DNA of 64,000 nucleotides, from NCBI GenBank assembly GCA_002786025.1, contig NHNW01000060.1:124001-188000 (forward strand), in the 5' to 3' direction. The notes under the pieces are model-generated. The model was given only the letters and a program-made list of their open reading frames with translations, was not told where the DNA came from and did not search any database. Positions 1-64,000 of this stretch are shown piece by piece (position 1 is the stretch's first letter; each line of letters starts with the position of its first letter). Source of the stretch: Zasmidium citrigriseum (Eukaryota; Ascomycota; Dothideomycetes; Mycosphaerellales; Mycosphaerellaceae). The position numbers were made by a program, and so were the translations under genes.

Positions 1-760
1 AGGCAAAGCGAAGAGCCTTGTGTCAACCGCCCCCGGAGCTTAATCGCCGTCTGCGCTAGCATCCGGCCATGGCCTTGAATCATGGCTGCCATATTGCACC
101 TGCGGGCATGGTCCTCCATCAATGGGAGTCGACTCAACAGTGACCCTCCTGAAGGACCCCTGAAGTAGGTAATATAATGATACTGAGATAACGAGAACAG
201 CAAGCGATCTCCAAGTTCACCAAAAACACCTGGACATTTGCTCGCACTCGGACATTAGGAAAACTGAGAGACCCTCCTCTATTAGGGAATTAGGTGCGCG
301 ATCATCTCACGTCGCCAATTTGAAGATCTTCTTTCACAAGCTGGCAAGGCATGTCAAAGAATGTCAGTCTGTCCTCGCCAATCGACCGCCTTCAGCGACG
401 CCGGAGAGATTGCAAGTCATCAAGAATGCCGCATTCAGAGGCCATGTTATGGATTGTCTTTAGTCGAAGGATGTTACATTCAAGTCTCGCAGCCAGAATT
501 CATCTGATCTCGATCAAATTACCTTGCGCTGTCTGCACACCTCTTCATGCAACTTGAAGAATGTCGGCGAACTGGGTTAGCCCGCAAGAGTTCAGAATGT
601 TGGGTAAGAATGTTCTGTCGTTGGCGGGAATGCTTGTCGTTGTCGTCCGGCGGGCCGCAGCTCCCGTCGCTGCGGGTGTGCTTTCGAAATTCTCCCCGAC
701 GCTGCTTTCTCTCATCCCCCCATCCCGTACTTTCGACGCTGCACGACCCTCAACAGCCGA
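1..760. other. No gene recognised; upstream region
   Basis: I see no supported coding region here. It holds only short overlapping ORFs with no family resemblance and presumably includes the promoter and leader of the helicase-like gene that starts at 761. Confidence 0.5.
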
Positions 761-2667
761 ATGAACAACATGGCCAGCCACCAGATTCGTGAGAGCGTGC
801 GGATGCACTTCCTCTTACAGCGCCTGTCCTTGAGCCACGATGATCTCGAGGAGTGTAAGAGCCGGGATGGAGACCTCATGTCGAAGTTGCAACAACAGCC
901 TCAGCGAAAGGCAAACTTCGACGCCGAGCTCGCGAAGCACGGTCTCAATGAGTCGCGAATGAACGCTGTTGAGCGCACCTTCAGCTCAAGCATCGGCGCT
1001 CATCTTGTCTGGGGTCCTCTAGGCACCGGCCGGACGGACTACCTCATCGCTGCCATTTGCGTCGCCGCCGCTGCGGGATTTCGTGTCTTGGTCACCGCCC
1101 ACACAAGAGACTGCGTGGATTCCCTTACCGCCAGATTTGCCGATGTGGCACCCATCGCTGCGACGGAATGGGCTCACTGGAACGGCAACGGCGGTATGTC
1201 TCTGCCCCACGCCGGTGGAATAGGTGAGTCCATCAATCGATTCTCCAACATAAACACATGGAATGATGATCTGACAAAACAACAGTAGAAGATCCAGAAT
1301 CGGACGAGTATATGCGCAATCTCGTCGCTGAGATGGCGTTGATCCACTCCGACGCCTCAACCTCGCCCGACCACATCACCAAGTACTCGAAACGCAAGAT
1401 TGAATGGGTCACAGGGCTTGCGAACGCAAGCCCCGACGGACTAAGCGGCGACGACAAAGAAGCGTACCAGAAGGCCGTAGAGTACATTCAAATTCTCAAC
1501 AGGGCACGGTCGGAACCAGCGACTCCGATCATGGTCACAGCAGAAGGCGATTCTGCCAGATTCATGGCTCTGAACCAGTACTTCGACGCTCGCTACCTGC
1601 AGAAGGGAGCCAAGGTCATTTTCGTCGACAACCACACATCTGGGGATGACGCCCTGAAGTCGTACTTCCGCCCCGACATCCACTTCATGGACGATGCTAC
1701 TCTGTCGCAGCCCCCAGATACCCTGATCCCCTGGGCTACGTTCAAGCATTCGCTCTCTAGTGTTGTGCTGGTGGGTGGCTTCGCGCAAGGCAAACCCACG
1801 GTCTTGTCTCGGGGTCGTAACGAATTCGCAAACCATCTCGCAACTTCGATCTTTGAAGCACGCTGGAAAGATGCACGTATGGCTGCTCATCGCTCTATCC
1901 TTCACGTTCAGCATCGCATGACACCCTACCTGTCGGCCTTTCCACGTGACAACATCTACAAGGCGGCTGGATTGGTCGATGCGGAGGACGTTGAAGGCGA
2001 GACGGAGGTGCAGAAGCAGCTAGATGAACTGTTCAAGAATATAAAGGAGCAGAAGATCTGGAACGGCAAGCCACGGATGTGTATCGACTGCTTCAGCACC
2101 GGCAAGAGCGACGACAACGACTCTACAGTCAACGAAAAGGAGGCTCAAACAGCTGCCCTCCTTGTGCAGTATATGACGACCACCGGCAACATCGATCCAA
2201 GCAAGATCTGGGTCCTTACCCCGTTCACGGCTCAGCAGCGTCTGATCAAGAAGAAGCTTTCGGCCTCTGCCGACCCTCGTCCAGTCCGAGTCGAAGTGAA
2301 GACCACAGACCAAGTCCGAATAGATGACAATCACATCGTCATCCTCTCACTTGCCGGCGCAGTCAAGGACCAACTCGACTCCATCTCCATGCCAAAGTCT
2401 CTAGCACTTCAACTCACGAGAGCTAGGGATTTCATGTTCGTGCTGGGCAGTTTCAACGCTTTGGGTCAGGACACTGAGGAGGAGGATGAAGAGGAGGGCG
2501 AGGAAGACGAGGATGAAGAGGATGAGGATGACGACATGTTCTTGCAGAGCGACGCCAAGCTCTTCCGCGAGTTCATCGCCGACTGTCGGGACAAGGGGGA
2601 CGTCATGTCGGTAAAGGACTTCCAATTGGTCATAGAGGGTGGACAGGTCGATGAGCCGGATTTGTAG
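761..2667 (+). CDS. UPF1-like SF1 helicase relative with degenerate motifs
   Basis: Two exons (761-1223, 1286-2667; GTGAGT donor, CAACAG acceptor) give about 614 residues. The order of elements is that of UPF1/DNA2-type AAA_11/AAA_12 helicases. A Walker A region reads VWGPLGTGRTD. A position matching the DEAxQ box reads FMDDATLSQ, and one matching GDxxQLPP reads VGGFAQGKPT. Then come LHVQHRMTPYLSAFP (motif IV-like QYRM), VLTPFTAQQ and LALQLTRARDFMFVLGS (motif VI-like). A strongly acidic Glu/Asp run lies near residues 548-570. The Walker A lysine is arginine and the DEAxQ glutamate is absent, so ATP hydrolysis is doubtful; this is inference. It may be an RNA-associated scaffold or a decayed helicase. 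ATG 761 is chosen as the first start in the open frame; a second in-frame ATG lies at 770. Confidence 0.75.
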
Positions 2668-2936
2668 AGCTGCTGGACTGGACGACTTTCAGGGCTAGCG
2701 ACCGCTTGTAGAAACGGGAGGGCTCGTGCACAAAAACGTGGGCGTGATCATGTTAGTGGTAAGACATGGACCTACATGGCATGATGACTTCGCCAACGGA
2801 AGAGCCTTCAGTAAGTACCGCCTCAGTACCTACGGAGCTGAAACGAAGATGGACTTCAATCATCGATGCTTCAGGATATCATATGTTCACGTTTCAGCAC
2901 TCTATACTTACTTCCTCACCATTGCCCTTGCTTTCC

Positions 2937-4334
2937 TCAAGCCTTCCGATCCCTCGGCGTCTCCTCAACCCGATAAACCAACTTCTCCCCACTAACTCTC
3001 CCCTCCATCAAAGCACTCAACCCCTCAAACACCCCCACCAGCCCATCACCACCCACCCTGGGCGGATGCACGGCCAACTGACCCGCATTCACCAACTTCT
3101 GCGTCAGCTCATAAAATCTCTTACAATACTCGAAATCTTCTGGCCGGGCTTCGTGTTTCTTGCCGCCTTTCTGGAATTCTTCGCCGATGACCCAGTAGCC
3201 GAGGGTGAATTTTTTGGTTACGTCGCTGCGGGTATGGTTGGTGGGGAGGAGGTAGCCGATTGCCTGGGAGGACGTTAGTTGTGTGGTAGGGAGAGTAGGT
3301 GGAGGGGGATTTACGAGGTCTGAGCCGTGGGATGAGAGGGAGTTCTCGACGATTGTTGGGGAGGGGGGTTCGGAGATGCAGTCGAGAGCCAGGGTTAGGG
3401 AGTCGTTGGTGTATTCGCGGATCTTCTTTGCGCAGTCTGGGTCTTTGTAGTCGAAGACTTCTTCCGCGCCGAGGGCTTTGAGAAGGGCGTGATTGTGTTG
3501 GGAGGCGGTGGCGATGACTCTGCAGCCGGATCTATGGCATTCATGTGTCAGCAACGGTATGCATGGGGAGGAGAATGCAGTCGCTTACAGCACGGCATAT
3601 TGAACAGCGAGCGTTCCGGTTGCTGTACTTCCGCCATAGACTAGGAAGAAACCATTGTACTTCTCCATTCCGTCGCCGGGCTCAGGGAGACCTAGGCTTT
3701 GGTACATTGACTGGCCGCAGGTGATTACGCCGGTGCCGAGTGTGCAGGCGTCTTCGAAGGACATCATTTCGGGGATCTTTTCGTATATCAGCGTAACTCA
3801 CTCCATGTGGAGAGATGGCTCTCCCTGACCTTGAGTCCCAAATCTCCCTTCATCAGGCAGTACTCTCCAAATGTCCCTATGAACAACAATCAGTAGGGTC
3901 GGAAGGCAAGGACCTGGAGCTAACATACCATCCTGAGGCTGCGACTCATTCGACCCATGCACAAATCCACAAACTCGATCACCTTTCTGCCATTCCTTCG
4001 TGACCTTTGATCCAATCTCCTCAATCACACCACCTGAATCGATGCATCAGCCATCTCGCCCTCCAATGTCCTCACCATGATCATACTGAAATCAACTCCA
4101 ACGGTAGACCCGGGCTTCCCGATTCCTTTGGCAACATGCTTCCTATCCAAAAAATAAGCCATTGATCATGATAGTCAAGTGATCATGAAAGACATACCAA
4201 TCCGTCGGATTCAACGCCACACACTTGACCTTGCAAAGCATATAATCATCCCTCATCTTCGGCACAGGCACATCCTGCAATTCCGCCTTGTTGCCTTCGA
4301 CGATTTTGATGGCTTTCATCGTGGAGGGGGCCAT
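2937..4334 (-). CDS. MDR-superfamily oxidoreductase (enoyl-reductase / quinone-reductase like)
   Basis: Seven exons can be followed on the minus strand from ATG 4334 to the stop at 2937, with six short introns. For example, one donor follows NPTD-W near 4197, and one 51-nt intron lies near 3263-3313. The product has the N-terminal GroES-like fold of medium-chain dehydrogenases ([38 protein letters not shown]). A Rossmann region follows ([29 protein letters not shown]), then [11 protein letters not shown]. Zinc-ligand cysteines are not evident, so it fits the zinc-independent branch that includes fungal trans-acting enoyl reductases and quinone reductases. It would use NAD(P)H to reduce an activated C=C or quinone; the substrate is unknown. 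No polyketide synthase lies nearby, so a role in secondary metabolism is not supported by context. Confidence 0.8.
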
Positions 4335-4979
4335 CTCTGCACAATCTCACTCTCTTCTCTTGCTTCGATGCTATGGTGGAAGAAAGTGATCAAATAAGCC
4401 GACGACCAGTTATTTCGGAGACGTGCAGGGGTTCACAGCAATCGGAAGTTGTATCACAGGTTAATTATTAATTGAAGAGAGAGAAGAGGCAGGAGAGCTG
4501 GTGGGGTTCAGCGAGCAAGCAAAGCATGACGTGACGTCGATCGATGTGGTCGTTCTGCACGGTAATGCAGGCAACGAGTCAGTTACACAAAATCAAGATC
4601 AAAAGGGTGGCTTTAAGGGATGACTGAGAAATGCATCACAGACAAGCGTTGCATTCGTACAGACAAGTCATTTGATAAGGAATGTGCAGGTGTAGACGGA
4701 ATTTAGCAATCTTGCCCGAGAAGGATTCTGAGGCTTTAATCAGACGGACGAGTTCTAGAGCTGCTTTCGAAGGTGTTGATTCTGATGCAATTCATGTCTC
4801 TCGTTGGATATCGTAAAAGTGTGATTGTGAACGCCTGAACAGATCCCACTGATGCTGAGTCTGAGCCCTTATCGAAACCCATCTCCCTACTGAACCAAGC
4901 CTCCCCGGCATTCCAACACTCTCAAGTCCTTATCCGTTCCAGTGCTCACCCGAAATGCTCTCAAACCACAATTCCGATC
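4335..4979. other. No gene recognised
   Basis: Intergenic between the 5' end of the MDR oxidoreductase and the 3' end of the RCR-like gene. No ORF or RNA gene is supported; it probably carries the oxidoreductase promoter. Confidence 0.5.
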
Positions 4980-5466
4980 TTAGCGACCCGGCGGCGGTCC
5001 CTTCGGCGGCTCATAGGCTCCCTCCGCACTGCGATATCCACCATACACCTGCTGAGGCTGCTGCAACTCAACATCGTTCCCATAGTATCCGTTATTCGGC
5101 GGCGGAGTATACGCAGGCGGCGCGGCGTTGTTCGAGTTATTGTAGTAGGGTTGCGATTGGTAGTAGGGCTGCTGGTTGTAGGTCGCGGGGGCGTGGCCGG
5201 GTGGTGTGCGTCCGAGGGCCCAGCCGGTGCCGCGGTATGGTTGGTAGCCCATGCGTCGTCGGCGGCGGGCGGAGATGCAGCTGTGAGGGTTAGTGTTAGT
5301 GGTGGGTTGATTGGGGGAATGGGCTCATGGGGGCTTACCTGAATGAGAAGAAGAGCAGGAGTGCGGCGACGATGATCAGGGCGAGGACGAGCCAGCGAGC
5401 CCAGTTGTCCCAGGCGCTATCGTAGCATCGGACTGAGCCGTCGTTGTATTGAACGCATCTGGACAT
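4980..5466 (-). CDS. RCR-like small single-pass membrane protein
   Basis: Two exons (5466-5339, 5280-4980; intron 5338-5281) give 142 residues. After a short cysteine-containing lumenal stretch (CVQYNDGSVRCYDSAWDNW) comes one transmembrane helix (WLVLALIIVAALLLFF, about residues 22-40). Next are a Cys plus poly-Arg cytosolic border (CISARRRRRMGYQPYRG) and a Pro/Tyr/Asn-rich tail with PPAYTPPP, a PPxY-type motif. This architecture matches the fungal family 'chitin synthesis regulation, resistance to Congo red' (Rcr1/Rcr2). In yeast these proteins use PY motifs to recruit the Rsp5 ubiquitin ligase and influence sorting of cell-wall and transporter proteins. The assignment rests on architecture and motifs. 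Confidence 0.75.
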
Positions 5467-6944
5467 GGTTGTAAGTAAGTTGTCGATGTATCCTAGAAAA
5501 CGTGCGGCGCAAAGAGGTTGTATGCAAAAAGAGAACAATGAAACACCCAACAACGCAGGTGATCATATGATTGCGAGGCCCCGGATATAAGTCCGCGCAA
5601 AGACTGGTCCAGAGAATGGCCACGCAAAGCATGTATCAGATGTCGCAAAGCTGCCAGGATATCGCAGCATCCGCGGGAATCGACGAAAGGAAAGGAAGCT
5701 TCTGTACGTACCTGTCGTATCGTGGTAAGATGGCCATGGCGGGCGACTGCGAATAGGATCGTCTCACGCAGCAAAGGGTAGGTTGGGCAAAGTAAGCTGT
5801 GATGAGAGTTGAAGAGAGAGAGGTTGGCAGGATGACGCGGTGTTTATGGGAGAGGTCGTTTGGCCTGCTCCGCCACCTACTTTCCAAGACTTTCGGCTTG
5901 GCCTGCTGCGGCTATGTTCTGCGACAGCCTGCCGTGAAGCGAGGGGCTTCTTTTGGTGAATGCTGCGGATTGGAAGAGGCATGTATTCTATTCATATGAA
6001 GGAGTGAGGTACATTGTGGTTTGTGCGTCGACGTGAGTGAATGTTGAGGATCTGGTCAACCATGGCTTTGCAACGGAGGACGGGCGAAGCTGGCTTGGGT
6101 GATAGACATTATTGAAGTTAGATGTCGCCTAGCTTGAGCCGTATTCAAGCCCTCCTCGGGCGTGCTCATCGTTATCCATCATATTGTGCTCTGGTGGTCA
6201 GACCATCGGGTGCTACCGACTCGTCGACGTGGTCGTCTGCAGGCCACCCAAAGCAGCTAGCAACAGACGGACAGCGTGCATCTGCCAACTCATCGTGCAT
6301 ATCAAGGGCCAGTGCGAAGCACCTATTATTTCATTCAAGACCCCGTCGGTTCTCTGCAATTTTTCTCGCAGCACTTCTCGACCTCGCTGAGCTGCGTCCG
6401 ACCAGAGCCCTCGACCAAAACGCCACGAGAAAACCACTCCGTCGAAAGAAGCCCGCGTCAGGGGTGTCCCATGCCATCTTCGCTACTCTCAATGCACGTG
6501 TCACAGAGCTGCTTGCGCCGGCCGGCTAAAACGCAGCAGAAGCGAGGAAAGACGGCGGAACTCGTGTGAGGAGATCGACGCGTGCCATACCGATGCTATT
6601 GCAAAATCTCATGTCGCCGTCGCCTCGTGCCTCGTCACATGATTCGGAATAACATCCCTCCCCTTGCCTCGGGATCCGAAGAAAGGGAATTTAGAAAAAC
6701 AACAATACAAAAGAGAATCAATGTGTGGTGGATGCTTCGACACCGACACGATTGAACGCTTCTCAAGAAAGATGCCATTGCTGGCGTGCAGCTCCGCGCC
6801 GCGATCCTATCCGTCTATGCCAAAACGCAACAACCGAACTGACATGCTAGGTATTTCTCGTCGTCGTGGGCCATGATCTCGTGGAGTATCTTCGTATGAT
6901 TGGGGTCGGCCGTTGAGTCGTACGTATCGTGGGAATGCAAAGGT
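5467..6944. other. No gene recognised
   Basis: About 1.5 kb between the RCR-like gene and ARL8. The short ORFs on both strands have no recognisable domain and no convincing spliced continuation. It probably contains the RCR-like promoter and the ARL8 3' region. Confidence 0.45.
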
Positions 6945-7922
6945 TCAATTCTTTGCTCGTGCAATGAGCCATTGCAGCACCGCATCCAGGTTGGTCTCTT
7001 CTTTCGCGCTGATGCCGTAACAGCTTACCTCTCGATGGGTGACGGATTTGAGATTTAGCGCCTCGATCAGCTCGTCGACGCCCGCGTGGTTTGCAAGATC
7101 CGACTTGTTGCCCAGAACGAGGAGCGGTATCCCTTCCATGGCCGGCTTGTCGAGCAAGATGTGCAACTCCTCCTTGGCGACTGGCAGTGCCTCCTTATCG
7201 GCCGAATCCACGATGAACCTATCCGCAACGATCAGCCTCTCGACGTCGCATTCAACATGCCTCGCTTACACAATGGCGTTCACCCCTCGGCAATACCTCT
7301 CCCACATCGATCGAAACCTGGGTTGGCCGCCCAAGTCCCAGCTGCATGCCGTTAGTCGAATACACCTCGTCGATGTCCATCAACAAAGAACACCACGCAC
7401 CACTTCAACGTAACATGGCCTTTCTGCACCCGCTTCATGTTAAAGCCGACCGTCGGTATTGAGCTGTGACACCAAGTCAGAGTCGAAACACGTCTCATCG
7501 ACGGCGCTGGCTCTCGGCTAAATCCCTGTCGGTCGCACAGTCGACTTACTCGATGGTGAACTCGCCGCCCTGTGGCACAACGTCAGCCATCGACGGCAGC
7601 ATTGCCTCGGGGTCAGACTCACCGCCAGAACGCGCAGTAACGACGTCTTGCCGGCGTTCTGGAGCCCGATCATGGTGATGTCCATCTCGGTGGCCCTGGA
7701 GGAGGCAAGGCATCCGTATCAGCGTAGCCCATAACAGACGATCGGGGTGGCGGCGGCGGGAGTAGGGGTAGTAAGGAACGCATCGTCAGGCTCCAAGGCA
7801 GCAACGGAAGAAGGGAGAGGGCGGCGGTGGAGGGGGGATGTGAGGGGGGATATGAATAGTGGGCTCACATACCAGAAGAGGCTCAGCAGCCAATCATAGA
7901 TCCTTCTGAAGATGCCTGCCAT
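6945..7922 (-). CDS. ARL8: ARL8-type Arf-like small GTPase
   Basis: Six exons (7922-7873, 7695-7623, 7569-7550, 7463-7401, 7341-7270, 7218-6945) join in frame to 183 residues, close to the ~186 of ARL8. The N-terminal hydrophobic helix [17 protein letters not shown] is the non-myristoylated membrane anchor typical of ARL8, with no Gly2. G1 is GLQNAGKT, switch 1 has the PTVGFNM signature, G3 is WDLGGQ, G4 is NKSD and G5 is in the SAKEE region. In animals ARL8 recruits kinesin and HOPS to lysosomes; in fungi it probably acts at vacuole or late endosome membranes. It is divergent from RPA135, with about 540 bp shared upstream. Confidence 0.93.
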
Positions 7923-8462
7923 GGCGAAACTAGGCGGGCAGAGGTGTCTTTGGGAGCGCCGGCGACGGGCCAGTGAACCAGTAAGTCAAAAAAGGAGCTA
8001 AGGAGCTGTCTGCTCTGGCAGGAGTGCGCAGCGAAGTCAAGGGAACCCGGGAGGCCAAATGTGAGAGGTTCAGAGGTTTGGCTAGCCCCGCGCTTAGACC
8101 GCAAAGCCTGGCCGTGATTCGGTGCGCTGCGGGCGATTCATGAACAAAGCAGTGCCAGAAAATATCATTCACAGCGAAGGTCAGGTGGTCTGGTAGGGAG
8201 AAATGTAGTTGAGATAGATTGAATGCGACGCCGTGGCTGTTCCCTGCTGCAACCCTCCCTCCCGCTCCCACTCACCTGCCCGCCGCCCGCTGCGAAGGAA
8301 AGCGCTTGGCGGACCCGCTTTTCGCCGATGCTAGCTCCGCGATGCTCTGAACTTTTTCTGCCGCTGCAACACGACCACTTCTACAATCGATACCCTTTTT
8401 GACTGCGGACTGCCGGCGTTTGGTGTGGTTTATTGTACAATAGCGATGATCACGTGTTGAAA
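7923..8462. promoter_or_regulatory. Divergent intergenic region ARL8 / RPA135
   Basis: 540 bp between the start codons of two divergently oriented housekeeping genes, so it must hold both promoters. No clear TATA box or known site was identified. A pyrimidine-rich stretch precedes the RPA135 start. Confidence 0.5.
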
Positions 8463-11400
8463 ATGTCGCCCTCCAAAACTTCCTCCCAGTCCAAGTGGTC
8501 GGTGGAATACGACACTATCAAACGAGAGCAGCTCTTTCGCGATCCGCCCAGCAAGAAGTCGGCATATCCTCAATTGCAGGAAGCGATCAAACCCCATGTG
8601 GAATCCTGGAATTACATCTTCGCCGAGAACGGACAGCTGCAGCATGGTCTGAGAGATATTGGGACCAAGACTTTTCTGGATGGCAATGGGCAAGAGGAGG
8701 GTGTGCGGAGGAATAGACTGCAGGTCAGAGTGAGGCAGGTCTTCTTAGACAAGAGCACTCTACCACACACAAACAAGGTGGAAGCGGTGAAGAGAGAGAT
8801 TTTGCCAGTCGAGTGCAGAGAACGACATGCGACATATCGAGGGCGGTTTCGAGGGCGATTGGAATATCGAATCAACAATGGCGAGTGGAAAGAGACGGTA
8901 CGCGACTTTGGACATCTTCCAATCATGCTGCGATCGAATCGATGTCATCTGGAAGGACTGTCACCGAAAGAGCTGGTCAACAGACGAGAAGAGACGGAAG
9001 AGCTGGGTGGATACTTCATTGTGAATGGCATTGAGAAACTCATACGGATGCTGATTGTGAATCGGCGAAACTTTCCTATGGCCATCATCCGACCTTCCTT
9101 CGAGAATCGAGGACCTTCATATACCAAATACGGTGTGACGATACGATCAGTACGGCCGGACCAAACATCGCAGACGAATGTGCTGCATTACCTGAGTGAT
9201 GGCAACGTCACGTTCAGATTTTCGTTCAGGAAGAATGAATACCTCGTACCGGTGTTAATGATTCTGAAGGCTTTGACGGAGACCAACGACCGAGAGATCT
9301 TCGAGGGGATCGTTGGACCAGCAGGTGGAAAGGGCCTTGACAGCAAGCAGTTCGTCACAGACAGAGTGGAGCTGTTACTTCGGACATACAAAGCCTACAA
9401 CATTCACAGCCGATCGAAGACGAGAGCGTATTTGGGGTCGAAGTTCCGAGTCGTGTTGGGAGTGCCTGAGGATCTGAGCGATGAGGAGGCCGGCACAGAG
9501 TTCTTGAGGAAGATTGTGATGCCGCATTTGGGATCCTACGATGTTTCGGAATCGAACGATGCCGACAAGTTCAGAATGCTGCTTTTCATGGTTCGGAAAC
9601 TTTACGCACTGGTCGAGGGCGAGTGTACTGTCGACAACCCCGATGCCGTCCAAAACCAGGAGATTCTTTTGCCCGGCTTTCTGTATGGTATGCTTTTGAA
9701 AGAGCAAGTCGAAGAATGGCTGGGATCGATAGGCCTGAGCCTTCGAGAATGGGGACGAAGTAATCAGTGGCCGTCTTTCACGAGTGCGCAATTTGAGAAG
9801 GACTTTATGGCGAAGGTGATTCGGAAAACGAACGAGAATCTGGGTCAGAAGGTGGACTACTTCCTCTCGACCGGAAATCTGGTCAGCCCCAGTGGACTGG
9901 ATCTACAGCAAGTATCGGGATTCACGGTTGTCGCAGAAAAGATCAACTTCTACCGATTCATCAGTCACTTCCGAATGGTACACAGAGGAAGCTTCTTCGC
10001 TCAGCTCAAGACTACAACCGTTCGAAAGCTGCTGCCAGAGAGCTGGGGATTCTTATGTCCCGTCCATACCCCTGACGGATCGCCTTGCGGTCTGCTGAAC
10101 CATCTCGCACACAAATGCAAGATTGCAACATCAAATACCGACGCATCAAGCGTACCAGCTTTGGTCGCTCAGCTTGGTGTTTCAAGCGCTTCAGAAGCGA
10201 CGCTCAACGACAGCGTGTGTGTGCAACTGGACGGACGAATACTGGGATTCTGCTCGCCGAAGCAGGCAAAGACTATTGGCGATACCCTCCGATATTGGAA
10301 GGTCGAAGGCACACATGGTGTTCCTGTGGACCTCGAGATTGGCTACATCCCTCTTTCGAACGGCGGTCAATATCCTGGTGTTTACATGTTCTCAGAAGCC
10401 GCACGGATGACACGACCGGTGAAATATTTGCCTCTAGAAAAGCAAGATATGGTTGGGCCATTTGAGCAGCCTTTCATGTCCATTGCTTGTACGGAGACGG
10501 AAGTGGCATCTGGCGATTCTACCCACGTCGAATACGACGTCACTAACATTCTGTCCATCGTTGCGAACCAGACGCCCTTCTCGAACTTCAACCAGTCCCC
10601 TAGAAACATGTACGTCAAGCAAAACCCCCAAGCCGTGTCAATGCTAACATCTTTTCTTCTAGGTACCAATGTCAGATGGGTAAGCAAACAATGGGAACTC
10701 CCGGAACGGCTCTCAAATACCGAACGGATAACAAGACCTATCGACTACAGACTGGTCAGACGCCGGTTGTCCGAACACCGAAGCACAACGATTACGGACT
10801 CGACAACTTCCCCAATGGTACGAATGCTGTCGTCGCTGTCATCTCATACACTGGCTACGACATGGACGACGCTATGATCCTGAACAAGTCTGCACACGAG
10901 AGAGGATTCGGTCATGGCACGATCTACAAGGCCAAGAAGATCGACCTGGCAGAGGAGAACAAGCAAGGCCGAAATCGATCAGCAGTCACTCACGTATTCG
11001 GCTTCGCACCGGAGAGCATCATCAAGGCGCAATGGCGGGAGACGCTGGATGATGATGGACTTCCAGCAGTTGGCATGAAGGTCAAGGAGGGAGACGCGAT
11101 CGCTGCATCGTACTCTGTCGTTAAGGACCCTCTCACGGATGAGTATGTCAACAAAGATGGAGTCACCCATATTCACAGATACAAGGACTCCGAAGAGGCC
11201 TTCGTCGAAGAGATCAAGCTCATCGGCAACGAGTCTGGAAACAACGACCCCTGCCAAGCCGTCAGCATCCGCTTTAGAATACCTCGTTCGCCAGTCATTG
11301 GTGACAAATTCTCATCACGACACGGACAGAAAGGTGTCTGCTCACAGAAATGGCCGACCATCGACATGCCCTTCACCGAGAGTGGAATGCAACCGGATGT

Positions 11401-12142
11401 CATCATCAACCCACACGCTTTCCCGTCTCGAATGACAATCGGTATGTTTGTGGAGTCCCTAGCTGGAAAGTCCGGAGCACTGCATGGCCTGGCCCAAGAT
11501 TCCACGCCTTTCAAGTTCAAGGACAAGGAAGGCGAGACGGCAGTGGAGTACTTCGGCCATCAACTCAAGCGCGCTGGATACAACTACTACGGTAACGAGC
11601 CGATGTATTCTGGCATCACGGGTGAGGAGCTGGCCGCGGACATCTACATCGGCGTCGTCTACTACCAACGTCTGCGACACATGGTCAACGACAAATACCA
11701 AGTCCGAACAACAGGTCCCGTCACACCACTCACAGGCCAACCGATCAAGGGAAGAGCCAAGGGTGGTGGTATCCGTGTCGGAGAGATGGAGCGTGATGCC
11801 CTGCTTGCCCACGGAACGGCTTTCCTGCTCCAAGACCGTCTGATGAATTGCAGCGATTATACCAAAGCGAATATCTGCAAGAAGTGTGGCAGTTTCCTCT
11901 CTACGCAGCCAAGTTCTGGACAGTATAGTCGGAGACGAGAAGGCGGACGGGTCAGGTGCAGAAGATGTAGTCGCAAGGCTCTGCCGACGGACCCTCGCAG
12001 TGAGTGCTGGGAGGACCGGAAGGGAGAGAAGTGGTTTGGTGGGGATGATGTTACGGTTGTTGCTGTGCCGGGTGTGTTGAAGTATTTGGATGTTGAGCTG
12101 GCGGCTATGGGGATTAGGATGAATTTTAAGGTTGGGCCTTGA
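8463..12142 (+). CDS. RPA135: DNA-directed RNA polymerase I subunit RPA135 (second-largest subunit)
   Basis: Two exons (8463-10609, 10663-12142; intron 10610-10662) encode 1,208 residues, matching the ~1,200 of yeast Rpa135. The RPB2-type domains appear in order. The lobe and protrusion lie in the first half. The fork region has ESWGFLCPVHTPDGSPCGLLNH near 530. The hybrid-binding region has DMDDAMILNKSA, and RHGQKGVCSQKWP is the signature near the active site. The C-terminal zinc ribbon has CKKCGSFL and CRRC. The N-terminus and these details fit Pol I rather than Pol II or III. It forms part of the catalytic cleft that transcribes 35S rDNA in the nucleolus. ATG 8463 (MSPSKTSSQSKW) is preferred because the 10-codon upstream extension does not begin with ATG. 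Confidence 0.96.
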
Positions 12143-12493
12143 AGGGAGAGGTGACGAAGACTTGCTCAAGAGATTCAGCTGTCGCTGCGCGGGGCGGTGT
12201 AATGAAGTCGACTTGCCTGAGGCTCATGAGGAATAATGAGCGGCCTCATTGGGAGTCTGGTTTCGTACGCCGTTCAATCTGAATTGCATGCGAGCCTGGC
12301 CAACGAATGGCAAAGGCGATAATCCTTCTGCAAGATCTTGCGCTAACTGACTCTTGGCGCTCTCTTGGCGCTTTCTTCACACGTTAGCCCTGCCCATTGC
12401 CCAATTTTGTTCTATATTTACAGCTCGCGGCGCGCCATGAGCAACAGGGTGTTCTTCACCAGGTTCTCAATACATCCAAGTATCCCGACGGCA
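12143..12493. other. No gene recognised
   Basis: 350 bp between the RPA135 stop and the next small gene; it holds the RPA135 3' region and a presumptive promoter. Nothing else is seen. Confidence 0.5.
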
Positions 12494-12961
12494 ATGGATC
12501 TCAACACCACCACGCAAGTCATCTTTGGTATCATAGCAACACTACTCGGAATCATCGGTCTCGTCTTCGCTTTTCGTCATCGCCATCCCCATCGTCGAGG
12601 TTCGTCTTGAAGTGTCATAAATGTTGTCCAAAACCAGAGAGAAAGAGAGATGCTGACTCCATTTCTAGTCCCACGGCTTTCGTTCATGAGTATCCTGCCT
12701 TTCCATCGGGCTGCGCCTCGATCCCGCCTAGCCGGAAGTCTATCTCAGCTTTGGCTTGACTTCGCCTCCTTCTTCAAGGCCACTTTCACATCCATCGTCG
12801 ACGTCTTTCGGCTGGGGGATGAACCTATCGAGTTGCCAGCGACCCCGTCATACACACTGGACACTTTTCAGTATCCTCTCGTCTCTGCCGATCGCCCAAG
12901 TTTCCCACGCCACTCGCGAACGATGTCGATGCCGGATCTTACGACTTGCTATGCGGTCTGA
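12494..12961 (+). CDS. Small single-pass membrane protein, unknown function
   Basis: Two exons (12494-12599, 12669-12961; 69-nt intron) join in frame to 132 residues. The N-terminus has one strong transmembrane segment, TTTQVIFGIIATLLGIIGLVF, followed by an Arg/His-rich border (FRHRHPHRR). The remainder is soluble, Ser/Pro-rich and ends SMPDLTTCYAV. No family is recognised. An upstream in-frame ATG at 12437 would add 19 residues. Splice sites and the clean hydrophobic helix support coding, but there is no homology evidence. Confidence 0.5.
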
Positions 12962-13196
12962 GGTTGTTCATGGCTATCATGATGATGAGCCTGGCATGTG
13001 ATGAGATCCCAGTGGGCTTTGGGTTGTGCGCATGAGAGTTACAGCAATGTATTAGAGCTACAAAAAATCCATTTGACCTTCCAGTCTTTTTTGAACAGGC
13101 TCGTCAACCAAGCTTATCGCACCATACGAACATCTCGGAATTCCCCTTCATTCTGATGTCCGCCAGTGCATGAGACCACAAGGTCTCGTGTCCGTT

Positions 13197-14982
13197 TCAA
13201 GCCCCTCTCCACGTCCACCACACGAGCGCAACGAAGACTGCGACAATCAGCGCTCTGACGAGCTTCAAGCGCCGCTGGCCGGCGGGCGAGGTGGGCCGAA
13301 GACAGGCTTACCAGCGATGAAGCCGATGGCGCCGGAGGTAGCGAGATTGACTGTGCTCAAGTCAGTCTACATATGTCGTTGAGCAGGGGGTTGCAACATT
13401 ACGTACCTGGGGCCTGGGTCGCGATGTTCTCGTCATCATCTGTCTCTTCCTCCTCTCCGCTGGTTGTGGTTGCGTTCGCCCCTGCGAGGATAGAAGCAGC
13501 CATGGCAAGAGGCGTTTCGGTACCAGTTGGGCCGAAAGGGCGCCCAAGTGGCCGCGAAGTCATGAGCGAGTCCTAAAACAGGATCAGACAGCCATACGAT
13601 CAATATTCAATGCTTCAATCATACCACGACTGTCGGCGACTTGACTGTAGTCTTGATAAGCGACTCGTACAGATTCCTCATGTTAGGATCGCCGGCCATG
13701 TCAGCGAGGCTGCTGCTGGCCGTAGGCGGAAGCCATCTGCGATTCGTCAGTCTTGTGTCTCTGTCATCGATGGAGTCAACCTACACTCTACTCTTGTCCT
13801 CAATAGCTTTCTTTCGCTTGCGACTCGCGGAGACATCAACCGCCAGAGCCTCTTCCATCTCATCCACCAACGCCTGCGGTATGTCACCACGCACACTGAC
13901 ATCCTCGGCCACCTTCTTCAGACCGAGTATCGCTTCAAGCACGTTTCTCGCGTGCAGGAAGATCTTCTGTGCCACCTCTTGTCGGGTGAAGGTACTGAAC
14001 TTCTGTCGGATCGAGTCGGCCATCATGATCTTCCGCTCCGGCAGGCCTGGATAGACAGGACCTTCCAACTCACCGCGAAGGGCCTCGACTTCTCCGCCAT
14101 AGCAGCTCCAGTATCGAATCTTCAGTGTCTTCAACTTAGCTTGAGCCTGCTTGAGGGTGATGCCGATGGTCTGGAGGTTCTTGTACAGGCGGCCGTCGTC
14201 TTTGTAGATCTCACGGTCGGTGGGGTGGCGAGGGTTGGATACGAGGATGATGAGGTGTTTGACTTTGGATGCGTTCTCTGGACTAGAGATTCAATCAGCA
14301 GTGTTTCCAGAAAAGTGGAAGGAGCAGGAAAATACCGAACATAGCACGGTCTCTCGATCGGCGTGCAGCCCATCGAGTCGCACCTCCAGAAAGCCCAGAT
14401 GCGCTCGGACTCGGGCAGGGCGACGAAGAGGTTCTCACCGAAGCTGCAGCATCCAGATCAGTAGAGTACCGCATCTCCGTTGTCCATATACTCACAGCAC
14501 CGAGCAGGCCTCCTCATAAATCTGCTTGTTGGCAAGCAAGATTCCCTTGTTCTTGCCGATGAAGCGAGAACCATAGTTCCCTGAGCCGCCAGGCAGGAGG
14601 CCAACGTCCTGAGCCCAAGAATCCTCAGTTGCCTCACGGCCGTACAAACCGTAGGCCGCTTCGCCATGTTCCATCTCTTGCTTCTTCTTGGCCGCCATCT
14701 TTGGTGTCAACTTCACGATGAGGAGCTCTTCGTAGATCTTGTCGCGGATCTGTGCAAGGTCAGTTGATGCACATGTGGATGAAGTGGATGCCGTACCTCG
14801 CGCGGGAATTTTCTCAAGAAAGGCGAGTCTCCAGGAGAGATATGGCCTGGTTCGATGGGGGCGCGATTGAGGACCCTGCCTTGAGATGCGTTTTCCTCAT
14901 TGACCGGAGGCATCCTGACCGGAGGCGTTCTGCTGGTCGTGCTGGCTTTTGCAGCTTTGGCCTTCTGCTTCTTGGAAGGCAT
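13197..14982 (-). CDS. 2EXR/F-box-like domain protein with C-terminal membrane segment
   Basis: Eight exons join in frame (14982-14797, 14749-14496, 14443-14336, 14282-13785, 13736-13625, 13572-13407, 13350-13312, 13252-13197), giving about 472 residues. A Lys/Ser-rich N-terminus is followed by FLRKFPREIRDKIYEELLI and later NKQIYEEACSVLFGENLF. This pair is typical of the large fungal 2EXR/DUF7730-like family, which begins with an F-box-like helix pair. The middle contains HLIILVSNPRHP and a helical, charged stretch. The last exons encode an acidic linker and a hydrophobic helix ending VFVALVWWTWRGA. The function of such proteins is unknown. Alternatively this is two genes: the first could stop at 13781 and a 110-residue tail-anchored protein could begin at ATG 13699. 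The intron 13784-13737 with a CTGAC branch site favours one gene. Confidence 0.6.
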
Positions 14983-15298
14983 GTTATGGTGGAGGTGAGA
15001 GTCGGATGGTGCGGCGTGGGCTGTGGAAGTCCAAACGGTTAAGTTTTGAAGCTCAGCGTTTGCGTGCAGCACCCCGCCAAACGTCGCAAGTCCGGAGCTC
15101 GGCGCTTAGTTTTGCCGCATGTGATGCTTGGCACGGGTTCGTGCAGGTGAATGTTGAGTGATGTGATCGGTCACTTCTTCGGGACAGATCTGGCACCTCT
15201 TACTGCGAGTTCTACTCCAATGTGACTTCGATGACTCCCAAACGGCATTCAGCAGCAGTGCTCGTCTTGATGCTCCGTAGCTACAGACGTCCTCCCCC
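14983..15298. other. No gene recognised
   Basis: 315 bp between two minus-strand genes; it must hold the promoter of the 2EXR-like gene and the 3' end of the RWD gene. No ORF is supported. Confidence 0.5.
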
Positions 15299-16012
15299 TC
15301 ACTTCATCCTCATAGCCTCCATGAAAGTCTCTTTCCTTCCTGCTTCCACATCCACCTCGGCAACAACATCGCCCATAGTTTCAACCTCGATGACCCCTTT
15401 CCCATGCTTGTACTTCCACTCCTCGTCCTCCATTTCCGATCGGACCTGGAAAGCCGCCCAGTTTAGTCCCTTCAGCTCATTGACGTGCTCGTGCACCGCT
15501 TGGGAAGGACCCGAGTAAATCAACACGCCAGGATGTCCTGGCTTTGTGACGCCTGAGATGGAAGATTCGGCCGGCGAGACACATACCTTCCGCTTGTTGG
15601 TGTTTAGGAGATGATGAAGATAGACGATGATCGTTGCCTTGGCTCCATTTTCGGGACTGGAAGCATTTTGGTCGCCGCGTTCAGTGTGCTCATCCCGCGC
15701 CTGCTGAGACGATTGCTGTTCGACCAAATCACTAAAAGAGAGGATGATGGAGTCCAGAACCTCTTCGCCAACTGGTTGGCTGACTATTGCCTGTTTGACC
15801 GCTTCTCTTTGGTCTACTTTGCCAATGCTTGCCGAGAGGATTTGTGGGAGGGTGTCGACCAGATATCCAGATGGTAGGCGTATTTTCAGACTGGCTTTCT
15901 CCATGCTATAGCTTACTTCTTGCAATCTCTCATTGAAACTGACTTGGTCAGGATACATGGATTCCAGTAGGGCAACTTCTGTGGCAAGTCGGTCGTCTCT
16001 TTCGGGTGCCAT
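15299..16012 (-). CDS. RWD domain protein, RWDD2-like (RWD + Prp3 C-terminal-like domain)
   Basis: Intronless, 237 residues. The N-terminal RWD domain (about 1-110) starts with RLATEVALLESMYPDQVSF and includes IRLPSGYLVDTLPQI. A C-terminal Prp3_C/DUF1115-type domain (about 130-235) has IIVYLHHLLNTNKRK, TKPGHPGVLIYSGP and LKGLNWAAFQVR, very similar in layout to RWDD2A/RWDD2B. RWD domains are protein-interaction modules related to ubiquitin-conjugating enzymes; the role of RWDD2 proteins is poorly known. ATG 16012 begins the open frame and the domain starts almost immediately. Confidence 0.85.
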   Translation of the reverse strand: MAPERDDRLATEVALLESMYPDQVSFNERLQEVSYSMEKASLKIRLPSGYLVDTLPQILSASIGKVDQREAVKQAIVSQPVGEEVLDSIILSFSDLVEQQSSQQARDEHTERGDQNASSPENGAKATIIVYLHHLLNTNKRKVCVSPAESSISGVTKPGHPGVLIYSGPSQAVHEHVNELKGLNWAAFQVRSEMEDEEWKYKHGKGVIEVETMGDVVAEVDVEAGRKETFMEAMRMK

Positions 16013-16989
16013 GGTGGATGCCTGTTTGCAGTGCTTCCTTGACTCGAATGTCCAGATATTGAGCGCTCAACACATGCTTGTCGCTTCGTTGATGATCGAT
16101 TGATGGGCCCTTCGTCAAGTGTCAGGAAATGTGATGGGGACGTTCTCTCCAAGTTCAAAGTGCTCGAGCACACGCGTTCAGATCATCCTGACGCCGCGCA
16201 GGATCCATCACGACAGCTCATCCCTGGGGTCAATCTTTCTCTCCTCTCTCCTCCATCCAAGCGCTTTCCTAACTCCGTCATCTGTCAAAATCTGGACCTA
16301 TCGAGGCCATCATCATGTTTAGGAGGTTTCACTGGCCTGTCTCGAGCTACCAAATCCCATAGGACCACCGCAGCGACTTAGTGTAACCTGACATCGGACA
16401 TGAACAATCTTCACCTCGGCCGAAGGAAGGATATATCTATCAAAGGCAATGCCCCGTGCAAATTCTTTTGCAACCCAACGAAAAGGACTAGCACAATGAT
16501 GGAGCTGTCTCCGTCGTAGCGTCTTGATGGTGTGCCATGCACAACTTTGCATGAGACAACCAGCAGCCGCTGTTCCCTTCGCTGCGAGTTGGAGGTAGAA
16601 AGACGGCATCGTTGCACAATAAGAACATGGCCATGCTGAACCACGCGGCAATCAAGTTCCGATGGACTTGTGAAGGGGCGTCTGATCCCTTGCTCAACCT
16701 TGAGCCGTTGGAGACATAGCGCCAGGCCTGTCTCGCCTGTAACATGGATCGACGAGCCAACGCAGACCAAGCAACTGGACATCCGTATTTTCCCAGCACC
16801 TCAGCCTATTGCATTGGTCCATTTTCACTTCTATGGACTGTGGTAGGTCGAGATAGTGGCGAAGCACTTTAGAAATTGCTAGCCACAATGGCCGTTGCAC
16901 TGGGTTGTCTCTATGGAAACTTGACTTATATCTCTCAGTCCTCCCACGATCACTTGTTAGACTCGATCCTAAATCTCCTCAGAAGCACA
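16013..16989. other. No gene recognised
   Basis: Nearly 1 kb between two divergent genes, so it holds both promoters. ORFs of about 100 codons on the minus strand at 16319-16799 overlap each other in different frames and have no domain; I consider them spurious. Confidence 0.5.
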
Positions 16990-19368
16990 ATGCGGCAGAC
17001 TCTACTCAACGTGCTTCTCGGCTTTGCCACTGGCTTCAGCAATGCGGTACCGCAACTGGATCTTTTCAACGAGTTCAATGCCTTTCCGAGAACACATTCG
17101 GCTCGTGGCATGCCCGCCACAGGGAAGAAGGGCGCAATGCTCATGAACCGAATCGCACCTTCAACTTCAACTTTGTACATTGCCAACGCAGACGGAACGA
17201 ATGCGAGAGGATTGCTGGGCAACGAGTCACGATATGAGTACCACGGTATGACATGTGTACCCTTGAGACGCGGAAGAATTGCTGACTTGTCCAGCTGCAT
17301 TCTCGCCCGATGGGGAATGGGTGACTTTCACGTCCGAACGCAATGGCGATGGCAATTCCGACTTATATCGAATTCGAACGAATGGCTCCGATTTGCAAGA
17401 ACTCATTGCCACTCCATCTGTTGAAGATGCTGGAGTCTTGTCTCCTGATGGCACGAAGCTTGCTTATGTCTCCACTGCAAATGGTTACAAGACGAATGTT
17501 TGGGTAATGGATCTGGCAACAGGCGTGAGTTGGAACTTGACAAACACGAATGCCGTCAAAGGCGTGGAATGGTCTCCTGATGGATATTTCATGCCAAGCT
17601 GGTGAGGCAATATACAATGACACAAGACAAGCTTTGGTGCTGATTTTTCTGACCCTCAGGTCACCTTCAGGAGATTGGATAGCCTTCTCGTCTGATCGGA
17701 ATACTGCTTGGACCGGACATGGAAACGGCAGTGGCTGGGAGCATACCCAGGAGCTTTCAATCTATGCCATCCGACCCAACGGGAGCGACTTTCGCCTCAT
17801 TGCGAAGAAGGATGGGTACTGTCTAGGATCGTAAGTCCTGCATTGTTGTCTTTGGTGATGCCGCTTACAAGTCTCAGGCCCAAGTGGTCGCCTTCAGGGG
17901 ATCGCATTGCCGTAAGATGCCCGCACTGCAGACCCTGCAGACACTCGACTCTTGCTAATTCGTTTCAGTTCTACGAGATGCTCAGGGAGTACACTTGGAA
18001 CTCTCATCGACCCGAAGACCTCAATTCGACTGTCAATCAGATTGCATCTGTGGATTTCGCGACTGGGAAAGACTATCGACAGGAAACCTACACCTCAACA
18101 CTCAAGATCGCACCATCATACGTGGCAGAAGATAAGATAGGTTACCTTGTCAAAGGTCCTACAGATCAGGAAGGTCTTCACTATACTGGCAGCAATAGCT
18201 CAGTGGTTCGAAGCCTACGGTCTCCATCCTGGTCCACGGACGGCAAGAAAGTGGTATATGAAGTGACAGGCTGGACAAATCGCCCCATGAAGAAGCCACT
18301 CTATAGTTGGGACGACGAGTGGGATTACCGCTTCACCGATGTGTTCCCAGACATGTCTCCACAAGGGAAGCTTGCAATCACGCAGAAGCAACTCGGCAAC
18401 TCCTCAATCGTCAAGATGAACCCCGATGGATCCGATGTGGAGATGGTCTTCGATGTATACAACACAAATCAAAGCGACCCTGCACTAGTAAAGCAGGGCC
18501 TTGCTGGCGCTTTTCAACCTTCCTGGTCACTGGATGGGGAATACATCGCTTTCGGACTGGGAGCTTGGTTTCAAGAACGAGCTGAGTACTCTGCATGGGT
18601 CTATAGAGCTGCAGCAAACGGGACTTGGTTCGAGCAGCTGACGTTCGGACCTTTGAACTCTGGCTTTCCAAGCTATAGCCACGACGGCACTCAGCTTGTA
18701 AGTGCCATAGATCCACAGCGTGTGCAGGAGACTGATGCTGCTACAACAGGTCTACCGAGTCTGGGGCTCCGAGTACGGACTACGCATTATGAATTTGAAG
18801 GATAAGAGCGTGAGAGTTCTGACAAACAACACGGGCGTGCTGAACTCTACTGGGAATGTCTACGATAACCTGTGAGAAAAGCCATGCGGTCTTGACGTTT
18901 GGAACATACATGCTGACCGAAAACAGCCCTTTCTACTCGCCTCTCGGAACCGAGGAGCGCATTGTCTTCACTCGACGCATGAACTACACAAACTTCGACA
19001 TCTGCACCATTCGCCCTGATGGAACGGATCTGAAGGTCTTGACCTCAAGCGGAGCTAACGATGCTCACGCGGTGTGGAATTATGATGGTGCGTACTCCAG
19101 AGCTCTCGTAATGATGAAGCTGATGTGTTGCAGGCCGTATCCTGTGGTCCAGCGGAGAGAAGGGTTTCAGGGCCGAAGCTGCTACTTACGATCAGACTTT
19201 CCAGCCGTATGGACAGATCTTTGCTATGGATGCTGATGGCTCGAACAAGGTAAGTGAGCAAATGGAAGGAGTGGATGTGATGTTGCTGACGTTCTGCAGC
19301 GGATCCTGACCGATAGTCTGTGGGAGGACTCCATGCCGTTGTATGTGAGGAACGAGTTCCTCGAATGA
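16990..19368 (+). CDS. Secreted PD40/TolB-like beta-propeller protein
   Basis: Nine exons (16990-17245, 17295-17601, 17660-17830, 17878-17911, 17969-18697, 18750-18871, 18927-19087, 19134-19249, 19300-19368) join in frame to 654 residues. The N-terminus MRQTLLNVLLGFATGFSNAVPQ looks like a signal peptide, which decides this start over an upstream ATG. At least seven blades carry the TolB/PD40 pattern. Examples are AAFSPDGEWVTFTSER, GVLSPDGTKLAYVS, WSPSGDWIAFSSDR, PKWSPSGDRIAFYE, PSWSTDGKKVVYE and PSYSHDGTQLVYR. Several N-x-S/T sequons (NESR, NGSD, NNTG, NSTG) fit secretion. No peptidase or other catalytic domain follows the propeller, unlike prolyl oligopeptidase-type proteins. The role is unknown; extracellular ligand or polysaccharide binding is possible. 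Confidence 0.85.
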
Positions 19369-19483
19369 TGAGAACATACACAGGGCCATTGTTCGTTATT
19401 CCCGCTAGGAGTGAGGCCAAGGTAGCGATCGAGAAAGATTACAAATAAGAATTCGTTATGAAGAAGCCGCCTTTCGAGGGCCA

Positions 19484-20650
19484 TCATTCAGCGTCCACCG
19501 CACATGGCCAGTCAGTATAATCATCCTCCGGCTTCTTGTACGGCCCATAATGGACATGGCTACCACGATCGTTCTCCGCTAGCGGACATCCTTTCTCTAT
19601 CCTCTCGACAAGATCAGGATTCGGGATATACAATCTACCGAAAGCGATCATATCAACCTTCCCCGCCTGCATCAGCTCCTCTGCTTCACACGGTGTATAT
19701 CCATCGTTGACCATTAAGAGCGTCTTGCTTCCGGCTTTCTTGATCATCGGCCCAAACATGGCAACAGTGTCAGTTCCGGGCGGAAGGTCGAATCCATCTG
19801 GTCGTCGACCGAGAAACGGCTCCACCGCTCGCCTGCTGAGACAGATGTATGCAATGTCCCTTTGCACCAGTTGCTGGATGAAGTAAGTGAAGGTCTCCAC
19901 ACATTCCTCGTACGTGGCTGCTGAATCGTTGTAGCAATCGAAAGGACTGATCTTGACTCCAATCCTCCGCGGACCGTACACCGATACCATGGCATCGACG
20001 ACTTCATGCGGAAAACGACAACGATTTTCGACTGAACCTCCGTACTCGTCCGTCCGAATGTTGGCCCGCGAGTTCATGAAGCTGTGAATCAAGTATCCAC
20101 CGAGCGCCAGTACTTCAATACCGTCGAAACCAGCTTCTTTAGAGAGGACAGCAGAATGCTTGAACTGCTCCACTACCGTCTTTGGATCCTCGATGGCTGT
20201 CAATTTCGCCGTGTTCTCCAGATACCCCCCGTCTCCCGCTCGAAACCTGCCTCTAGCAGCCTTCACGTTGCTCGGGGCCAAAACGCCAGGAAAGCTGCCG
20301 TCCCGCTTGACCCACTTCATGTTCTCATTCTGAGTTCTTCCTGCATGCCAGATCTGCATGAAGATCTTGCCACCGACCTCATGGACTGCTGATATGACGG
20401 GTTTCAAGGCTTTGACATGGTCGGCGTTGTACATCTCCGGAATGTGTTCCCACTGCGTTGCTTGTGGGCAGTTGTGGACCCCTTCTGAGATGATGAGACC
20501 AGCTGAGGCTCGTTGGGCGTAGTAATTTGCTGTCGAGGCAGTTGGCTTCATGTTGTCCACGTTGCGGTTCCGGGTCATGGATGCCATTGCGATGCGATTG
20601 GAGAGGGTGAGGTCATCTCCTAGGACAATCGGTCGCAAAAGAGAAGACAT
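19484..20650 (-). CDS. Old Yellow Enzyme family flavin oxidoreductase with altered active site
   Basis: Intronless, 388 residues, normal OYE length, a TIM-barrel FMN protein. The N-terminal MASMTRNRN holds the flavin-contacting Thr, and FMQIWHAGR is the usual strand. The region NIRTDEYGGSVENRCRF is the OYE hallmark, followed by RRIGVKISPFD and phosphate-binding VDMIAFGRLYIPNPDL. Family members reduce activated C=C bonds with NADPH. The carbonyl-binding motif normally reads H-x-x-N before G-Y-L (HSANGYL in yeast OYE1). Here it is VLALGGYLIHSF, so both the His and the Asn are replaced (Leu and Gly). Catalysis on typical enones may be lost or redirected; that is inference. Confidence 0.9.
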   Translation of the reverse strand: MSSLLRPIVLGDDLTLSNRIAMASMTRNRNVDNMKPTASTANYYAQRASAGLIISEGVHNCPQATQWEHIPEMYNADHVKALKPVISAVHEVGGKIFMQIWHAGRTQNENMKWVKRDGSFPGVLAPSNVKAARGRFRAGDGGYLENTAKLTAIEDPKTVVEQFKHSAVLSKEAGFDGIEVLALGGYLIHSFMNSRANIRTDEYGGSVENRCRFPHEVVDAMVSVYGPRRIGVKISPFDCYNDSAATYEECVETFTYFIQQLVQRDIAYICLSRRAVEPFLGRRPDGFDLPPGTDTVAMFGPMIKKAGSKTLLMVNDGYTPCEAEELMQAGKVDMIAFGRLYIPNPDLVERIEKGCPLAENDRGSHVHYGPYKKPEDDYTDWPCAVDAE

Positions 20651-21372
20651 TATGGTGGTCGTTGTGATTGATATGGATTGTTGACATCGTTGAAACAGGT
20701 TGCCGCTTTTTTATGTCCATCTTTAAAACACACAAGTAGAAAGCTGGTCACCTTGGTTGCCGCAAGACTACCACTGGAGATGAGCAAGCAAGCCAATGGT
20801 TGAGTGGTCTTTGCGACCTCAATACGAGGCGCCATATTGCCCTGGAACAATTCGTCGCCATCGATTGGTCTAAACGTGCCTTGCTGACTGCTCCAGGTAG
20901 CCGAAGAGTCGGAAATGTGCAAGACCACATCGATGTGAGATCTCGTATCTCGAAAGAAGTCTCAACGATTGCCTCAATAGGACTGTGGTATGCTATATGT
21001 CACATATGATCGACTCAAGAGCTGACAAAGTAGCCGGATGAACTTCCACCAAAGCTATGTTTAAGCTCGCATTCGCTTTCGAGCGGTCTAATGTCTGCCG
21101 TGGACTATCAAATGAATGAATCTGGGTGAGTAACTTCAAAAATCACGGACTTTGTATTGAAAAGGTTCATTATCTCCTTCAGGCGACCAGAACAAGGATG
21201 CTCGGAGTTCTTTGCGTCGTCATGCTAGGTTTCACGACGGAGGTCAGGTCATGTTCCGAGAGCTCCATCCTTCACCGCTACACATCTTGGCTCGTCAAGT
21301 GCATTCCAGCAGCTTCACCAAAGTGATATTAAGGGCTTATACTAAGACTTTGACGAGACCTACTACGCTGCA
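20651..21372. other. No gene recognised
   Basis: About 720 bp between divergent genes (OYE-like minus, AhpD-like plus), hence the promoters of both. Short ORFs at 20650-20930 and 21126-21326 have no family features. Confidence 0.5.
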
Positions 21373-22194
21373 ATGTCTCTCCTAGATGTGCTTGCAGAGT
21401 TCAGAGACAAAGAAGGAGTCTCCGATATCCTCAAGGCCAATTGGTACACAGTAGCCGTAAGTTCTGGAGCCTACATCAGCTTATTACTAGAGACTGATAG
21501 ACGCAGAGTGTTGCATTGGCTGCCTCGTCAGCCGGTTCTGAACTTGTAAAGCTGTATCGATTCGTCACAAAGGACCTCGATCTTCAAAGACAGAAGCTCG
21601 TGCAGCGTCGAATCAAGGAGGCAGTGCTCAAGACCAGTCCACTACATGGAACTCCAAAAGCCTTGATGGCACTGTTCCCACTCTTCAAGGACTTGAAAGA
21701 CGAGGAGATTGATCACTATGGACCAAGGTAAGTTCGAAGTATTGTCGATCCAGTTTCAACCAGTTCATCGGGACTGTAGATACGAATCCCTCGACGAGCC
21801 AAACGCCGCCGAAACACGCAAAAAGAAAGGACGTCTCTTCTTCGAAAAGCTTTGGGGTCCGGCAGCTGCTCAAGCCAATCTGGATTTCAACAAGAAATAC
21901 GCCCCAGATCTGTACCTCATGACATTGAACAGTCTGGAATGGTACGTCTCCGAAGACTCCATCTTGGACTTTGTCGAGTCGGAGCTTGTCAATGCTGCTG
22001 CTCTCACTTGTTCGAACTGTCCAATGCAAGCCATGTGGCATACCCGGGGGATTGTGAGGCATGGGGGGACGAAAGAGCAGGCGAAGTTTGTGCAGGAGTT
22101 GGCGTTGAGGATCGCGAAGATGTATGATGCGAAGACGGGGGAAGTCACGCCCGTGGATCAGATCGATTTCGACGATGAGAGATCACATGCTTGA
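21373..22194 (+). CDS. AhpD-like / carboxymuconolactone decarboxylase-fold protein
   Basis: Three exons (21373-21456, 21507-21727, 21780-22194) give 239 residues. The all-helical sequence contains ALTCSNCPMQAMWHTRG near residue 180, a C-x-x-C followed seven residues later by a His. This is the arrangement of the redox or proton-relay site in AhpD-like proteins. LYLMTLNSLEWYVSEDSILDF precedes it. AhpD family members act as peroxidase partners or decarboxylases. Many fungal homologues sit in metabolic clusters, but the adjacent gene is only an unrelated OYE-like gene. The substrate is unknown. The start MSLLDVLAEFRDKEGV was chosen because exon 1 splices in frame; there is no ATG near the exon 2 boundary. 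Confidence 0.75.
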
Positions 22195-22508
22195 CGAGGA
22201 TTCTGCTTTGATAGCTCTTTCTTTATCGACGTCGAACGATCAACTGCCGAGAGCGTTTGAAAACCGTCAACGACATCTTTGCAACCCGTCGATATGCAAC
22301 GGCAGCTGGGTTGGCGTCATCGGCGTCTATCAAAACAAAAGAGAGGAACGACTCTCAAGCGGTGCCAGACATCTGCTGGAAGATACTCCAGGATTCTCGA
22401 TACTCATTGACGTTGATACAGATCGATCATGTCTCCACCAATCCATGCACAATTCGTTCCAAAAGTCATATCTGGGCTCCAAAAACATGTCGAGTCCGCA
22501 GACCGGGC
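22195..22508. other. No gene recognised
   Basis: Short intergenic stretch between the AhpD-like stop and the tRNA-Val terminator. Small ORFs here run into the tRNA and are spurious. Confidence 0.5.
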
Positions 22509-22514
22509 AAAAAA
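22509..22514 (-). terminator. Pol III terminator of tRNA-Val
   Basis: A run of six T on the minus strand about 30 nt downstream of the tRNA-Val 3' end, the expected RNA polymerase III stop signal. Confidence 0.6.
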
Positions 22515-22542
22515 GAAGAGAGTGTACATCATCATGGACGTT

Positions 22543-22702
22543 TACAAGATGCCGGACTCGAACCGGCGGCCTTCTGCGAGACTCGAACCGAAGCTAAGCT
22601 TCGTGCCTTGTTAGGCAGACGTGATAACCTGAGTGAATTGTTAGATTTAAGGTTGTGGTCTGACTTGCAGCAGATGACACTAACCAACTACACCAATCTT
22701 GC
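22543..22702 (-). tRNA. tRNA-Val (AAC) with anticodon intron and a D-loop insertion
   Basis: The 160-nt gene folds as a standard tRNA only if two inserts are removed. The acceptor stem is GCAAGAT with ATCTTGT, with G1-U72 wobble. The A box TGGTGTAGTTGG and the B box GGTTCGAGTCC are intact. The anticodon stem is TCTGC/GCAGA with loop CTAACAC, anticodon AAC. The T stem GCCGG/CCGGC is perfect. Insert 1 (22608-22579, 30 nt) lies between positions 37 and 38, the canonical place for a tRNA intron. Insert 2 (22684-22629, 56 nt) interrupts the D-loop. It begins GTTAGT, has TCTAAC 12 nt before its end and ends CTCAG, like a spliceosomal intron. GGTTA is repeated at both edges. The gene may be a pseudogene unless the D-loop insert is removed. 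Confidence 0.85.
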
Positions 22703-23408
22703 GATTTGCCCCAGGTGCAATGCTCTGAGAAACCTAAGCGTGATGCCCTGGCTTTCGATGAATTGTGGATGTTCCAAATTGCATATAGAGCTTTGACAAC
22801 ATGTCTTGGCGCTAACGAGACTAGCATGTGAAAATTTCTGACTAGCGCTGGTCTCTCGGCGATCATAGGCTTCTGACTCATCATTGGAGCCGGTCAGATG
22901 CTACGGTAAGTAGTGTCAGTAGTAATGAGAGACATGGGTATGTCTGTCTTGAATCCTTGAAGTGCGACCAATCGAATGGTCAGTATAGAAAAAGTAGGCA
23001 GGAAGGACGACTCCCGAAAAGCGAATGACCAATCGATCTATCGACGAAAGACTTCCCCAAAGACACGTTGAATTGATGGCGACACGATCGTCCTTTGCAA
23101 GTTGTCGTTTAGATCAACATGTCATCAGCCTGGTTTTACACGGATTGGGCTTCCTAACTTAGCATCAATTTATCTGCAGATCCGATTAACTTTCTCCGTA
23201 GTCTTTAAAGGACGTCAAACAACACTCGTTGTCATTAGGAATGCCAAGATCAACGCTTGCTCGTTCACCAAAAATTCCCACACAACATCCAACTCGAAAA
23301 AATCCACACCAATATCCCATTTATTCCCTGCACTTCACAAATCATATACAATTGTAAAAAATCTGCAGCCAATCAAAAGCATGCTAAGTGATGTCAAAGA
23401 CATCAAAA
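22703..23408. other. No gene recognised (between two tRNA genes)
   Basis: About 700 bp, rather A+T-rich toward the tRNA-Tyr gene. Nothing beyond tRNA upstream sequence is supported. Confidence 0.5.
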
Positions 23409-23517
23409 CTCTCCTTAGCTCAGCTGGAAGAGCGTGAGACTGTAATTGCACCGTCCAGGGTTCTAACCCTGTCAAATTGTCATCTCAAGGTCCCTGGTTC
23501 GAACCCTGGAGGGGAGA
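23409..23517 (+). tRNA. tRNA-Tyr (GTA) with 36-nt intron
   Basis: The acceptor stem is CTCTCCT paired with AGGGGAG, with discriminator A. The D stem is GCTC/GAGC, and the anticodon stem TGAGA/TCTCA has loop C-T-G-T-A-A-(intron)-A, giving anticodon GTA. The intron at 23446-23481 lies at the canonical 37/38 position; nuclear tRNA-Tyr genes nearly always carry one. The T arm is CCTGG-TTCGAAC-CCTGG with one T-T mismatch. The intron itself contains a CAGGGTT/AACCCTG hairpin with a B-box-like core. A T4 run at 23526-23529 can terminate Pol III. Confidence 0.93.
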
Positions 23518-23995
23518 GTAATCTCTTTTGCAACGTGTGCATGTTGTAGAGCTTTTTGTTTTGTTGTGGTGGTCGAAAGTTGGGATTTTTTGCTCGGCTT
23601 GGTGGGCTGGTTTGGGGGCTGAAAGTTGACTGTGATGGATTTTACGCGGGGATTATCGATGGGATTGTTGCAGGGGATCGAATGGAAGAGGATAGTGTGC
23701 AATGGATATTATTTTGTGGGTTGGAATTGATAGAAAGTCGTTGAGTTGGTTGTGTGTCTAAGATGCAATGTTGAAGCGCGACATCTGTGCAGAGAACGAC
23801 GCAGAAGGAACGACAATTGTTTTGCGCATGATCTTCTAGCGTGTGATACTCTCAAACACTCATTGTTGCTTTGTATATGTATAAATGAAGGGGGAAGGGG
23901 TACAACTCATAACGTTGACAGGTGAGATGAGAGATGGAAATCGTCACATGAAGCTTTTCATAACCACATTACAGAACCATATCTACGTCCACACT
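23518..23995. other. No gene recognised
   Basis: 480 bp, containing the tRNA-Tyr terminator (T4 at 23526) and the 3' region of the peptide transporter. No ORF is supported. Confidence 0.5.
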
Positions 23996-25986
23996 TCACT
24001 GCTTCTCCTCCTCCACCTCGCCATTCTCCGACGAGCTCATCTCGACATCCGTTCGCCTGTTGCGACCCTTGTACTTGGTCTCCTCGATCAAGTTCAGCTC
24101 ATCCTCCTTAGCATCAAGACTCCTCCACGTGAACCAGAAGCCAACACCTCCAAGGGCAGCCAAGATTGCAACCGTCATGTAGTTCCAGACGAGGAGCGGA
24201 TCCGTTGCGAGAGGTACGAGGGCCTGTCCGATGGCAGCGGAGAAAGCGGTCTGCACCAAGTTTACTCCCATTACGAGGCCGCGCATGTTCTCGGGGGCCT
24301 TGCTGAAGGCGTACTCGAGACCAGTGATGGAGGCAAAGATTTCGGAGAAAGCGATCAGGCAGTAGGGAACGGCTTGGACCCAGACGTTGATCGGTGCTTG
24401 GCAGCCGTCATCGCCGGAGATGATACTGTCGTCGCAAGGAGCCAGCTTATAGATGTAGTATTGCAGGACGCAGCTGCTGATCATGGCGGCGGAGGCGACA
24501 AAGAATCCCATTGTGATGCGCTTGATGGGGGTGAAGTGCCAGCCCATCTTTCGAATGGTGGGGTAGACGAAGAAGTCGAAGATGGGGATGAAGATGACCA
24601 GTGTGACCGGGTTGAGGTTGTTGATCAAATCGTTCGGGACGCCGTTCAGTTGCAATACGGCAGACTGCGAGGTCAGGTTGTTGACCATTTGGCTGTATGC
24701 AAGCCAATAGAGTGGCAACCAGGTGAAGACCTTGCAGGCGTTGAAACCACGGGCAACCTGTTCGACCCAGACGTCGTCGACGCCTTGCAGGAAGGCCGGA
24801 GCGCTGCTGCCAAGTTTGCTCGGCTTCACACGTTCCCAAAAGTCGGCGCGCTGGAGATCGTTAGCTAAAATACAAAGCTAGCTTAGTTACTATCACTCAC
24901 CTGGAAGTTGCGGTAGGTCTGGACTGGACTGACCGCCCAACAACCCTTGCTCGCCAATGCCAGGAGTTTGAAGGCCTTGGAAAGCACCGACTCAGTTGGG
25001 GGCTGCAACTTGTAGTGCTTCTTGCAAGCAATCAAGACGAGAGGTGCAAGGAAGAACAAGAACGTAGGCATCGCATACGACAACCAGAAGCCAATGTCTC
25101 GCTCGGCGTAGACCATGCCAATGCTGCCGGACAGAGATCCGAGGTTGATCATCATGTAGAAGTACAAGAAGACGCGAGAGTAGGTGACTTGAGGATCACG
25201 GATCACACGCTCTCCAGACTTGGTGGTGATGACAACAGGTCGAGTTTCGGGAATCTGTTCTGCCAGGAGGGGGGAGATGTTGGACTTGAAACCGCCGGTT
25301 CCGATTCCCATGATGACAAGACCAACCGCAAAGCAGCCAAGAGCACTCTGTGGGTTATCCATGACGGAGGGAAGCGAGGAGACGACGAGAATGATATGAC
25401 CGATGATTGCGGCGAGGATGGCCCACTGGATGGTCATGAATCGTCCAAGGTAGGTATCGGCGATGTAGCCACCAACGAGCGGCATGACGTATGCCCAAAA
25501 CTGGTTGAATGTCTACATGTGATTGTCAGTAAGAAGCCGAAGGACTCGTGATTGTAGGGAATCGCTTACGGTAAGACCTGTCGAAGCCTGCTGCCCCTGC
25601 CCCAGTCCACCAGCTTGTTTGCACGAATCCGGGTCCCAGCCTGGGGCGGTGTAACAGGCCTCGTTGGGTTGAATGTTCCCTGTACGGGATCCGTAAGGTC
25701 GCGGCTGCTGGATGAAGTTGACAAAGACAGCCGTCGTTCCGTAGTATGAGAATCGCTCGCAGAACTCGACGAATGTGATCGTATAGGCTTGCCATGGGAT
25801 CTTGCCAGAGACTCGGCGCAGCGTCTTCATCTCTTCCATGGTCGGCTCGTTCTCGTAGCGGCCACCATGGCTAGACGTGGACAACTCTCTGCTCTCGCCG
25901 GCGGCATAGTTCTTCTCATCGACGACGACGCTGGGTCGGCGGGCCTCAGCCATGACCGAGAGGTCTGCATCCAAAGGGTTCGACAT
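23996..25986 (-). CDS. PTR2: PTR2-type proton-coupled peptide transporter (POT family)
   Basis: Three exons (25986-25570, 25512-24901, 24850-23996) encode 627 residues in the plasma membrane, with about 12 hydrophobic segments. The ExxERFxYY motif of POT transporters is present as EFCERFSYYG near residue 75. The PTR2 signature FYMMINLGSL lies near 236, and GFFVASAAMISS and FSKAPENMRGLVMG are seen in the C-terminal half. The long acidic or charged N-terminal tail and the Lys/Glu-rich C-terminus are cytosolic, as in yeast Ptr2. The protein imports di- and tripeptides with H+. The extracellular loop near residues 100-130 is rich in Gly, Gln and Cys. Start ATG 25986 gives the tail length usual for fungal PTR2. 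Confidence 0.95.
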
Positions 25987-28136
25987 GTTTGTTGGTGGCG
26001 AGAGTGATGTCGGAGATTGGATCGCGGATGTTGTATGTGGCGGCCGACGAGCACGCGCACAAAGATTGTGAGGACAAAGACCGCTGAGAGAGAGGCGATG
26101 ATCACTTGGAGGGGACAGCAGTAGTTATACTTTCTTGCAGCACGCGATGCATGTGGTGCTACTTGGTGAATATTGCGGGATCACCGACCAGGATTGAGGA
26201 GGCACTTGGCGCGTGGTTGATAGAGACACGACTGGCATGCACGCGACCTTATCGCCTCGGACGGGATTGGTCGCCTGGGGGATATGAGGCTGTTAGGATT
26301 TCCTCGATTCATCCACCACCAACAAAAATTATGCTACCGTAGCATGTAGTCCGTCGGTCCTCGCTGGCCAAGCCGGAGGGCAAACCATTAAAGGCAGGTA
26401 GCAGGCATTTACTGATAGCAGACGCCTTTCCAAGCCGCCAGCGACAATGCCCACAGGGACGCCGAGCGCCTGGAAGAAGACAAGAGAGGGCTGCCCAGAA
26501 CACTAGCCACTTGGCGGTAACTCGACCTTCCGCTTGCCCTCGGGCTTTGACAAGACGCTGCATGTCATTTGCGGCGTTGCAATTCGCATGTCCGCGGTTC
26601 AAGACATCGTTCTTTCCATTCCGAGTATCGCGACTGCCAACGTTGGTGGAAGTGAAGTGAATCTGAGCTGGAAGGAGCTTCCTTGGCCTGGCGTTGGCGC
26701 CGAGTCTCCACCCGCCCACCCTTCCGAGCATCTGGGGCCTGAACGCTGCCGCTCGTTCACATGGTTTGCACATGGATCATGGATGCGAGAGTTTGGCATG
26801 CCGCAGCCCTTGTAGAACGACCTTCCAGAACGATAGAACGATCCCGCCTGGATAGCACGATCCGCCTTGGTATGCCCAGCCTGTGCCACGAGACATCATG
26901 TGGTGCTGGTTCTGGCACAGCAGCGTGCTTGAACAACATCCAAGTCGGGCAATGAGCTTGTCAAAAGACTTCGGTCGAGTTTCAGAGCCATTGGAATTCA
27001 AAGTAACAGGTACTGAGGACAGCCACCTCCATCATCGCCAGTCGATATCCTTTGTCAACGAGCCAAGCCATCAAATACCGAGCTGAGCCGTCTAGGTCGA
27101 TCCAACTCGTACTCATCAGTATCGATGGATTCGTGCATCCACACCGTTGATGAGAGTGCTCAGCGTAAGCGCGCGGTATTCTGCTACCGAACTGATAACA
27201 AGTCGACGTCGAATAGTAGAAGTGCTTGGTTCTTTCGGTTGAACTCCCGATCTAAGCATCACTTGGCCAGAAGCCCACCGAACGCCTCTGTCGTGCAGCG
27301 TTTGAAGCTTCGCTCTCGCCACGGCTCAGGTCATGTCCATGGAGGGGCGGATCTTCAGGTGGCACAGTGGCCTTGTGGTGAGTGGAGCTCTGTTCAATTT
27401 GAATCGACTGTCGTGAATTCTGCTATCTTCACGAACCCTTCCACGATGAAGATAATCCATTGGGTCAATTCCTCCTTGGCCGTCGTCGTTCATCGATCGT
27501 CCAATACTCGAACGGGCCATACGTTCATCCAGCATGATCGAGAAGAGCCGAAAGTAGCACAAGAAACCCCACGTCGTCCTATCTTCGATCTCTCTTCAGT
27601 AACACAACGATGCCTTCGATGCAGCCTTGTGTCTTGAAACACCCTGTGACGAGGAGGAAGAAGAAGGTGAAGTTGCCGTAGAGTTCTGACGAGTCTTTCC
27701 TTCTCCTTTTCGCTCAGCGGCCGCTGACTAACGGGCACGATGGGAATGAGACACCACGTGGCGAGCGGAACTCTCTCCAGGATTCCTTGCTTTCCGATCC
27801 CAACGGCGACGTCATGTTTTCGACCTCGGTGATATTAGGAAGCAAGATTGATCTTCGCCGTGACGATTCTATTCACTGTTCTTTGAATACTTCCGTGGTC
27901 TGGAGTGCTCAATCGAAGACTATGTCTCAATTGAGAGCGAATTGCACCATCTATGGCTCAATTCCGCGCGTATGACAAAGATCGCAGTTGGCGTCAGCAG
28001 GCATTTCGCCCATTTCGCCGAAGCTATGGTATGGTATGGTATATGAGCTCTCTTCTCGTTCGTATGCTTCAATCAGATAAGACAAACCCTCCATCTATCC
28101 TATCCAAGCCAAATAAATAAGAACGTCAACCTCATT
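25987..28136. other. No gene recognised
   Basis: 2.15 kb between divergent genes. ORFs up to 170 codons exist (27125-27637 plus) but overlap others in opposite frames and show no domain, signal peptide or splice pattern. A small repeat of TATGG units occurs at about 28024-28043. Confidence 0.45.
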
Positions 28137-28860
28137 ATGGATCCCCACGCCTACACATACCCATCTCCCCTCGAAGGTTACGAAAACCTGTCTCCTCTCT
28201 CGGAGTAAGTAACAGCTCTCCAGGAAAACAGGTTACTATCTTCCTCCCACGACATAACTGATATCGGCCTGCAGAGAACGCAACGAAGACGGCAAATCCC
28301 TCAAAAACCCCACCCCCACAACCCCCTCCAGCGCCTACACAACCTTCACCGCACCCCTCTCCAACGGCACCCGAGGAGGTTTCGACGTCCACATCTACTT
28401 CGTACGCAAATTCTCCATCCCCCAAAGCCCAAATATCTCACCCTAACAATACCACCCAGCAACAAACCTCCCCCACCCAAAAAGCCTTCGCAACAGCCCT
28501 CCACGAACGCATCCGCCGCGAGTTCCCCGAGTTGCGAATCTACAAAATCTTCGATCAACCCATAGGACCGCACCCGGTGGGGATGTTCGAAGTCAACATC
28601 TTTACGCCCGCGCAATTTGGGGCTTTTATCCCTTGGTTGGTGATTCATCGGGGGCCGTTGAGTGCGCTGGTGCATCCGAATACCGGGGAGGATTATAGGG
28701 ATCATACGCAGAGGGCGACTTGGTGAGTCACTTGTTTCGTTCAATGTTCTGCGGTGTGTTGGTCGCTGATTTGATGGTTAGGATGGGAACGCCATATCCG
28801 CTTATGACGGGCATGTTAATGCCGAAGACGGAGCAGCAGAAGGCGAATGGATCGCTGTGA
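28137..28860 (+). CDS. DOPA 4,5-dioxygenase family protein
   Basis: Four exons (28137-28204, 28275-28401, 28460-28722, 28782-28860) join to 178 residues. The DOPA-dioxygenase fold begins with FDVHIYFQQ and has ALHERIRREFPELRIYKIFDQPIGPHPVGMFE. A second histidine cluster follows (IHRGPLSALVHPNTGEDYRDHT) and WMGTPYPLMTGML. Family members are small non-heme iron extradiol dioxygenases; the plant/fungal DODA of Amanita makes betalain-type pigments. Many ascomycete homologues have unknown substrates. The conserved histidines (DVHIYF, GPHPVGMFE, IHRGP, LVHPNTG) are all visible, so it is probably catalytically competent. Confidence 0.85.
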
Positions 28861-29119
28861 AGTTCAGAAGTCAGATTCGTAAAGGATTAAGAATACTGTT
28901 ACCGTTCGTCTCCTCGAGTTCCAAAAGTCCGTCTCACGTCCCGTATATCCATCTTGCCAGAGAGGAAAGTAAAGAAAAGGGGGTATCACTCCATCACCGT
29001 CACCATCACCAGCCAAACCTGAAAGGCCACGTATCTTCCCACGACCCATGGAACGCAGAAGCAGCCAGAACGCCGAACAATCCAAAAGCAACCCGATCAT
29101 CCATCATCCAGCCTTCTCT

Positions 29120-31327
29120 TCAACTCCCATGAACAGGCACACACCCCGCCACAGCCGCCATAACAAGCACATAAGCCGCGCCACAAACCGCCCACTCCCT
29201 CATCTCCAAACACTCCCAAACCCTCGTCGTGGCCGCAACCATAAAAACACCCACCGCAATCAAAGCGGTCACAACCAATCGTCCAGCCAGACTCGGTATA
29301 AGAGCGAACAGGAGTAGAGGTAGCATCAAAGCCACGGGAACACATGTTAGGGCGGCGTGTTTCGTGGTGATCGATGTGTCTTCGGTCTTGAGGGTGGCTT
29401 GAGGTTGGTGGTGCAGTGAGATCAAGTCGCTTTCGTTTTGCTGCGCGAGGAATCGGGTTTCGACTTCGTGGATTGGGGTCTTCGATTTCAAGTACTCGCG
29501 GTACGTCTCCACCTCCTCCTTCGGCGCGCTCGTTGCGTCCTTCTCAACATCCCTTAACGACTTCATCGCCCTCGAATACTGCTCCGTCTTCAGGAAGATC
29601 CTCCCTAATAGCGCAGTCCTTTGATGATGAATCTCGCTCCCAGCGAATGCATCTCCTCGTCTTGATGCAGGGGCTCGGTGGGCCGAGGGTTCCATTTGGG
29701 CGATGATCTCGTCGAGAGTACGCAGCTGTTCTTCCATTTCAGACAGCTCGTCTTGGAGGTGGAGAAGGATGCGGTGGTTCAAATACTCAAACTTCCTGTA
29801 AATTGGTTTGATGGGGGACTCTTCGCTGGATAACTCGACCGCCAACTGCTCATATCCTGCCAGAGTCCTCTGGCTGAGGTCAGGAGCATCTGGAACTGGT
29901 GGACGGTCCGCATGGGCGACATGACCGTTTGTTGCCTGAGGCGGAACTGGATATGCCATTGGGACAGGAGGCGAAGGGTACTGGTATTGTTGCATCGCCA
30001 TGTACTGCGCATACGCCCGCGCGGAGCCGGCGGATCCATCGGAAGAAGCTGAATGTGAGCGATGTTGTCCGTACACAGGATCGATCAAATGCTGACCATG
30101 CTGCGAACGTGCCTGGTGGTGGCGCAGGGCTTCTTCCTGGTATCGAAGTCTCTCTTCATCTCGACGAGAAGCTCGAGACGAACGAGACGAGATGGATGAT
30201 GAACGTTTCTTATCATCGTGATGAGTGTCGGAATACTGACTTGCTCCAGTAGTAGCTTCATTGGAATCCTCAGCAACATCCTTCACTTTGGTCAACTTCT
30301 TCAAATCTCTGGTAATGGACTCCGGACTATGGCTGCTGCTCCTGGCGGATATCTGCGAAGTCGCCGGCGACGCATACTGAGCATCATACTTCCTCCTCAG
30401 TTCAGCGACACTCCCTGTCAGACTAGATTGTCTGGTGGCAGTAGGCGAGGGGAAGGTCGAGTTTGATGAAGGTGTCTCCGGCAACTCACTCGACCCAGCA
30501 TCGGAATGTTCATAATGCGACGACGATGACGACGACGATGAATATATCGACGCGCCATCATGGCCGTCTTCAGTCGAAGCGGCATCCATGTAGTCGAAAA
30601 CGTTCGGCTCTCCAGGCTTCTTATTACTCTTCTCGGTCTCCGGCGACCTTCGAACCTCTCTCCCACTATCCCCGCTTTGGCGATCGTAGCACTGCTGCGT
30701 AATAGTCGTGCTGCTACTACTGTCCGAATTGCCAGTCAAACTGGTCAACACAGACAATAAAGATGGGTTGACCTTGAACGATGGTTCCTGTCGTCTCGAC
30801 ACACCGCCTACTCGATGCTTGACTGGTCGACGATAATCTTCGCGATGCCTCCTACGATGTGTAACACTCCCCTCACGCTGCTTCCGAGAGTCCGATCCAC
30901 TGGTCCCAGGCCTGGATTCGTTCGACGACTCCAATATCCGGGTCAAACTGGGAAAGAACCGACTGACCTCACTCTCCGTACTTCTTCGACTTTTACTCGC
31001 ACTACTCTCCCTCGATCGTTTCGTCGTCGTCGAAGAGCGTTTCCGTCGTCGCGGTTGGTGATTCTCGTCGTCGACATCGATCCACTCTAGAGCATCCGAC
31101 CTGCCCTTGAGCGCGGAGCTCTCGGTCTTGCTCCGCCTTCTGGACGCCAGGGTAGGTCTGCTGCTTGCTGGGTGTACGTCTTCTGCGGGCCGCGAGACGA
31201 TAAGTCTCGGGGGCGCATGCGGCGAGGCTCGACTCTACGACAAGAGAAAGGGCTCAATGTCAGGAGAAAAGTGGGAACAGGAAGCAAGCCATAAGAGCGT
31301 CGTGGCCCAGTCGTCTGTACTTACCAT
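29120..31327 (-). CDS. DUF6594 membrane protein with long disordered N-terminus
   Basis: The main exon runs 31234-29120. It appears to be joined, across a 90-nt intron (31324-31235), to an ATG at 31327-31325 that lies directly before the donor GTAAGT. That would make a 3-nt coding exon and a 705-residue protein. The first ~440 residues are Ser/Arg/Glu-rich and disordered, with several Arg-Ser stretches and an eight-Ser run. The DUF6594 region has YRKFEYLNHRILLHLQDELSEMEEQL, then TALLGRIFLKTEQYSRAMKSL. The C-terminus has three hydrophobic segments (ALMLPLLLFALIPSL, LVVTALIAVGVFMVA, YVLVMAAVAGC). DUF6594 proteins are abundant in Pezizomycotina and uncharacterised. The start is uncertain because the frame upstream of the ATG is also open. 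Confidence 0.75.
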
Positions 31328-32068
31328 TGCCTGTCCTCGGAGGCCTGGGATGGCCTCTGTAGACTGAGTCAGTGGATCTGGAAGCGAGTAAGAAGACACA
31401 TCATGGTCGTGGCAGCGGCAGTGGCAGCGTGGTGATGCAATGCGCCAGGATGGAAGGGTGAAACAAAGCAGTAGGACGCGGAGGCGGGACGTGGAGCAGC
31501 GCAGCAATCGCCCGGGGGAGTTTCTGGAGGACGAGCAAATGCAAATAGAGGGCGTGTCCGCTCCGGCCGCGCAGGAATAGGAGGCCGATTCGTGTCTCAC
31601 AGCAGCCAGGAAGGCCTGTGTTACTCCTGGGCTGAAGCAGATAGGCTCCGGTTCAGGGGCTGTGGTGGAAAAGCAGGCTTGTCCTGCGCGGACGATTGAG
31701 CGTTGGAGGATGCGTTGGCTCTGCAGAAGACTGCATGTGCAGCAGCAATTCGACAAACGGCCATGATATCGTTGGTGGAACGCGACGGCGGGTCCATATC
31801 TCGACCACGATGCCTCGTCGATATGACAAGGAAGAGCTGGCGAGTGTGTGTGTGCGAGCAGGATGCGACGATGCAATGTACATTCCAGTCGACGGAGATG
31901 GATGGCGCTGCCACCTCATTCGCTCTTGCTCGGCGCGGGCGGGAGCGGGCAAGCGAGATCGCTAGCGTGGAATCACGTGATGTAGATGAATAACCTCCGA
32001 GCTGCCGACTTCAAGCATCCAAACCCGTGCATGTGAAAGCAGAACAAACCCATCCACATTCGCCCAAC
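31328..32068. other. No gene recognised
   Basis: About 740 bp between divergent genes. A minus-strand open frame (31235-31876) runs into the proposed 3-nt first exon of the DUF6594 gene and is probably its leader. No domain is seen in it. Confidence 0.45.
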
Positions 32069-32679
32069 ATGTCGAAAAAAGTCCTCGGCGACCAAATCGT
32101 CAAACTCATAGTCGGCGCCGGCCAAGCCTCGCCCTCACCACCCGTCGGTCCAGCATTAGGGTACGCCTCTAACCCTCGAAATCCCCAATGCCCCCATCTT
32201 CAACCCCAGGCTAACCCTCCTGCTCTTCTAGATCCAAAGGCGTAAAATCAATGGATTTCTGCAAAGAATTCAACGCCCGCACCGCAAACTACACAGTCGG
32301 AACCCCCATCCCCGCGCGCGTAACAGTGCGCCCGGACAGGTCCTTCCACTTCGAACTGCGCACACCACCCACCGCCTCCCTCCTCCTCGCCGCCGCCGGA
32401 GTCTCCCCAACGAAAAACAAGCTGCGCGGGGCAGGAAACACAGCAGGACCCAAGTCCAAACTAGGGACGGAGGGAAAAGGAAAAGCGAGTTTCACGGGCG
32501 GCGCACCGCCTGGTAATAGTGCGATGGGTGTTGTGGGGAGTCCTGTGAGTTTGAAGCATGTTTATGAGATTGCGAGGATTAAGCAGGGGGAGACGAGGTT
32601 GAGTGGGATGAGTTTGGAGGCGGTGGTTAAGAGTGTAGTTGCGCAGGCGGGGAGTATGGGGGTTGTGATCGTGCCTTGA
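32069..32679 (+). CDS. MRPL19: Mitochondrial large-subunit ribosomal protein uL11m
   Basis: Two exons (32069-32160, 32232-32679) give 179 residues. The start [45 protein letters not shown] is the ribosomal L11 N-terminal domain, with the conserved [13 protein letters not shown] loop. It is followed by [17 protein letters not shown] and the C-terminal rRNA-binding domain ([32 protein letters not shown]). An insertion rich in Gly/Lys (residues ~110-135) separates the two, as in fungal mitochondrial forms. It sits at the GTPase-associated centre of the mitoribosome. Confidence 0.93.
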
Positions 32680-32691
32680 AAGAGGAGCTTC

Positions 32692-33225
32692 TTGCATAGC
32701 GTGGGGAGAAAAAGTGTACAGCATAAGCATATGGGAAGGAATGGCGTTACTGAGATGGAACGAGATACCCACGTTTGGGAGTCGATATCATGTATGAATA
32801 GAGCAGGCTCACGCCTCATGTCCCATCGAGCGACCGTTCAGATGCACTTGCGTGAGTCGAGTCTCACATGGCACTATTCAGGCCGAGTCTCTTAGCCTCA
32901 TTCCAAAGCGAAATCCTTGGCTTAAATGCAATTGGGCAAAGTACATCTCTGTGCTTGAATTATGATTGCACCTTGGTGAAAAGCAAGGGAGAAAGAATTG
33001 CATAGCGAGAGTACAGCATGAGCATATGAGATGGAATAGCGTTTGTGCAAATAGGACGAGATACCCGCTTCTGGGCGTCGAGATTATGTATCAATAGAGC
33101 AGGCTCACGCCCGAAGCCAACACAAGAGGACATTGAGATTCACTCGCAAATGCCAAGTCTCACGTGGCAGAACCCAGACAGAGCAGAGCCTCAAAACTCA
33201 CTCAAGCAGAGCCTCTCAGCCTCAT
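32692..33225. repeat. Diverged tandem duplication, two copies about 295 bp apart
   Basis: Copy 1 (about 32692-32905) and copy 2 (about 32999-33225) share blocks in the same order: GCATAGCG, GTACAGCAT-AGCATATG, ACGAGATACCC, TATGTAT-AATAGAGCAGG-CTCACGCC, CAAGTCTCAC/GAGTCTCAC and CTCAGCCTCAT-like ends. No ORF continues through either copy. It lies just downstream of MRPL19, so it could be a duplicated 3' untranslated or intergenic segment. Confidence 0.7.
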
Positions 33226-33956
33226 CCGATGATCAATGCTCAAATTCGACATGTGAAAGTTGGAACCATTTTGAACTTTTCAAATCGCATCCTTCATCCG
33301 CACGCTGATTATGCATTACAATATATACATTGTCCCCCACTGCTATAGGGGAATCTCCACAGCGTGAGGTCGTAACCCATCCCATCCCCAGAGCACCTTC
33401 GCTACTCTATTCCCCAAAGGATTTCTATGCAGTAGACCGCCCATTCCTTATGCACACACACAATGCTAATCCCACCTCTTTTCGCCCCAATCTCACAAAA
33501 AGCGAATGTGGTCGCTGTACATCTAAGACAACACAAACAAGCGAAGGTAAAAGTTTGGGGGGTATCTCTCTTTCTTCTCATCTCACAAAACACGCAAAAC
33601 AAACGCTTCTTTCTTTCATGCCTTCAAGCGAGCTCTCGCGAGGCAAAAAGCGTTCTTCATTGCTTAAAACGCCGGGTGTTCATCGCAGGAAGGTTCCAAA
33701 AGATTTCTTTCGTTTCGTTGCCCAGGGATTCGCGTCTTCGTCTTCGTCTTCTTGTGCTTGGTGTTGTTGCTGCGCTGAAAATGCTGATCAAAAACAATGC
33801 ATGATGATAAACCCTTCAAAAACACACGCCATGCAATGCAATTGGTTTTCGTCAAAGTCGTCATCGAAGCCGGCTGGGTCTGGCCGGGTCTCGTTTAGGG
33901 GAGGCGTTCATTGATCATCGGTCCTGAGGGTAGATTGAGAGTGTTCCGAATCGCAC
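33226..33956. other. No gene recognised
   Basis: About 730 bp downstream of AUR1 on its 3' side. A plus-strand ORF (33330-33914) is antisense to the likely AUR1 3' UTR and has no domain. Confidence 0.45.
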
Positions 33957-35255
33957 CTATGCTTTTTGGTACTCGTTGTCGGAGGATGATGCCAGAGTGT
34001 CGCCTTCCCATGAATCGCTCGTGCTATCGGCACTCGGTGATCGCATGCCAGTTGATGGCTCGCGACTGCTGCTGGAGAAGCTGGAGCTGGAGCCGATTGT
34101 CCATTCGTCACTGTCGCCCTTGAGAGCGAGTTCGTACTCATCGATGTCGTTCATGCCGTATGCGTATGGATCCTGTTCCTCGCCATACTCGACATAGTCG
34201 TAATCCCATCGGAAGATCTTGCCTGGTTGCAGTCGTGGCAAAAAGCTGCCCTTTGCGATAAAGTACGCAATTGCTGCAATAATGCTTCCACCGACTAGAT
34301 CCACTGCGTAGTGATGGCTGAGGTACATTGTGGCGTACCACATCCAGACGGTGTAGAGGATGAAGAGCGGCCGTAGTTTGGGGAAGGCGTGGGACATAAA
34401 GAGCGCCTCGAGAGTGGCATTGGCCGAGTGAAGCGATGGGAAAGCTCCAAATACCAGTGGCGAGGCGGTGAAAGTTGAGGTGTAGAGATCAATGCCGAAC
34501 AATTTGTCGACACGTGCCAGACCAGCGGGTGATCCAGGTATCGAGTAGTTGGCGGGCGCCAGTCCGTACATGTTCTCGTACCACGGAGCGCTGCACGGGA
34601 ACAGGATCTGGATAATCACACCCGTAATGTTCATGTATCCGAATGCCCTCGCAAAGACTGGAGTGGTGCCGGGAGGTCCCAAGATGAACATGAGGCCCGA
34701 GCACACGAAAGGTGCGCCGAAGTGCGTGATGCCATACGGCAGCCACGCGAGCACGTCAAGAAACGCATTCTTGTGTGCGGATAGGATGTTGCTGAGATTT
34801 GCGCCGTACAGGATGTTCTCGAGTGCGGGCAGCACTCGGACCCAGATGCCGGGTCTGTACTCGGAGGGGATGAACTGGCATGCGTAGAAAAGGATGAGCC
34901 AGCCGGCGATGGGTAGGAATGGCAGGAAGAACTGCCTCGTCACCGGTATCACCAGACTCGTCATCAGGGCCGTGGCAACCAGTGTCTTGAACAGCGGCCC
35001 TGGGCTCTGGATCATGCATAAGCTGAAGATGCCTAGCACGGCCAGGAAGAGATATTGGGCATCGTAATAGCTCCATTGATGTGTGCGGAGGGATCGTATC
35101 GTGTCGGCGGGATTGAATGAGGTCTCTATCGAGGCGATGGAGGAGGTGGGCGTCTGTCGTGACCGTATCTTGGACCTCGTCGACCGGAAGCGACGCCGTA
35201 TTCGGTGAGGAATGTGGATGGGAAGGGTCGGCAGCGAGAAGGGGAGTCGAGGCAT
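33957..35255 (-). CDS. AUR1: Inositol phosphorylceramide synthase catalytic subunit
   Basis: Intronless, 432 residues from ATG 35255. The enzyme transfers inositol phosphate from phosphatidylinositol to ceramide in the Golgi, an essential fungal step and the target of aureobasidin A. The sequence has about six or more transmembrane helices. Aur1 landmarks appear in order: LPALENILYGANLS, HKNAFLDVLAWLPYGITHFGAPF, FGYMNITGVIIQ, SPAGLARVDKLFGI. The PAP2-type active-site motifs follow: GAFPSLHSANAT with a catalytic His, and YLSHHYAVDL with the second His and Asp. The cytosolic tail is Ser-rich. An in-frame ATG at 35312 would add 19 residues. The shorter start is preferred because its basic N-terminus resembles relatives. 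The upstream region contains a transposon about 0.8 kb away. Confidence 0.95.
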   Translation of the reverse strand: MPRLPFSLPTLPIHIPHRIRRRFRSTRSKIRSRQTPTSSIASIETSFNPADTIRSLRTHQWSYYDAQYLFLAVLGIFSLCMIQSPGPLFKTLVATALMTSLVIPVTRQFFLPFLPIAGWLILFYACQFIPSEYRPGIWVRVLPALENILYGANLSNILSAHKNAFLDVLAWLPYGITHFGAPFVCSGLMFILGPPGTTPVFARAFGYMNITGVIIQILFPCSAPWYENMYGLAPANYSIPGSPAGLARVDKLFGIDLYTSTFTASPLVFGAFPSLHSANATLEALFMSHAFPKLRPLFILYTVWMWYATMYLSHHYAVDLVGGSIIAAIAYFIAKGSFLPRLQPGKIFRWDYDYVEYGEEQDPYAYGMNDIDEYELALKGDSDEWTIGSSSSFSSSSREPSTGMRSPSADSTSDSWEGDTLASSSDNEYQKA

Positions 35256-36079
35256 AGTGACAGATTTCGTGATCGAGTCGTCGCCGGAGAGGGAGAAGTA
35301 CTGGAGCCGCATCGCAGGTGGTGGTTATCGGGGAGTCGTGGTGGAGCGGGAGGAAGGGCGAGTCGAAGCGAGCAGCTGCTGCGGCGTTTCAGCGAGCATG
35401 CGGTTGCGGCTGTGCTGGGATGATGTCGTGGAGCGTGTGCGCGGGCTCAGCGCTGGCCGGGAGCAGCAGGCAGGCAGCTCGTCGTCGTCGAAGTTCGAAG
35501 CGCACGCGACACCGTGGACGGCGGATGTTGGAGCTGGAGTGGGCGGGTGGAAGGTTTTGAGAAAGCGTTTTGCTCGAGAGATTGCTGCTGTCTAGCGTCT
35601 CGGGTTGGCAGCCAAATGAACAGCCGCCGGCGATCCACACGCGACCTGGCACCACCGCAGCCGAGTCGGGTTGCACAAGGCTCGTCGACCTGTCAACGAG
35701 AAACAGTCGCTATCGAGACGCTGCTGTGCGATGCTGCACGGTGACAATGCTGGAGGAAGGCGACAAGATTGAGAGTAGCAGTAGAAGTGAGGTGAGAGGG
35801 CGGCGCAGACATGTCATTGTGGGAATGCAGCACGCTACATAGTCATCATGGCGCTCTCCCAGCCCAAACTCACGCACACATGCATCTCTCGATTATCGAA
35901 TCCGGTCCTTCCGAGCGCCTTTCTTCCTTCTCTCACACTCAGCACCAAGCACGCGCTACCGCTCTGCCCTCGGAGCCTGCCAAGCTCCGGCCAGCACACT
36001 AGGGTTGGCTGCAGGGATAGTGTGGTGGAATCCACCGGTGTGGTTTCCATAGTGTACACACCGGCCGGGAGCTTGTCTC
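35256..36079. other. AUR1 upstream region, no other gene recognised
   Basis: About 820 bp between the AUR1 start and the transposon edge. It must hold the AUR1 promoter. Plus-strand ORFs here (35205-35744) are short and unsupported. Confidence 0.5.
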
Positions 36080-38770
36080 ACTGTGTACACACTAAACTAG
36101 TGTAATCTGCACTGTAATTCGATGTTTTAGCTTGCCTAGTGTCTCGGCCTTAAAGTACCTTACTAAAAGACACCTCTATTATTAACCTATTAATATACTA
36201 TTAATATAGGCGGTTTTATCGCTCGTTATCGCTTCTAGAGGAAAATTTTATAGTAGTAGAAGGCCTAGTAAGGTAGCTAGGAGGGCGTGGGAGCGAAGGC
36301 ATAAGAAGTAGCTAAACTACTACTAAAATAAGGTGTTATATCCTAGATTTATCTAGTTTGTCCTACTCTAATTACTACTCTTTCTATACTACTCTTTCTA
36401 ACCCCCTCTTTAATAGCCGATATCGATCTAGTAGCCGCCGTTACTATCGTTAGTAATAATAAGCTAGTTATCTTTAATAAGAAGCGTAAGGGCGAAGATA
36501 AGTACTAGAGCTAGGTAGTACGAGCCTTTATAGGTAGCGCTTATCTAAAGGTTACCTACAATTACTATAGTAAGGACTAGAAGTCTAATAATCGTAATAG
36601 GGTGCTCCGTTATCTTCGCTATTATAAGTAGCTACTAGAGGAGTTATTTCTAAGATATCGACCTTAGTAGGTAGTTAATAAGGAAGCGGAGGATATCGTC
36701 GAAAGCGAGCCTAAGGTTAGAGCTACTAGCGGAAAGGTATAGAAGATCCTTATCGGTAAGACTAGCTATATCGATAATATAAGTATCGATAAGAATAAGG
36801 TAGTTAGTAAGCTCGTCGCTAAGTAGATCTTTACTACTAGCCTACCTATAAGTATTACTAAGTATCTAACGTTTAAGAAGCTCTTTAATAGGCTTAGGCT
36901 AGCCTTTAAGCCGCCGTCTCGTAAGGTAATTCGAGGCTAGTATCTAACTAAGTTATATAAGCGTCTATAGGCTTAGATAAACGATAAGATTAGTAGAGCG
37001 AGGCGCCTTACTATCGTAACGGATACGTAGACTAATTAAGCTAGCTATAGTATTACTAACTATCTCGTAGTAACGAGCTAGGCGGCCTACTTTATTAGCT
37101 CTAATCTATTAGTAGCGGTTCGAAATAATACTATATATTATACGGAGGGGCTTCTAAAGGTAATTAAGCGATAGCCGGATAAGACGGTAGTAACGATAAT
37201 AGACAATACTAGTATAATAAAGAAGGCGGCTACTCTAGTAAGTAAGTTTAATATCGTAGATACCTTAGGCTTACTAGCCCGTTAGCGGGCCGCTTAGCTC
37301 GGCTAGTCCCGCGTTAAACTTTTATTAAATTTAATAGAGCTATTAACTAATTAAGGTTTTATAGATTAAATAACACTTCCCTTAGATTATAACTATTAGC
37401 TACTACTCTTACTACCTTAACCTGCTTATAATCGACCTCTAAGAGCCGCTAATAGTATAGTAGACCTTCGATACTATCTACGAGGTGTCTCTATACTTTA
37501 AAAACACCTACCTATCCTTTAAAGTTCTTAGAGAGCTCGGCGGTACTAACGTATAGCGATTTCTAAGCGTAAGTAATACCCGCTAGTAATTACGAGTCTA
37601 TATAGCGAGGGTAGTCTATTATAACTAGTACTAGCTTAACGAGCTCGTTATAGATTACTAGTATAGAATCCTTTAGGGCGCTAGTAGCGATTAGAAGAAG
37701 GCCTAGAATAGTATTATAACTATTCTTACTACTCTAACCTTCTAGATCGACTATAAGCGATACCTTAACCTCTTCGAGCTATTCTTAAAGGTAACGATTA
37801 CGCTAGAGGCTAATAAGCCTCTACTATCTTACGTATATAGTAACTTTAGATAGCTAATAACAGTTTCCTTCGATAATAACCTTATTACTAATAATAGTAT
37901 TTAGAAGATAATTGCGAAGCGATACGCTAACCTTTACTACGAGATAATACTTATCGCCTACCTCGCTAACCCTTAAGAGCGCGATAAGACACCTCTTATT
38001 ATTACTAGCGACGATATCTACTTACTTATACCCTTCCTCTAAGCCTATTATAGAAACTAAGGCCGCTATACTAGTATTCTACCTACTAACCCCCTCGCTC
38101 TACTTAAGCTCGAGATAGAAGAAGAGATTAATAATAGAGCTACTAGGTTAATAAACGACCTCTTTAAGCTACGCTCGCGTAATAGGCTCTTTAAAGACAA
38201 TATAATATAGGCTAGCGGCAAGAAGGTGTTACTAGCTAAGTAGTAGAATTATAACTTTAATAGGAGATACCTAGACCTTACCGCCCTATACCTAATAGCT
38301 CTTACTATCTATCTAATATTAGGTGTCTCTAAGCGTAACTAGAGCGCCTATAGCTTTATTATAAACCTCCGCCGCAATCGCCTTAATTAAGACATTGTTA
38401 AGAAGTTAATATACTACTACTAGAACCTTAGGATTAAGTACGATATCGATAATAATAAGCTAGAAGACGATAACTATATTAAAGACGCTAATATCTTAGC
38501 TAAACTGCTACAAATAGACAGCAGTAGTAATGTTGCCGCCGTTAATAATATTAACTTAATAGAAGAGCTACTATAGGCTATCTAAGAGCTATTATTACTA
38601 TATATACCGTCCTTAATTACTATCCTTAATCCCTATATATATATAGTCCTTACCCCCTTTCGTACCTCTAGTATTCCTTATTTAGGTGGACCCACCACCA
38701 AATAACCGAATATAAGAAATACCTATATGTGTCCACTTCTGTGTCCATATGGGCTATACACGTGTACACA
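36080..38770 (+). mobile_element. RIP-degraded hAT-like DNA transposon (DUF659-type transposase relic)
   Basis: The composition changes abruptly at about 36100: TA dinucleotides abound, CA is scarce and TAG/TAA stops are everywhere. No ORF of 60 codons occurs for 2.6 kb. In one plus-strand frame (about 36670-37290), ignoring stops that sit where Trp (TGG to TAG) would fit, the text still resembles a hAT transposase. It shows RRLTIVTDT-TN followed by VVTIIDNTSIIKKAATLVSKF, the DUF659/hAT core pattern. Both edges carry GTGTACAC near 36052, 36083 and 38762, possible terminal inverted repeats, but no exact 8-bp target duplication could be fixed. The mutation pattern is that of repeat-induced point mutation, so the copy is dead. 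Confidence 0.8.
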
Positions 38771-40458
38771 AGGAGCGGCCGGCAAATCAACAGTGGAGAG
38801 CCATCCCTACAGCACACTGGCTGCTATGCTGACTGCGTGCAGCCCTCGCACATGTTCTGTCGCAACAATCGCTGCACCCACATGCCATGCCAGGCCATGC
38901 CGCCGCCAGTCCGCGGCTCCAGGATGTTTGACCGCAGCACCGCATCCCCAAGAGCCGCACTCTCCCCAAAGTCATCCATAGACCACGCACAAAACTGCGC
39001 ATGCGACAGGCGCCAGCACCAATGCCCGATGACCTCACCTCACCGCGCAGCCACACGCGACCGACTTGGCCGCCGCATCATAGATCGAGCAGTGTCGCAT
39101 GCCCAGCACAGAACCCGCCGTGACCACGTTCAAAATTCTCCTCATTTCATTGTTGTCTTTGTCGCACCAGCGAGATTGATGTTGAGGAGGCGCTGTGTTA
39201 CAGATGGGTCGCCGAGAAAGCAGAAGCCCGAATCTTTCAGCCGGGAACGGAGATTGGAAGGTGCCGGCGTCCCACGCCTCAGCAAGCCCGACCTGTTGGT
39301 TCGCGCTTCCGCCATGCTCCGTGAACTCTCAGCTCTCACGCTCGCATTTCAATGAATAGCAGTGCCTCTTCCCAGGCATCGATCAGCTGATGAAAGGATT
39401 CGCTTCCTTCGATCCATTCGTCGTCGAGAGAAGCCTCAAATGCGCCGATATACGAACTTTTGCGAGCTCTCGTCGTTTAACAATAATGCGGTGGTCCGCG
39501 AGCATGTGGTCGAGCTTCTGTTCAGGAGGTGCAACAGCCAACCCTTACTCATGAAACCCATTCTTTTCTACACATCTTGAGCTTGGCTTATGCCGCCAAC
39601 CGAAAGTGAGATTGAGATGGGATGACAATGCATGCAAGCTCATGTGATTTGTCGAAGTTCATCCGTCGCATAGCTCGTGTTGAGAAAACGAAAGAATCCT
39701 GTTGCCTTCCGTAAGCGAGCTGAGTGAGGTCGGTTTAGACTATGGCGTCCATGCTCTTGATCAATCAGCATCGACTTCACTTGCTGATACACTTACTGTT
39801 CTTCTTGTAAAGGAATCTTCCTGATCCTGCCAGTCAAAAGGAGTACAACCCAACCAACTCGACCCACCACAGATCCCCCATCAAGGAAACCTGCAGCTAG
39901 GAGTCAAAGCCCGGGACTCTACCTAAGACTAACAACTATATAACGCACGCAGAACGCTGTCAAAGACCAGCCCCATCTCTCACCAAAATCGTCTATGATA
40001 CAAGCGTGTGTTTCTCCTCTTCTCCTTTCCTTGCGCGTGCGTTGCCGCTGTAGTGACAGTGCAGTGGAATCGCAAAGCCGAAACGAAAGACATGATTAAA
40101 AAGCAGAGGCGAAAAAATCGTCTGTCCAGAAAGCACGTCCATCCCTGGCGAGACGGACGCTTCTGGTAGACGAGTCGAAAGAAAACGAACGCTCATCACT
40201 CTCCTCCAAATAGTAACGCCCTTCAAACGCCTTCGCAAATTTTTCTGTTCCCAATCTTGCTCCATATGCCAAGTATCGTCATCTTCTCATCCAGTCGTCA
40301 TTAGGCGCTGAAATGCAAAGTCATCGTGATTCGTCGTCCATAGGTCGTCATTAAGCTCCTCCGTCTTAGATATCGTTACATGCTTCATCGTCGTCAAAGT
40401 CGTCTCGCTGCGTAGATCTATCCATTCGTACACGTCGTCATCGCTCGTTGGCAAGCAC
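38771..40458. other. No gene recognised
   Basis: 1.7 kb downstream of the zinc-finger gene and beside the transposon. Base composition returns to normal at about 38770. A plus ORF (38729-39355) begins inside the element edge and has no domain. The stretch at 39900-40458 is probably 3' UTR of the zinc-finger gene. Confidence 0.45.
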
Positions 40459-42795
40459 TCAATGCGAGGCGACCCAGGAATCCAGAATATCACGGACCTC
40501 GTTGTATTGGTCCTCTTCGGCGCTTCCCATGAAGTCGTCGATCGAGAAGGCGTTGCGCTGGACGTTGGAGAAGGCGTCGCTGTAGATCGTACTTGGTATC
40601 GCGCTGGAGACGTTCTTGACCGTCTTGATGTGTACGGTGTCCCAGTCGGAGTTGTAGACGCTGGAGCCACTGCACGATTCGCCTGGTGGCGAAAAGACGT
40701 CGTTCCCAACGTCTGGATGGCAGTTCAGCACGTCGAAGTTGACCGCATCGTTGAAGATGTCAACTCCGCCGTCCATTGGGCTAGAGTCGCCGTGGAAGCT
40801 GCCACTGGCGAAGCCTGCAGGTGACGAGTGATCGGCGAATACGCTGTTGCCATTATCCGCAGGACTCGAGCTGCCATGCACTGATGATGCCGGCGCACGC
40901 GCGACTGGTCCCGGCGACGAACGTGTCGAAAGCTTTGATGGTGACACACCCTCCGGCTGCTCTTCTGGAATGCTGAGGTCAATGAAGATCTTTGAGCCAG
41001 CCGACTTGATTTGGGTTGCCGATGGTGGTGAAGTCGGTGGTGTGTCCAGCCACGTGTTCGAGGCTGTGTTGAACTGAGTGTTGCCGTCGTTCATGTTGAG
41101 AAAGTCGTTCGCATCCAGCTCGTCGTGGTCTTGAGGTGGCGTGTGTGGCATGCTGCATTCACTCGGTGCGGAGCTTGAGCTCGCAGCGAAAGAGTGGTCA
41201 CCATTGCCGCCATCCATCGCACGCGCCAACGCGGCCTTCTTCATCCTGGTCTCGATGTCGGGACGATTCGACTTCTTCGACTTGTCTCCGCCGCCCGATC
41301 TGTCCTTCTTCGGTCGACCACGCTTTGGCTTGTCTTCTTCAAGCTTCTCGAATCCGGGAAGGACACCCTCGCACATATCACGCTGACGATGTCTAGTCAA
41401 AGCATCGGCACGCGCGAATGTCTTGCCACATGGACATATTGCCGGTCTCTCGTTGGTGTGCGTGAGGTGATGTCGCTTCGTGTCGTGGAGTCGGTTGAAT
41501 CTCTTGCCGCATGGATTGCAGCGGAATCGTCGATCGTCGAGATGGTTCTGAACGTGGGACCGAGCGTTCTCTTTCCGGTTGATCTTGGTGTTGCAGCCCT
41601 CCCATTTGCAGCGATATGCGTCGCCCTTGCCGGTGGGATGTACCAGCCACGAATTGATCTGCTCTTCGGAAATGCCAGTGTCGATGTATGTTGCGTCGAT
41701 CCCAGCTGCGTCCAAAGCTGCTTGCTCGGGACAGACAGGACCTCCACCCATCATGAAATTTGGGCTGTTGAAGTCCTGCTCCGCCCCGCCAGCAGCTTGA
41801 TACATCATTGCCTGGTGATGCCCTCCATGAGTGACATACTCTGGGGTAGTCTCTTCGAAGAGCGTTGGCATCGGCGTGCTGTGTTGATGAGGCGGTGACG
41901 ATGCATCGGCGACTGATGAAGAGTAAGCAGAAGCAGCATAGTCTTGCTCACCTGAGAAGCTGAATGAGCCATTGGCAAATGCTCCTGCTTGAGCTGCAAA
42001 CTGGTTCGGGTCCTGGTTTGGCGGCATTGGGGCGACGTCGAGTTGATAGCTTTGACTTCGTTGATGCTTGACATGTGACGGAGGTGGACTAGGCCAGCTC
42101 TGCGCATGGTTTTGTGGCGTGTTGGGGACTGTCTGCGCATGCCCATGCGATATTGGCGTAGCTGGCATGACTGGCATTTGCGGTTGCGACAGGAAGACCG
42201 GTGCAGCCATGTCGCCGGCGACAGGATGGCTGACCTGGACGAATGGCGTCGGTTGTTGCATGTTGGGATTGGGTGGAGTGCCGTTGCCATAGTTCTGCTC
42301 ATACCACATCATGTGGTGTTGCAAATGTTGCATGGCAGCGGCTTGCTCCTGGTTGGGTTGGCTGACGGAGGGATTGAAGATGCCGTTCAGCTGTTGATGG
42401 AGGTGGGATTGGAAGTCTGGTGGGCCGCCAGCCTGAGATGGCGGCGGCGCCTGTTGGTAGCCCGGCTGAGCTAGGCTGTGCTCCTGCGTTTCTTGCTTGA
42501 TGAGATGCTGTTGATCCGGTGGGAATGCTATGTTAGTATCCGGGTGTTGGGTCCTTGCTATGGGGAGGCCGTTCATATCCTGGGGAACGAGTGGTCGAAA
42601 TCCGGAGGGCGAGTTCATGGCGCTCAGACTCTGGTCGAGACTGAGCCCACGTCGGTGGCCTGGTCGATGTCCTGGGTTAGTCCGTCGGGGGTTGTGAGGC
42701 AAGGGCGTAGCAAGTATCGGCACTTCGAGCGATTGTTGTCGGCGATGATGTTGACGTCGCTTCTGGATGCTCGAGGCCGTACTTGCGGGCAGCAT
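40459..42795 (-). CDS. Swi5/Ace2-type C2H2 zinc-finger transcription factor
   Basis: Single coding exon, 778 residues from ATG 42795. The first ~390 residues are Gln/Pro/His-rich and disordered, a likely activation region. Three linked C2H2 fingers follow: CKWEGCNTKI with HVQNH, CNPCGKRF with HHLTH, and CPCGKTFARADALTRHRQRDMC, whose short second finger and final CPCG finger match the Swi5/Ace2 layout. Directly after is KRGRPKKDR, an AT-hook. The Ser/Thr/Pro-rich C-terminus contains several SP/TP sites. It acts in the nucleus; in yeast the relatives drive cell-cycle and cell-separation genes, but the target here is unknown. A 54-nt intron (ending CACAG) appears in the leader, so ATG 42795 is preferred over the frame start at 42963. 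Confidence 0.88.
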   Translation of the reverse strand: MLPASTASSIQKRRQHHRRQQSLEVPILATPLPHNPRRTNPGHRPGHRRGLSLDQSLSAMNSPSGFRPLVPQDMNGLPIARTQHPDTNIAFPPDQQHLIKQETQEHSLAQPGYQQAPPPSQAGGPPDFQSHLHQQLNGIFNPSVSQPNQEQAAAMQHLQHHMMWYEQNYGNGTPPNPNMQQPTPFVQVSHPVAGDMAAPVFLSQPQMPVMPATPISHGHAQTVPNTPQNHAQSWPSPPPSHVKHQRSQSYQLDVAPMPPNQDPNQFAAQAGAFANGSFSFSGEQDYAASAYSSSVADASSPPHQHSTPMPTLFEETTPEYVTHGGHHQAMMYQAAGGAEQDFNSPNFMMGGGPVCPEQAALDAAGIDATYIDTGISEEQINSWLVHPTGKGDAYRCKWEGCNTKINRKENARSHVQNHLDDRRFRCNPCGKRFNRLHDTKRHHLTHTNERPAICPCGKTFARADALTRHRQRDMCEGVLPGFEKLEEDKPKRGRPKKDRSGGGDKSKKSNRPDIETRMKKAALARAMDGGNGDHSFAASSSSAPSECSMPHTPPQDHDELDANDFLNMNDGNTQFNTASNTWLDTPPTSPPSATQIKSAGSKIFIDLSIPEEQPEGVSPSKLSTRSSPGPVARAPASSVHGSSSPADNGNSVFADHSSPAGFASGSFHGDSSPMDGGVDIFNDAVNFDVLNCHPDVGNDVFSPPGESCSGSSVYNSDWDTVHIKTVKNVSSAIPSTIYSDAFSNVQRNAFSIDDFMGSAEEDQYNEVRDILDSWVASH

Positions 42796-43661
42796 GGTTG
42801 TTGTCGGCAAGATGAGTCCGAAATAGTCCTGGGTGGGGTCCTGGGTCCTGGTATTGACGAAGGCCGCTCGTCGGCGACCTTCTTGGTTTCGGTTCTGTGC
42901 AACATGGTCAGTCAACAAGTCAAGCAGGCAGACCGATATTTCACCATACCTCACGCAGTGCAAGCCGGAGCCGCCGGGCGGAAGACTTCTAGTGTGTTGC
43001 TCGCCTCCTCAGATGTATCCCACACACCTGTGGAGGGAGAAGTTGGAGGTTAGGCCACTCAGGCCTTGGAGATGTGGTGCGGTGGTGTGTCGACCAGCGA
43101 GTGTAGTTCGCCTCTGCTGCTAGCTATGTACAAGCAAGAGCGGATTTAGTGTGAAGCGATCTCAAGAGCAGGTGGCTGGGGGCATGGAGGTGAATGATAT
43201 ACAACAGGCACTGTGAAACGGCAGGTCAATGCGGCCGGCGTAAACACCACGGTCCACGGCTGGTTGTCATGGCAGCGCAGCCGCGGCCGGGATGCTGACG
43301 ATTGTCGTTCGCAGCGCCAACGGCCTCTGCAAGACACTCGTGGGCCTTGCGCCATCTTATTCTCCGATGAACCACGGGACTGCCAGCTGCCGAAGTCTGG
43401 ATGAACGGTGTTGTCATGATAGTTGTCATGGCGAAGTGATTGGGAGCGATTTATTCGAGAATTGTTGACTGCCGGCTTGTTATTTGGGCGAGCGTCGATT
43501 GGTCGGCGCATTTCTCAGCACGGCGTACATCGAAGCACCCTTAGCGCGGCTTGGCACCCCACGAAAAATGCGCCTGCCGTATATCTTCCACTTCCCAGTC
43601 GCCTCTTCGGAGATCCGTCCACCTGCAACATTTGTTGAAGACGCACCACTGCTGAGACAAG
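42796..43661. promoter_or_regulatory. Divergent intergenic region zinc-finger gene / UBI3
   Basis: About 870 bp separate the two start codons. It contains the zinc-finger gene's leader intron (near 42907-42960) and must hold both promoters. A pyrimidine-rich block lies 70-120 bp before UBI3. No ORF is supported. Confidence 0.5.
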
Positions 43662-44302
<641 letters not shown>

Positions 44303-44826
44303 AGCTGCGACGAGGAGGATCCCTCGGTGCCTCGGATAGGTGCCAGTAGCTAGATACGAATGGGAACGTCGTGCCTTGGCAACAAATATCTCGTTAGTTC
44401 TTCCAATCTCGATCACGTGATTACATGTCCGACTCCCATCCCCGTCAAGACGGGAGCCCACCGCGCTCTGATCGCTCTTATGAAGGGCATAGTACATCAA
44501 GCCATTCCTTGAGAGAGCTCCCTCAGTCAGATACGCCTTCCTCGACTGCTGCTCTCCTGCCTCGACCTACTTCTTCCTTGCCTCCTTCCTCAAGGTCCAA
44601 CCGTGGCCAAGGCATGCAGTCACCTCCAGTCGAAGCTGCTTGCCTTTCATCATTCCCCAGATTCTCATCTCCGCCAGATGTAACAACTTCTTGTCACCGC
44701 ATAACCCCTCTCGTGGCCACAGAGCTCAGTATCCTCTGGTGAGACAGCTCCAGAGTCCTTACTGCTTGAACGAACTGACAAGATCAGCAGGACACAGCCT
44801 CTCGGTCACTTCGCTCGCCAGTCAAG
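44303..44826. other. No gene recognised
   Basis: 524 bp between UBI3 and the F-box pseudogene, including UBI3 3' sequence. A Ser/Pro-rich plus ORF at 44425-44742 lacks any domain. Confidence 0.5.
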
Positions 44827-45528
44827 ATGGCCACCAGCAGCGTCCTCGAAACTCAGGAGCTCCTGGAAATGATCATCCTCGAACTTCCCGTCCGCGATGC
44901 CCTCATCAACCAGCGAGTCTCCCGCTACTGGGCCTTTGCGATCAAGTCTTCGATCAATATACAGCGGGCACTTTTCTTGAAGCCCATGGATCAACCGGAG
45001 ACTGGCAAGTCCAAGCATATAGGCCCGCATGCTGTCACCCTGAAAACGACATGTGCAGACATTCTCGCAATCCCCGGCCCAAAGACCCTGTTCCAGTCAG
45101 TCTTGTCTATCACGGATAATGCTGGGATCATGACCCATTTCAACGGCATCCCGAAAGACTCGAAGATGGCCTCGCCAGACGCATCATGGCAGAAGATGCT
45201 CCTCATCTAACCACCGATGCCAAAAACGGTCCTCGTCTCGAACTGGGAACGCAATGCAACCCACGTGCAATTGTACCATCGCAACGACCCTATTGAATCA
45301 AAGCTCCGTCACTCGAAGTGTTTTCGATTCGGCCTTGGGTCCTTCGCGGTGTTTGGAGGCCCTCACGCCACGATTTCTCGCTTCGTAGAGAAGGCAAGTC
45401 GAGATCTGCACTGCCACGAGATATCCCACCAGAAGGGTGTCGAATACAAGATGGCCCTGGAGTCGCATTCAAGAATCGCAGAGATTACCGTCGTGTTCAT
45501 GGATGAGTTGTGTTGGGTGATTGAGTGA
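44827..45528 (+). pseudogene. F-box protein gene with one in-frame stop
   Basis: Codons 1-127 (44827-45207) start MATSSVLETQELLEMIILEL and VSRYWAFAIKSS, an F-box of the expanded fungal family, and continue to SPDASWQKMLLI. A TAA follows at 45208. The same frame continues without further stops for 105 codons, PPMPKTVLVSNWERN to DELCWVIE. The usual family text runs 'SWRxMLLTQPP', so the TAA sits where Gln (CAA) is expected. CAA to TAA is a C-to-T change in CpA context, the RIP signature. F-box proteins recruit substrates to SCF ubiquitin ligases. It may be a recent pseudogene, a strain-specific null, or a sequencing error. Confidence 0.75.
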
Positions 45529-46111
45529 CAGTCGGGGGATCTCTTGTACCCTCCCTTGTGGAAGTTTGAGTCGTCAATACACGGAAGTGTCGAACGACAT
45601 GAGGTGAATATGAAGCGACTGTGCGCATTGAACTGCTCGAGGCATCATATGTCAGCGCTGGACGATGAAGGTGGACGGACTGATTCCTATTCAAGTCTTC
45701 CATGATAGTTGCAGGGATCAGGAGCAAAGCATACCCAACAGCGAGACTCTGTCGAAACAGCCTTCCCGATCGTCTTCTCTGTCTCTCATGTCATGCCAAA
45801 TATCATACCAACTCTCTCGGCTGCAGACAAGACATCTGACGCTCTGTACAGCTGAACAGCCAAGCTGACTGAGCATCCTCCTAGCTTTGGCGATCTCCCA
45901 GCTAACAGAGGATTCCAAACCCCGTGGACCCGTGGAGCATTACGCTAAACGGTCGATAGAGCGACAGCTGACGTTGGAGTACATATCAAAAGTATACGAT
46001 TGAATAGAAACTTGGTCTTTATATCCAAGCCCTGCTCAAGTAAGAAAGATATATGGTGCAACTTTCGGATCAATCACCAACTCGAACGAAGACATACATT
46101 CTTCATCAACC
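45529..46111. other. No gene recognised
   Basis: About 580 bp between the F-box pseudogene and the GST-like gene; presumably the GST-like promoter. Nothing else is seen. Confidence 0.5.
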
Positions 46112-47001
46112 ATGGCACCAACACCCTACACCCTCTACCACTCCCCCGAATCCCTCTGCTCCTATATGATCCGCTACAGCCTCGCAATCCGCGGTCCCAG
46201 CAAAGATGGCACAGAAATCACGATCGAAGAGAAAGAAGTCGATATCCACATCAATATGGAGCACATCTCTGAATTCTTTCTCTTGAATGTGAATCCCAAA
46301 GGAAAGGCACGTAAACCCCTAACCCCCAGAGTATTGATGTTGATATCATTCCAGGTCCCAGCAATGACATCCCCAGCCCTCGAGAAGCCCATGCCAGACA
46401 GTCTTCACATGACGAATTACTTCGCGAGGACGTTTCCGCAATTGAAGCCGGCTGGGTATGAGGAGCAGATCGATGAAGTGTTGGGCAAGATTCATGCTCC
46501 GTTGCCGTATTTCGTCCTTTCGTTTGGCGGTGGACACCCAGCGGCGCGGTCTCCCAAGTCCGCTCTCTCAAAACTCGAGGAGACTTTGGCGAGGAGTGAT
46601 ATAAGCGCAGAGTATCGGCGGGCATTGAAGTCCAAGAAATCGCTGTTTATCTCCCTCCCCTCATTTCATCCATGAGCATTCGCTGACCCGGGCACAGAAA
46701 CGGCGCCGCAGATCTCGACGTCGTATTCAGCGCAGATTCCGTCAAGCAAGCCGAAGCAACAATGAAGACTTTCCTGGAGTATGTGGATGAGAAATTACCT
46801 TCGGCGCAAGGGTGGCTTTTTGGATTGGAGGTGCCTAGTGCTGCGGATGCGCATGTTGTGCCGCTGTTGGTTCGGTTGGGGGATGTGGGACGGGAGCATT
46901 TGTTGCCGGGGAAGGTGAGGGAGTACTGTGAGAGGGCGAAGGGGACGGTTGAGTGGAGGGGTGTTATGAATGGACGGGAGAGCACGATGTGTCAGGGGTA
47001 G
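46112..47001 (+). CDS. Glutathione S-transferase-like protein
   Basis: Three exons (46112-46306, 46355-46644, 46698-47001) give 262 residues. The thioredoxin-like N-terminal domain reads YTLYHSPESLCSYMIRYSLA and, after intron 1, NPKGKVPAMT, the usual GST turn before the cis-proline. A helical C-terminal domain follows, with AEATMKTFLEYVDEKLP, GWLFGLEVPSAADAHVVPLL and an N-capping Asp. The first intron would use a GC donor (GCACGT) and a CAG acceptor. Because its 48 nt are a multiple of three, retention would add 16 residues without a stop. It would conjugate glutathione or act as a GST-related thiol transferase; the substrate is unknown. Confidence 0.85.
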
Positions 47002-47393
47002 TTGCTGAGATTGAAAGAACCGGGTGACGAGTGATCAGATAATGATTGGTTCTGCAATGGACGGTTAGCAATGTGTCGTACTCATGGTTCTCTGACTTGT
47101 GGACGTACCCAGTGAAAGACGACCACGTTCTATCGACGGATGCAAATAACCAGATGACTATGTTACTGGCCTAATCATCACAGAGTTACCTTTGCAGTCC
47201 TTGTAGGGTTCATTTGCCTTGCTGGAAAGCTGATGTTGGTGATTGTGTTGCACTGAGGGCTGACTTCTGTAAAGGTACAGCATTGACGAGCAGCCAACGC
47301 AGCAAAGCATCGGCACATCATGTCGCCAACGCAGCCATATACCTCATCTATCGAAGCCTCATGACATAATACACTCTCTTCCTTATCATAATC
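47002..47393. other. No gene recognised
   Basis: 390 bp between two convergent genes; 3' flanks only. Confidence 0.5.
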
Positions 47394-48253
47394 TTACACA
47401 ATCGTCTCCAGCTTCCTGGCGTATCCCAAGGTGTTCTCAATGACGACGTCGCTATTGCTCATGACATCCTTCTCCGCCGCCAAAGCCTCCTCTTCTTGCT
47501 GTGGAAAGTATATCCGGCCGTCCTTGGCCACCCAACCTCGTGCTTGTGCGAACTGGATGACGGCGCCTTCGGAGTCGAGGAAGAGGAGATTCTTGGCGTT
47601 GGAGATGGGTAGTGATGGGTAGGCGCGCTCGGAGCAGGAGGCGATTTCCGAGCGGATGGTGTCGATGAGGACCTAGATGTCCCGCTATGTCAGCTTGTCG
47701 ATGACCTGACGGTGATGGTATTGTGTCTTACCTCTGAGAACACCCCAAACTCCTCACTCGGTACTCTCTCCCCCTTCGTCTCGCCCCACACCTTATCATA
47801 GCTTCCCTCCATCAACGCCTGCTCCAGCCGCACGGGATACTGAATGAACTGATCCTTCTCAATCTGCTCCTTCCCCGCGCTCATCTCCAAACCCTCCAGC
47901 ACCGTGTGGAAACCCGCATAGTCGCCCACGCTCAACAGCAGCAGCAAATACAGTCCCGTGACTTTGCTCTGGTTGGATGATCGGCTCGAGAGGGTGTAGA
48001 AGGGCTGCAGTTGTTGGTAGTAGCGGGTGAAGGAGTCCGTGTCCTTCAGCTTGATGCTGATGAGGGCGCCGCGCTCAAGGATGGCGGCAGCGAGGGCGAG
48101 GTGGTTGGGCGAGGTGTCTTCGGATGGTACGAGGGCGTTGAGGTTGAGGAGTGCGAGTTTGGCGCGGGAGAGCAGTTGCGGTGCTTGGGTGAGGTTGTTT
48201 GCTTTGAGAGAGTCGAGTTGTTGGACGATTTGTTTCGCTTCGTTTTCGGCCAT
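47394..48253 (-). CDS. RPN12: 26S proteasome regulatory subunit RPN12
   Basis: Two exons (48253-47732, 47672-47394) give 266 residues. The CSN8/PSMD8/EIF3K-type PCI region is seen as SNQSKVTGLYLLLLLSVGDYAGFHTVLEGLE, with KDQFIQYPVRLEQALMEGSYDKVWGETKGERVPSEEFGVFSEVLIDTIRSEIASC as the Rpn12 signature, ending VVIENTLGYARKLETIV. It is a lid subunit of the 19S particle, joining late in lid assembly. The start MAENEAKQIVQQLDSLKANN was chosen because the upstream in-frame extension is Pro/Thr-rich and does not resemble the family. Confidence 0.94.
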
Positions 48254-51200
48254 CTTTGGAACTGTTGGAGCTGACGAGGTCGGTGCTGATGGAGGTGGTT
48301 CGGCGGTATGGAGTGGGAGAGATGGAGTGGTGTTGTGTGTTGGAAGCTGGATGTCACGAGCTGCAGTTGCAATCGATCGCCGAAGATGAGGCTCTGGTGG
48401 AAGGCGCGACTGCGTGACGATCACCGGCTCGGCCCGCGGCTCGTTCTCTCCGTCGCCACTTCACCTCAGGCCTGACCTCTCGATATTGGAGACGGAAAAG
48501 CCAAGATCAGGAGAATACATATCTGACGACTGGTTTGAGCTAAGCTCGATCGTTACATCGAAAAGGTCAAGATCCGTCCCGTCTTTGGGCGTCAAGCTAT
48601 CAACATTCACTCCATGCGAACGATTACTCAGCACTCGTGGCACCTTGCAGGATACTTTGGTATCTATTACAAGCCATGCCGGCAGTTTTCATGCTGATAT
48701 CAGGATTGCTGGCTACGATATTAACTTATCAGTGCTCGCTAGCGCCTCCGTCTCTCACCTGGTGTGTTTCGCACAGTGACTGTCGATACTTTGACCAGAC
48801 AATACTCGTTGCGGAGCTGTTTGGGTCGTGTCCGGGAGAGCTGCTCAGAAGACGTCTTTAGTCGCGCATGGTTCGATCGCCGTGTCTCAGCAACGCACGA
48901 GTCTTGTATGCCCTTTGAGCTCGTCGGCGTCTAGTGCCTTGTCCATCGATTTCATTTGGTCGCGTTCAGATCTAGTCTCCAGGTGCAGACTATGCTCGGG
49001 GTCGTACTCAGTGTGTAAGACTTCGGCATATACTGAACGTGAGTCTTTGACCTGCTTTGGACCAGCCTTTTGAACGAAGATTCGTTGGAGCTTGCCCGAT
49101 CTGTGTCATGTTGCTTTTCGCAGAGTTGAGTTGTACAACATTCCTGCTGTCTCAACCACGCGCGAAGAGCTGATGTCCTTTGTTGGTGATGTTTGATAGT
49201 GTTCCAGTGGAACGGACTACGAGCAAGTGGTTTTCAGACGCCGGCTCCTGTGGAGACGCGCCGTTCTTACCCAATCTGCGAGCCTTCATATCCCATAAGC
49301 CAGCAATGCTCCTCTCCTGGGCGTGGGCAGATAGTTCGGCGTAACTGCTGGGAGATTTGGGAGTCGTGCGGATGGGTGTATGCGAGGTCAAACGCCTTAG
49401 CTCTCCGTCAGATCCGGATTTCGTGGTGGTTGTCAAATGTCCTGTTGGTGGGCCGCTGTAAGGTATGCTTTGCTCGTGGAGGTGCGTTGTAAAGGAGAAG
49501 GGCGAGAGCGTTGGAGAAGTCAAGGACCGACTGGCATCGCATGGCATCGTGGTAGCGCTGTGAGGTATATGTCTTTATGACGGCGCGCCTGGTTGGTGCT
49601 CGTGTTCATGATGTCGCCTCAGCACTTAGTACCCTATCGTGTCGTCACGAAGTCTCTTCGCTTGTCGGCGTGGCTGCTGCATTACTGTGCCATCTTTCAG
49701 CACAAATGGCTTGAGGTCTGTCACAAGTTAGCTGCTCATCAGGTTGAGGTCTGCGCTGTCATCGTCCAGCAGCGGCCAGCTCTCCAATGCCCTTGAACAA
49801 AGAGACGGAGGCTGTGGACGTAACAGCCTGCCAGCTATGAGCACATGATATCGACGGGGCCTGCTGGGGGCGTAGCATGCTCCTATGCGGTTGCAAGAAT
49901 CACGAAGCGTTTCACGAAGAGCTGGCGGGGAAGATAGAACAGGACATCGCATGCACCCCTCATAAGGAGACGAGCACCCACCAAACGATGCCCATTGGAG
50001 GAAACGCAACAGTACGCGAGGGAAGAAGCTCAACGCTTCTGCACAGCACACGGCTCGCAATCCTCGCTCGGCCTCCAGTCGCTACGCACATTTGCGGATA
50101 CTGCTGCAGACCGCCTGCCACAGCGAGAAGGTACTGCGCATCATCACATGCCAAATCACCAACCCGACAGGTCGATGGAAGATTACAAGTTGATGACTTT
50201 GCCGAAGACTCGGGGTGGCGCTTGATCCTTGGACAAGCTCCCGTTGACTGGGCTGAACGATCGTCCAGGTGGCTTTCTACACGTGGAAGCCGACCTTGTC
50301 CGATGGCTTTGGGCTGCAGCGCACATGTTGAAAATGATTGCAATGTTGGTCATGGAGCGATACTCTGCTCAGGCAATTCGTCCGTCTATGCGGCTGCATG
50401 TCTCGCGCAAGTTGCTGTAAGGTTAACCTCATCGAGGCATAGCTTTCCAAATCGCATTTCTTGCATGAATCTGTCGCACCTTCAGCTGTTTGGACTGCGC
50501 CACGCCAAGATCGAAAGATCAATGTTGCAGAGCCGAAGACGACCGTGGAGAAGATGAGGTGGAGAAGTGTTGGAGGCTAAGGCACACGATCTGATGATGC
50601 CGTACACGAGGTCCGGGGAAGGCGGGAGGTGAGGAGCATTGAGCCGTCGGTGTGGAGTCGACGAGTCGTTGCCTTGCTGCGGGTGCTTTTCAACATTGTT
50701 GGCATGTGCAAAGGCAACTTGGAAGAAGTCGATTCCAACATCGGCTGTGGATTGCGATATCTGCTGGGATCCTTGCATGTACTCGGACGAATTTCAGCCT
50801 CGGCCGCGACGGCTGGTGTGTCGTATCTGGCGCGTTGGGGCATTGCGCGGTCTATCTGGGTTTTTTTCTTGCAGACAACCGTGATGGATGGCAAGCGAGT
50901 TCGGCTGTCCGAGTGCCGTGGCGTGATTGACGCAAGTCTTGTGTTGGACGGGAGCAATCCTGACACGGTTGGAGCGGCAGGCTAATGCGCGAGATGTCCA
51001 GACAGTCAGAGGGCAGAAGCTTCCAGCAGGTCGGTGCAGGTGAGTGAGTGGGTTGGTGAAGGCTGTGGTATAGTCGAGGACTCGGACGCGGTTGGGGGCC
51101 AAAAGTCCACGCAGCGAAGGAGCATTGCCGACGGGCTCAGCGTGCATGCGAGCTACTGCAGCGGTGAGACGCATGTCTCAAGGTCGCCTGGAGCCGGAGG

Positions 51201-52181
51201 ATGTGCGTGAGGAAATATTGGCAGCGGCGGGAGCAATAACGATGTTGCTGGGGCTGTTTTCGAGCTGGCGGCTTGGGTCGTATCTGCCATGTCCCGGCAA
51301 CACGCCCTAGCTCCCTGGGCGACGGAGCGTTGCGTGCGATTCCATGGGAATGCGGACAGACGATTAGAAGATAGACGGGCATCCAGCAATATGGCATCAA
51401 TTTGTAGAGACTCGGGCGGCCAATTTAAAGACCTGCCCAATGGCGGCGGGCAGCTCGGGAGTGAGGGCGCGCGCGGTGGGCCGTCGTTGCGTCGAAGCTT
51501 GCTTGCTCTGCCAACTACTGCGAACTCAGTCACCACACCATCATCCTGGTCTTGATACGATCGCTCGCGCACGAATTCGCCCGTTGATTGGGACGCTGCG
51601 CCATCCACCGAAACGAGTGCTCGCCGCCCGTAACCCCGACTGCCTCTCCGCGGCCGGCCCAGTCTCGCCCATAGCAGCGCAATCGCAATCGAGCTGCTGC
51701 ATCACAACGCGCACCAGGACTCGCACGTGCCGGTAAGGCTGCCCCCAGCGCCGGTCATCAGGACGCGGCGGCAGGCAATATATGCACTACAGTAGCAGCA
51801 GAATCAGCAGCAGCATACGGGCAGCGGACGCGGTGCGGAGGTACCTCTGGCCTGCCTCTGCTGGCTGCTGCAGCGCCAGCTTGCCAGGCCGCGCGCTGGC
51901 TTCTGGCGAGGTGGAGCTTCCCACATCCTCTGCTCACCTGCGCTGCACAGTGCACGGCACCCTTGGACGTTGGCCCGTGGCACGCTGCTGCTGCACAGCA
52001 CTCCCACGCACGCCGCTGGCTGCACCCTTCCAAGCACCCTCGCCGCCGCTGACTGTGACTGGCCGCGTCTGAACGCTCTCTCGCTCACCTCTCGCCAGGG
52101 TTTTCACCAAGCCTGCAGCTGCTGCCACGCTAGGCTCTCACTCACTGACTTCAAAGCACCTGCTTCGTCAGTCGTCACAAG
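48254..52181. other. 3.9 kb without a recognisable gene
   Basis: Between divergent RPN12 and the GBP2-like gene. Many ORFs of 80-226 codons overlap on both strands (longest 49877-50557 plus), but none has a domain, signal peptide or consistent splice pattern. The last 400 bp are rich in CTGC/GCAG repeats and pyrimidine tracts, which suits the promoter and leader of the GBP2-like gene. A long non-coding transcript cannot be excluded. Confidence 0.5.
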
Positions 52182-54905
52182 ATGGGTTAGTACCTCCTTC
52201 TCTCTCACACCTCATCTCATCGCCGACCCTCTTCTTTCTGCCCTCTCCACCCCTTCTACCACTCCGACATCACCCTCAGCCCTCGTAAGGGACCCGCCCC
52301 GGCTCACGTCTTACTCTAGGTGACGAATATCGCAGCCGCGACCAGGTAAGTACTGACTTCCCCTCCTCCTGAACTGACCGCAGAGCCCTCCCATGTGCAC
52401 TGCTTCTCTGGACCTGGATGTCGACCGGCGCTGTGGGCGTCGTGACGTGGCGTGTGCGAGTCGGAGCTGGATCTGGACTCGAGGCGCTGGAGCGGATGCG
52501 AGAGGAAAGAACAGAGCGATTGCGCAGACTACTGGGCGGCCGAGGCAAGACTGAGCGAGACAGATACAAGCGGATGGCGGCAGAGCGAGATCTTGAAGAC
52601 ATCGGACACGCGGAATCAGATGGGCCAGATGCATATCCGGGACAGTCAGAATGCTGCGGACATAGCTACGCTACCCCGTCTGCCTCAAGCGCAGACCTTC
52701 AAGATATCGTCTCATGGCACTCGCCATCGACATCTTCGCACATTCTGCCAAGACTACATCGCAACTTCAGCGTATATGCCGTGCGTCACCAGTGTCTCCA
52801 TGGGCTCTCAATGGCACCAGCCAAGAGTTCCTTCAATGACGACCTTCACTCAGTGCTGTGTCTACTTCTTCAGCGCTGTCATCAAGTTGCCATGCTTCGA
52901 CAATCGACGGCTTTGAAGCCTACTTCAATAGCAGTGCTCGAAGAATCTATGCCGCCCTCAGCCGCTCCGCCATGAGAGCACCAAGTCGACAATTGCAATC
53001 TCTGGATCACAATATCAACTGCGCACGGACTCGCAACGCCATCGCCTTCAGATGCCGGCCGTCAGTCACATGGGAGGGCAATGCAGTCACTTCAGACTCA
53101 CACTAACCTTCATATGCTGATCACTCATGTGCCAATATAGGAGCCTCGCGACCGTCGCTCACGCTCACCACGCCGCCGCTACGAAGACCGTGGCCGCAGC
53201 CGATCACCATCTCGAGACCACTACCGCCGTGAGCGTCGTGACCGCACCCCAGAGAACGGCTACGACTCAGCAGATAGACACCGCGGACCACCACGTTCCC
53301 ACGAAGATCGACAGCAGAACAAGGAGCAGATGATGAAGTCGGTCAACGAGTCCTCGCAGCAGGACCGCCGTGTCTATGTCGGCAACCTCTCCTACGACGT
53401 CAAGTGGCACCACCTCAAGGACCACATGCGCAAGGGCAAGTCCATCCTCGATCCAATGTCAGTGACAGAGCTGACCTTCAGCAGACGGCACCCTCGACGT
53501 CCTCTTCGCCGACGTACTTCTACTTCCAAATGGGATGAGCAAGGTAAATTATGTGCAGGCTGGTTAACTGGCAAAACATTGGTTGTGTGAGGAACTTGGG
53601 TTGACAGTAGGATTCTCTCGGGTTATAGGGATGTGGGTGAGTCAAGACATCGTATCTTCAAGCTCATCAGGACGGCGCTGACGGATGGCAGAATCGTGGA
53701 ATACGCTACAAGAGATCAGGCTCAGACCGCTATCAGCACTCTCAGCAACACGCCGCTTATGGGTCGGCTCGTATACGTTCGTGAGGTGAGTACTGCGGGC
53801 AGTTCGAAGTCATGTGTCAAGCTGACTTGAGTTCCAGGATCGAGAGACGGAGCCACGCTTCTCTGGCTCAGCACCATCTCGCGGCGGCGGTGGCTTTGGA
53901 GGCGGCCGTGGTGGCTACGGCGGAGGCGGCTACGGTGCTGGCTATGGCGGCGGAAACATGGGCGGAGGCGCTGGCATGGGCGGCGGAGCTCGCCAGATCT
54001 TCGTGTCCAACGTTTGTTCCCTCATCCCCTGGCCCCTTGGTGCTTACTGACCCTTTTTTAGCTCCCATTCCAAGTTGGATGGCAGGACCTGAAGGACCTC
54101 TTCCGTCAAGCTGGTAAGGAAGAAATCTTCAAGGACTTCATTGCAATACTGACCTCTCCCCTCCACAGGTAACGTCCTTCGCGCCGATGTTCACGTCGCT
54201 CCAGACGGTCACCCCAAGGGCTCTGGTATTGTCGCATTCGAGACCCCCGACGACGCACAGAACGCCATCCAGAACTTCCACGGCTACGACTGGCAGGGCC
54301 GCATTCTCGAGGTCCGTGAGGATCGCTACGCAGGTTCAGGTCCAGGATTCGGTGGCCGCGGTGGTTTCGGCGGCGGCTATGGACGAGGAGGATTTGGCGG
54401 AGGATACGGTCGCGGCGGATTTGGCGGCCGTGGAGGATTTGGAGGTGGCTATGGAGGCGGCCGAGGTGGATTCCAGGGTGGCTACGGCGGCGGCAACTTC
54501 GGCGGCGGCCAGGGCGGAGGTAACTTCGCTGGCGGCGCAAGTGGAGGTGCTCCTGTCGTCCCACCGAACCCCTTCACCGATGGTGTTCTCTCCGGAGGCG
54601 AGCCCAACAACATCATCCACGTCAAGAACCTCCCATGGAGCACCAGCAACGAGGACCTCGTCGAGCTCTTCCAGACGATCGGCAGCGTCGACCGCGCTGA
54701 GATCCAGTACGAGCCCAACGGCCGCTCGCGTGGCACCGGTGTCGTCCAGTTCGGCAACCAGGGTGACGCCCAGACCGCCATCGAGAAGTTCCAGGGCTAC
54801 TCCTACGGCGGCCGTCCTCTCGGCCTCGACTACGCCAAGTACCCAGACGGTGGTGCCATGGAGGGTCAAGAGCCAACGGGCAGCATGCAAGAGCAGATGA
54901 TGTAA
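52182..54905 (+). CDS. GBP2/HRB1-like mRNA-binding protein with three RRMs
   Basis: Nine exons (52182-52185, 52320-52345, 53141-53435, 53482-53543, 53629-53636, 53692-53785, 53838-54011, 54062-54113, 54169-54905) join in frame to 483 residues. The N-terminus is an SR/RGG-type domain (RRSRSPRRRYEDRGRSRSPS). RRM1 has RRVYVGNLSYDVKW and MSKGCGIVEYAT. RRM2 has ARQIFVSNLPFQVGWQDLKDLF. A long Gly/Arg/Phe-rich linker (RGG repeats) precedes RRM3 (NIIHVKNLPWSTSNEDLVELF, GRSRGTGVVQF). Yeast Gbp2/Hrb1 couple splicing quality control to mRNA export via TREX and Mex67. Unusual features are a 4-nt first coding exon, a 795-nt second intron, a GC-AG intron at 53436-53481 and an 8-nt exon at 53629-53636. Without that exon the RNP1 of RRM1 could not be formed. 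Confidence 0.93.
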
Positions 54906-55441
54906 AAGTCGTCTGTCTCCCTCGACAGCACGGACGGACTACAGCCTCCTCGTGAGCTTCTTCTCATCAACACCAACACCACGGCCTTCGACATATGCTT
55001 ACGGTTGGAGATCATGTTTTGCGACTTGCGTTTCCTCTCCGGCCTGTAACATAAGCTATCACCACACGACTTCCCCTTCACAAACGGCTACTGCGACTGC
55101 ATGGGAGGACCGGAACATTTGTCCTCGAGAGTTCTGGCTTTCCGAAAATAAAAGCTTGCTTGCTTGCCTCTTTTAGCTTTAGCCTCTGCTGCAGATGGAA
55201 AGGAAAGGAATGGTGTAACAGTAGATTGTGCTTTTTCTCCTTTCGATAGTTTGAGGCAGGGCGAAGAAAGTATTGAGGTTTTATGGGATTGATTGAGAGT
55301 GCATGAGGTTCATGAGGGTGCCATACGTTGTGTTGAATGTGGTGTGGTATCTGATGTGGTTCTTCTTTGTGTATGTCTCTATGTCTGAGTTGCCATGCGC
55401 CTTAGAAAGGCAGGGTGGATACTAGGCCGCAGGGAATATAT
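54906..55441. other. No gene recognised
   Basis: About 535 bp between the 3' ends of two convergent genes; untranslated and intergenic sequence only. Confidence 0.5.
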
Positions 55442-56538
55442 CTATGTGGTTAGGAGTTTCATCATCCATTCGTAGACCTGTTCATCACTCATCAGCACGG
55501 AACAAGTGACATGGATAGGGGATTGAGACTTACAGCCCATTGGACGGCATTCACGATAAAAGCCCTCGCGCTACAGACTCCCAAACCACGGAAGAATACC
55601 GCTGCTCCTTCGGATCGATAGGCTTCCTTTGCAATGCTGAAGGTTGAGGGGCGCTTTATTGGGCTTTCTGATTGTTGGAGGAGTGGCTCGGTTGCTGTTG
55701 GTGGTTTCGGGTGGGGTGTTACGAGGTCCCAGGTTTGGACGCGGGTTTTGATCACATCTTTAAAGTATTGTTAGTGAGAGCGGAAGGGGGAGGTGGGAGA
55801 GGATGTACCTAGAGGGAATATGGATGCCCACGTCACGACGCCGGCGAGACCGCCACAAAGGAGGACTTTGAGGGCTTGTTGGTTTGGAGTGTCGTCTTCG
55901 TTTGACCAGGCGCGTTTGGTGAGTTCGTAGGACCAGAAACTATGTGGAGGAAGAGAGAGATCTTAGCATTTGTATTGAACATTCTATGGACCACACAGCA
56001 GGGTTTGATGACAAGGAAAGTAGAGGGAGAGGTGGAAAACGGAGAAGACCTACTAAAACCCATACCCAACCGCATCCCTCACACTCGTGATCCCACCTCC
56101 CAAATACAGTCCCCTCACCCCCTTCCTCGCCCACAACTCCCTCGTGACCTCCCAGCTCGACTTCGGCGGGCTAGCGACTTGAGCTCGACACTTGACTAAC
56201 TCTGTCGGCGCTGAAACGACAAATGTCGCAAAACCGCCTATCGCACCGGAAGCCCAGATTGCTGTTGCGGAGGTTGGGTCTGGAAAGAGGTGCAGGGAGC
56301 GGTTGTAGGTGTAGAACAACAATCCGTTTAAGGCACCGTAGCCGAGGATTGGGGCGGCGGAGCCCCGGGCGAAGGAGGTCCAGCCTTTTGTGCTTGGGGT
56401 TGAGGGTGATGGGGCTGATGTTGCTGGAGAGGGTGTAGAAGTGCCGGCTTGGAGTTTTGTTTTGAGGATGTCGAGGGGGTTGCCGACGAGGATTCCGATG
56501 GCGCCGGAGAGGTAGCCGGACCAGAAGTCAGCGGACAT
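55442..56538 (-). CDS. Mitochondrial carrier family (SLC25) protein
   Basis: Four exons (56538-56054, 55939-55809, 55757-55534, 55477-55442) give 291 residues, the usual carrier size. Three repeats are seen, each with a version of the P-x-[DE]-x-x-[KR] signature: NPLDILKTKLQ, APTELVKCRAQ (Thr-Glu variant) and FPLDVIKTRVQ. Each is followed by a GxxGLYxG-like turn (GVRGLYLGGG, GAAVFFRGLG). The pattern resembles the basic-amino-acid and carnitine branches, but the substrate cannot be read from the sequence. Inner mitochondrial membrane. ATG 56538 is preferred because the repeat begins at once (SADFWSGYLSGAIGILVG); the upstream extension does not resemble a carrier. Confidence 0.9.
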
Positions 56539-57512
56539 CTTGGGAGGAGCGGACTGGAGGTTGAGGCTCTGCAAGCTCCATGTGCGAAAGGAGAGTGGCA
56601 AAGGGCTATGATCTTGCCATTTGTTGGGTGGTGTATGTTGATGGGATTGGCATGTGAGGATTGACGGTGAGTGAATTGCATGGTGGGGGTCGAGCACGGG
56701 CCTTCCTCAGATGCCGACCTCGGTTCAGGTCAGGGAAGACTCTTGGATTAAGACTGCCTCCTTGCTTCAACTGATCTTGAAAAAGTTCCTGAGATTGTAC
56801 CATTTAAAGCATCCGAATTGTGCTCCACTATGATAGTTTGTATTCCAGCTGTTCAGATGGCCAAAAACGCCGCCACAATGCTTGGAAAGGTCGAGTGAGA
56901 ATTTCGCTCTGCGGGTGACAGCAGAAAGGCTTAAAGAGTGGGACGAAGTGGTTTTGAATAACCATCATTCGAAGCTATCTTATGTTGAAGTTGCACGAGT
57001 CAACGAAGTACAAGTCAAGGCTCCCGTGAGAAGACACAGGTCTCGAACAACGTGACTCAAGGTGAAGTCTGAGGTCAACGAAATCAACTACCACCAGAGT
57101 TGGCTCTAGGCCGACACATCAATATGGCTTTGGCATACACCAATCCAGAAGTTTGCACGACGTTCAGGAGATCGAGAGAACCATGGATTCGGTCGGGGTG
57201 AAGTCTGAGACATGTGATGTGCTCGGACCTCGAAGCTCGGACCCTGATGACTACATTCGATGGACTCGATCTCGACCTCCTTCACTCAACATTCGCCATC
57301 ATTCACTCCGCGCAGTCTTCACCTGCAATGAAGAAGCGCCACAAGACACCGCACCGACACTCGCTCCTCGCTATCCCCACTGTCCACTATTGACACCACC
57401 CTCCTCCTCCACCCCGCCACTACAGTCGCTCGCCGCCGCTTCGAGAGAGCCACCGAACAATTCCATCTGCGGACGGCGTCACCGCTAAGCACGGCGCCCT
57501 TCCTCGCGGTAC
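56539..57512. other. No gene recognised
   Basis: About 970 bp between divergent genes, so two promoters. The ORF at 57153-57488 is likely leader sequence of the next gene. Confidence 0.5.
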
Positions 57513-59480
57513 ATGACGACGACCTCCACCTCCACCCAGACCTTCAAGCCGTGGGATCTCTCCATCGCGCTCCAGTTCGCCAACTCCTTCAATCTTTCAG
57601 ATGCGGCGCCGGCTCCAGCCCCGCCACCACCACAGACCGATAACGACAATGACGGAATCTTCGACTTCGACGACGACATAATTGAAAAGTCTGCTCCAAA
57701 GTACACCACCGACGCAAGCAAAGAGACGGATACCAAGGACTTCGCACAACAACCCGCACCATTAGGTGACTTCGGCAAGGTGTGGCAATTCTTGGGTGTC
57801 CCGAGTTCACTCCCCGAGCCTGCTGCCACCACCACCGTCGCCGACGATACCAACAAGCATGTTCCAAGGAACGACAACTATGCGTCCGATGGTGCAGCTT
57901 ACAGACGTACGCGCAACAACATTTACAAGCCGATTCAGCTGTCAGATGCTTCTGGTGAAGAGACGGGTAGTCCACCTACTGCTGCCAAGACTTTGAACAA
58001 AAATCAGAGGAAGAAAGCGAGGAGAAAGGAGAGGAAAGCCCTCGAAGAACAGAAGAAGAACAATGCAACAGTATCCGAGTCCGAGGCGGACATCGTGGTG
58101 ACGCAGACGCCGGCAAGGAAGGCATCATCCCATCACGTTGCCACGAATCAACTTCCATCCACACACGGAACGCCAGGAACGTATAGCCGTCCTGCTCCAA
58201 CAATTTCGTCGACGGTCCAGCAGCTCAATGCACGCCTGCAGGCTATGGGTGCTCCAAGTAACGTGGATGAAGCCGTCAACGCAGTGCGCAATGCAATTGC
58301 CAACATCGAAGAGGGTGAAGATCCAAGCACACCGACACCGAAACCTCGAGTGCTTCCTCCACATCAAAAAGCGAATCGTATGCCAGCTGGAGTAGTACAG
58401 CAGGGTACCAACCCAGCGACGCCTGCTTCGCTCAGAGCAAACCCTCTGCTCCCCTCGTCCATCAACCCCATGCTCAATGGGAAATCGGTTTCTACTAACC
58501 AGCAGGCTTTCTTGAGTAACCAGACACCAGGACACATGCCAATGCCAATGCCTGCCAGTGCCGCGAAGCCAGTCGCTGGTACCATTTTGCCAGTCAAGCG
58601 AACGATTCAGCCACAAATCGTCCGTTCGGGGGAGGATCGGCATTGGACTCTACTAATGCATATCATAGCAGCTTTTCCAGAGGATCGCAGAAACCTGGTC
58701 AATCCCATGAATCTGACGACGCACAACAACCATCCGAGCGGCATCCACATTTTCGTCGACGCAAGCAACATCTTCATCGGCTTCATGGACCAGCTGAAAT
58801 ATGCACGCGGCATCCACCCGATGGCACACACGGAACAAGCCGATCTTTCGTTCGATGCATTGGCGCTTCTCATGGAGAGACGCCGTCCGGTTGCCAAGCG
58901 TGAACTGGTCGGCTCGACGCCTCATATTGCAGCATTCGACACGGCGAAAGCCGTCGGATATAACTGCAGTATCTTGGACAAAGTCTACAAGGCACGTGAA
59001 CTCACGGCACGTCAAATCTACTTCAAAGAAATGGATGCCAGACGTTATGGCAGGACTCCCAAGAAAGCGCCTCCATGTAACGCCGTTCCAATTGGCGCCG
59101 GCTCACCTGGTCTGAACGCGGCCAATGGCAGTGGAAGCGGCAGTGGCTCGGAAACGAACACGCCGCGATACGCTCGCCCGGCCTTTGTCGAGCAGGGTGT
59201 CGATGAGATCTTGCATTTGAAGATGATGGAGTCGCTCGTGGATTTTGAAGAGCCTTCAACTATGGTTCTGGCCACTGGAGACGCCGCTGCGGCCGAGTAC
59301 AGCGCCGGATTCATGATGATGGTACATCGAGCTTTGAAGAAAGGATGGACGGTGGAGCTAGTCAGTTGGAGCCACGGCATCAACGGCATGTACAAGAGGC
59401 AGGAATGGACCAAGGCTTGGGGCGACCAGTTCAGGATCATTTACCTCGATGACTACGCCGAGGAACTGCTTGATATGTGA
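57513..59480 (+). CDS. PIN/NYN-type domain protein with long disordered N-terminus
   Basis: Intronless, 655 residues. Residues 1-400 are disordered, with a basic stretch KNQRKKARRKERKALEEQKK (about 165-185) that could be a nuclear or nucleolar signal or coiled coil. The C-terminal domain (about 410-655) reads GIHIFVDASNIFIGF, then GSTPHIAAFDTAKAVGYN, later VDEILHLKMMESLVDF, TMVLATGDAAAAEYSAGF and KKGWTVELVSWSHGINGMY. This is the strand-Asp-Asn / Asp / Gly-Asp layout of NYN/LabA-like PIN ribonucleases. All three acidic positions expected for metal binding are visible. No characterised orthologue is known to me; an RNase role is inference. Confidence 0.75.
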   Translation: MTTTSTSTQTFKPWDLSIALQFANSFNLSDAAPAPAPPPPQTDNDNDGIFDFDDDIIEKSAPKYTTDASKETDTKDFAQQPAPLGDFGKVWQFLGVPSSLPEPAATTTVADDTNKHVPRNDNYASDGAAYRRTRNNIYKPIQLSDASGEETGSPPTAAKTLNKNQRKKARRKERKALEEQKKNNATVSESEADIVVTQTPARKASSHHVATNQLPSTHGTPGTYSRPAPTISSTVQQLNARLQAMGAPSNVDEAVNAVRNAIANIEEGEDPSTPTPKPRVLPPHQKANRMPAGVVQQGTNPATPASLRANPLLPSSINPMLNGKSVSTNQQAFLSNQTPGHMPMPMPASAAKPVAGTILPVKRTIQPQIVRSGEDRHWTLLMHIIAAFPEDRRNLVNPMNLTTHNNHPSGIHIFVDASNIFIGFMDQLKYARGIHPMAHTEQADLSFDALALLMERRRPVAKRELVGSTPHIAAFDTAKAVGYNCSILDKVYKARELTARQIYFKEMDARRYGRTPKKAPPCNAVPIGAGSPGLNAANGSGSGSGSETNTPRYARPAFVEQGVDEILHLKMMESLVDFEEPSTMVLATGDAAAAEYSAGFMMMVHRALKKGWTVELVSWSHGINGMYKRQEWTKAWGDQFRIIYLDDYAEELLDM

Positions 59481-59841
59481 AGGGCAGGAAAGGACGCTCG
59501 ATGATGATGAATCTGCCTCGGGAACAGAAGTTCGTTGTTGTCTGGATTACTCTTCGCAATGACTGCTTGGAGGATGGGCGACTCAGGGAACGACTTCTAG
59601 CGATCCAAGCTTGACGCTTGATGAACATGAACGAAATGGAATGAATACCGTACGTCCGCCTTTCGCGAAAATGGTCTTCTTTCCTGCTTCCAACAGTCAC
59701 TTCAAACTATTACACCATCTCTTTCTTGCTGCCGTTGAGCACTACACCAAAAAAGAAACCTCCCTATCTATCATCAAAACGCCAAGGGGTCCCTAACACC
59801 TGCCTCTCTTCCCCTTTCCTCCTGATCTTCCTCTCCTCTCC
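59481..59841. other. No gene recognised
   Basis: 360 bp between convergent genes; 3' flanks. Confidence 0.5.
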
Positions 59842-60393
59842 TCATCTCATCCCCATCTTATACTTCCACACCGGCAATCCCAAGCTCGCCGCAGCCTCTT
59901 CATCGTGCCTTTTACGCCGCCTCGCATCCTGCTCTTCCTCCATCTTCTTCCTGCCGTATGCAGCTTGCCTTTCGAGGATATGCTGATCAATTTTCTTCCT
60001 GGCCGCGTCGACCGCTTTGTAGCCTGGGGCGCGCCTCATCTTGGGCTCTTTGGCTGGGGCTTTGGGAGGTTTCTTGGTCGGAGCTTTTGTCTTTTTGGAG
60101 GTGGTGACGGGCTTTTTCTTGCTCGCTGCTGCCGTCGGTTCCTTTGCGGTAGCGGCAGATTTCTTCTTCGTTACTTTAGTGGAGGTGGGCTTCTTCTTGG
60201 TTGCTGCGGTGGTTCGCTTCTTGGACGTGTTGGCTTTAGCTTTGGTCTTCTTGTTGTTGTCGTCGTCGCCGTAAAGATGTGCAGTCAAGTGCCGGTGGAT
60301 CTCGATGGCCCTTTGACGCGACTCTTGGTTTTTTCGAATGGCGATGCGTTCGCTTGTGCGGGTTGGGGGGCGTTCGGGTTTGAGTTTGGCCAT
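59842..60393 (-). CDS. Lys/Ala/Thr-rich basic protein, array copy 1
   Basis: 183 residues, intronless. It begins MAKLKPERPPTRTSERIAIR, nearly identical to the two downstream copies. The middle (residues 50-125) is a run of KK-T/A/P repeats resembling histone H1 tails. The C-terminus is a charged helical stretch (AARKKIDQHILERQAAYGRKKMEEEQ). No known domain is present. Very basic low-complexity composition suggests nucleic-acid or chromatin binding, which is inference. Confidence 0.65.
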   Translation of the reverse strand: MAKLKPERPPTRTSERIAIRKNQESRQRAIEIHRHLTAHLYGDDDNNKKTKAKANTSKKRTTAATKKKPTSTKVTKKKSAATAKEPTAAASKKKPVTTSKKTKAPTKKPPKAPAKEPKMRRAPGYKAVDAARKKIDQHILERQAAYGRKKMEEEQDARRRKRHDEEAAASLGLPVWKYKMGMR

Positions 60394-60874
60394 GCTAAGG
60401 ATTGGACCGAGGAGAGATGAGTTGTGATACGATTGGGATGAACGGGAAGGTCACCTTTGAAGATGAGAAGTTTAGAAGGAGAGACGATTGTGGCAATAGG
60501 GATGTGCAGAGAGGGGAAGTGATATCGATGTCAATCGCTTCTGTTGTTTTGGCTCCTCAGACTTGGAGAATGTGGAAATCGATAATCTACATTCCTCTCG
60601 TGCAACCAATTAGAGACGGCGTTTCCTAACGACAATGGCTGCTCCTTCGGGATGGCCTTCTTGAGAGCAGCCTTGTTCTTAGTCGTAGCCTTCTCGAGAT
60701 CAATCGTCAAGTGAACTTGTACCTCCCAAGAGAATCGTTATCATACTCTCAGTCACATCTCTCGTATAACTCAAGCCATCAAGGTCCCCTTCCTCCTACT
60801 CTCGTATACATGGAGCATTCTCATAGTACTCATCCTATTAGCCACCACCTCAAGTCTCTCCGGCCAGCGATGCC
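60394..60874. repeat. Array spacer with a coding relic, copy A
   Basis: About 480 bp between paralogues 1 and 2. The segment 60519-60625 is clearly related in sequence and order to 61485-61592. The segment 60640-60720, read on the minus strand, gives a short Lys/Ala-rich piece (KATTKNKAALKKAIPKEQ) that resembles an eroded paralogue. Confidence 0.55.
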
Positions 60875-61318
60875 CTATCGACCATAATTCGCAAGAATCC
60901 CACTCAAAGGCCCTCCTTTCGTCTTCGACGCCGCCTTCTTCTTCTTCTTCCCAGCCACTGGGACTTTCTTGATCTTCGGTGCTGGCGCCCTCTTCTTACT
61001 CGCAGTAGCTTGCTTCTTGGGCTTTCCAGGACTCGAATTGCGCCCATGCGTCAGGTCTGTCAACGCACTGATTTTCTCCGCCACGTCTTGCGCGAGATCC
61101 TCCCTTGTTTTGGCGGATTGCTTGGCCCCGGCGGCTGACCTTTTCGTCGCGGTGCCTTTCTTGGAAGGCTTTACATCTTCGGTGCCCATAAGGTGTGCCA
61201 TGTAGCGCATGTGGGCTTTTTCGGCTGCTATCTTTGCATCATGGACTTTTTTGCCGCGGGCTTCGTCGAGGCGTGCGCTGCGGCGGGTTGGGGTGCGTTC
61301 GGGTTTGAGTTTGGCCAT
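60875..61318 (-). CDS. Lys/Ala-rich basic protein, array copy 2
   Basis: 147 residues, intronless. It starts MAKLKPERTPTRRSARLDEA and continues with KKVHDAKIAAEKAHMRYMAHLMGTEDVKPSKKG. Then follows a short region AEKISALTDLTHGRN and a basic tail KKKKKAASKTKGGPL. The DNA around the start codon is almost identical to copy 1 (a 24-bp block ending at the ATG), showing recent tandem duplication. The function is unknown; a basic, possibly chromatin- or RNA-binding protein. Confidence 0.65.
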   Translation of the reverse strand: MAKLKPERTPTRRSARLDEARGKKVHDAKIAAEKAHMRYMAHLMGTEDVKPSKKGTATKRSAAGAKQSAKTREDLAQDVAEKISALTDLTHGRNSSPGKPKKQATASKKRAPAPKIKKVPVAGKKKKKAASKTKGGPLSGILANYGR

Positions 61319-61860
61319 GGTTGGTGGATAGAATTGTCTGGAGGGATAGAACGAGGTCAGCGTTGACGTGAGGGAAGGTGGATGGGAAGTTTACCCTTTA
61401 ATCTCTGGAATGTCAAGACAGACAAGCTCAACAGCACAGGCTGCAATTGTCGAGAGGAGTCGAGGCCAAGTACAGGGAAAGGATCATGATATCAATCGCA
61501 GCGATTGTTTTGGGATCCAAACATCGAGAATGTGAAACCCCAGTGATCTGCATTCCTCGAAAGCAAGCGACCAATTTTAGACGGCGGCTCCTGACGAGAT
61601 CGCTATTTCTTCGTAGCAGATTTCGTGGAAGCAGCCTTGCTCGCTGCAGTACCGGTAGTCTTGAAAGCAAGCTCGCCATCAGGCTCAGCAGGCTAGCTCG
61701 CATTAGCGGCAATAGACTCCGTCGCCTTCGTCTCCCTCTCCTCCGTGTCCTACTCTAACAGTTGATCTCCGCTCGCGGACTTGAGCCCCGGCCTCGGGGC
61801 AATCAATTGCAGCGTAAAATGCCCTCGAACGTCCCATGGATTTGTCTCGTCTCAAGACCT
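61319..61860. repeat. Array spacer with a coding relic, copy B
   Basis: About 540 bp between paralogues 2 and 3. 61485-61592 matches the spacer at 60519-60625. On the minus strand 61611-61745 reads ERETKATESIAANAS, a stop, then FKTTGTAASKAASTKSATKK and a stop. This is consistent with the broken 3' end of a further paralogue. Confidence 0.55.
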
Positions 61861-62751
61861 TCACATAGCCAAGTGTTCTCTGAACTCCTCCTTGTCCCTC
61901 CTCGCCTCCTCACGCCTCCTCCAACTCGCCTTCGCATCCCGCCAGCCCGCGAACTCGAGAGCCTGCTTCGGTTTCAGCGGCCTGGTATAGCCTTTCTCGA
62001 GCGCGAACTGGGCTTCTTCCTCACGGGACTCATCGAAGGTCCTGGGGATCGCCGAAGGGTTGGTGGAGGCCCATTTGGAAGTGTCCTTGCTCGCGACAGC
62101 TTTCCCCTTCTTCCACAACTCAAACTCGCTCAGCTGCGCCTTCGTCGGTTTACCAGTTCTTGACTTGGGCAATTTGTGCAATCTAGCAAATTCCTCGAAC
62201 TCCGGATCGATCTGCTCAGGGGCTGCTGCGGGGGCAGGCTTCTTCTTCCTCTTCCGTGCTTCTTTTGCGGCGACTTGCTCTGCGAAGGTCATCCGCGTGT
62301 AGAGGCCCTTCGTCTTCTTGACGCCGTTGTAGGAACGTTCGAGCCATTCGGGGCCGGCGGTGATTTTCTCTTTGGGGGAGGTGGGTGCTGCGGCTTTCTT
62401 TGGTTTGGTTGTTGTGGGTTTCTTCTTTGCTGCGGCGGTGGGTTCAGGGGCACTCTTGGCTTTGGTTGGTGGTGGTTTCTTGGGCTTCGTTGCGGCAGGT
62501 TTCTTAGCCTTCGTTGTCGTAGCTTTCGTAGGTTTCTTGATGCCAGCCGCACTCTTCCCCTTCACCGTCGCGGGTTTTCTCGTGGTTGTAGTACGTTTCT
62601 CCGTTGTAGTGGCTTTTGGTTTGGGTTTCGATGCTGCAGTCTGTTTCTGGGATGTTTCGATAGCTTTCTGACGCTGCTTGGCTGTCGTCTCGAGCGCTTT
62701 GATGCGGGAGCTTCGGCGGATGGGAGGCCGTTCTGGTTTGAGTTTTGCCAT
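61861..62751 (-). CDS. Lys/Ala/Pro-rich basic protein, array copy 3 (longest)
   Basis: 296 residues, intronless. It starts MAKLKPERPPIRRSSRIKAL, has a long KP/KA/TT-rich basic region to about residue 145, and then a more ordered C-terminal half. The latter includes WLERSYNGVKKTKGLYTRMTFAEQ, EFARLHKLPKSRTGKPTKAQL, SAIPRTFDESREEEAQFALEKGY and FAGWRDAKASWRRREEARRDKEEF. Copies 1 and 2 lack most of that half, so they look like shortened derivatives. No known domain. Chromatin or nucleolar association is a guess from composition. Confidence 0.7.
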   Translation of the reverse strand: MAKLKPERPPIRRSSRIKALETTAKQRQKAIETSQKQTAASKPKPKATTTEKRTTTTRKPATVKGKSAAGIKKPTKATTTKAKKPAATKPKKPPPTKAKSAPEPTAAAKKKPTTTKPKKAAAPTSPKEKITAGPEWLERSYNGVKKTKGLYTRMTFAEQVAAKEARKRKKKPAPAAAPEQIDPEFEEFARLHKLPKSRTGKPTKAQLSEFELWKKGKAVASKDTSKWASTNPSAIPRTFDESREEEAQFALEKGYTRPLKPKQALEFAGWRDAKASWRRREEARRDKEEFREHLAM

Positions 62752-63125
62752 GGTTGGGATATTGTGATATGTCGAGTTGACTGGGCTGTTGGGGATGTCT
62801 GTGGGTCTTGAACGTTAGTGTTGGGTGTTGAGTGTCTAGAACAACACGTACCTGTGATTGTCTCGCAAGACCGCGCAGTGAATGATGGGAGTAGACACAA
62901 CCCTTCACCAAGAGAGACCTGGAGCGAGAGAAAGGATGCACACAAATAAAGCTTTTGTCCATACCTCCCTACAGTCTACCCATCCTGCCAAGCGCCACCA
63001 GAATGTTTACCCCAAGTCGTCCCCAAAACACCATCAGGAATGTAGAGCGCTAACTTTACATTCCTCAAATCAGATGCATAGTCTCATTTCCGCATGATCA
63101 GCATGGCCGAATCCGCCAGGCTTTC
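62752..63125. other. No gene recognised
   Basis: About 370 bp between the array and the 3' end of the glutamate dehydrogenase gene; promoter of array copy 3 and 3' flank. Confidence 0.5.
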
Positions 63126-64000
63126 CTATTGCGAGCCGTTGACCAGATGCGCCATGCGTTGGTTCATGAAAGCAAAGAAGCTGACAGGGCTCGCCGAAAT
63201 GCCCATGGTATAAATAAAGCGACTGGCGAGGAAGCTGCCGAAGATGGCGCGGAGGTAGTTCTCGGGCACCTGGTTCACATGTTAGCGTTGCCGTTCGAAA
63301 GTGAAATTTGCTTGCATGAACTTACCCGCTCGAGAATCTTCTCCAGTCCAATCTTCTGCAACAGCAAGTTCGGCAGGGCATCGTTGAGGACGCTGATGCG
63401 CAGTGGGATGTTGTTCCACAAGTCCGTCTTCTGCAACTCCTCGTCCATGTTCGTGATGGCCGTGCTAAGCTCGTCGCTGAGAAGACTCCTCTCCTTGCCA
63501 GTCGCTTCATGTTCGCGCCAGATAGCCTCGAATTCGAGACGGGCGTTCTCCTGGATGACCTTCTGCACTTGTTGAACGTAGTCCTTGTAGAATTGGGGAA
63601 CAGTCCCGTCCGCACCAACGCACATGTTCTCGATGAAGCTCTTGTCGTCGAAGGAGAGGGATGCCAGGACTTCGAGGGATGAGCTGGTGACACCACCCTT
63701 GTTGGCTGAAGCGTCCTTGAAGACAACGCAACCCACCTTTTCCAGACGCAGCTTGGCTTCTTGCGTGATGAAGAGGTTCGCGCCTTCGACAATGTATGGG
63801 ATCGTAGGCTTGCCCTTGGAGATGAGCTTGCTTGCGCTGCTGTAATCGATGGATTCGGGTCGGCCTCCGCAAGGTACAAATACGTCGTATTTCTCGGTAT
63901 CTCGCAGGTGGAAAGTGTTGCGGAAAGTCGTCCCGTTGTTGACGATCTCGCCAGATGGCAGCGTGACGTTGTTCTCTTCGACAAGCACGCGGTAGCCGTC
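63126..64000 (-). CDS. GDH2: NAD-specific glutamate dehydrogenase, C-terminal part (runs off the window)
   Basis: Only the C-terminal ~270 residues lie inside the window: the exon continues past 64000, ends at 63326, and a 56-nt intron (63325-63270) leads to the last exon 63269-63126. Recognisable text includes FVPCGGRPESIDYSSASKL, PYIVEGANLFITQEAKLRLEKVGCVVFKDASANKGGVTSSSLEVLASL, and PLRISVLNDALPNLLLQKIGL. These belong to the ~115-kDa fungal NAD-GDH, which deaminates glutamate to 2-oxoglutarate when amino acids are the nitrogen source. The protein ends FFAFMNQRMAHLVNGSQ. The catalytic lysine region is outside the window. Confidence 0.95.

Follow-up and report, generated by a model that had tools for sequence, protein, structure and literature searches.

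Introduction

Textbook accounts assign the removal of tRNA introns to a protein endonuclease and a ligase, the enzymes for ordinary nuclear tRNA genes being the Sen2/34/15/54 endonuclease and a Trl1-type ligase. Spliceosomal introns and U6 introns are already known kinds of intron, and introner-like elements are known from relatives in the Mycosphaerellaceae. To our knowledge, no tRNA intron of the spliceosomal kind is known, and the open-licence literature matches listed (without bioRxiv and most subscription journals) did not describe any tRNA gene with a spliceosomal intron.

Several described systems come close to the arrangement found here in Zasmidium citrigriseum, in which tRNA genes are split by short inserts. 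Ordinary nuclear tRNA introns also interrupt tRNA genes and are found at 37/38 of many of the same genes, but they are recognised by fold, whereas the new inserts lie elsewhere and carry spliceosomal signals. Introner-like elements of the Mycosphaerellaceae likewise represent spliceosomal intron gain in the same fungal group, though the inserts described here share no sequence beyond the level of shuffles. For Cyanidioschyzon merolae, ectopic and permuted tRNA introns are described, including introns in D- and T-loops (PMC3978253), and a large share of the tRNA genes is disrupted there as well; they are attributed to processing of the bulge-helix-bulge type, whereas the present inserts show no excess of such folds and combine GT-AG ends with a branch site. 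The U6 gene of Schizosaccharomyces pombe and of other fungi carries an intron of U2-type mRNA build within a Pol III gene, and the fission-yeast intron is spliced according to PMC10484740. The three U6 genes found here have one such intron each, at one site, whereas the tRNA genes have up to three at many sites. Spliceosomal introns are also described in fungal U3 genes (PMC5832005) and in fungal rRNA genes; these are U2-type introns of fungal non-coding RNA genes, but not of tRNAs, which must fold precisely and have their ends processed separately.

Structure of the tRNA-Val(AAC) gene

The stretch of DNA that was analysed, termed the window, comprises 64,000 nt of Z. citrigriseum (contig NHNW01000060.1, positions 124,001 to 188,000) and carries on its minus strand a tRNA-Val(AAC) gene that is interrupted twice (22543..22702). 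Read on that strand, the gene runs GCAAGAT TG GTGTAGTTG, an insert of 56 nt, GTTATCAC GTCTGCCTAACA, an insert of 30 nt, and CGCAGA AGGCC GCCGGTTCGAGTCCGGC ATCTTGT A, with the acceptor strands GCAAGAT (22702-22696) and ATCTTGT (22550-22544) paired. The 56-nt insert (22629..22684, minus strand) follows mature nucleotide 18 in the D-loop and has the build of a U2-type GT-AG intron, with GTTAGT at the 5' splice site (22679..22684), CTAAC at the branch site (22640..22644; branch A at 22641, 12 nt short of the final base) and CAG at the 3' splice site (22629..22631). It reads GTTAGT...AAATCTAACAATTCACTCAG with CTCAG as its last bases, and GGTTA stands at both of its edges. An earlier note made from the letters of the window had described a D-loop split by a spliceosomal-type insert with these ends, this branch distance and this edge repeat, and the description was confirmed throughout.

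The second insert (22579..22608, minus strand) is an ordinary 30-nt tRNA intron at 37/38 by ARAGORN with the intron fixed at that position, although its ends may slide by one base; a second B-box-like sequence, GGTTCGAGTC, lies inside it. ARAGORN called the spliced gene tRNA-Val(aac) at a score of 112.3 with the 30-nt intron in the anticodon loop, which agrees with the note's statement that removal of both inserts restores a tRNA-Val. In the unspliced gene no tRNA was detected by ARAGORN without introns or by Rfam, and ARAGORN with introns allowed returned a wrong tRNA-Cys(gca) at 105.0. Both internal promoter elements are intact, as the note had held. The A-box TGGTGTAGTTGG (22684..22695, minus strand), assigned by its consensus, is whole in the DNA because the G that closes it is also the base that opens the intron, and the B-box GGTTCGAGTCC (22554..22564, minus strand) was recovered whole by the B-box pattern search. 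A run of T6 on the minus strand (22509..22514) is a likely Pol III terminator.

A self-splicing intron of group I or group II was considered and rejected. No catalytic fold of either group was matched by Rfam in 451 bases around the gene, and the inserts of the genome-wide set are only 48-78 nt long, with a mean folding z of 0.15 (30 inserts). Elsewhere in the window, the Aur1 protein has 87% identity to its Cercospora kikuchii counterpart, 81% to that of Zymoseptoria brevis and 94% to its best match, and the nearest named match of the RPA2 C-terminal ORF is from Aureobasidium melanogenum (83%, with 84% of the query covered). These matches point to a dothideomycete, probably of the Mycosphaerellaceae.

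Genome-wide distribution of split tRNA genes

The genome searched comprises 44.4 Mb in 148 contigs. With the whole window gene as a DNA query, the only matches at E <= 0.001 were two further tRNA-Val(AAC) genes (L002 and L003), both split at the same D-loop site by introns unlike that of the query gene, and L003 carries a second insert in its T-arm. The Rfam tRNA model gave 42 matches at E <= 1 and 43 at E <= 10; 17 of the 42 belong to C41 and C51, two AT-rich contigs that are taken to be mitochondrial from their composition. Inspection of 11 weaker matches revealed eight tRNA genes cut by GT-AG inserts (L035-L042), the other three (L034, L043 and L044) not being cut tRNA genes; L043 was dropped as a tRNA, as no removal gave one. 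A B-box-plus-terminator pattern added more genes and yielded 67 rows (several per site where the T-run is long) vs two with the reversed pattern.

Candidate regions were then scanned with as many as three GT..YTRAY..AG stretches (44-85 nt each) omitted and the remainder scored by ARAGORN, where GT with G5 or A3, an AG end and YTRAY at 5-30 nt from the end were demanded and position 6 was free. The 66 scan windows leave out L030 (on the AT-rich contig C49) and keep a tRNA-like repeat family that is not counted as tRNA. Removal improved 19 of the 66, 15 of them to a score of >=108, as against 1-8 improved and 0-6 reaching >=108 with 18 decoy motif sets on the same windows, so that rescue by removal of these stretches was more than chance.

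A total of 20 split tRNA genes with 32 inserts were obtained, or 21 loci with 34 inserts when the tentative L075 is included, which has an ARAGORN score of 100.9 and two T-stem mismatches and stands outside the count of 20. The census is incomplete, with genes split in the T-arm under-counted. The 20 genes comprise Val-AAC (3), Val-CAC, Leu-CAG, Lys-CTT, Arg-CCT, Arg-TCT, Met-CAT, initiator Met (2), Thr-CGT, Ala-TGC (2), Gly-CCC, Gln-CTG (2), Gln-TTG, Pro-CGG and Asp-GTC. Inserts were located in the 5' strand of the acceptor stem after nucleotide 4 or 6, in its 3' strand (Lys and Arg-CCT), at 9/10, in the D-loop, in the anticodon stem or at its base, in the variable region, and in the T-arm at 53/54, at 54/55 and inside the T-stem. 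None of the mapped junctions of the split set places a spliceosomal-type insert at 37/38, and many split genes have a 37/38 intron too. Three introns each were found in Gln-TTG and, in the chosen parse, in Arg-CCT. That the window insert would have at least 31 counterparts, spread over many positions of 20 genes in all and present in both initiator copies found, had not been foreseen by the earlier note.

Two loci called for a choice of parse. L037 can be read with two or three introns, and the latter was adopted because its third branch distance fits the other introns, although this leaves four G-U pairs among the seven of its acceptor. The second initiator-Met gene, L098 (C72:184912-185024), holds a GC-AG intron (GCGAGT..TTCTAAC..CCAG) in the D-loop and a GT-AG intron in the anticodon stem. 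Both were placed by hand from the match to the other initiator gene, since a GC 5' site is outside the scan, whose best parse was a poor tRNA-Thr; the spliced form reaches an ARAGORN score of 117.5.

Structural organization of the introns

The inserts range from 48 to 78 nt in length with a median of 54 nt, and 30 of the 34 fall between 50 and 59 nt. They begin with GT in 33 of 34 cases and with GC in one (L098), with G at position 5 in 33/34 and T at position 6 in 26/34; GTAAGT is the commonest start (10/34), and GTTAGT, as in the window, occurs in 5/34. The 3' ends are CAG (23/34), TAG (8/34) or AAG (3/34), with C or T before the AG in 31/34. The branch site is CTAAC in 23 and CTGAC in seven of the 34, and the branch A lies 10-13 nt from the intron end in 30/34, with 5-30 nt allowed by the scan. 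The inserts thus have the features of U2-type introns, namely GT-AG or GC-AG ends and a near-fixed, short branch distance. A similar build was observed in the one mRNA intron compared, the 53-nt intron of the gene for the Pol I subunit RPA2 in the same window (10610..10662, plus strand; GTACGT..GCTAAC..TCTAG).

The earlier note had also suggested an introner-like element, and this part of its reading did not hold, whereas a spliceosomal D-loop intron beside an ordinary 37/38 intron did. In the genome search with the whole gene, the window insert had no match outside the tRNA-Val genes at E <= 0.001, and the inserts are unlike each other, the best insert-to-insert similarity among 30 inserts being 11.5 vs a mean of 9.8 and a maximum of 13.5 in 30 shuffles. 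An introner family was therefore rejected.

U6, 5S rRNA and other Pol III loci

Three U6 loci were detected, on C117 (L113, C117:112082), C72 (L114, C72:164981) and C59 (L115, C59:490950). Their matches of 42.2, 40.4 and 30.7 bits, respectively, lie under the Rfam cut-off of 44 because each is broken by an insert of mRNA type. The inserts are GT-AG stretches of 58, 56 and 58 nt at one junction, between GGCC and CCTGCACTAAGGATGACAC, and T-runs lie directly downstream of all three genes. The introns of L113 and L115 hold a tRNA-type B-box sequence, GTTCGAATCCCC.

The 25 strong 5S rRNA matches (78-92.5 bits, 119-121 bases; three weaker ones stand outside this count) are dispersed and uninterrupted. 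Their integrity also makes it less likely that Pol III genes were misassembled in general; as another Pol III class without inserts, the 5S rRNA genes also count against the spliceosomal-intron reading.

Two further groups of loci were observed. L071, L074, L079, L080 (several in a row), L083 and L084 are tRNA-like repeats with an A-box, a B-box and a T-run (CTGATCTGGTCTAATGG...GGTTCGACTCCGG) and no steady anticodon arm, and are perhaps a SINE-like or non-coding Pol III family. In the B-box loci L076, L085, L088, L089 and L090, a common GGTAACTAT/GGTGACTAT..TTTC stretch is accompanied by a purine-rich region of GCGA repeats upstream of the B-box. No tRNA was found in them, and they are possibly another small Pol III RNA.

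Conservation of the split genes

Once the inserts are removed, the split loci have a tRNA fold and an anticodon, with 95.6% of the stem positions paired in the drawings of ARAGORN (20 split genes) vs 97.7% in 16 genes of this genome that are not split. Pairs of related copies differ by compensatory double changes, counted by eye: three between the acceptors of the Val-AAC genes L001 (GCAAGAT/ATCTTGT) and L003 (GCTCGAA/TTCGAGT), two between those of the initiator Met genes L041 (AGCTGAG/CTCAGCT) and L098 (AGCTTTG/CAAAGCT), and one between the T-stems of the Ala-TGC genes L042 (TTGGG/CCCAA) and L099 (TAGGG/CCCTA), where the intron separates the two strands. Such changes across introns are understandable only if selection acts on the joined product. 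In the Val-AAC trio the exons are kept and the introns diverge, the mature parts being 89-97% identical and the D-loop introns 58-59% identical per column, with shuffles at about 49%. An acceptor mismatch is retained in L038, L042, L056 and L099, and the B-box of L042 and L099 is cut by the intron at T54/T55.

A T5 run lies within 60 nt downstream of all 21 split loci (L075 included), among them all 14 that were first found by searches without a T5 demand. No T5 was observed inside the 3,838 bases of split-gene bodies; as shuffled introns would lead one to expect 1.9, with a probability of 0.14 of finding none, this avoidance is not significant and carries little weight.

Search for intact copies

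The three Val-AAC copies and the two initiator Met copies found are all interrupted. When spliced sequences of 14 of the 15 isoacceptors served as DNA queries, with the best 10 and then the best four candidate regions scored, only pieces of split loci and no intact copy were retrieved. Ten isoacceptors were queried in the first round and four more, together with the third Val-AAC gene, in the second, Lys-CTT being in neither. Two new loci emerged, the second initiator gene and the second Ala-TGC gene, and the longest ungapped piece was one of 58 bases from Thr-CGT at its own locus. The known loci of Gln-TTG, Pro-CGG and Asp were not listed in the 10-isoacceptor search, nor was L003 in the second, so that short exons are missed by such searches, although a whole 72-nt copy should show.

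Six uninterrupted loci share an anticodon label with split genes according to ARAGORN, namely L044 (Gln-ctg), L078 (Gly-ccc), L079 (Ala-tgc), two in L080 (Val-cac) and L083 (Lys-ctt); identity between these loci and split genes with the same label is 47-65%. Five of the six lie in or near the tRNA-like family or have an odd anticodon loop. Their labels are weak because L079, L080 and L083 are members of that family and because L068, a near twin of L044, was called Gly-gcc or Lys-ctt; L044 could nevertheless be a true intact Gln-CTG gene. On account of these six loci, the claim that only split genes serve an isoacceptor is limited to initiator Met and Val-AAC. Among the uninterrupted loci off the AT-rich contigs, none was called Met, nor Val-aac with the intron fixed; L032 was called Val-aac only with a floating intron and Ile-tat with the intron fixed at 37/38. 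Intact copies might be hidden in DNA missing from the assembly, or might have escaped the first look.

Discussion

Taken from sequence, the evidence points to a functional tRNA-Val(AAC) gene in the window whose D-loop insert is a spliceosomal intron of the U2 type. In all, 20 genes would hold at least 32 introns of this kind, and we put the probability of this reading at about 0.9. Pol III would transcribe the whole interrupted tRNA gene, the spliceosome would remove the GT-AG introns of 48-78 nt as it does the U6 intron, and the tRNA endonuclease and ligase would separately remove the 37/38 intron where one is present. The three U6 loci with their mRNA-type introns provide a precedent within this genome. 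With the spliceosome and the endonuclease acting on separate introns, one precursor would thus be served by two splicing systems.

If the interrupted loci were intron-hit pseudogenes instead, working tRNAs would have to come from intact genes elsewhere, and the incomplete census of a 148-contig assembly, the scoring of only the best candidates in the searches and the six uninterrupted loci with the same anticodon labels leave some room for this. Yet the stems have been kept by compensatory change across introns and pair at close to the level of unsplit genes, the exons and T-runs are kept as the introns diverge, both initiator-Met and all three Val-AAC copies found are interrupted, and the six same-label loci resemble the split genes at 65% identity at most. 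We therefore consider pseudogenes very improbable, and the earlier note's option of a dead gene is likewise unlikely, given that no intact Val-AAC copy was found and that the stems are maintained. Removal of the inserts by the tRNA splicing endonuclease, in the manner of the ectopic introns of Cyanidioschyzon merolae, deserves about the same small credence. Introns in D- and T-loops are known in that species (PMC3978253), and 37/38 introns reside in many of the genes split here. In a simple pairing count over 30 introns, which is not a full fold, there were, however, 48 central-helix pairs vs 44.0 in shuffles, and a full 4-bp central helix in three of the 30 introns vs 1.9 by chance, so that the bulge-helix-bulge at the insert ends that the note had raised as a competing sign showed no excess. 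Furthermore, we know of no requirement of the tRNA endonuclease for GTNNGT, for CTRAC at 10-13 nt or for YAG.

Transcription by Pol II within longer RNAs, followed by processing, would suit the fact that spliceosomal introns normally belong to Pol II transcripts, but T-runs lie directly downstream of all 21 split loci and likewise of the three U6 loci, and the window gene keeps its A- and B-box, which makes this the least probable of the three alternatives. Under the preferred reading of spliceosomal introns in Pol III-transcribed tRNA genes, the interruption of many tRNA genes, including both initiator copies found, implies that protein synthesis is probably spliceosome-dependent. It is likely that cytoplasmic translation depends on the spliceosome through tRNA in this way, with initiator Met and Val(AAC), and probably Asp, Gln-TTG, Pro-CGG, Thr-CGT, Arg and Ala-TGC, encoded solely by Pol III genes that each carry one, two or three spliceosomal introns, and with many precursors using both the spliceosome and the endonuclease.

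If true, this would add a third route for the removal of tRNA introns, besides the endonuclease and self-splicing. If confirmed, it would mean that tRNA genes of such genomes are overlooked by gene finders, as at the window locus, where neither ARAGORN without introns nor Rfam gave a match, and that short, folded Pol III transcripts can be handled by the spliceosome in large numbers. It would also tie protein synthesis to splicing and would offer a natural test of intron invasion into new gene classes.
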